Origin: a virus
Length of the DNA stretch: 25,644 bases
Virus record (IMG/VR): IMGVR_UViG_3300045118_000096
Location: 1-25,644 of that record
Direction: 5' to 3' (one strand)
Shown here: one piece after another, positions 1 to 25,644 of the stretch
Layout of the letters: each line of letters begins with the position of its first letter
How positions within the stretch are numbered: the first letter of the stretch is position 1
The notes under the pieces: model-generated
What the model saw: only the letters and a program-made list of their open reading frames with translations
Told to the model about the DNA's origin: nothing
Database searches by the model: none
Made by a program: the position numbers and the translations under genes

Positions 1-1168
1 CTCTAGCTGATTCTAAACCAGCAATTACACCACCAATAAAATCTATTCCTATTTGCATTGCTTGACCTAAAAATTTACCTATATTATCCATTACATCTTG
101 AAATCCTTGACTCAAATTATTTAATGCTTCCCTAAACCATGCAATCCCTTCTATAACAAGATCAATAGTTTTTATCATTACATTTAATGCCAATAATAAA
201 CTTGTTATTGAACCTGCTATTAAAGCTGCAAGCACTTTACCAATATCAATAAACATGTCTTTATTCTCTTTTATTGTTGGCAATAAATCATTAACAAATA
301 AATTTACAGCATTATTCCATAAATCTAACCATAAATCTAATACTCCTGTTTCATCTAATTTATTATATAAATCAATTAAATATTTTTTAACAGTATCTAT
401 AGCTTTTGGTACATTATCTCCTAGCCAATTTTGTATAGTTTCTAAATATCCAGAAAATTCTTCAGAATTAACAAAAGTAGAAATATTATTAGACATATCT
501 GATAATGCTGGTAAAAAAACAGTTCCTATAGCTTCTTTTACATTTTCAATACTTACTTTCATTGTTGCCATTGAACCAGCATAAGTCTCAGAATATGCTT
601 CTGCCTGTCCTGCTACTTTTTCTTGGATTGCACCAAATATTTCCGTTTTAGAAGCATTTTCATCAACTTCAATTCCTAATTGCTTTAACATTCTAGTATT
701 TCCACTATAAGCTAAAGTCAATGCCTGTGTTGCCGCATCTAATTCTATTCCTTTATAACGAGATAAATCCATTGCTATTGAAAACAAGTCTTGTGCTTCT
801 GTAGCATCGCCTGTTATTTGCCATAATTTAGCTACCGCTATACTTGCTTCCTCGTCATCAAAACCCATTTGAATAGCTGATTTACTAACTTGATTGAATA
901 AATCAGATTGTTCAGCTAAAGAAGTATTTAAAGTTTTTAAAATAGCATCAGTTTTTACTTCAGCAACTTGTGCTTCTGATGCTGCATTCACAGTATCTTT
1001 TAATTGATCAACAACAAAACCAGCCGCTACTTTAAATGCTTCATAAGCAGCAGTTCCTATTGCTACTGCTGATGATAATTCCAATAAAGAATTATTAGTA
1101 GATTTTATAGTCTTACTAGCATCATCTTTGGCTTTTATGACTAATTGTAATTCACTTGTTGTCGCCAT
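1..1168 (-). CDS. Tail tape measure protein, N-terminal part (runs off window)
   Basis: The reading frame is open from an ATG at 1168 to the window edge, giving 389 residues without a stop. The product sets tail length and ends up inside the tail tube. The start (MATTSELQLVIKAKDDASKT) and the following segment rich in Ala, Ser and Asp match the usual N-terminus of siphovirus tape measure proteins. The middle contains the family-like stretch around residues 135-170 (DLSRYKGIELDAATQALTLA, then a TRMLKQLGI motif). A hydrophobic segment near residues 320-340 (KVLAALIAGSITSLLLALNV) is typical of these proteins. It starts 1 nt after the stop of the frameshifted chaperone, the canonical position for a tape measure gene. 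No Shine-Dalgarno is seen, so translation is probably coupled. The length of the full protein, and hence of the tail, is unknown here. Confidence 0.93.
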   Translation of the reverse strand, partial: MATTSELQLVIKAKDDASKTIKSTNNSLLELSSAVAIGTAAYEAFKVAAGFVVDQLKDTVNAASEAQVAEVKTDAILKTLNTSLAEQSDLFNQVSKSAIQMGFDDEEASIAVAKLWQITGDATEAQDLFSIAMDLSRYKGIELDAATQALTLAYSGNTRMLKQLGIEVDENASKTEIFGAIQEKVAGQAEAYSETYAGSMATMKVSIENVKEAIGTVFLPALSDMSNNISTFVNSEEFSGYLETIQNWLGDNVPKAIDTVKKYLIDLYNKLDETGVLDLWLDLWNNAVNLFVNDLLPTIKENKDMFIDIGKVLAALIAGSITSLLLALNVMIKTIDLVIEGIAWFREALNNLSQGFQDVMDNIGKFLGQAMQIGIDFIGGVIAGLESAR

Positions 1169-1169
1169 A

Positions 1170-1729
1170 TTATGTTTTTATTCTTCTTGATTTAGCTTCT
1201 TCCATTCTTTCTAATCTTCTTTTTGCTTGTGCCTCTTCGTTTATTCTTATTTGTATTAAATCTATAAACCATTCTGGTTGATTCATAAATTGTATATAAT
1301 CCCACCCCATATATTTGCAGATTTCTACAATATTCATTTCATCAGTAATTTTGCTATGGCCAGTGGTGAATAGATTGTTATATAAATCGCTTGCTTGTTC
1401 AATTATTTTTTTTTTGGTTTTTGTATTTCGTTTAATTCATTAACAATAAAATCATAATCTTCAGCTTTAAAATCAAGAATACTGTCAAGAATATTCTCTT
1501 TTTTTCCATCCACTGATTCAATTAATAATTCTATTGCTTTATCAGTTGCTTTGTTTACTAATGATCCATCAAAACTAGGCGTGCTAATTTTTTCATCACT
1601 AACATTTATTTTTGAATTTGAAAGATAAACGGATGTTATTTCCCTTTTATCTCTTCCAGTAATATAAGAATAAACAATAACCTTATGCTTATCTACTGGC
1701 GTAATTAATTCTTTTGTTTCTCTTGTCAT
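1170..1729 (-). CDS. Tail assembly chaperone GT fusion made by -1 frameshift
   Basis: This is the extended product of the upstream chaperone gene. The zero frame ends in codons CCA AAA AAA AAA TAA (1417-1403). A -1 slip on the ten-A run enters a second frame that is open to a TAA at 1172-1170. That second frame encodes about 78 residues starting IIEQASDLYNNLF and containing a Trp/Met-rich core (YMGWDYIQFMNQPEWF), ending in a basic helix (AKRRLERMEEAKSRRIKT). The fusion would be about 186 residues. In lambda and many other tailed phages, gpG and gpGT are made this way from the gene pair just before the tape measure, and both chaperone tail assembly. Position, slippery sequence and lack of an independent well-placed start for the second frame all fit. 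I see no obvious downstream stimulatory structure. Confidence 0.82.
1403..1729 (-). CDS. Tail assembly chaperone, short (gpG-like) form
   Basis: A 108-residue acidic and polar protein (MTRETKELITPVDKHKVIVY...) ending in PKKK, encoded between the tail tube and tape measure genes. That is where siphoviruses keep the gpG-type chaperone, which holds the tape measure soluble and recruits the tube protein, and is not part of the mature virion. No enzymatic motif is visible, and the assignment rests mostly on position, size and the frameshift site at its 3' end. The ATG at 1729 has no Shine-Dalgarno. Instead it sits just below an 11-bp hairpin whose loop can pair with the bases directly before the start codon, so translation may be structure-controlled. 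An unrelated small protein is possible but unlikely given the frameshift. Confidence 0.8.
   Translation of the reverse strand: MTRETKELITPVDKHKVIVYSYITGRDKREITSVYLSNSKINVSDEKISTPSFDGSLVNKATDKAIELLIESVDGKKENILDSILDFKAEDYDFIVNELNEIQKPKKK
1406..1415 (-). promoter_or_regulatory. Slippery A10 run for -1 ribosomal frameshift
   Basis: On the coding strand the last codons of the short chaperone are CCA AAA AAA AAA TAA. This contains several overlapping A AAA AAA heptamers, the classic X XXY YYZ slippery form. The -1 frame is open through the run and onwards to 1170. The A run also ends exactly at the zero-frame stop, so ribosomes that slip avoid termination. Confidence 0.78.
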
Positions 1730-1778
1730 AGTTGGTTAGAGCTGGGTTAGCCCGACCAACTAGCGAACTAACCCAGCT
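1730..1778 (-). promoter_or_regulatory. Hairpin or pseudoknot before chaperone start codon
   Basis: A perfect 11-bp inverted repeat lies between the tail tube gene and the chaperone gene: AGCTGGGTTAG at 1778-1768 pairs with CTAACCCAGCT at 1750-1740 on the transcript. The loop contains AGTTGGT (1761-1755), complementary to ACCAACT (1736-1730), the seven bases directly before the ATG. The two pairings interleave as in an H-type pseudoknot. The linker crossing the 11-bp stem is only 3 nt, so both may not form fully at once. There is no T-run after the stem on either strand, so it is not a standard intrinsic terminator. It may limit chaperone translation or protect the 3' end of the tube mRNA. 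Confidence 0.6.
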
Positions 1779-1786
1779 TATATTAA

Positions 1787-2791
1787 TTAATAAGATGCGG
1801 TTGTATTTCTTAAAACAACACTATAAATACTTGATTCGCTATTAGCGACATCACGAAGTGCCTTAAAATTAACTGTTTGTTTAGAAATATCATTTAAAGA
1901 TTTGTCAGATTCCCAATCCATAAAATGCACACGAGGCATTACAAATGTTAAAGTAGGATTGGAAGTATTACCGATAGTTACACCTGCATTCAATAATTGA
2001 ATAGACATAGCCCTATAAGTATTATTAAGCATATAATCTCTCCAAGTATTGCTAGTATGATCTAAAGTAATAGTTCCTTCTAAACCAAACTGTTGATTAA
2101 ATAAATCATCTGGTTCAACAGTACCAAGCACCATAGATCGCAGTAAATTTTTAGTAAATTTTATTGTTAAACTCTTAATAGCTGTAGCTGAAGCCGCACC
2201 TAAACTAGCACGATCAGCCGCTACTTTAAATATTAAATCAGTTGCCCTAAATTTGTTTTCTACTGTGTATGAAGCAGTTGCTTTTGTCCATTTATCACCA
2301 GGACGGCTCATCCAGGTAGAAGTATAAGTAGCTACGCCACCAACTTCTAATGTTAAATCTAAGCTATCAAGCATAACCAAAGGAAATCTATAATCTCCTT
2401 CACTTGCATCATCGGAAATAGGATTATTAACAGTAAATGTCAATGATTGATGATTATTTGTCTGTGATAAACTAAAAGTATGATCATAAACTGCTGCTTC
2501 TCCACCAACTAATGCTGAACTAACAGATCCAAGCATTGCATAAAGCATAAGACCAAAACTTTTATCACGCACTTCTCCTTCGACATTTCCTTCTCCCCAT
2601 TTTTCCGTTACAAAAGTTGCATCGGAATCTTCAATGACTCCTAAACTTTCTTCTTCCAGATGTTTATTAACTTTGAAATCAAAATTTAAGGTAGTTCTAG
2701 GAACCCAAAAAGTAGGCGTAACGCCTGTACCTCTGGTAGCTTCCCTTCCTATTCCTAAATTGATTCTTCGTCCGATAAATTGTGTTGCCAT
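1787..2791 (-). CDS. Major tail tube protein
   Basis: A 334-residue structural protein that polymerises to form the tail tube. The N-terminus (MATQFIGRRINLGIGREATR, then GTGVTP) resembles a family of phage tail tube proteins that open with a conserved Gly/Arg-rich stretch. The rest is rich in beta-strand-type sequence with many Thr, Ser and Asn and no enzymatic motif. Gene order supports it strongly: tail terminator gene upstream, chaperone pair and tape measure downstream. At 334 residues it is longer than the smallest tube proteins and may include an extra Ig-like or insertion domain, which I cannot place. The ATG at 2791 has an AT-rich leader and no Shine-Dalgarno. A stable hairpin follows the gene, fitting high expression of this message. 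Confidence 0.85.
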   Translation of the reverse strand: MATQFIGRRINLGIGREATRGTGVTPTFWVPRTTLNFDFKVNKHLEEESLGVIEDSDATFVTEKWGEGNVEGEVRDKSFGLMLYAMLGSVSSALVGGEAAVYDHTFSLSQTNNHQSLTFTVNNPISDDASEGDYRFPLVMLDSLDLTLEVGGVATYTSTWMSRPGDKWTKATASYTVENKFRATDLIFKVAADRASLGAASATAIKSLTIKFTKNLLRSMVLGTVEPDDLFNQQFGLEGTITLDHTSNTWRDYMLNNTYRAMSIQLLNAGVTIGNTSNPTLTFVMPRVHFMDWESDKSLNDISKQTVNFKALRDVANSESSIYSVVLRNTTASY

Positions 2792-2807
2792 ATTATTATA
2801 TTATTTA

Positions 2808-3257
2808 TTAGCTAGATTGAACTGAAGTTCTACATTTCAATTCAATTTTCGCCATTATTAAATCTTTTCCAGCTATTTGACCCCATTGTGTTTTTACTGG
2901 TTCCGTCATTAAATAAACAGTATTTGTAGGCATTGATATTGCTGGATTATCAAAGCCTCTATTTTCGCTAAATTTAGCCATTACATCATCTATCAAATCA
3001 AACAAAGCTATCATTGCTTGATTAATTCCTTCTGGTTTAATTTGATAAAAAACATCTATTGAAAAAAAATACCATCTTTCATCATCACTTGTTGTTTCAT
3101 ATTCAACTACACAATCAGAACTTGGATAAACAACAGCTACTGGATAAACAGCATTAACAAATTCTTGAACAGGATAATCATAAACAGTGCCAAGTTTAGT
3201 TATTTCTCTTAACCTAGCTTCTATATAATCTCTTAATGTTTCATAAATTGTTGCCAT
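2808..3257 (-). CDS. Tail terminator / tail completion protein
   Basis: A 149-residue protein placed between the gp10-like neck protein and the tail tube, the usual position of the tail terminator that caps the tube and joins it to the head. It begins with a helix (MATIYETLRDYIEARLREIT) and continues with alternating strands including YPVAVVYPSSD and WYFFSIDVFYQI, the kind of alpha/beta pattern expected for this family. No catalytic residues are expected. It starts 1 nt beyond the stop of the upstream gene (3259). A partial AGGA about 10 nt before the start may serve as a weak ribosome site. Assignment is by order and fold pattern; sequence similarity in this family is usually low. Confidence 0.72.
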   Translation of the reverse strand: MATIYETLRDYIEARLREITKLGTVYDYPVQEFVNAVYPVAVVYPSSDCVVEYETTSDDERWYFFSIDVFYQIKPEGINQAMIALFDLIDDVMAKFSENRGFDNPAISMPTNTVYLMTEPVKTQWGQIAGKDLIMAKIELKCRTSVQSS

Positions 3258-3258
3258 A

Positions 3259-3654
3259 TTATTGTTTTCCTAATTCTTCAGCTACCCTATCTAAAGCATC
3301 ATTAAATGTTTGTATTATATCTGGCCGCGCCCGTTCTTCTCCTTCTTTCACAAACTGTCTTACCGTTCCTGGGTTTCTAGGCGGCATTGAAAGTGGCCAT
3401 CTTGCTGTTCCTTCATGTACATATACTGCATAAGGGGCTAAAAATTGTATTTTTCCACCTAAAGGTTCTACCTGCCATGTTCTCCAATTTCTTAAATTTC
3501 CACTATCTATAGGTGTTAAAGGTATAACCTTTGCCTCTGCTTGAAATAAAGCTGTTTTGATTGCTCTATCTAACCAGAATCTACCTATTTCATCATATCT
3601 TTCAAAATTACTAATTATTTCGTTTAATCCTTTAATTTCTATTTGTACTGCCAT
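3259..3654 (-). CDS. HK97 gp10-like neck / tail-component protein
   Basis: A 131-residue protein with the hallmark of the HK97 gp10 family: a helix-rich start (EIKGLNEIISNF), then TPIDSGNLRN near residue 50 and APYAVYVHEGT near residue 75. In this family those correspond to the 'T(P)VDTGxLR' and 'YAxxxExG' motifs. Members sit in the neck region and are needed for head-tail joining or tail completion. Neighbours are the head-closure protein upstream and tail terminator downstream, as in HK97. It starts 1 nt past the upstream stop with no Shine-Dalgarno, suggesting coupled translation. Confidence 0.88.
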   Translation of the reverse strand: MAVQIEIKGLNEIISNFERYDEIGRFWLDRAIKTALFQAEAKVIPLTPIDSGNLRNWRTWQVEPLGGKIQFLAPYAVYVHEGTARWPLSMPPRNPGTVRQFVKEGEERARPDIIQTFNDALDRVAEELGKQ

Positions 3655-3655
3655 A

Positions 3656-3991
3656 TTATGGACTTGCTTTATTTGGATTATAAAGAGCTAATATCAATTC
3701 CTTGTGTTCATTCATTGCATAATCCTCTCCCCTGTTAATCACACCAACTATATCGTATTGTCTTTCTTCTGCATCAACTGCTATATCTCCTTCTTTTATA
3801 TCTTCTGAAATATCTACCCATGCTTTATGTGTTGCTCTATTAACTCCATAAATCTGTGCTGTATCTATATCATCAATTCTTTGTATTTGTGCATCTATTG
3901 TTGCTGTACTATTAAAACCTCTTTTATTTCCACCTTTACTTTTTAACCTTTTTATAATTATTGATTTGTTTAAATAGTGATATATAGACAT
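3656..3991 (-). CDS. Head closure (stopper) protein
   Basis: A 111-residue protein between the connector (adaptor) gene and the gp10-like gene. That slot is normally held by the head-closure or stopper protein that seals the portal after packaging. The sequence is beta-strand-like with a late segment resembling the family's usual 'DxVxxxGxxYxVxGV' pattern (EGDIAVDAEERQYDIVGVIN). No enzyme motif is present. Support is mainly gene order and size. It is separated from the connector gene by a single base and has only a GGA before the start. A generic neck protein is the alternative. Confidence 0.7.
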   Translation of the reverse strand: MSIYHYLNKSIIIKRLKSKGGNKRGFNSTATIDAQIQRIDDIDTAQIYGVNRATHKAWVDISEDIKEGDIAVDAEERQYDIVGVINRGEDYAMNEHKELILALYNPNKASP

Positions 3992-3992
3992 A

Positions 3993-4655
3993 TCATAATC
4001 CGAAAGTCGGCCTCCTGTATTGTTCTAATATTTGTTTAATCTCTTCATCCATCGCCACTTCTTTTCTAAAAGTTACTGAATATTCACCAATACTTTCACT
4101 TTGTATATTATTGCTTCCTTTACGATTATTATAAAAAGTAGCGATTAATTTCCATACTGCATATTCAAGATCACCCATATTTATATCTTCTAAAAAAGAA
4201 GTTCCATTTTTAGCGTCAAAATTATATCCTGCAATATATGTTGTTCTATAGTGTTGCGGATATTTAGAAAATACTCCTTTCTGACTATAATCATAAGGCT
4301 GCCAATTTATATCAATTGCTCCAACATAAATAATTATTCCTTGATTTAACTTAACAAAATAATCTTCGCTATCTAAACTTGTCCATGAATTAATATTTTC
4401 AATATTATCTCTTTCTTGCAAAGATGTAAAAGTAGTAACAGGATAATTTTTCAAAAGCATTTCATCTGTTCCTGTTCCATCATATACTTCATTAGTATAT
4501 GTTGTTTGTTTAAATCTCCTATCACAATATCTTTCTACAAATTCAGTAGCAGAATTAATTAATGTAGTCAAAAGCGTATCATAAGAAGTGCTTGTTATTC
4601 CTAAAAAAATTTTTGTTCTTGCTAAATTTGTTAATGCGTGATCTATTAAAGCCAT
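3993..4655 (-). CDS. Head-tail connector (gp6-like adaptor) protein
   Basis: A 220-residue protein of the phage gp6-like head-tail connector / DNA-packaging adaptor type, which forms a ring beneath the portal. The N-terminal part is helical (ALTNLARTKIFLGI, then LLTTLINSATEFVERYCDRR), matching the family pattern of two helices ending in a Cys/Arg-rich turn. A following YPV segment (LLKNYPVTTFTSLQ) is also typical, as is a late helix before a basic region (EYAVWKLIATFYNNRKGS). The order of this gene, a stopper-type gene and a gp10-like gene is standard. Its ATG at 4655 is close behind the preceding gene and lacks a Shine-Dalgarno. Confidence 0.84.
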   Translation of the reverse strand: MALIDHALTNLARTKIFLGITSTSYDTLLTTLINSATEFVERYCDRRFKQTTYTNEVYDGTGTDEMLLKNYPVTTFTSLQERDNIENINSWTSLDSEDYFVKLNQGIIIYVGAIDINWQPYDYSQKGVFSKYPQHYRTTYIAGYNFDAKNGTSFLEDINMGDLEYAVWKLIATFYNNRKGSNNIQSESIGEYSVTFRKEVAMDEEIKQILEQYRRPTFGL

Positions 4656-4661
4656 ATATTT

Positions 4662-5432
4662 TTAACTTATTACTGTTCTTGCTTTTCTAGGCGTAAATGA
4701 ATTCCAAGTTGCATTGGTAATCGTCATATTTCGTCCATTTCCAGATGTATCAGTTAAAGTCGTACCGCTTCCTTCTGTTGTATCCCAAAGTCCACTTGTC
4801 GAGGAAAGAGTTACTTTACCTTCATAATATAAATCTCTAATTTGAGCTGCTGTTGCTACCACTGGCGCTAATCCTGCTCTACCTATCAAACCAGTAAATT
4901 GTCCTACTGCCACTCCAGTAGTATAGTTATGTCCCAAACCAATACGGGCCGTAGAATTAAATATAGCCGTCATTGCAGCGTCAGTTACCTTAGTAACCGA
5001 TGATTCTTCACCATCAGTAAAAACTTTTAATGTTCCATTGTTCCATGTAAAAGCAACAAAATGATGGCGATTATCGCATATAGTATTGGAAGTGCGATAA
5101 TCTTTAGTTATACCTACTCCCGCAGCGCTTAAAAGCACTCTTAAATTACCAGCAGGGCCAACCATCATTAAAAAAGCCCGCTGATTGATTCCATAATCAA
5201 ATTTTGATAATAATGAAGTACCGTTTTGAGCCATATTGCCATTCATCCAGCACCAACCAGTCAAACTTTGTCCGCTATCGCCAGTAGGGTCAAATGTAGC
5301 TACTGAAATATTATTAGTTCCCGCTGTTTGTAAAAGATATGGAAAATTAAAAATCTGCTGACGCCTTAATGTAATGGCGGTTCTTGCTGATGTAATAGCA
5401 GTTTTTGCTAATGTAATGGCGGTTCTTGCCAT
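4662..5432 (-). CDS. LamG/concanavalin-like virion surface protein
   Basis: A 256-residue protein whose central part looks like a concanavalin A-like (LamG/pentraxin) beta-sandwich. The clearest stretch is HHFVAFTWNNGTLKVFTDGE around residues 123-142, followed by an ARIGLGH strand and a FTGLIGRAGLAPV segment, as in laminin-G-like repeats. Such domains usually bind glycans or act as adhesive decorations. The first 21 residues after Met are three copies of a 7-residue unit (ARTAITL / AKTAITS / ARTAITL), possibly a short attachment arm. It lies among decoration-type genes between the capsid and connector genes, so it is probably a head decoration or host-surface-binding protein rather than a tail fibre. 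The lectin call is by pattern; ligand unknown. Confidence 0.62.
   Translation of the reverse strand: MARTAITLAKTAITSARTAITLRRQQIFNFPYLLQTAGTNNISVATFDPTGDSGQSLTGWCWMNGNMAQNGTSLLSKFDYGINQRAFLMMVGPAGNLRVLLSAAGVGITKDYRTSNTICDNRHHFVAFTWNNGTLKVFTDGEESSVTKVTDAAMTAIFNSTARIGLGHNYTTGVAVGQFTGLIGRAGLAPVVATAAQIRDLYYEGKVTLSSTSGLWDTTEGSGTTLTDTSGNGRNMTITNATWNSFTPRKARTVIS
5367..5429 (-). repeat. Three tandem 21-nt repeats at 5' end of LamG-type gene
   Basis: Three head-to-tail 21-nt units directly follow the start codon and encode ARTAITL, AKTAITS and ARTAITL. The outer two copies are identical and the middle copy has mainly silent changes. The unit keeps the reading frame, so copy number can change without disrupting the protein. 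Confidence 0.8.
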
Positions 5433-5437
5433 AAATT

Positions 5438-5662
5438 TTAAATAATTCGTGTATTATATTCATCTGCCGCAAATTGTAATTGTTCAGTAATCATCGTTTT
5501 ATCGTCGCCATCGACTTCATAACGCTGTACTTCAGACTCTTTGTTATCATCTCTCACAAATTTTACTTGCATAACAGTTTTGACATAATGTCCTAATTGA
5601 TTTTTAACATCTACTCCATTATCTTGCGCATAATTTGTTTCTATAATTTGATACGTTGCCAT
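5438..5662 (-). CDS. Small hypothetical virion-region protein
   Basis: A 74-residue protein (MATYQIIETNYAQDNGVDVK...) that I do not recognise. It is polar with several strand-like segments (HYVKTVMQVKFVRDD, then VQRYEVDGDDKTMI), and has no Cys pair, signal peptide or membrane segment. It lies between two putative decoration genes in the structural block and is spaced like a normal operon member, with 5 nt before the next start and an AT-rich leader without Shine-Dalgarno. A minor decoration or assembly role is a guess from position. Confidence 0.6.
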   Translation of the reverse strand: MATYQIIETNYAQDNGVDVKNQLGHYVKTVMQVKFVRDDNKESEVQRYEVDGDDKTMITEQLQFAADEYNTRII

Positions 5663-5680
5663 AATTTTAAGATTGAATTA

Positions 5681-6283
5681 TTAAGCTGGTATTATTTCTG
5701 CCCCTTCATATAACGGAAGATATATTAAACCATGTCTTATATTTCCTGAAGCTGGGGCATCAGTTGTCGTATAAGTAAATCTAATAAATGTATTAGCTCC
5801 GTTCCTTTTAGTTAAAATAAACGGCTTAAATAATTCCAAATCATCAGTTGCTCTTTCCGTCATTCTTCCAACATCGCTTAAAGAAGTCGAAAGACTTCCA
5901 GTATTAATAGTAGATTTCCAAATAACACTACCTTGTGGAGCGGCATTAATATTTGGTCCACCTACATTAAGAGTAAGCGGCATCGACCCTAAACTATCAT
6001 ATAAATCATAATATACATTTGTAATATTCGAGCTTAAAGTAGTCGTTACTTCTGCCCATAACCTCAATATAAGTACGCTACCTTCAGGTACGCCCATAAT
6101 TTTAAATATATTCGTTGTTTGTGTAGTTGCATTAGCATTAATTACTTGTGGTACATATGCTAATAATCCTCTATGCAATGCAATACTATCTCTAGTTTGT
6201 GGTGGAGGAAAAGATGCTGATTTTTGTCCCCAAGGCGTAAATGTATCTTGCGTACTAAATGTACCCGTTGTTGATATTCCCAT
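5681..6283 (-). CDS. Hypothetical structural protein
   Basis: A 200-residue protein rich in Thr, Ser, Asn and beta-type sequence (FKIMGVPEGSVLILRLWAEV, later FIRFTYTTTDAPASGN), suggesting a beta-sandwich virion protein. It contains no catalytic motif or transmembrane segment. The gene lies directly downstream of a larger decoration-type gene and upstream of a LamG-type gene, within the late structural block after the major capsid gene. The composition and location favour a capsid decoration or fibre-type protein. No family was recognised, so the role is inferred only from context. Confidence 0.6.
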   Translation of the reverse strand: MGISTTGTFSTQDTFTPWGQKSASFPPPQTRDSIALHRGLLAYVPQVINANATTQTTNIFKIMGVPEGSVLILRLWAEVTTTLSSNITNVYYDLYDSLGSMPLTLNVGGPNINAAPQGSVIWKSTINTGSLSTSLSDVGRMTERATDDLELFKPFILTKRNGANTFIRFTYTTTDAPASGNIRHGLIYLPLYEGAEIIPA

Positions 6284-6301
6284 ATTTTTATAATTAATTT
6301 A

Positions 6302-7450
6302 TTAAGCGTAATAAACTGTTCCAGAATAGAAAGCCCCTGAAATTGTCTTAGTAAATTCAGTTGTTGAAAGACAAATTACAATACCAGTAGAAGCATAAAT
6401 ACCTTGACCAAAATCAAAAGTAAATTTGCTATCTGTTCCATTAGTATGCTGAATTTTATATGGAGATTTCAGCATTGTAACTGCTCCATCAGCTGGTAAA
6501 GAGGCAGCATTGATGAATTGAATATAATAAGTCGCCGTGCCATGAGTAGAATCGATTCTTCCTTCTATACCATAAATCACTCCAGAAGCAGCTTTAGTAA
6601 CAGTAGAAGCTTCCAAAGCAGCTGATTGGTCTATAGAATAAGCATAAGTAGAAGTTGCCAAAGGTTTATTGCATATCGCAGATACATTGTTAGCTTGGTC
6701 TTCACCTGCCGCTAATCTTGAATCATAGGTTAATATTTCACCTTGCAATGAACCAATTCCATTTACTCTATCAGCAGCTGATACGGCTGTTGGAAGCGAT
6801 GTCGGGTCAACAGCATAATAACCTATTTTAGCTGGATTTCCATTATCTGCAGCATCGTGAGCTACTGCTCCTTGCATCCATAAACCACCAGTAGATGTTC
6901 CTCTTACCAAATTCCAAGTTGCGCCATCATAACTCATCAAACACGAACCAACTAATGTTGTTGTCGGATTTGCAGTATTATCAGCTAACGCTGCAGCAGT
7001 AGGAAATTCATTAATTGCTATTTCTCTCGCTATATTAGTATAAACCACGAACGCATCAGTATTAACAAAAGTCGCGCCCGTAACAGTTATAGTGCCAGCA
7101 GCTACAGTTATTGTTGCATCGTCTCTTGTATATATATTAGTTACAGAACCTGCTGTTGCAATTTGAACAATAATTACTATATCATCATCAAGCAAAGTAG
7201 AATGATAAGAAGGCAATCCTGATGTAGTTATTGTAGTAGCAGAACCATAAGCAGTAACAAAATCACCACCACTTGATTTACCAACTAAACTCATACCATC
7301 TAAAGCTGTTTGATCAACATTAACATCTCCACTAATAGTGGCCGTTGTTGGTAATGGATTAGTTGAGTTATATTCATTACCATTTTTATCTGTTAAACAT
7401 TCTTTTCCGACAGGTAATCTATCGAAATTTCCTAATTGAGGATTTGGCAT
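6302..7450 (-). CDS. Putative capsid decoration / structural protein
   Basis: A 382-residue protein encoded right after the major capsid gene. Its N-terminus (GKECLTDKNGNEYNSTNPLP, then a SGDVNV segment) resembles the start of a broad class of phage virion proteins. The middle contains a motif of the same class (LMSYDGATWNLVRG, followed by a GNPAKIGYYA-like segment), where the pattern 'DGxxWxRVR...GNPxKVG' recurs. The rest is Ala/Thr/Ser-rich beta sequence (TITVAAGTITVTGATF). I infer a head decoration or surface protein made in quantity. It begins after a 115-nt gap that holds a long hairpin downstream of the capsid gene. Start at ATG 7450 with no Shine-Dalgarno. Confidence 0.68.
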   Translation of the reverse strand: MPNPQLGNFDRLPVGKECLTDKNGNEYNSTNPLPTTATISGDVNVDQTALDGMSLVGKSSGGDFVTAYGSATTITTSGLPSYHSTLLDDDIVIIVQIATAGSVTNIYTRDDATITVAAGTITVTGATFVNTDAFVVYTNIAREIAINEFPTAAALADNTANPTTTLVGSCLMSYDGATWNLVRGTSTGGLWMQGAVAHDAADNGNPAKIGYYAVDPTSLPTAVSAADRVNGIGSLQGEILTYDSRLAAGEDQANNVSAICNKPLATSTYAYSIDQSAALEASTVTKAASGVIYGIEGRIDSTHGTATYYIQFINAASLPADGAVTMLKSPYKIQHTNGTDSKFTFDFGQGIYASTGIVICLSTTEFTKTISGAFYSGTVYYA

Positions 7451-7504
7451 ATATTTTTAATTAATTATTACTTTTTTAATCTTATTTTTTAATATATTTT
7501 TTTA

Positions 7505-7550
7505 GTTATTATTTCTTGGCCGCCTTTTATTGACGGCCAAAGATAATAAC
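7505..7550 (-). promoter_or_regulatory. Long hairpin after the major capsid gene
   Basis: On the transcript, GTTATTAT (7550-7543) pairs with ATAATAAC (7512-7505). Inside it, TTGGCCGTC (7540-7532) pairs with GGCGGCCAA (7524-7516) around a 7-nt AATAAAA loop; the second stem has one G-T wobble. No run of T follows the stem, so a strong intrinsic terminator is unlikely. A 3'-end stabilising hairpin or partial terminator for the abundant capsid mRNA is more plausible. Confidence 0.65.
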
Positions 7551-7565
7551 CAAACACATTATAAA

Positions 7566-8900
7566 TTATGTACCTGCATTTGTAATTTGGACGAAAGATT
7601 GAATTGGAGTTAATTCAGCATCAACTCTCTCTTCAACTTTAATACCTAATAAGTTACGCTGCCATAAAGAATATGTACCAACATAAGCCTCTTCAGAAGT
7701 AGATAATTTCATGCCACCTTTATCAGCAATATAATAATTTGATAAATCACCAAATAATATAGTGCCTGTAGCGACATTATTATTTTCAAGAACTGGCCTG
7801 CCAAGAATTGATGGCATAGTTCCTTCTGATAAGAAACCAAGATCTTTCAAAATATAATCATTTTGAGAATCTTTTAATCTGCGTACAACGGCCATAGCTC
7901 TGGAATTCATAATCCAGTATGCATTGCTTCTATAACCTTGCGGCAAACCTTGATAAGCATCAATGATATTATCAAAAGTCAAATTTCCGCCAGCATTATA
8001 AGTAACTAAACCGTAAGTAGCGATACCTGTTGGCTGTATAGCACCAACACCATTAATGAAGACTCTGTCTTCTTCTCTGGCCACCATTTTAGCCAATTGA
8101 TCAGCAACAATGTTGAGAATTACGAATGGAGAATCATCTCGTAATTCAGTTGTTACCAATACGATGCAAGTATATTTATAAGGAGTTAAAGAAATTGAAC
8201 CGAACTGCATTGAAGAAGTACCTTTATTCGCTTGCTCTGCTGTCCATGATCCATAAGGCTTTCCAGTAATTGACGGAATAGTTAAAGTATTAGTCTTCAT
8301 ACTAGTCATATCAATCACCCTAGAATAAGGCCTAATAACAGATGCGTCTTCTTTAACTTCAGTAATAAAATTAGCCAATAATGTAGGAACTAATATACCG
8401 CCATCAGCAGCCGTAGTTTCATTTAAAGGTTCTAATTTTGTCTGCATCTGATCATAAATTTTCTGGCAATTATAAATATCTTTATTTACAAAAGCCTTGA
8501 ACCATTTAGACATCATTGTCGCATCATCTAGATCAATTTTAATATCTGCTCGTCCAGTTTTATCCTGCATATATTTGCTTTTAAATTTATATGCAGAGAT
8601 TTTTTTAGATGTATATCTGATATCTAATGCTTTTTTCTTTTCTAATACTTCAAAAGATGCTTTATTGGATTTGTCAATTTCAGCAGACAATTTAGCAGCA
8701 ATATCTTTAATCATTTTATTCTCTTCCTCTTTTTCTGTTTCTTCTGCTTTTTTTTGATCTTCAGTTTCAACTTTTTCTAATTCTTCTTTTGTTTCATCTA
8801 ATTGAGCCTGAACTTCGCCTTTTTTTTCAGCATCAGTTTCGGCTTCAACCTTTTCTTCCAATTCTTTAATCCTTTTTTCTAATATTGATTTTAAACTCAT
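7566..8900 (-). CDS. Major capsid protein, HK97 fold
   Basis: A 444-residue protein that forms the head shell. The first ~115 residues are a highly charged coiled-coil (ILEKRIKELEEKVEAETDAE...), the scaffold-like delta region that the prohead protease normally removes. The HK97 core follows. It starts near ETTAADGGILVPTLLANFI, contains AREEDRVFINGVGAIQPTGI with the family's 'GxGxxxPxGI' motif, and has LGRPVLENNNVATGTILFGD and the late LLGIKVEERVDAEL segment. The gene directly follows the protease gene with a 4-nt ATGA overlap, and a strong Shine-Dalgarno (GGAGG, 6 nt before the ATG) sets it apart from its neighbours, fitting very high expression. Cleavage between about residues 105 and 150 is expected but the exact site is not visible. 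Confidence 0.95.
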   Translation of the reverse strand: MSLKSILEKRIKELEEKVEAETDAEKKGEVQAQLDETKEELEKVETEDQKKAEETEKEEENKMIKDIAAKLSAEIDKSNKASFEVLEKKKALDIRYTSKKISAYKFKSKYMQDKTGRADIKIDLDDATMMSKWFKAFVNKDIYNCQKIYDQMQTKLEPLNETTAADGGILVPTLLANFITEVKEDASVIRPYSRVIDMTSMKTNTLTIPSITGKPYGSWTAEQANKGTSSMQFGSISLTPYKYTCIVLVTTELRDDSPFVILNIVADQLAKMVAREEDRVFINGVGAIQPTGIATYGLVTYNAGGNLTFDNIIDAYQGLPQGYRSNAYWIMNSRAMAVVRRLKDSQNDYILKDLGFLSEGTMPSILGRPVLENNNVATGTILFGDLSNYYIADKGGMKLSTSEEAYVGTYSLWQRNLLGIKVEERVDAELTPIQSFVQITNAGT

Positions 8901-9832
8901 ATAACACCTCCTTTCTTTTTGCTAAGAACAATTGCTTGTTCCACAGCTTTATCAACTACCCGCAAAGCCTTTAAAATTAAATGCTTATTGCGTTTTTTAG
9001 CCTGTCGGGCCACGACCTTTTCATTTTTATTTAAAGTGTATTTTATATAAGCAGTCGCTGTTTCAACTTTTTTAATATGTTCAATTAATTTCTTAGTATC
9101 ATCTATATAATTCTTTTCTGAACATTTTTTACGACAAGTTGAAAATGCAATAGCTTGTACTTGTTTATCATCCATATCAGGATTTTCTTTTTTAATTTCT
9201 GGTATTTTTCGAGAAACACAATCTTGTTCTGATTCTCCATCCATCCGACAAGCTGGAGATTTTATTTCTTTTTGTTCTTTAGGTATACAAACCATTTCAC
9301 CATTATCACCCATTTCCATTATTCCTTCTTTACCATTATCCATTGTGCATTTGTCTCCTTTTTTAACTTTAATATAAGTTTTTAATTCATTACAAAATGA
9401 TTTATATTCCCTACTTACTAATGCCTGTTGATTAGCTGGCACATTAACAACACTGATTTCTAATAATTCAGCTTCTGTCGTTCTACCTTTATCATCAAAA
9501 GACTTAGGTATATAACCAACAGAAAAAGCATTTAAAAATCCACCTTTCATTAATTTACTTACTTGTTCTGCAAATGGGTTTTCTTTTTCAGCAAATATCG
9601 CATCAAATTCAAGCATTCCATTTTTATTGTTGATATTAACTATTTTCCCAATCGGCAGACTGTGTACATCATGAGACCATAAAAGCAAAGGATTTTTAAC
9701 ATAATTATTATAATCCCACGCTTCATTCATAATCATATCGCCATCTCTATCTTCCATTGAAGTAGAAGCAATAGCATGAATTTCGCCACTTTCCTTTATG
9801 TTTTTTACATAAGATTTTAAATGTTTGAGCAT
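8897..9832 (-). CDS. Prohead protease (HK97 / S78 family) with Cys-motif tail
   Basis: A 311-residue capsid maturation serine protease that cuts the delta region of the capsid protein. The N-terminal ~140 residues match the family: STSMEDRDGDMI near residue 23, LLLWSHDVHSLPIGK with the likely catalytic His54, NAFSVGYIP with the likely catalytic Ser104, and LLEISVVNVPANQQAL. After this comes a basic linker and a Cys-containing segment (CRMDGESEQDCVSRKIPEIK ... AFSTCRKKC) near residues 200-240. As I recall, this motif is found appended to various phage head proteins; it may bind metal. The last ~60 residues are very basic. It overlaps the capsid gene by 4 nt, and its own start at 9832 lies just below a promoter and a terminator. 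Confidence 0.9.
   Translation of the reverse strand: MLKHLKSYVKNIKESGEIHAIASTSMEDRDGDMIMNEAWDYNNYVKNPLLLWSHDVHSLPIGKIVNINNKNGMLEFDAIFAEKENPFAEQVSKLMKGGFLNAFSVGYIPKSFDDKGRTTEAELLEISVVNVPANQQALVSREYKSFCNELKTYIKVKKGDKCTMDNGKEGIMEMGDNGEMVCIPKEQKEIKSPACRMDGESEQDCVSRKIPEIKKENPDMDDKQVQAIAFSTCRKKCSEKNYIDDTKKLIEHIKKVETATAYIKYTLNKNEKVVARQAKKRNKHLILKALRVVDKAVEQAIVLSKKKGGVI
8905..8914 (-). promoter_or_regulatory. Strong Shine-Dalgarno of major capsid gene
   Basis: The coding strand reads AAAGGAGGTG ending 4 nt before the ATG at 8900; the GGAGG core is 6 nt from the start. It is embedded in the last codons of the protease gene. Nearly all other structural genes here have no such motif, so this site probably raises capsid translation selectively. 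Confidence 0.88.
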
Positions 9833-9841
9833 AAATTTTAA

Positions 9842-9875
9842 TAAAAAAAGACGGAAAAATACTATTTTTCCGTCT
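9842..9875 (-). terminator. Intrinsic terminator before protease gene
   Basis: A perfect 11-bp stem (AGACGGAAAAA at 9875-9865 with TTTTTCCGTCT at 9859-9849), a 5-nt loop and a following T7 run on the minus strand. It ends 10 nt before the protease start codon. It is textbook in form; unusually, it lies downstream of the promoter at 9905-9933 rather than upstream. Confidence 0.88.
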
Positions 9876-9904
9876 ATTTCGGTTAAGATAAATTGTTAAT
9901 TATT

Positions 9905-9933
9905 ATAATAAAGTATTAATAAAATTTTGTCAA
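9905..9933 (-). promoter_or_regulatory. Sigma-70-like promoter ahead of protease/capsid operon
   Basis: TTGACA at 9933-9928, a 17-nt spacer and TATTAT at 9910-9905 on the minus strand. The -35 box begins 1 nt after the stop of the minor head gene. An alternative TATAAT at 9907-9902 would need a 20-nt spacer. Transcription should start near 9897, about 20 nt before the terminator stem. Confidence 0.7.
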
Positions 9934-9934
9934 G

Positions 9935-10711
9935 TCATCTATTTTGTTCAGAAATCGGTATAACTACAGCTATAATTGTACACCTGCAATTAACATGAAG
10001 TGGCGGTGCTTCAACATTTGAAAAATCAAGATTTATTGGTTTATCTGCTCTACCATCATAAGAATCTCCTTTATCAAAAAATGTTTCACTTACTCCAACT
10101 TCCTCGCCATGCAATGGACCACAATAATCACAGACTCTTTCGTCTTGCGCAGTCCACCATACCTTTTTTGAAACTACTCCACTATCTTTATATGCTTCAT
10201 TTGTTCCCCAGTTTGCTATTCTATTTAATTCTGTATCAGTTATTTCATTAGTTCTATTAAAAATTGTATATTCAAAAAATTGTCTAATATTATCTTTAAT
10301 CTCAGTTAAATTTAATCCATCTTTTTTTCCTTGAGAATAAATTTCATCTATCTGTTGTTGTGTATATTTATTAACAGTAGTTATAAATTTTAATCCATAA
10401 TCAGTTATATATTGTTCTAATTTAGGTGTAGATATTATATTCGTCACTCCTAATTCCTCTAAAGCATTAATATAATTTATTTTCAATAAATTAATTATTT
10501 CTGGACTTAATTGTTTAGTCATCTTTAATATTTCTTCTTTCAAATTAAAATCAATATCAGATATAGCTTTAACAGATTTTAAAACTTGATTTTTTTGCCT
10601 AAAAAAATTTTCCCGCAAAATTTCTTTAAATTTTTTGCTGTTTTTATTAATCAATGATTGTTTTCTACTCCAATAATATAAACCCGCTTTTTCAAAATAT
10701 TTATTATCCAT
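9935..10711 (-). CDS. Minor head protein (SPP1 gp7 / Mu F-like)
   Basis: A 258-residue head morphogenesis protein. The first ~150 residues are helical and Lys-rich. The C-terminal third carries the conserved Mu-F/gp7 signature: NEAYKDSG near residue 172, WWTAQDERVCDYCGPLHG with a CxxC pair near residue 195, and APPLHVNCRCTI near residue 237. The Cys and His residues in this signature may bind a metal. In SPP1 the protein associates with the portal and enters the prohead. The gene follows the portal gene with an 8-nt overlap, the standard order. It ends with TGA immediately before the -35 box of the next promoter. Confidence 0.92.
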   Translation of the reverse strand: MDNKYFEKAGLYYWSRKQSLINKNSKKFKEILRENFFRQKNQVLKSVKAISDIDFNLKEEILKMTKQLSPEIINLLKINYINALEELGVTNIISTPKLEQYITDYGLKFITTVNKYTQQQIDEIYSQGKKDGLNLTEIKDNIRQFFEYTIFNRTNEITDTELNRIANWGTNEAYKDSGVVSKKVWWTAQDERVCDYCGPLHGEEVGVSETFFDKGDSYDGRADKPINLDFSNVEAPPLHVNCRCTIIAVVIPISEQNR

Positions 10712-12080
10712 TTTTTGAAAGTTTTTCTATTATAATTTTTTTAATCAATTCATTATTGATTTTCTTATTACTCTTTTTAGCTTTCATCTTAGGCAATGGG
10801 TATTTTTTAATTCTATCCGCTGAACCAATAGGAGAAATATTAAATGGTATATAAAATTGATCTCCGCCTTTATAGCCATCTCTCCCTTCTTCTTCTCTAA
10901 TTTCATTTGGCGTTAACCAACCATTAGCCACTCCATTTTGATATTTTTGCAAAGATACCAATTCATCTTTTGGTGGTTTATTTGAATAATCAAATATTAA
11001 AGAATCATCACCGTATAATGGCAATAAAAATTCATTTAAAACATTAACTAAATCAGTCATTAACGGCATAATAGTTTGTTCTAAGAAAACATCTTTTGCT
11101 ACTTGCGCAGTAGCTCTATTAATTGATTCATTAGGATTCAATATTGATAAAGGCACTTGAAAAATTGCCAATATTTCATCACGAGACATAGTTTTTAATT
11201 CTTTAAAATCCATGTCTTTCATTGAAAAACCAATATCTTGATAGCTTGCTCCTGCACCTAAAACCGCTATTCTAAAAGCATTTTCCACACCACTATGTTT
11301 TTGCGACCATTGAGTCTTTATTCTTTCTATTTGATCTTGAGTAATAGTAGTATTAAAAGTAATTATACCATGAGGCTTGGCTTGATTTTTAAAAAATATC
11401 CAATTCCAATTAGAGCTTTCATTATGAGTAGCAATTGACATTTCACCTGCTTTAATAGGTGAATATCCCCTATAAGGATCAAGCGGATTAGGATATTTAA
11501 AATGTATTATTTCATCTGCTGAAAAAGGTATTTGTTCACCACCAGGAGCATTATATACATACCCAGTAACAAACTCTGTTGCTGATGTTGCTATCTGCAT
11601 TAAATCAGGCCGTAAAAATGGATATATTTCTATAGGTTCATTTTTTGCATTCTTCACTATCCACCAAAAAGCCTCACCGCATAAATCTTTGTATATTTGA
11701 GTCAATTTAATCAAATCAGTAAATGTTTGTATTTTATTTACTCTATCAAGTAAATCTAATACTGGATGATCAATTATTTCTTTATAAGTTTCTTTTCCTT
11801 TAGATGTTAATTTTTTATATAAGTGTAAATCTATCTGTGCTATTTCATTAGATCTTTTATTTACGGCTGAGTATACCCAGCTTTTGTATTGTTGTAAATA
11901 AGCAGATGTTCCCATTGGAGAATAACTGGGCAAATCATTAGATGCCTCAATAGAAAAAGGCACGGCTTTATTATTTTCTGCTTGATTTGTAGCCTTTTTA
12001 CTCTGATAATTTCGCTTTACGCTTATTTCTTTATTAAGAATTTTGCTAAAATTTCCTATAAAATTAGATATTTTTCCCAT
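10704..12080 (-). CDS. Portal protein (HK97 family)
   Basis: A 458-residue protein forming the dodecameric portal through which DNA enters and leaves the head. Family features include WVYSAVNKRSNEIAQIDLHL near residue 68, a GEAFWWIVKN strand, EIIHFKYPNPLDPYRGYSPI near residue 190, and a helical stem and wing region with SMKDMDFKELKTMSRDEILA, IFQVPLSILN and a YGDDSLIFDYS segment. The end is basic (MKAKKSNKKINNELIKKII). Length is typical. It is separated from TerL, its usual neighbour, by about 7 kb of sugar genes, and has its own promoter-terminator module immediately upstream. Confidence 0.93.
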   Translation of the reverse strand: MGKISNFIGNFSKILNKEISVKRNYQSKKATNQAENNKAVPFSIEASNDLPSYSPMGTSAYLQQYKSWVYSAVNKRSNEIAQIDLHLYKKLTSKGKETYKEIIDHPVLDLLDRVNKIQTFTDLIKLTQIYKDLCGEAFWWIVKNAKNEPIEIYPFLRPDLMQIATSATEFVTGYVYNAPGGEQIPFSADEIIHFKYPNPLDPYRGYSPIKAGEMSIATHNESSNWNWIFFKNQAKPHGIITFNTTITQDQIERIKTQWSQKHSGVENAFRIAVLGAGASYQDIGFSMKDMDFKELKTMSRDEILAIFQVPLSILNPNESINRATAQVAKDVFLEQTIMPLMTDLVNVLNEFLLPLYGDDSLIFDYSNKPPKDELVSLQKYQNGVANGWLTPNEIREEEGRDGYKGGDQFYIPFNISPIGSADRIKKYPLPKMKAKKSNKKINNELIKKIIIEKLSKNG

Positions 12081-12088
12081 AATTTTTT

Positions 12089-12125
12089 AAAAAAAGCAGA
12101 AAAATACTAATAATTTCTGCTTTTT
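12089..12125 (-). terminator. Intrinsic terminator before portal gene
   Basis: A 12-bp perfect stem formed by 12125-12114 (AAAAAGCAGAAA) and 12102-12091 (TTTCTGCTTTTT), an 11-nt loop, and a T7 run on the minus strand. It ends about 9 nt above the portal ATG. Flanking A and T runs would also make it work on the opposite strand. It follows, rather than precedes, the promoter at 12145-12172. Confidence 0.85.
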
Positions 12126-12144
12126 AGATAATTTAATTACTTTT

Positions 12145-12172
12145 ATAATACACTAAATAATATATAAGTCAA
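12145..12172 (-). promoter_or_regulatory. Sigma-70-like promoter ahead of portal operon
   Basis: TTGACT at 12172-12167, a 16-nt spacer and TATTAT at 12150-12145 on the minus strand. The -35 box lies within the last codons of the upstream 71-residue gene. The predicted start is near 12138, about 13 nt before the terminator stem. The region after the -10 box resembles the matching stretch of the promoter at 9905-9933. Confidence 0.62.
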
Positions 12173-12368
12173 GTTTATCATTAAAATCATTCATCTTATC
12201 AAAAAGAACTGATTTTTTTGTTTCTTCCATTGAAATTGGTGTACCATTATATATTTGCAAATTGGATATTTCTCCAAATTTTAAATGGCGACAATATAAT
12301 ATAAAATTTAATTCAGATTTATTTACTTCTATACTATATTTCTTATCACCATCATAAATATATTTCAT
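12153..12368 (-). CDS. Small hypothetical protein at end of sugar cassette
   Basis: A 71-residue protein (MKYIYDGDKKYSIEVNKSEL...) that I do not recognise. It has short strand-like segments and charged stretches and no Cys cluster, signal or membrane segment. It overlaps the upstream glycosyltransferase gene by 4 nt (ATGA), so it is translationally coupled to the sugar cassette and is its last member. Its 3' end contains the -35 element of the portal promoter. A role in glycan modification is only suggested by its position. Confidence 0.6.
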   Translation of the reverse strand: MKYIYDGDKKYSIEVNKSELNFILYCRHLKFGEISNLQIYNGTPISMEETKKSVLFDKMNDFNDKLDLYII

Positions 12369-13198
12369 AAACTTTCTATTAATTTAACATATTGATTAAC
12401 TGATAATTTAATATCATATAATTCATGTAATTCTTTTTGTCGCATTAATACTTCTTTATTTCTTTCATTTGGATCAATAAATTTTTCAACATCTTCAACG
12501 CTAATTGCTACTGGATTTCCCAATGCCCATGATATAATCGTTTTATTATTGCTTTTAAACTTAAAGTTTTTTTCCATAAAATTTGGATTCAAAACAAAAT
12601 CACAATTTCTAATATGATTATATGCTGTTGTATATTCCCATACTATATTTAATATATTAACTCCATAATAGTTTAATGGAATAAAATCACGATTACCAAT
12701 TACATGCAATTTAAGTTTATTTTTTGAAACTGCTGGTAAAATCATATTTAATAATTGATCAGCATTATGAACATATCCAAACCAACAAACAATCTCTGCA
12801 TTTTTTTCATGATGCTTAACTTCTTTTGGAAAAGAATTAAAATCCAATCTATCAGGAATAGTAATAACTGGAATATTTACATATTGTTTTATAATATTAG
12901 TCAATGCATCAGTAGAACAAGTTATTGCATCTATATATGGCTCTATTTCTTTTATAAGAAAATCATCACACATCCAATCAGGATCACATAAATCCAAAAT
13001 CTTTTTACCTTTAAAGCTCTTCATATGATCTTTCCAATATACTTTTTGATAAATCATCACGTCTGATTTTTGACCATTAGTCCATAATTTAGCTTCTGGC
13101 CAATTATTAACTAACCAATCACCTCTTATAATAGAACTTCCTATTTTTCCTTTTTCTCTACCATGAAATTTTTCAAAAGTTAAAACACTTATTTTCAT
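12365..13198 (-). CDS. Glycosyltransferase-like protein (GT-B type, short)
   Basis: A 277-residue protein resembling the GT-B glycosyltransferases found in phage and capsule loci. Visible features are an N-terminal strand (MKISVLTFEKF), a DLCDPDW motif near residue 90, an AITCSTDALTNII segment typical of the 'suspicion that others see a trace' acceptor-side domain, a VCWFGYVHNADQLL strand-turn that resembles the GT4 'xxGRxxxxKG' hinge position, and KTIISWALGNPVAI near residue 220 where GT4 enzymes have their 'EAMAxGxPV' motif. It would transfer a sugar from a nucleotide donor to a glycan or protein. It overlaps both neighbours by 4 nt. Some conserved donor-site residues are not obvious, so activity is less certain than the fold. 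Confidence 0.65.
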   Translation of the reverse strand: MKISVLTFEKFHGREKGKIGSSIIRGDWLVNNWPEAKLWTNGQKSDVMIYQKVYWKDHMKSFKGKKILDLCDPDWMCDDFLIKEIEPYIDAITCSTDALTNIIKQYVNIPVITIPDRLDFNSFPKEVKHHEKNAEIVCWFGYVHNADQLLNMILPAVSKNKLKLHVIGNRDFIPLNYYGVNILNIVWEYTTAYNHIRNCDFVLNPNFMEKNFKFKSNNKTIISWALGNPVAISVEDVEKFIDPNERNKEVLMRQKELHELYDIKLSVNQYVKLIESL

Positions 13199-14214
13199 TT
13201 CTTTTTTATTAATTGATTAATTAATTTTAACCAATCTTGCCTGTATCTCTCACGATTAAACAATTTTTTAGCTGTTTCTTTGCCTTTTTTACCTATTTCT
13301 ATTGCTTTTTTATAATCATTTTCTAATAAATCAACACATATTTTAGCTATTTGACTGGGATTATTTTTAACTATTATCATATTTTCTCCATTATAAACTT
13401 TATCTAAATCATGTGCTCCTTCTATTTGTATAACACAACAACCACTAAACATAGCTTCTGTTCTCGCTCTATTCATTGGTGTACGATAAGAAGTATCCAA
13501 ATAAATCAAAGAACTGCCTAATAATCGTCTATAATCATCAAATGTTTCTACTTTTTTATTAGCTTTTGCCCACATAAGACGATAATTATATTGTTCATCT
13601 AATATTCTGGCTACTTCATTCATGCATTCACGATTATAATATTTATCACAACCTCCTGGACTTAATGCAGTAAAAACTCTAGGTTCTTTCGGTAAATCCA
13701 ACCATTCTTCACTATTCATGCCATGCCAAATAGGATAACCCCAACCCCATTCTTTTTCACTAGCAGCAGTATAAGAATTAACAACCATTGTATCATCTTG
13801 TATTATTTCTTTTATCAATTTTATACATTCTATTTCTGCCTGTCTTTCTGTCATATCATTAGTCTGTAAATATTCAGGATAAACAGGACAACCATGATTA
13901 ATTATTATTCTAGGACAATCATTATATTTCCGTGTTTCATCAATTAATTCTTTCATTATTTTATATTTTCCTAAATCATGATTAGCTAATTGTTGATCAC
14001 AATTTAATATAATTAAATCATATTTATTTGGTTCATAATATGGAACAAAAAAAACATTAGGGGGTATTGGTCTTATTTTCGAAAATCTATCATCTAACCA
14101 ACTTCTATGACTATTATGCACTAAATAAAAATCTGCATCATTAATCAATGCATTGCATAAATCCCAATAATGCATTATATGCCACGTAGTAGCTAATATT
14201 TTAATTTTTTCCAT
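13195..14214 (-). CDS. Glycosyltransferase (GT-B fold)
   Basis: A 339-residue protein that looks like a GT-B glycosyltransferase. The N-terminal half carries strands typical of the acceptor domain (YDLIILNCDQQL, PRIIINHGCPV). The C-terminal half has an FTALSPGGCDKYYNRE start and a donor-site segment RTPMNRARTEAMFSGCCVIQ near residue 245, matching the GT4 'E7' motif in which a Glu contacts the nucleotide sugar. This is followed by NGENMIIVKNNPSQIA, like the usual 'NGxLVxxxDxxxLA' segment. It overlaps the upstream methyltransferase by 14 nt and the downstream gene by 4 nt. The acceptor and donor sugars cannot be read from the sequence. Confidence 0.75.
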   Translation of the reverse strand: MEKIKILATTWHIMHYWDLCNALINDADFYLVHNSHRSWLDDRFSKIRPIPPNVFFVPYYEPNKYDLIILNCDQQLANHDLGKYKIMKELIDETRKYNDCPRIIINHGCPVYPEYLQTNDMTERQAEIECIKLIKEIIQDDTMVVNSYTAASEKEWGWGYPIWHGMNSEEWLDLPKEPRVFTALSPGGCDKYYNRECMNEVARILDEQYNYRLMWAKANKKVETFDDYRRLLGSSLIYLDTSYRTPMNRARTEAMFSGCCVIQIEGAHDLDKVYNGENMIIVKNNPSQIAKICVDLLENDYKKAIEIGKKGKETAKKLFNRERYRQDWLKLINQLIKKK

Positions 14215-14674
14215 ATGGTTTTGCTTTAAAATGTATATCTAAACGATTATTAACTATTATTTCTTTTATTTCCCATGTTTTTATATTATTATCTTCATTC
14301 CATTCTTTTTTTTCCTTATAAGAAAATGCTTTAAAAGTAAATTCATCTAATTGTTTTATATGGCTTGGAATATATGCACTATCATTTTTACGATGCGGAC
14401 AAATAATATATATTTCACCTTTTGGCTCAAGTATTCTCCAACATTCATTCATAAAAAAAATAGTATCATTAAAGTGTTCGATAAAATGTGAAGAAAAAAT
14501 ATTAATACAAGAATTATCTGGTAGCGGTATTCCATTTTTCATATCCCATATTATTTCCTGTCCATAATCTTTTATATCCAACCCAATATAATCATCTTTC
14601 CCATGTCTTTGATCTTTTCTACCACATCCTACATCAAGTTTTAATCTTTTTAAAGGCAATACAATCCTATTCAT
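14201..14674 (-). CDS. Class I SAM-dependent methyltransferase
   Basis: A 157-residue Rossmann-fold methyltransferase, short but with the core motifs: motif I LKLDVGCG near residue 12, an acidic strand end (YIGLDIKDYG) for the SAM ribose, LPDNSCINIFSSHFIEHF resembling the 'xDxVxxxxxxEH' motif IV region, and RILEPKGEIYIICPH as the post-motif strand. It is of the type found in glycan loci, where it may methylate a sugar hydroxyl or an amino sugar. I chose ATG 14674 because it overlaps the upstream stop by 8 nt; an ATG at 14713 is in frame but would overlap the upstream gene by 47 nt. The extreme C-terminus is basic (KAKPYGKN). Substrate unknown. Confidence 0.82.
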   Translation of the reverse strand: MNRIVLPLKRLKLDVGCGRKDQRHGKDDYIGLDIKDYGQEIIWDMKNGIPLPDNSCINIFSSHFIEHFNDTIFFMNECWRILEPKGEIYIICPHRKNDSAYIPSHIKQLDEFTFKAFSYKEKKEWNEDNNIKTWEIKEIIVNNRLDIHFKAKPYGKN

Positions 14675-16238
14675 ACATTTTATATAATATATTTTTTGCT
14701 TTCCAGATTTCACTTATTTTATTTCTCGAATTACTATGCATATTTTCTTTAACAAAAATATCTTCTTTATAAACAAATTCAATTCTTTGATGAGAATATT
14801 TTTGTCTTATTTCTTGCGACATTCCTCCATAACAATCTATTCTTTCATTAAACATACCACCATTAACAAAATCACATTTATTAATCCAACTAAAGTTTTC
14901 AACAAAATTACTTTTATTTCCTGCTTTTTCTTTTATTAATTTATTTCCAAAATACCATTTTCCCAATAAACAATTGTTTGATACTTTATTTAAAGTATCT
15001 TCTTGAAGAATAAATCTATCATCTAAAAATAATAAAATCTGACCAATCGCTTCTATTGCTCCTAAATTACGCATTCTTGCTAACCCATATCCATTATGAT
15101 CACTTCTAATATATTTAATTGGTGTTTTAAATTTTTTTCTAGCTTCTATTACTGTTTGATAAGTTAAATCATCAGAACCATCATCACAAACAATTATTTC
15201 TTTTGCTTCATATTTATTTAATTCTATACTTAATAACAATTGTATTAATTGTTCATAACGATTATATGTCGGTACTATAATGCTTATTAATGGTTTTTTA
15301 TGTAATACTTTATGATATAGTTTTTCATGTTCTCTAGCGACTTTTAAAGATGAATAATTATTTATTGTTCTTCGTGCATTATATCTTATCTTCTCTCTTA
15401 ATTCTTTATCTTCCATTAACATCTTTAATTTATTTTCAAAGTTTTCTTCATTAAAAATGATTCCATTTTCTCCATCTTTTATTAAATCTCTAGCACTACC
15501 TTGTACAGTCGTTAAAACAGGAATACCTTTAGCCATCGCTTCTAATAATGGAAGCGTGCCAGTTTCTTTTTCATCCGTTGAATACATTACAAATACTTTC
15601 ATTTGTGCATAAATATTGTCTTTAGCAATAACAGTATTCATTTGTTCTCTTCCTATTCCACCATTAAATATAAGATTTTCTTTAGGTACTGATTCCCAAT
15701 ATCTAGGTTTGTCTATATAACCAGAGCCAATTACTTTATACCCCAATTTACCAGCAGTTTCGCATATTTTTTTAAGATTTTTATGCTCTATTACTCTGCC
15801 AATATAACCAATATATTCACCTTTTAATTCTTTAATATAATTAAATCTATTCAAATCTACTCCATGCGCAATATGATAAACATTTGAATGTTTTGTATTT
15901 AACTTTTCTGTTCCCCATTTAGTCTGGATAGTTAAAGCATCAAAACAAGACCAATCTTCCTTATCTAAAGCATAATGATTATGATGTGTTAAAATCTTTG
16001 GTATTTTTTTAAGTTCTGGCAACATTTTTATTAATTGCATAGCACTATGCCAATACTGTGCATGCCATAAATCAATACCATGTTTTAAAATAGCATTAAT
16101 TTCAAAAATACTCTGTTCTACATTTCTAGGATGTACTGGTACTTTAAAAAATTGTATATGTGGATTATTCAAGATAATATCATTAGTAATATTATCTATT
16201 GCCCAACCTAGGCAATCAGGAGTTATTAATATCTTCAT
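14667..16238 (-). CDS. Two-domain glycosyltransferase (GT4 + GT2)
   Basis: A 523-residue fusion of two glycosyltransferases. The first ~310 residues are GT4-like: an early TPDCLGWAIDNI start, IAHGVDLNRFNYI, GYIGRVIEHKNLKKICETA, and EKETGTLPLLEAMAKGIPVL with the family's Glu-containing donor site, then DLIKDGENGIIF. The second ~210 residues are GT2/GT-A-like: PLISIIVPTYNRYEQLIQLL, EIIVCDDGSDD for the donor nucleotide, and LLFLDDRFIL in place of the usual DxD metal site. The two halves could add successive sugars to the same acceptor. It overlaps the dehydrogenase gene upstream by 23 nt. The GT2 part is short and may lack some acceptor-side elements. Confidence 0.85.
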   Translation of the reverse strand: MKILITPDCLGWAIDNITNDIILNNPHIQFFKVPVHPRNVEQSIFEINAILKHGIDLWHAQYWHSAMQLIKMLPELKKIPKILTHHNHYALDKEDWSCFDALTIQTKWGTEKLNTKHSNVYHIAHGVDLNRFNYIKELKGEYIGYIGRVIEHKNLKKICETAGKLGYKVIGSGYIDKPRYWESVPKENLIFNGGIGREQMNTVIAKDNIYAQMKVFVMYSTDEKETGTLPLLEAMAKGIPVLTTVQGSARDLIKDGENGIIFNEENFENKLKMLMEDKELREKIRYNARRTINNYSSLKVAREHEKLYHKVLHKKPLISIIVPTYNRYEQLIQLLLSIELNKYEAKEIIVCDDGSDDLTYQTVIEARKKFKTPIKYIRSDHNGYGLARMRNLGAIEAIGQILLFLDDRFILQEDTLNKVSNNCLLGKWYFGNKLIKEKAGNKSNFVENFSWINKCDFVNGGMFNERIDCYGGMSQEIRQKYSHQRIEFVYKEDIFVKENMHSNSRNKISEIWKAKNILYKMYE

Positions 16239-17043
16239 GTATTTTATTATTACTTTTTATCATTGCTTCTAACATAATAGGATTATAACCAGCTTCTTGA
16301 ACAGCTTTAACTATAGCACTTGTATCTTTAGGCAAACATTTACCTCCAAATCCAGGTTTATCAGGAAATACCATAGTATGCATTTGATCTACCCGAGGAT
16401 CAAGCGCCCACCCAGTTCTAACTGTATAATAATCTACACCTAAAACATCACATATCTTTTTCATTTCATTAGCGAATATAACTTTAACAGCAAAATAAGT
16501 ATTTTCCATATATTTAATTACTTCTGCCTCTTTAGCGCTTACTTGATAATATGTTTTCTGCGGGCCTAAAATAGGAACAAACAAATCAAGTATAGCTGAT
16601 GTATCTTTTTTATCACCGCCTAATATAAGAAAAGGAGTATTCTCCATTATTGTTTGAAAACTATAATTATGCTGATATGTAGATTCTCCAATATACTCAG
16701 GACTAAATATAATGCGTTTTCCCGTCTCTTTTTTCATTCTATCAATAAAACCAGGCTTAACAGTACTTTTAATCAAAATAAGGGGTGTTTTAAGCCATTT
16801 AAGCGTGTCCTCAACTATACTTGTATCACAATGTCCATCTTTTCCTTGCGGCGTAGGAACACAAATAACTGCTAATTCACATTCATTAATTCTATTTTCA
16901 TCATTAGTATAATAAACATTATCCAAATCTTCTATATGTTCATTAATAAAAGGATCATAAATCCAAACTTCATAATGAGTATAAAGTAATCTAGCCATAG
17001 CTTTTCCTACATAACCGTAGCCGATTACCGCTATTTTTTTCAT
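16216..17043 (-). CDS. Nucleotide-sugar dehydrogenase lacking C-terminal domain
   Basis: A 275-residue protein of the UDP-glucose/GDP-mannose dehydrogenase family, which oxidises the C6 alcohol of a nucleotide sugar to a uronic acid using NAD. The Rossmann start IGYGYVG (Gly8, 10, 13), CVPTP, STVKPG (Thr94), SPEYIGE (Glu116), the central helix VIKYMENTY (Lys177, Asn181) and GFGGKCLPKD (Cys236, Asp240) are all present, so the catalytic residues known from the family appear intact. The protein stops soon after, at the point where the UDP-binding C-terminal domain of ~130 residues normally begins; full-length enzymes have about 400-450 residues. It is either a compact variant, a partner-dependent enzyme or one with a different substrate. 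It overlaps both neighbours. Confidence 0.88.
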   Translation of the reverse strand: MKKIAVIGYGYVGKAMARLLYTHYEVWIYDPFINEHIEDLDNVYYTNDENRINECELAVICVPTPQGKDGHCDTSIVEDTLKWLKTPLILIKSTVKPGFIDRMKKETGKRIIFSPEYIGESTYQHNYSFQTIMENTPFLILGGDKKDTSAILDLFVPILGPQKTYYQVSAKEAEVIKYMENTYFAVKVIFANEMKKICDVLGVDYYTVRTGWALDPRVDQMHTMVFPDKPGFGGKCLPKDTSAIVKAVQEAGYNPIMLEAMIKSNNKIHEDINNS

Positions 17044-17624
17044 AATTTTTGTGCTTTAATTATATAACCTAAAATATTATGTTCATTAAATTCTCTAGCT
17101 GGATGCATACCTTCTATTTTCCAAATTTGTTTAAGCAATTCAAAGCTTTGTGATTTCATATAGCGTGGTATTATTTCTAATATTTCAAATCCTGTTTCTT
17201 CTATTAATTTTAATATTCCATATTTTGTATATCGTAAACAATCTTCTTTATATGGGTTATGTAATGGATAAAATGTAGGAAATGTTATATATAATAGTCC
17301 GTTTTGTTTTAATAAAGAAAGTATATTTATTAAACTAAATATTGGATCATTTATATATTCCATTACTTCTAAACAAAAAACTATATCAAAATTTTCATAA
17401 TTATTATCATTATGTTCAATAATTAAATTCTGTATATCAAAAATTATATCAACTTTATTTCCTTGATGAGGTTTCTCTAAATCCATTATCTTATAATCTT
17501 TTACATCCCAGCTTTTAGTTCTGCCTTTAATAGGTAATTGACTACCGCCAATATCTAATACACTATCAGCTTTAATGTCTAATGTTTTCAAATAATCTTC
17601 TAATTGTTCACGATAATAGCTCAT
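17040..17624 (-). CDS. SAM-dependent methyltransferase
   Basis: A 194-residue Rossmann-type methyltransferase. Motif I is SVLDIGGSQLPI near residue 21. DYKIMDLEKPHQG is the strand ending in an acidic residue. FDIVFCLEVMEYINDP matches the usual 'xDxVxxxxVLEHxxxP' motif. LKQNGLLYITFPTF is the following strand, and FEILEIIPRY is the late strand. These are methyltransferase type 11/12-like features. In a sugar cassette the likely substrate is a nucleotide sugar or polymer sugar hydroxyl, but this is inferred from context. It shares ATGA overlaps with both neighbours, fitting one translationally coupled operon. Confidence 0.82.
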   Translation of the reverse strand: MSYYREQLEDYLKTLDIKADSVLDIGGSQLPIKGRTKSWDVKDYKIMDLEKPHQGNKVDIIFDIQNLIIEHNDNNYENFDIVFCLEVMEYINDPIFSLINILSLLKQNGLLYITFPTFYPLHNPYKEDCLRYTKYGILKLIEETGFEILEIIPRYMKSQSFELLKQIWKIEGMHPAREFNEHNILGYIIKAQKL

Positions 17625-18457
17625 AGTTTTTTAAATTCATTAATATATTCATTAATCATTCTTTTAGCTGACCAATCAAAACCTTGCTTATGTAATTCTA
17701 ATATTTCTTTAGTTCCTCCAGTATTGCCAGATAAACAAGTATCTATTTGACAACCACAACAAAGTGCTTCAATAACCGTATTCGAACATGCATCATTAAA
17801 AAACGGACAAAGCAAAACATCTGTCGATCGCATAAACATTGCTATTTCTTCCTGTTTTTCCAATATACCTAGCCATTTAATATTTTCATTATCTACAAAA
17901 TCAAAATTATAAGCTATTAAATCTTCAGCAAATCTACCCATCAGCCAAAGTTCTATATCTTTATTCTTTCGCCAATATTGATGAAAATAATAAAATGCTT
18001 CATCTAATCTTTTACTATCATCTCGATTATAGCGGCTATACATATAAACTTTGCCTTTTCCTCTTGGCCATTTATTGCCATCTTTTTTAAATATATCTGT
18101 ATTTATTCCATTATAAATAACTAGACCATCTTTTTTTATAAAATATTTAATATAATCTTTAGCCCATTGGCTTTGATAAATAACTAAATCTGCCAAATTT
18201 GCATAATCAAATAAACGATTAAAACCAGTATTGCGATTCCTACTATTTTTAGGCATATTATCAACTCTGAGTACAATTCGCTTATTATCTGCTTTGGCTT
18301 TAATAACTGCCTCCCGCTCAACCATAGTAGCACCAGCAATAAAATAAATATCGCTTGTTTCATAATCACTTAACTTATAATATTTAGAAAAATAATCAAT
18401 AAAAGACCAAGCGCCACCTATTTTCTGTTTAGATTGATTAGCTATAAATATCTTCAT
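17621..18457 (-). CDS. Glycosyltransferase, GT4-type, short
   Basis: A 278-residue GT-B glycosyltransferase of the compact kind seen in phages. It shows an acceptor domain ending in LVIYQSQWAKDYIKYF, the GT4-type hinge VIYNGINTDIF near residue 117, a strand block VYMYSRYNRDDSKRLDEAFY where GT4 enzymes have 'xxGRxxxxKG', and CSNTVIEALCCGCQI near residue 230 with the donor-site Glu. GTKEILELHKQGF follows. The N-terminal domain is shorter than usual. It overlaps the upstream small gene by 20 nt and the downstream methyltransferase by 4 nt. Donor and acceptor are unknown. Confidence 0.78.
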   Translation of the reverse strand: MKIFIANQSKQKIGGAWSFIDYFSKYYKLSDYETSDIYFIAGATMVEREAVIKAKADNKRIVLRVDNMPKNSRNRNTGFNRLFDYANLADLVIYQSQWAKDYIKYFIKKDGLVIYNGINTDIFKKDGNKWPRGKGKVYMYSRYNRDDSKRLDEAFYYFHQYWRKNKDIELWLMGRFAEDLIAYNFDFVDNENIKWLGILEKQEEIAMFMRSTDVLLCPFFNDACSNTVIEALCCGCQIDTCLSGNTGGTKEILELHKQGFDWSAKRMINEYINEFKKL

Positions 18458-18644
18458 CTTCTGCTATTTTTATTATTTTTTCATATTCTTCCTGCATCTT
18501 TTTTTCGTTCGCTATCTGTTTAACAATATTCTCATTTAAACTTCCTTTAATTGTAAATTGTTCAGCAGATAATCTTTTATGTCTAATACGAGATAGATAT
18601 AATTCTTTTTTAAAACCATTTATAATTTCTTCTTTAATTTCCAT
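18438..18644 (-). CDS. Small charged hypothetical protein
   Basis: A 68-residue, mainly helical and highly charged protein (MEIKEEIINGFKKELYLSRI...), with a Glu/Lys-rich second half (NEKKMQEEYEKIIKIAEDED). I chose the ATG at 18644, 4 nt below the stop of the small membrane gene. A longer in-frame reading from 18680 would overlap that gene. No family was recognised. The position between the deacetylase and a glycosyltransferase suggests it belongs to the sugar cassette, perhaps as an accessory or structural linker, but this is a guess. Confidence 0.62.
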   Translation of the reverse strand: MEIKEEIINGFKKELYLSRIRHKRLSAEQFTIKGSLNENIVKQIANEKKMQEEYEKIIKIAEDEDIYS

Positions 18645-18648
18645 ATAA

Positions 18649-18813
18649 TTAAAAACCATTATCTTGTTTCCATGATTCATGTTCTCTTAAGGATTCAATA
18701 ATAGCTTTTTTAATAATAATTTTAATAATCCACGCACTTAGTAATGATATTACACAAGTTAAATAATAAACTATTAATTCCAATGTTGATAATACGTTTG
18801 TTTTAAGTTTCAT
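18649..18813 (-). CDS. Small single-span membrane protein
   Basis: A 54-residue protein beginning MKLKTNVLSTLELIVYYLTC. A hydrophobic segment covers about residues 8-34 (LSTLELIVYYLTCVISLLSA, then WIIKIIIKK), flanked by lysines, followed by a short polar tail (RLREHESW-like: SLREHESWKQDNGF). One transmembrane helix is likely. It overlaps the deacetylase gene by 11 nt and is followed after 4 nt by the next gene, so it sits tightly in the operon. It could anchor a cassette enzyme at the membrane or act as a small holin-like protein; sequence gives no decision between these. Confidence 0.65.
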   Translation of the reverse strand: MKLKTNVLSTLELIVYYLTCVISLLSAWIIKIIIKKAIIESLREHESWKQDNGF

Positions 18814-19402
18814 ACTTTTTTATTAATGTTAAAAATTCTTTAAATTTATTCCAATATTCAAACTTATCTATTTCCCAAGCATGCCCCCAAATATGAAAAT
18901 CAATATCTTTTAAATCTTTAGTTTTTTCAATCATATATTTACCATAATCAAACCAGTTTTTCCCATTATATTCAGCTCTATCATAAATATGCAATGTAGT
19001 TTTTATAGCATAATTATCCACATTATATAAATAACCAACATCCACCGTTCTTGCATATTTATATTTTGCTTTCTTAACTAATTCTTTTGTTGTTTCATTA
19101 TATTTTCCTTTTGGATAAGCAAACCATTCTATTTTCTTATGAATTGCAATCTCAATCAATTTTTTGCATTCAACTATTTCATATCTCTGTAATTCCATAG
19201 ACAATAATCTTAAAACAGGATGATTAATTGTATGTCCACCCAATTCATGTCCCTTAGAATCAAGCCATCTTACTTGCCCTTCCGCTATTGGATTATTAAC
19301 CTTGTCAATAAAAAATATAGCCTTGATGTTAAATTCAGCTAAAAGATTAGCTAATTTATAATTTTCTTCACAATAATCATCAAAACTAAATATAAATTTC
19401 AT
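18803..19402 (-). CDS. Polysaccharide deacetylase (NodB-like)
   Basis: A 199-residue protein of the carbohydrate esterase 4 / NodB type, which removes N- or O-acetyl groups from polysaccharides using a divalent metal. Motifs in order are FIFSFDDY (Asp8, Asp9: catalytic base and metal ligand), HELGGHTINHP (His57, His61: metal ligands), WFAYPKGKYNE (groove motif with the Arg position replaced by Lys), and HIWGHAWEI near residue 170 (the usual late His motif). No signal peptide is seen, so it would act in the cytoplasm or be released by lysis. It overlaps TerL by 4 nt (ATGA), showing that the sugar cassette is transcribed with the terminase genes. Confidence 0.88.
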   Translation of the reverse strand: MKFIFSFDDYCEENYKLANLLAEFNIKAIFFIDKVNNPIAEGQVRWLDSKGHELGGHTINHPVLRLLSMELQRYEIVECKKLIEIAIHKKIEWFAYPKGKYNETTKELVKKAKYKYARTVDVGYLYNVDNYAIKTTLHIYDRAEYNGKNWFDYGKYMIEKTKDLKDIDFHIWGHAWEIDKFEYWNKFKEFLTLIKKYET

Positions 19403-20646
19403 AATATAAATAATTGCGGTTCTTTTTTATCCCTTAACGCTTTAGACATTAACATTAATGCTGTAACATCATCATCATGTAATCCTTCTGGTGCGCCATA
19501 TCTAAACTTGCCAGTTGCCATTTGCTCATATTGATAATACTCCAATTCAGCGATACAATTCTTATCTTCAGCAGGAATAAATATATTTTCATTTTCTAAA
19601 TCTACCGCTAATCCTTTTACTAATTCATTCTTGCTTTCTGTAGTAAATTTAAACGCTTGTAAATTCAATCCCATATTAGTTAAATCATCAAATATTGGAT
19701 CACCAACTCCCGTACTATCAATCAAACCAAATGGATTATTATACTTATCAGCCACCAATTTAATTCTTGTCTTAATTAAACTCCAATCTAATTGATTAAA
19801 TCTATCAGTAAATACTACCTGCTTAGTATCAACTCTTCCTATTTTAATAACCGTAAAATCCTGATGTTTAGCAAGATCAATTCCCATAACATATTGGCAT
19901 CCTTCTTTATATTTTTCATAAATTCCTTTAATACAATTATTTATATTACGAAATACTTGTCCTGCTCCTTCAATAAACTCTGCTAATATTTCCTGCCTTT
20001 TTTCAGTCTCATCCATTTCATTAGCCAAACTATCAATTTCTTCTTTAGTAATAGTATTATTGGCATAACTGCTATATCTCCAACTAGCATAATCATTATG
20101 GCCATCCTGTCCCTTCATATACATTTCATAAAACCAATTCTTGCCTTTAGGTGTGCCAATTAATACAACTCTACCATGTCTATCAATTAAAGTAGGCATT
20201 AAACTCTCTTTCCAAGCCTTAGCTTTAACCTTTCCAGCCTCATCAATAATCAATAAATCAATCCCTTTTCCTACTAATGTCTGTGGATCATCAGCAGATT
20301 TTGCTTCAATTACAGTATTTAATACCGTTTTAATTTTAAATGAACCTTTACTATTAACCAATTGTACTACCCAATTTCGCAAACGATTAACACAAACACT
20401 ATATAATTCATCCCATACTCTTTGCGTTAAATCATAATTTGGCGCTACTATCCAAATATTTTTATTTTTCTTAAAAAACTCCTTAACAATAATCTCCTCA
20501 TAAGCAACATAAAAAGTTTTACCCGACCTTCTTCCCGCTACTATCGTTTTGAACCTCGCATTGTTCTGTGCTACTTTTTTCTGCCAATCGTTTAATTCCA
20601 TTTTTAATTGTGCTCGTATTTTGTTGTAGTTCGGGTAATGAATCAT
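19399..20646 (-). CDS. terL: Terminase large subunit
   Basis: A 415-residue DNA-packaging motor with ATPase and nuclease parts. The ATPase has Walker A IVAGRRSGKT near residue 40, Walker B LLIIDEAGK near residue 135 and the coupling motif LIGTPKGKNW near residue 160. The RNase H-like nuclease carries VMGIDLAKHQDFTVIK near residue 255, GLIDSTGVGDPIFDD near residue 300 and HDDDVTALMLM near residue 395, supplying the acidic metal ligands. The start is uncertain: ATG 20646, or ATG 20601 in front of MELNDWQKKV. Both fall inside the end of the TerS gene, so 83-128 nt are read in two frames. It overlaps the deacetylase gene by 4 nt. Confidence 0.95.
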   Translation of the reverse strand: MIHYPNYNKIRAQLKMELNDWQKKVAQNNARFKTIVAGRRSGKTFYVAYEEIIVKEFFKKNKNIWIVAPNYDLTQRVWDELYSVCVNRLRNWVVQLVNSKGSFKIKTVLNTVIEAKSADDPQTLVGKGIDLLIIDEAGKVKAKAWKESLMPTLIDRHGRVVLIGTPKGKNWFYEMYMKGQDGHNDYASWRYSSYANNTITKEEIDSLANEMDETEKRQEILAEFIEGAGQVFRNINNCIKGIYEKYKEGCQYVMGIDLAKHQDFTVIKIGRVDTKQVVFTDRFNQLDWSLIKTRIKLVADKYNNPFGLIDSTGVGDPIFDDLTNMGLNLQAFKFTTESKNELVKGLAVDLENENIFIPAEDKNCIAELEYYQYEQMATGKFRYGAPEGLHDDDVTALMLMSKALRDKKEPQLFIL

Positions 20647-20962
20647 AAAAATCGTCTATTTCTTCTTTATATTTATCAATATGTAAATTTTGGTCAGGCA
20701 TTCCATCAAGATAATTCCATATCAACTTAATTATAGTAGCATCCTGGTCAGCAATCGCTTTTTTCAAAATAGCCTTTACAAATAATTCCTCATAAGTATG
20801 TTTCCCGCCTTCTGATATTTTTTCTAATGCTTCCCTAACTTTAGTAGTAAAATTTTTAACGCCAGGAGGTCTTCCAGGTCCCCCAGAATTTCCTTTAGCA
20901 AACAAACCAGTTCCAGGTTCTTTTAACGGTTTTACTTCGGATTTAATCCCGCTTTCATTCAT
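20519..20962 (-). CDS. terS: Terminase small subunit (putative)
   Basis: A 147-residue protein that would recognise the packaging site and recruit TerL. The N-terminal part carries GNSGGPGRPPGVKNFTTKVR, a basic Gly/Pro/Arg motif found at the start of many small-terminase and related phage DNA-binding proteins. This is followed by two predicted helices (TYEELFVKAILKKAIADQ and DATIIKLIWNYLDGM), a typical small-subunit pattern. The C-terminal ~40 residues are read from DNA that also codes the N-terminus and Walker A of TerL in another frame. It overlaps the upstream coiled-coil gene by 4 nt. Location immediately before terL supports the call. Confidence 0.8.
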   Translation of the reverse strand: MNESGIKSEVKPLKEPGTGLFAKGNSGGPGRPPGVKNFTTKVREALEKISEGGKHTYEELFVKAILKKAIADQDATIIKLIWNYLDGMPDQNLHIDKYKEEIDDFYDSLPELQQNTSTIKNGIKRLAEKSSTEQCEVQNDSSGKKVG

Positions 20963-21192
20963 AATTTTATTGTCTTTTTAAGAGAGTCAACAGTTTCTTC
21001 TTGTTTTCCATCTGTTTTCTTTTTTTCTTCTTCTTGTTTAATTAAATCCAATAAATAAGCCTCTTGCCCCTGCAATTTAACTATTCCTTGTTCCTTTTGA
21101 TTATAAACAGCATAAATCTGTTGAGCTTCTTTAATGACTTGTTCTTTTACAGATTGTATTTTTTTTAATTCTTCTTGAAGATTAAGTTCCAT
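20959..21192 (-). CDS. Coiled-coil hypothetical protein, first gene after structured leader
   Basis: A 77-residue, strongly helical and charged protein (MELNLQEELKKIQSVKEQVI...), with heptad-like spacing of Leu, Val and Ile over most of its length and a Lys/Glu/Gln-rich tail. It is the first gene downstream of the leader RNA and terminator at 21212-21242, with the ATG 20 nt below the T-run, and overlaps terS by 4 nt. No family is recognised. It could be a packaging or scaffolding accessory, or a regulator, judging only by position. Confidence 0.65.
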   Translation of the reverse strand: MELNLQEELKKIQSVKEQVIKEAQQIYAVYNQKEQGIVKLQGQEAYLLDLIKQEEEKKKTDGKQEETVDSLKKTIKL

Positions 21193-21211
21193 AATATTGA
21201 TTTTAAATAAT

Positions 21212-21242
21212 AAAAAACCCGATTTAATTAGATTTTAATCGG
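21212..21242 (-). terminator. Intrinsic terminator of leader RNA
   Basis: A 6-bp stem (CCGATT at 21242-21237 with AATCGG at 21224-21219), a 12-nt loop, a G, and then a T6 run on the minus strand. The stem is modest. A segment at 21298-21290 (CGATTTAAT) is exactly complementary to ATTAAATCG at 21228-21220, which covers the 3' arm, so a competing antiterminator could form. Confidence 0.72.
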
Positions 21243-21410
21243 ATTTATTTAATTTTTAATATTAAATTTATGATCATTGCCTTTTTAGGATTAAATCGTA
21301 ATAAATAGATAAACCCATGTTGCAGGGAAGCTCCGTTTTTATTCGGAGCAATGAGCTAAAGCCCATGTCTTTCCCTGCTTATATGGTTTCGGAAAAAATA
21401 AATTTTCCCT
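21212..21410 (-). ncRNA. Structured ~200-nt leader / non-coding RNA
   Basis: Predicted from a promoter at 21417-21444 to the terminator at 21212-21242. By-eye fold: a 5' hairpin (GGAAAA 21408-21403 with TTTTCC 21396-21391); P0 (21389-21383 with 21318-21311, one bulged G); P1, 8 bp (GCAGGGAA 21378-21371 with TTCCCTGC 21329-21322); P2, 6 bp with a TTTA loop (ATGGGC 21366-21361 with GCTCAT 21356-21351); P3, 6 bp (GCTCCG 21349-21344 with CGGAGC 21335-21330). P1-P3 form a three-way junction with joints AGAC, T and none. The single non-Watson-Crick pair in P2 is G-T on this strand but A-C on the other, supporting this orientation. It matches no riboswitch or tRNA that I know. Confidence 0.7.
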
Positions 21411-21416
21411 ATTTTC

Positions 21417-21444
21417 ACTATATACTATTTATAATATTTGTCAA
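21417..21444 (-). promoter_or_regulatory. Sigma-70-like promoter of the leader RNA
   Basis: TTGACA at 21444-21439, a 16-nt spacer and TATAGT at 21422-21417 on the minus strand. The -35 lies inside the last codons of the HNH gene. The predicted start near 21410 coincides with the first base pairs of the 5' hairpin of the leader RNA. Confidence 0.68.
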
Positions 21445-21823
21445 TACTTTTTTGTATTAATTTTTCATATGCCAATTTCCACTTTAAATATTGCATTTTT
21501 CTATCCTTTTTACAATATTGATGCGCCCTATAATCCAGCAAATCAAAGCCAGATTTACCTAATTCTTTAATTTTAAATGCCCGATATTCATCTCTTCCTT
21601 CACCATGACCCAAATAATGATGATGATAAATACAAAACGCATTGCAATTTTCTTCATCGTATCTAGTGCTTTCATGTCTGCGAGACCAATAATGAGAAAC
21701 TTGAAGGCCACGATGATTTTGAGAATAATCTTTATGGCAAAAATCACATTTCCAATTGGCTTTTTCTCTTACATACAAAGAAAATTTAATATCAGCTTTA
21801 TTTAATTTAACTTTTCCCCACAT
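21425..21823 (-). CDS. HNH-type endonuclease-like protein
   Basis: A 132-residue protein with the Cys/His layout of phage HNH nucleases and the related NinG group. WKCDFCHKDYSQ gives a CxxC pair (Cys26, Cys29). LQVSHYWSRRHES supplies the first catalytic His (His44) and basic residues. NCNAFCIYHHHYLG supplies Cys60, Cys64 and a His cluster (67-69). This fits a metal-binding beta-beta-alpha nuclease. Phages often encode an HNH protein next to terminase, where in HK97-like phages it is needed for cutting at the packaging site. Its end overlaps the -35 of the leader-RNA promoter. A recombination role (NinG-like) is the main alternative. Confidence 0.8.
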   Translation of the reverse strand: MWGKVKLNKADIKFSLYVREKANWKCDFCHKDYSQNHRGLQVSHYWSRRHESTRYDEENCNAFCIYHHHYLGHGEGRDEYRAFKIKELGKSGFDLLDYRAHQYCKKDRKMQYLKWKLAYEKLIQKSIDKYYK

Positions 21824-21824
21824 A

Positions 21825-22202
21825 TTATTTATTCTTTAAATAATTAATTACTTCATCTATATTAACCATAATTTTATCCATAATAATATCATAATAGGCA
21901 TCGCCATCTTCACCATTTGAATTGGCAATTGCCCATAATAATCGCCTCATTTGTTGAGATTTAGTATTTTTGTTCTTAGCGATTATCTTTTTTTCTCCCT
22001 GCTCCACTTCAATATTAGAAGTAAATTTTGCCTTATAAATTAAATCATACGAACCATTTTCATTATTCTTTCGACTTACTTCATATACACCTATTTCTCC
22101 TTTAATAATCGCATAATTGGTATCGTCAATTTTACAAGGTAGTTCAGCCCCGCCTATTATCTTTAGAATATGACTGTTTATTTTTATTATTTTTAGCTCC
22201 AT
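21825..22202 (-). CDS. Hypothetical protein, phage recombination/replication-type context
   Basis: A 125-residue protein (MELKIIKINSHILKIIGGAE...) with a strand-rich first half and a helical second half. The latter has KSQQMRRLLWAIANSNGE followed by DAYYDIIMDKIMVNIDEVIN. That helical pattern, 'SQ+LR..L..x(10-15)..F..YY...M.+.I..', recurs in short proteins near phage recombination or endonuclease genes as far as I recall, with no known function. The stop is 1 nt above the start of the HNH gene. No membrane segment or Cys cluster is seen. Confidence 0.65.
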   Translation of the reverse strand: MELKIIKINSHILKIIGGAELPCKIDDTNYAIIKGEIGVYEVSRKNNENGSYDLIYKAKFTSNIEVEQGEKKIIAKNKNTKSQQMRRLLWAIANSNGEDGDAYYDIIMDKIMVNIDEVINYLKNK

Positions 22203-22224
22203 AAATTAATATATTTTGAAATAT

Positions 22225-22251
22225 GGGACAATTTAGAAAAAGGTTTGTCCC
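22225..22251. repeat. Inverted repeat in intergenic gap
   Basis: GGGACAA (22225-22231) and TTGTCCC (22245-22251) form a 7-bp perfect stem with a 13-nt loop, between the end of the G+C-rich small genes and the next gene. There is no T-run on the minus side. It marks the lower border of the G+C-rich island. An operator, weak terminator or recombination scar are all possible. Confidence 0.45.
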
Positions 22252-22272
22252 GTACCTTGTGAGGTTGTGAGA

Positions 22273-22434
22273 TTAAACGAGACGGATTCGCGCGATTTCA
22301 GTGTTCGTAGCGATATTCGTCAACACCATCCACTGTTTGCCCTTGATGTCTTTTTTCTTTCGTATCTCCCAGCTTTCCATTTGAAGTTTATCTGCCATTT
22401 CCAACAACTTGTTTACTGCTTTGCTTTGCTTCAT
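22273..22434 (-). CDS. Small basic hypothetical protein in G+C-rich island
   Basis: A 53-residue basic protein starting MKQSKAVNKLLEMADKLQME, with a KKKDIKGKQWMVL strand and an ARIRLV end. I use the ATG at 22434, which overlaps the upstream small gene by 4 nt (ATGA); a longer in-frame reading exists but would cover that gene. Codons such as ATC, GCG, CGC and CTC are common here, unlike the A/T-ending codons elsewhere in the window, suggesting recent acquisition. It has no recognised family. The N-terminal helix followed by strands is compatible with a small DNA- or RNA-binding protein, but that is only inference. Confidence 0.68.
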   Translation of the reverse strand: MKQSKAVNKLLEMADKLQMESWEIRKKKDIKGKQWMVLTNIATNTEIARIRLV

Positions 22435-22568
22435 TTCAGTTTGAACATCCAGAACACGGAGTATCCGCTTGCCAGTCCGATTGTTGTTGCGAGAGCGATT
22501 GTTTCCAGCATTTCCCAGTTGTCGTTGCACCACGCCAGAGCTTTGGCGATTGCCAGTCCGAAGTCCAT
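22431..22568 (-). CDS. Small membrane protein with strong ribosome site
   Basis: A 45-residue protein (MDFGLAIAKALAWCNDNWEM...) whose second half (TIALATTIGLASGYSVFWMF) forms one probable transmembrane helix; the first half is amphipathic. It starts 5 nt below a near-perfect Shine-Dalgarno (AAGGAGGTGA), rare in this window. G+C and codon choice differ clearly from neighbours. It is coupled to the next small gene by ATGA. Size, membrane segment and nearness to the 3D-domain protein make a holin or other lysis role plausible, without direct proof. A 12-nt direct repeat (TCGGACTGGCAA) occurs twice within the gene. Confidence 0.75.
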   Translation of the reverse strand: MDFGLAIAKALAWCNDNWEMLETIALATTIGLASGYSVFWMFKLK

Positions 22569-22570
22569 TC

Positions 22571-22580
22571 TCACCTCCTT
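22571..22580 (-). promoter_or_regulatory. Strong Shine-Dalgarno of small membrane gene
   Basis: AAGGAGGTGA on the minus strand with its GGAGG core 5 nt before the ATG at 22568. Together with the capsid gene site, it is one of the few strong ribosome sites in the window. Confidence 0.85.
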
Positions 22581-22588
22581 ATTTCTCT

Positions 22589-22600
22589 TGTTAAAGAACG
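22589..22600 (-). promoter_or_regulatory. boxA-like antitermination site
   Basis: The minus strand reads CGTTCTTTAACA, close to the boxA element of rRNA leaders (TGCTCTTTAACA) bound by NusB and NusE in processive antitermination. It lies directly before the Shine-Dalgarno of the small membrane gene. I see no obvious boxB hairpin. The match is short and could be chance. Confidence 0.5.
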
Positions 22601-22601
22601 A

Positions 22602-22787
22602 TTATTTAATATATTTTTTTATTATTTCTTTTTCAAAATAATCCCAGTATCCCATTTTCTTTCCATATTGCGCCCACTGTGAAACTCCCATCACTTCTTC
22701 ATTTCCCATCATCTTAAGACATTTATCATATTCTTTGACCATTTTTTTTACTGCTTTATCAGCTATTTTTTTATTTTTTTTATTCAT
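22602..22787 (-). CDS. Small basic hypothetical protein
   Basis: A 61-residue Lys-rich protein (MNKKNKKIADKAVKKMVKEY...) with a Trp/Tyr-rich central part (GVSQWAQYGKKMGYWDYFEK). It is probably helical and has no membrane segment. It overlaps the upstream 3D-domain gene by 4 nt (ATGA), so the two are translationally coupled and perhaps functionally linked. No family was recognised. Confidence 0.65.
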   Translation of the reverse strand: MNKKNKKIADKAVKKMVKEYDKCLKMMGNEEVMGVSQWAQYGKKMGYWDYFEKEIIKKYIK

Positions 22788-23377
22788 AATATCTTTACGT
22801 TAGTTATTTTTCTTCCAAATTTAATACAATTTTCATAAGAATCAAAATATAAATCCCAATCACTTGAATGACCAATTCTATCTCCAACTATATAAATATT
22901 ACCTAATATTTCAACCTTTGTCCCAAATGAATATTGATTATTAGCAACATATCCTTTAGTAGGATAAATTCCATTAGCCATTTTATTTCCTGTCCAAGTA
23001 TAACAAGTAATATTTTGAAAAGTTTTTATTACAGAATAAACTGGTCTTTCTATTCTTACAATATGTTCATGATGATGTTCGCTTGCTGTCCAAAGGTCTA
23101 TTCTTTGTTCATCTTCTTGGCTAGAAACACACCAAAACATATAACCAATTATTGCACCGATTAATATAGCCAATATGCCATACAAAATATCCTTTCTAAA
23201 ATGCCAACATATTTTTAGATTATTTTTAACTATATATTGATAAAACATTTTCCATTTAACTTTTTTAATTTCATTAAATTCTCTCCAAATACCACAATGG
23301 TCTCCTCCTCCTTTTTTAGTACAAGTATAGCTACTAGGACTATATAATTTACATTTAGAATAATATTTACAAAACAT
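22784..23377 (-). CDS. Membrane-anchored 3D-domain (lytic transglycosylase-like) protein
   Basis: A 197-residue protein with three parts. Residues 1-34 hold four Cys (3, 9, 19, 28) and a His in a pattern like a small metal-binding knuckle. Residues 64-83 are a transmembrane helix (ILYGILAILIGAIIGYMFWC). Residues ~124-196 match the 3D domain of bacterial cell-wall proteins and MltA-type enzymes: TCYTWTGNKMANGIYPTKGY, then FGTKVEILGNIYIVGDRIG and DWDLYFDSYENCIKFGRK. The three Asp that name the domain are likely 166, 173 and 175. With positives before the helix the C-terminal part should face the periplasm or outside, where it could cut or bind peptidoglycan at lysis. The soluble Cys-rich front is unusual. 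Confidence 0.8.
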   Translation of the reverse strand: MFCKYYSKCKLYSPSSYTCTKKGGGDHCGIWREFNEIKKVKWKMFYQYIVKNNLKICWHFRKDILYGILAILIGAIIGYMFWCVSSQEDEQRIDLWTASEHHHEHIVRIERPVYSVIKTFQNITCYTWTGNKMANGIYPTKGYVANNQYSFGTKVEILGNIYIVGDRIGHSSDWDLYFDSYENCIKFGRKITNVKIL

Positions 23378-23394
23378 AAATTTAAATATTAAAT

Positions 23395-23565
23395 TTAATA
23401 CTTAAAAAGTCTTATATATTTTTCTTGATTGTGTCTATACCTCATCTTACCTACAGTCATTGTTTCAAGAAATTTTTGTTGCTGTTCTCTTAGATTAATA
23501 CCTTCTTTTAAGCCTTCCTCATGCTCCATTTCCATTGTTTTTTTTGTGATGTCATATAAGCTCAT
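23395..23565 (-). CDS. Small helical hypothetical protein
   Basis: A 56-residue protein starting MSLYDITKKTMEMEHEEGLK and ending YRHNQEKYIRLFKY. It is charged and predicted helical, with repeated Met, Glu and Gln. It begins 5 nt after the stop of the zinc-ribbon gene and fills what would otherwise be a gap of nearly 200 nt before the 3D-domain gene. The leader is AT-rich without Shine-Dalgarno. I do not recognise it. Confidence 0.6.
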   Translation of the reverse strand: MSLYDITKKTMEMEHEEGLKEGINLREQQQKFLETMTVGKMRYRHNQEKYIRLFKY

Positions 23566-23570
23566 ATTAT

Positions 23571-23807
23571 TTATACCTTAATTTTAATTAATGGTAATTT
23601 TTTAGCACCACACTTCTTGCAAGTTCCTAATCTAGTTTTCTTTTCACTTATTAATCTAGCTGGCATACCTAAACATCTACTGCAATACCAAACAAAACCA
23701 ATTTTTCCTTTCCAGCTTTTTTTAGCCAGTTTCCTATAGTATTCTTTACCATATTTCTTGCAAGTAGATTTCCCTCCCTTACTTGCTACTTCTTCTATTG
23801 TTGTCAT
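23571..23807 (-). CDS. KGG-motif plus zinc-ribbon protein
   Basis: A 78-residue basic protein. The N-terminal 30 residues (ASKGGKSTCKKYGKEYYRKL...) resemble the KGG stress-protein motif ('KGGxxxxxxxGxxxFxxxxxKGG'), although only one clear copy is present. The C-terminal half has two CxxC pairs (WYCSRCLGMPA and LGTCKKCGAKKL), likely one zinc ribbon of the rubredoxin-knuckle type. Such proteins usually bind nucleic acid or act as adaptors. The gene is 13 nt beyond the end of the Ser-Arg reading of the upstream repeat. In another frame the upstream Gly-Ala reading runs straight into this gene with no stop, so it might instead be the C-terminal domain of a larger repeat protein. Confidence 0.75.
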   Translation of the reverse strand: MTTIEEVASKGGKSTCKKYGKEYYRKLAKKSWKGKIGFVWYCSRCLGMPARLISEKKTRLGTCKKCGAKKLPLIKIKV

Positions 23808-23820
23808 AAGTTTAATTATT

Positions 23821-24039
23821 TTAATAACTTCCGCTCCAGCTCCTGCTCCAACTCCTGCTCCAACTCCTACTCCTGCTCCTGCCCCCGCTCCAGCTCCTGC
23901 TCCAACTCCTGCTCCAACTCCTGCTCCAACTCCTACTCCTGCTCCTGCCCCCGCTCCAGCTCCTGATCCAACTCCTGTTCCTACTCCTGCTCCTGCTCCC
24001 GCTCCATAGAGTATTAATATTAAATAATTGAATATTCAT
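23821..24039 (-). CDS. Low-complexity repeat protein (Ser-Arg/Trp reading), frame uncertain
   Basis: From ATG 24039, 2 nt below the upstream stop, this frame gives 72 residues: MNIQLFNINTLWSG followed by alternating Ser with Arg, Trp or Gly (SRSRSRNRSW, SWSRSWSRSW) and a SGSY end. Start position and operon spacing support it. Against it, the substitutions among repeat units swap Arg, Trp and Gly here. In the frame one base further they are mostly silent or Ala/Val, giving alternating Gly-Ala/Gly-Val like the Gly-alternating neighbour at 24386, but that frame has no ATG. If real, the Ser-Arg form would be strongly basic and disordered. I cannot tell which frame is translated. Confidence 0.38.
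   Translation of the reverse strand: MNIQLFNINTLWSGSRSRSRNRSWIRSWSGGRSRSRSWSRSWSRSWSRSWSGGRSRSRSWSRSWSRSWSGSY
23830..24006 (-). repeat. G+C-rich hexamer repeat array
   Basis: About 29 tandem hexamers of the form GGAGCN or GGAGTN (minus strand), with a second-order period of 66 nt: a block containing GGGGCA recurs at 23881 and 23947. Unit length is a multiple of three, so copy number can vary without shifting the frame. All units are much richer in G+C than the surrounding DNA. Confidence 0.92.
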
Positions 24040-24041
24040 AT

Positions 24042-24362
24042 TTATTTCTGTTCACGAGGCAAATCTTTTTTCCATTCAAAAGCATCAATAATTGATTCAA
24101 TGTTTAAATACATTTCAACATCAACAGGTTCTACTTCATCTAATGTTCCTTCCATAATTGCTTGTCTGAATCTTCCACTATCCGCAATCCAAGCGGCATC
24201 TTCCAAAACTAGAAAATTACCTACTATTTTTTTTACTTTTCCAGTAGCATGATAAGTTACAGTTCTAATAAAATACTTTTCTCCTACTTTAAAAGGAATT
24301 TCTTTTTTTTGATTGAATAATTTTTCAGTTAATTGCTCAGCGATTAATTCTTCTAAATTCAT
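24042..24362 (-). CDS. Conserved phage hypothetical protein (LEDAAWIADSGRF type)
   Basis: A 106-residue protein. The core, YFIRTVTYHATGKVKKIVGN followed by FLVLEDAAWIADSGRF and a GTLDEVEPV segment, matches a pattern I recall from many phage genomes ('xRTVTxxxTGxxxxxxxxxxxLxDAAWIADTGRFxxxL..G..xEVEP'), always without known function. It is a compact strand-rich domain behind a helical N-terminus (MNLEELIAEQLTEKLF). It is sandwiched between the two low-complexity repeat genes, and its leader is the same 25 nt as that of the gene at 25064, so the four genes probably travel together. Confidence 0.75.
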   Translation of the reverse strand: MNLEELIAEQLTEKLFNQKKEIPFKVGEKYFIRTVTYHATGKVKKIVGNFLVLEDAAWIADSGRFRQAIMEGTLDEVEPVDVEMYLNIESIIDAFEWKKDLPREQK

Positions 24363-24384
24363 ACTTTTATTATTTATTTAATTA
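24360..24384 (-). repeat. 25-nt leader repeat, copy 1
   Basis: The 25 bases ending at the start codon of the gene at 24362 (read on the minus strand, an AT-rich leader ending AATAATAAAAGTATG) are identical to 25062-25086. Both copies cover a translation start, suggesting duplicated initiation signals or a recombination scar. Confidence 0.8.
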
Positions 24385-24385
24385 T

Positions 24386-24739
24386 TTATAAAATTCCACC
24401 ATTACCATCACCGTAACCATATCCATAGCCATTATCATTACCATAACCATTACCATAACCATTACCATAGTCATTACCATCACCGTAGCCATCTCCACAA
24501 CCATCACCGTAGCCATCGCCATAACCATCTCCACAACCATCACCGTAGCCATCTCCACAACCATCACCGTAGCCATTGCTATAACCATTGCCATAACCAT
24601 TACCAAGTTTATCGCCATAGCCGTAGCCATATCCATAGCCATTACTATTACCATTACCATAACCATTACCATATTTATTTTTAATTAAAGCCATTGGATT
24701 AATAATATCTACATTATTAGCATTTCTAAAATAATTCAT
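24386..24739 (-). CDS. Gly-Tyr-rich low-complexity repeat protein
   Basis: A 117-residue protein. A unique 28-residue N-terminus (MNYFRNANNVDIINPMALIK...) is followed by ~85 residues in which every second residue is Gly: GYGNGYG, GYGYGYGYGD, and copies of GDGCGDGY. Gly codons use GGT, GGC and GGA and Tyr uses TAT and TAC, so variation is mostly silent in this frame, which argues that the protein sequence is selected. A second frame through the repeats (Val-Met) has no such property. Four Cys lie in the D-G-C-G units. It starts 1 nt beyond the stop of the 24741 gene. Possible roles are a flexible coat or adhesive protein, a condensate-forming protein or a metal binder; none is proven. Confidence 0.8.
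   Translation of the reverse strand: MNYFRNANNVDIINPMALIKNKYGNGYGNGNSNGYGYGYGYGDKLGNGYGNGYSNGYGDGCGDGYGDGCGDGYGDGYGDGCGDGYGDGNDYGNGYGNGYGNDNGYGYGYGDGNGGIL
24392..24668 (-). repeat. Gly-alternating hexamer repeat array
   Basis: Tandem hexamers GGN(TAT/AAT/GAT/TGT) on the minus strand, with a 24-nt second-order unit encoding GDGCGDGY repeated at least three times between 24478 and 24586. The repeat retains frame. Confidence 0.9.
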
Positions 24740-24740
24740 A

Positions 24741-25064
24741 TTACCATTCTGTTATGTCTATTATTGCTATAACTCCTTCTAAAGGAAACGATACAATACC
24801 AACTTCATCTAAAGTATATTCATTTTTGTTTTCTTCTTTACATAATCCACCAATACCTTTACCATTACTCCAACTACGAACAACATTAGCATTAAGTAAT
24901 TGTAATTTATCTTTTACTTTATTATTTCTGTGTCCTTCAAATATCCAACCACGTTGAGCAATAACTATAATATGGTTTGTATCTAAAGGTTTTTTCAGTT
25001 CTTTTTTAGATGGATTGTATTCTACATACTTTTTACCATTTAATTCTATAATATTTTTTTCCAT
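24741..25064 (-). CDS. Conserved phage hypothetical protein (QRGW...RSW type)
   Basis: A 107-residue protein. Its centre, HIIVIAQRGWIFEGHR, then LLNANVVRSWSNGKGIGGLC and a VSFPLEGVIAIIDIT end, matches a pattern I recall in many phage genomes ('xVxxQRGWVxVGxx...xxAxxVRxWGTTxGLGxxxxxGP...'), usually annotated as hypothetical. The pattern suggests a small beta-rich domain. Its neighbour, the Gly-Tyr repeat gene, starts 1 nt after its stop, and its leader duplicates that of the 24362 gene. Joint occurrence of these genes implies a common function, not known to me. Confidence 0.72.
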   Translation of the reverse strand: MEKNIIELNGKKYVEYNPSKKELKKPLDTNHIIVIAQRGWIFEGHRNNKVKDKLQLLNANVVRSWSNGKGIGGLCKEENKNEYTLDEVGIVSFPLEGVIAIIDITEW

Positions 25065-25086
25065 ACTTTTATTATTTATTTAATTA
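25062..25086 (-). repeat. 25-nt leader repeat, copy 2
   Basis: Identical to 24360-24384, ending at the start codon of the gene at 25064. It also overlaps the end of the 26-residue membrane gene. Confidence 0.8.
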
Positions 25087-25156
25087 AAATTATTGCTATT
25101 ATTGTTAATGCAAGTGCCAATATTCCTACTATTATTGTTTTTATTGTTTCATTCAT
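25076..25156 (-). CDS. Tiny membrane peptide (26 residues)
   Basis: A short frame MNETIKTIIVGILALALTII followed by AIILIK. About 20 residues are hydrophobic enough for one transmembrane helix, with Lys at both ends. It overlaps the upstream gene by 4 nt (ATGA), as do many genuine genes here. Size suggests an accessory of lysis or membrane modification, but a peptide this small may also be a chance frame. Confidence 0.5.
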   Translation of the reverse strand: MNETIKTIIVGILALALTIIAIILIK

Positions 25157-25350
25157 AAATTTTTAATTACTTTTAAGACTATATATAAATCTTCAGCTGA
25201 TGCTATTGTATTTAATTCGTCATATATTCTTCGTTTTCCGATTTTTAATTTCATAGACAATGAATCCATAATCTGTTTTTGATGTGTATATTGGCCAGAT
25301 AATATTGCTTTTTTAATCTCTAATCTTAATTTAATATTTTTCACCTCCAT
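25153..25350 (-). CDS. Small putative helix-turn-helix-like protein
   Basis: A basic, helical protein of up to 65 residues (MEVKNIKLRLEIKKAILSGQ...). The middle (QIMDSLSMKLKIGKRRIYDE) has the look of a small DNA-binding helix-turn-helix, though I cannot match a family. The start is unclear. ATG 25350 lies directly on a perfect GGAGGTG Shine-Dalgarno, so that site could instead serve a start 6 nt beyond it; the codon there is ATT (codon 6). The gene overlaps the end of the upstream gene by 20 nt and the tiny membrane gene by 4 nt. Confidence 0.6.
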   Translation of the reverse strand: MEVKNIKLRLEIKKAILSGQYTHQKQIMDSLSMKLKIGKRRIYDELNTIASAEDLYIVLKVIKNL

Positions 25351-25591
25351 AAGATTTTATTTTAATTTGTTTATAACAATGTTTTTTTTTGCGCCATTTA
25401 TACCAACTTTCACTGAATCCATCATATCCTAAATAATAACAACAGTATATTTCATGGTTTTTTTCATCTAATACCTTACCCCATCTATTAGTTTTTAACG
25501 CCATTTCTTTAACTTTATTTATTGCTTCTTTAAGAGTACATTCTACATTCTGATTTCCAGACTCATACCAGCTTATTTTATAATTAGACAT
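25331..25591 (-). CDS. Hypothetical protein, Trp/Tyr/Lys-rich
   Basis: An 86-residue protein beginning MSNYKISWYESGNQNVECTL. I chose ATG 25591 because AGGAG lies 7 nt before it; a longer in-frame reading to 25633 would have no such site. The protein has an N-terminal strand, a helix (KEAINKVKEMALKTNRW), a strand with paired Cys (YCCYYLGYDGF), and a basic tail (WYKWRKKKHCYKQIKIK). This layout resembles small phage proteins that bind nucleic acid but I recognise no family. Its final codons contain the GGAGGTG ribosome site for the next gene. Confidence 0.65.
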   Translation of the reverse strand: MSNYKISWYESGNQNVECTLKEAINKVKEMALKTNRWGKVLDEKNHEIYCCYYLGYDGFSESWYKWRKKKHCYKQIKIKSYGGEKY

Positions 25592-25644
25592 ATGATTGCT
25601 CCTATAAACCAAATTATTGCAAATATAAAACAATATATTTTTTC
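25573..25644 (-). CDS. C-terminal end of a small membrane protein (partial)
   Basis: A frame enters from the window edge and ends with TAA at 25575-25573 after 23 residues (KIYCFIFAIIWFIGAIICLI with a short IK end). The seen part is one hydrophobic segment, and it overlaps the next gene by 19 nt, as coupled genes do here. The N-terminus is outside the window, so identity is open. Confidence 0.5.
   Translation of the reverse strand, partial: EKIYCFIFAIIWFIGAIICLIIK

Follow-up and report, generated by a model that had tools for sequence, protein, structure and literature searches.

Between the early and the late genes of the phage studied here lies a short unit with a promoter, a strongly folding core, and a terminator, which raises the question of what a terminated leader would do directly ahead of the packaging operon. 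The gene timing of phages of little-studied uncultured hosts is almost unknown. Our preferred answer, to which we give about an even chance, is that the unit, here called RNA1, is a late-operon leader that acts as an attenuation or antitermination checkpoint, laid out like lambda PR′ and with its core working in cis. RNA1 is probably a variant of an already known sort of phage control element.

RESULTS

Genomic setting of RNA1

The phage is an IMG/VR record, and "the window" denotes the whole 25,644-nt stretch of it that was analyzed. The minus strand carries all main genes, and in this direction the unit runs from promoter through core and terminator into the small-terminase operon, with early genes (NinG) on one side and late genes (TerS/TerL) on the other (Table 1). 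The 3′ end of the ninG-like gene is overlapped by the -35 element of the promoter. Another contig from this phage, IMGVR_UViG_3300045116_000064, carries an identical unit, with 15 differing positions across the whole overlap; the window and this sister contig combined are the 31.9-kb phage referred to below. Only 4% of the phage genome is intergenic.

Some neighboring regions were also noted. Between TerL and the portal gene, window positions 12153-19402 hold glycosyltransferase, deacetylase, methyltransferase, and sugar-nucleotide dehydrogenase-like genes, a large moron-like insert that is closed by a terminator. Low-complexity repeat proteins (Gly/Asn/Tyr-rich and Arg/Ser/Trp-rich frames) are encoded at 23821-24739 in the early region. 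An assignment of 21825-22202 as NinB was unsupported. NinG lies shortly upstream of TerS in relatives too, namely, in L100 (1242-3002), which also has NinB, and in L142 (1597-4309); recombination genes are thus repeatedly found beside packaging genes in this phage group.

Table 1. Positions of the features discussed; numbering is that of the window unless a contig is named.
Feature	Position	Strand	Details
NinG/Rap-like HNH nuclease gene	21425..21823	-	last gene before the unit; phrog_5034 E 8e-15, phrog_144 E 1e-5
Promoter of RNA1	21417..21444	-	TTGACA-16-TATAGT, 11/12; transcription start inferred at ~21410
5′ hairpin of transcript	21391..21408	-	GGGAAA/UUUUCC; moderately populated, p ~0.55
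Folded core, three-way junction	21311..21389	-	P0 21389-21385/21315-21311; P1 21378-21371/21329-21322; P2 21366-21361/21356-21351; P3 21349-21344/21335-21330
30-codon ORF	21274..21366	-	MGFSSLLRIKTELPCNMGLSIYYDLILKRQ; passes through the core
A/U-rich linker, ~64 nt	21247..21310	-	CGAUUUAAU, complementary to the 3′ arm of the terminator
Intrinsic terminator	21211..21246	-	AAATCCGATT...AATCGGGTTT plus T run; 10-bp stem 21246-21215, T6 tail, -8.2 kcal/mol
77-aa coiled-coil ORF	20959..21192	-	first gene past the leader, precedes TerS and TerL; no informative family
Small terminase-type protein (DUF5681)	20519..20962	-	PF18932 E 4e-7; relatives 41-74% identity
Large terminase TerL	19399..20646	-	phrog_2 E 5e-43
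Second coding-direction terminator	12093..12123	-	closes the glycan-gene block, directly ahead of the portal gene; no strong promoter beside it
Second leader in window	9849..9933	-	TTGACA-17-TATTAT (9933); terminator 9875-9849, then prohead-protease ATG at 9832
RNA2, early-operon leader	L029:13891-14043		sister contig (G001), beyond the left end of the window; TTGCCA-17-TATAAT, structured leader, terminator, Lin1244-type replication gene

A near-consensus promoter precedes the fold

An earlier note on this DNA had placed TTGACA-16-TATAGT ahead of the fold, and this near-consensus promoter is present on the minus strand, where it is the only 11/12 site within 18-25.6 kb. Coding-strand sites of at least 11/12 number three in the phage (21444, 9933, and, on the sister contig, window-equivalent -5154), all three of them intergenic; because 0.07 such sites would be expected in intergenic gaps, the promoter at 21444 is credible. 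TTGACA promoters at the 3′ end of ninG were also found in phages with related NinG proteins (L023, TTGACA-17-TACAAT; L024, TTGACA-18-TATAAT). The initial transcribed region of RNA1 is AT-rich, so that -10-like matches there are uninformative as to a sigma-dependent, promoter-proximal pause of the Q type. Bacteroidota-type promoters (TTTG/TAnnTTTG) were considered and set aside: TANNTTTG has 24 matches genome-wide, nearly all inside genes and none in the RNA1 region.

The core folds into a stable three-way junction

The three-way junction proposed in the earlier note was borne out by free energy. For the core (21395-21300, minus strand) the computed value is -33.5 kcal/mol, whereas 200 dinucleotide shuffles give -18.0 +/- 3.0 (z -5.2; 0/200 as good), and the 199-nt transcript reaches z -5.1 against its shuffles. 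P0 has 5 bp, P1 8 bp, P2 6 bp (one of them G-U), and P3 6 bp, with pair probabilities of ~0.8-1.0 for P1-P3 and 0.6-0.8 for P0. The core is the most stable 100-nt window across the 31.9-kb phage; in deviation from their own shuffles, two to three long terminator-type hairpins elsewhere in the phage exceed it. It had also been described as a G+C-rich domain in AT-rich DNA, which is correct (0.45 in the 80-nt core versus 0.30, within the top 2.7% of windows).

Two finer points of that description fared less well. The G-U wobble in P2 had been read as proof of the strand, and this fails: the plus strand of the core folds almost equally well (-32.6 versus -33.5 kcal/mol), so the strand is assigned from the promoter, the terminator, and the direction of the genes. 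The strand exchange suggested for the ATGGG copies in P2 and P0 would be transient at most, at about nt 48-50, and gone once P2 is complete. In simulated growth of the transcript, the core is fully folded by nt 100, ~65 nt ahead of the terminator stem, and this promoter-proximal completion favors action in cis.

Inverted repeats that are equally good on both strands would also suit a dyad-rich sequence that works as DNA, namely, a cos or pac site at which terminase starts packaging. The position between the HNH/NinG-like gene and terS fits this, in parallel with HK97, whose HNH protein gp74 stimulates cleavage at cos (PMC9410871), and with HK022, where 50 bp separate the start of terS from the genome end. 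However, the contigs cross the site unbroken, the protein here is closer to NinG/Rap than to the HK97 gp74-type HNH, L100 and L142 have NinG near TerS and no comparable sequence, and both promoter and terminator would be left unexplained; we consider a packaging site very unlikely. A mobile element or MITE was a further candidate, since P0/P1 resemble terminal inverted repeats, and was rejected because the sequence is single-copy in the phage, occurs nowhere else, and shows no evident duplication of a target.

Linker, small open reading frame, and terminator

Within the linker, CGAUUUAAU can pair with the 3′ arm of the terminator, yet the fold is poorer with this pairing (-49.0) than without it (-53.4); CGAUUUAAU is a weak possible antiterminator, and among alternative RNA1 folds none competes strongly with the terminator. 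From the end of the terminator stem to the next ATG is 22 nt. A stricter terminator scan did not list 21246-21215. The earlier description of a separately promoted and terminated unit ahead of the terminase operon, with a predicted transcript of ~200 nt, holds.

The 30-codon ORF through the core invites another explanation, in which its translation would control folding and the downstream terminator in the manner of a leader-peptide attenuator. Upstream of its start lies AGGGAAAGAC (duplex -5.8 kcal/mol), and ~28 nt separate its end from the terminator stem. Against this, genes of this phage hardly use Shine-Dalgarno sites, which makes the leader peptide a weak proposal and the ORF probably a chance frame; open frames of 30 codons are not rare here, the composition of this one is unbiased, and no relative has it. 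That a leader peptide accounts for RNA1 is highly improbable. The major capsid gene (start at window 8900) has the sole perfect Shine-Dalgarno site, AAGGAGGTG (-12.9 kcal/mol), other genes having almost none.

Searches for relatives of the core

By the searches made here, the core appears to be an orphan with no known relatives. As the earlier note had supposed, it matches no known family: Rfam 15 gave nothing at the gathering score and chance matches only in a relaxed search. The blastn comparison of unit and core with public phages and plasmids returned short chance matches only. Exact-pattern scans of IMG/VR yielded 16 matches for one pattern, all of them chance apart from the same phage, and the same phage alone for a second. 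A covariance model built from one sequence, and hence insensitive to distant relatives, found none among TerL, NinG, and TerS relatives or in whole records and genomes; on 380 genomes of the Falkowbacteria phylum, its best E of 0.04 per genome is at chance level for that number. In about 400 Patescibacteria-type genomes the core was not found. The earlier note had proposed that a lack of homologous structures with compensatory changes would refute its reading. Outside the same phage these searches returned no homologue in which covariation could be counted, and the core is at most a candidate for a conserved RNA.

These searches bear on the reading in which the ~200-nt terminated RNA is itself the product, a free sRNA with RNAs or proteins of the phage or its host as targets in trans. 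A promoter and a terminator of its own and a compact, stable fold would all be expected of such an RNA, and IsrK, a terminated prophage sRNA with an mRNA as its read-through form, offers a precedent (PMC4825925). On the other side, no target was found, with pairing between RNA1 and the early leader no better than in shuffles (P 0.21); the other matches to the core are low-complexity repeats, and it is not conserved elsewhere. We regard a free sRNA as unlikely, if worth keeping in mind.

Promoter-terminator leaders recur in this phage and its relatives

Relatives share the promoter-terminator leader with this phage but lack the fold. Downstream of each of the three strong coding-strand promoters in the phage is a terminator, 16-25 nt ahead of the ATG, and relatives retrieved through TerS show the same order of promoter, terminator, and ATG. 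One such leader (L102/G407; TTGACA-18-TAAAAT) heads an operon of zinc-protein, ParB-methyltransferase, TerS, and TerL genes; another (L100/G405; TAGACA-18-TATAAT) is located after TerL; and G412 has leaders ahead of an HNH gene and of a protease gene (L120, near 13508-13638). In the leaders at window 9933-9832, in G412, at 1458 in G407, and at 4401 in G405, the terminator follows within ~25-60 nt and the ATG 8-31 nt later. The design thus recurs in phages with a DUF5681-type TerS, in two of them before the prohead-protease gene.

Across 11 records, 8 of 15 free promoters had a terminator at most 180 nt downstream, where 3.4 were expected (P 0.008), an expectation drawn from random intergenic points with a permissive terminator scan. 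The reverse order, terminator and then promoter, was at chance level in the same records (3 seen versus 2.3 expected). The enrichment is modest. The closest arrangement before TerS is that of L102, where only a 33-nt stretch and a terminator follow the promoter, so that the three-way junction is this phage's own addition. As this best-matching late leader has no core, the arrangement can do without one.

The order of elements also bears on whether RNA1 is plain punctuation, its terminator closing the early operon, its promoter opening the late one, and the core being a hairpin-rich 3′ untranslated stretch with no regulatory part. From the ninG stop (21425) to the RNA1 terminator there is no other terminator, and 21246-21215 may be merely the end of the early operon; stable hairpins end other genes too (7565-7451 after the capsid gene; 1786-1730), and the core is unconserved. 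But with the promoter ahead of the terminator, transcripts from it must run into that terminator, and the order is repeated at several loci spread over several phages; a terminator also has no need of a three-way junction with z -5. Punctuation of this kind is, to our minds, unlikely as well.

The hairpins just mentioned, at 7565-7451 right after the capsid gene and at 1786-1730 in a tail-gene gap, are very stable and have no T runs; perhaps they are mRNA stabilizers or processing sites. Late transcription must pass the terminator at 12123-12093, which precedes the portal gene, unless another promoter serves that gene.

The early operon has an attenuator-like leader

The leader of the early operon, RNA2, is predicted to be a bistable or pseudoknotted attenuator. 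Its 5′ arm GAAGGCAAAAAGCGGU pairs with ACCGCUAUGCCUUC in the terminator loop, and in folding of the growing transcript the antiterminator (-26) forms first, after which the terminator (-32) wins. Leaders in G407 (L113) and G405 (L111) have the topology of RNA2 with unrelated sequence, the former between a transglycosylase-type gene and a DnaD-type helicase-loader gene, the latter downstream of a small holin-like membrane gene (recognized by eye; no family match). The duplexes of 5′ arm and loop in RNA2, G407, and G405 reach -22.7, -21.1, and -19.9 kcal/mol against about -9 in shuffles, of which 0, 0, and 1 of 500 did as well; the same test on RNA1 was negative (P 0.38). Nothing else points as strongly to leader attenuation as a working principle in these phages as this independent recurrence does, and we rate the leader architecture and the RNA2 class as more worthy of attention than the RNA1 fold.

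DISCUSSION

A proposed checkpoint ahead of the late operon

From what was computed, namely, the fold, the above-chance promoter, the terminator, their order, and the recurrence of such leaders, we infer transcription, termination efficiency, regulated read-through, and a role for the core. RNA polymerase would start at the 21444 promoter and make a short folded RNA, and much of it would stop at the terminator ~200 nt on, leaving a ~200-nt RNA as the default state. Expression of the TerS, TerL, portal, and capsid genes would require that termination be overcome. The core would fold while the polymerase is still promoter-proximal, so that action in cis is most likely; it may itself act on the elongating polymerase, as put does, or serve as a dock for an antitermination factor.

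Several observations speak for such a checkpoint. The order of promoter, terminator, and ATG is the reverse of ordinary punctuation, the early operon is also headed by a bistable attenuator leader (RNA2), and the position between the NinG-like gene and the terminase genes matches the lambda late promoter layout. The terminator before the portal gene would be easier to understand if the late polymerase were terminator-resistant. Counted against it are the core without a homologue, L102 without a core, the lack of a fold competing strongly with the terminator, and the modest enrichment. No Q-like or other antiterminator was recognized among the upstream proteins (PHROGs, Pfam) in the contigs, which lack part of the early region.

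If nearly every strong promoter meets a terminator ahead of its first gene, temporal control in these phages would work by attenuation or antitermination, not by promoter choice. In the boldest version, phages of probably Patescibacteria-like hosts would run early and late expression through leader terminators that separate each main promoter from the first gene it serves, RNA1 would be a new protein-free three-way-junction antitermination RNA giving read-through over ~26 kb, and the RNA2 class would be a new family of pseudoknotted attenuators. We think all of this together quite unlikely.

Comparison with known systems

The phi29 packaging RNA, named in the earlier note as an analogue, shares with RNA1 a three-way junction close to packaging genes. 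The analogy fails, as this phage has a canonical TerL (phrog_2) and a DUF5681 TerS, not a phi29-type motor, and gives no Rfam match. Phage-associated leader motifs in Rfam (manA, wcaG, and c4, for example) are structured RNAs linked with phage genes (PMC2864571), and RNA1 matches none of this type at gathering or relaxed thresholds. IsrK of the Salmonella prophage Gifsy-1 has its own promoter and terminator and reads through into the downstream mRNA (PMC4825925), all features that RNA1 would share; IsrK acts on antiterminator expression, whereas neither a matching gene nor a matching pairing was found in this phage.

The lambda 6S leader is ~200 nt long. The positional precedent of 6S and PR′-tR′, also raised before, matches in layout: in lambda pR′-tR′ as in RNA1, a ninG-type gene is followed by a promoter, a terminated leader of roughly 200 nt, and an intrinsic terminator directly ahead of late genes. 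In lambda, loading of Q makes use of a DNA element and a pause (PMC7171158), whereas in this phage an RNA fold is prominent. The late operon also starts here with terminase and not with lysis, and no Q was recognized.

The put RNA exerts antitermination in cis through the zinc-binding domain of the RNA polymerase beta′ subunit. With putL and putR of HK022, RNA1 shares a promoter-proximal folded RNA of ~70-80 nt, two adjacent hairpins, and terminators downstream to pass (PMC9378689). Of the likeness to put that had been suggested, the two adjacent hairpins stand and a further structural similarity does not: a search of the HK022 genome with the one-sequence covariance model gave no match, and put has no closing helix (PMC9378689). 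The put RNAs are two open stem-loops in early operons, whereas RNA1 has the closing helices P0 and P1. To our knowledge, put is the only well-characterized RNA-based processive antiterminator of phages. If RNA1 acted in this way, a second, structurally different RNA antiterminator would be a real addition beside it.
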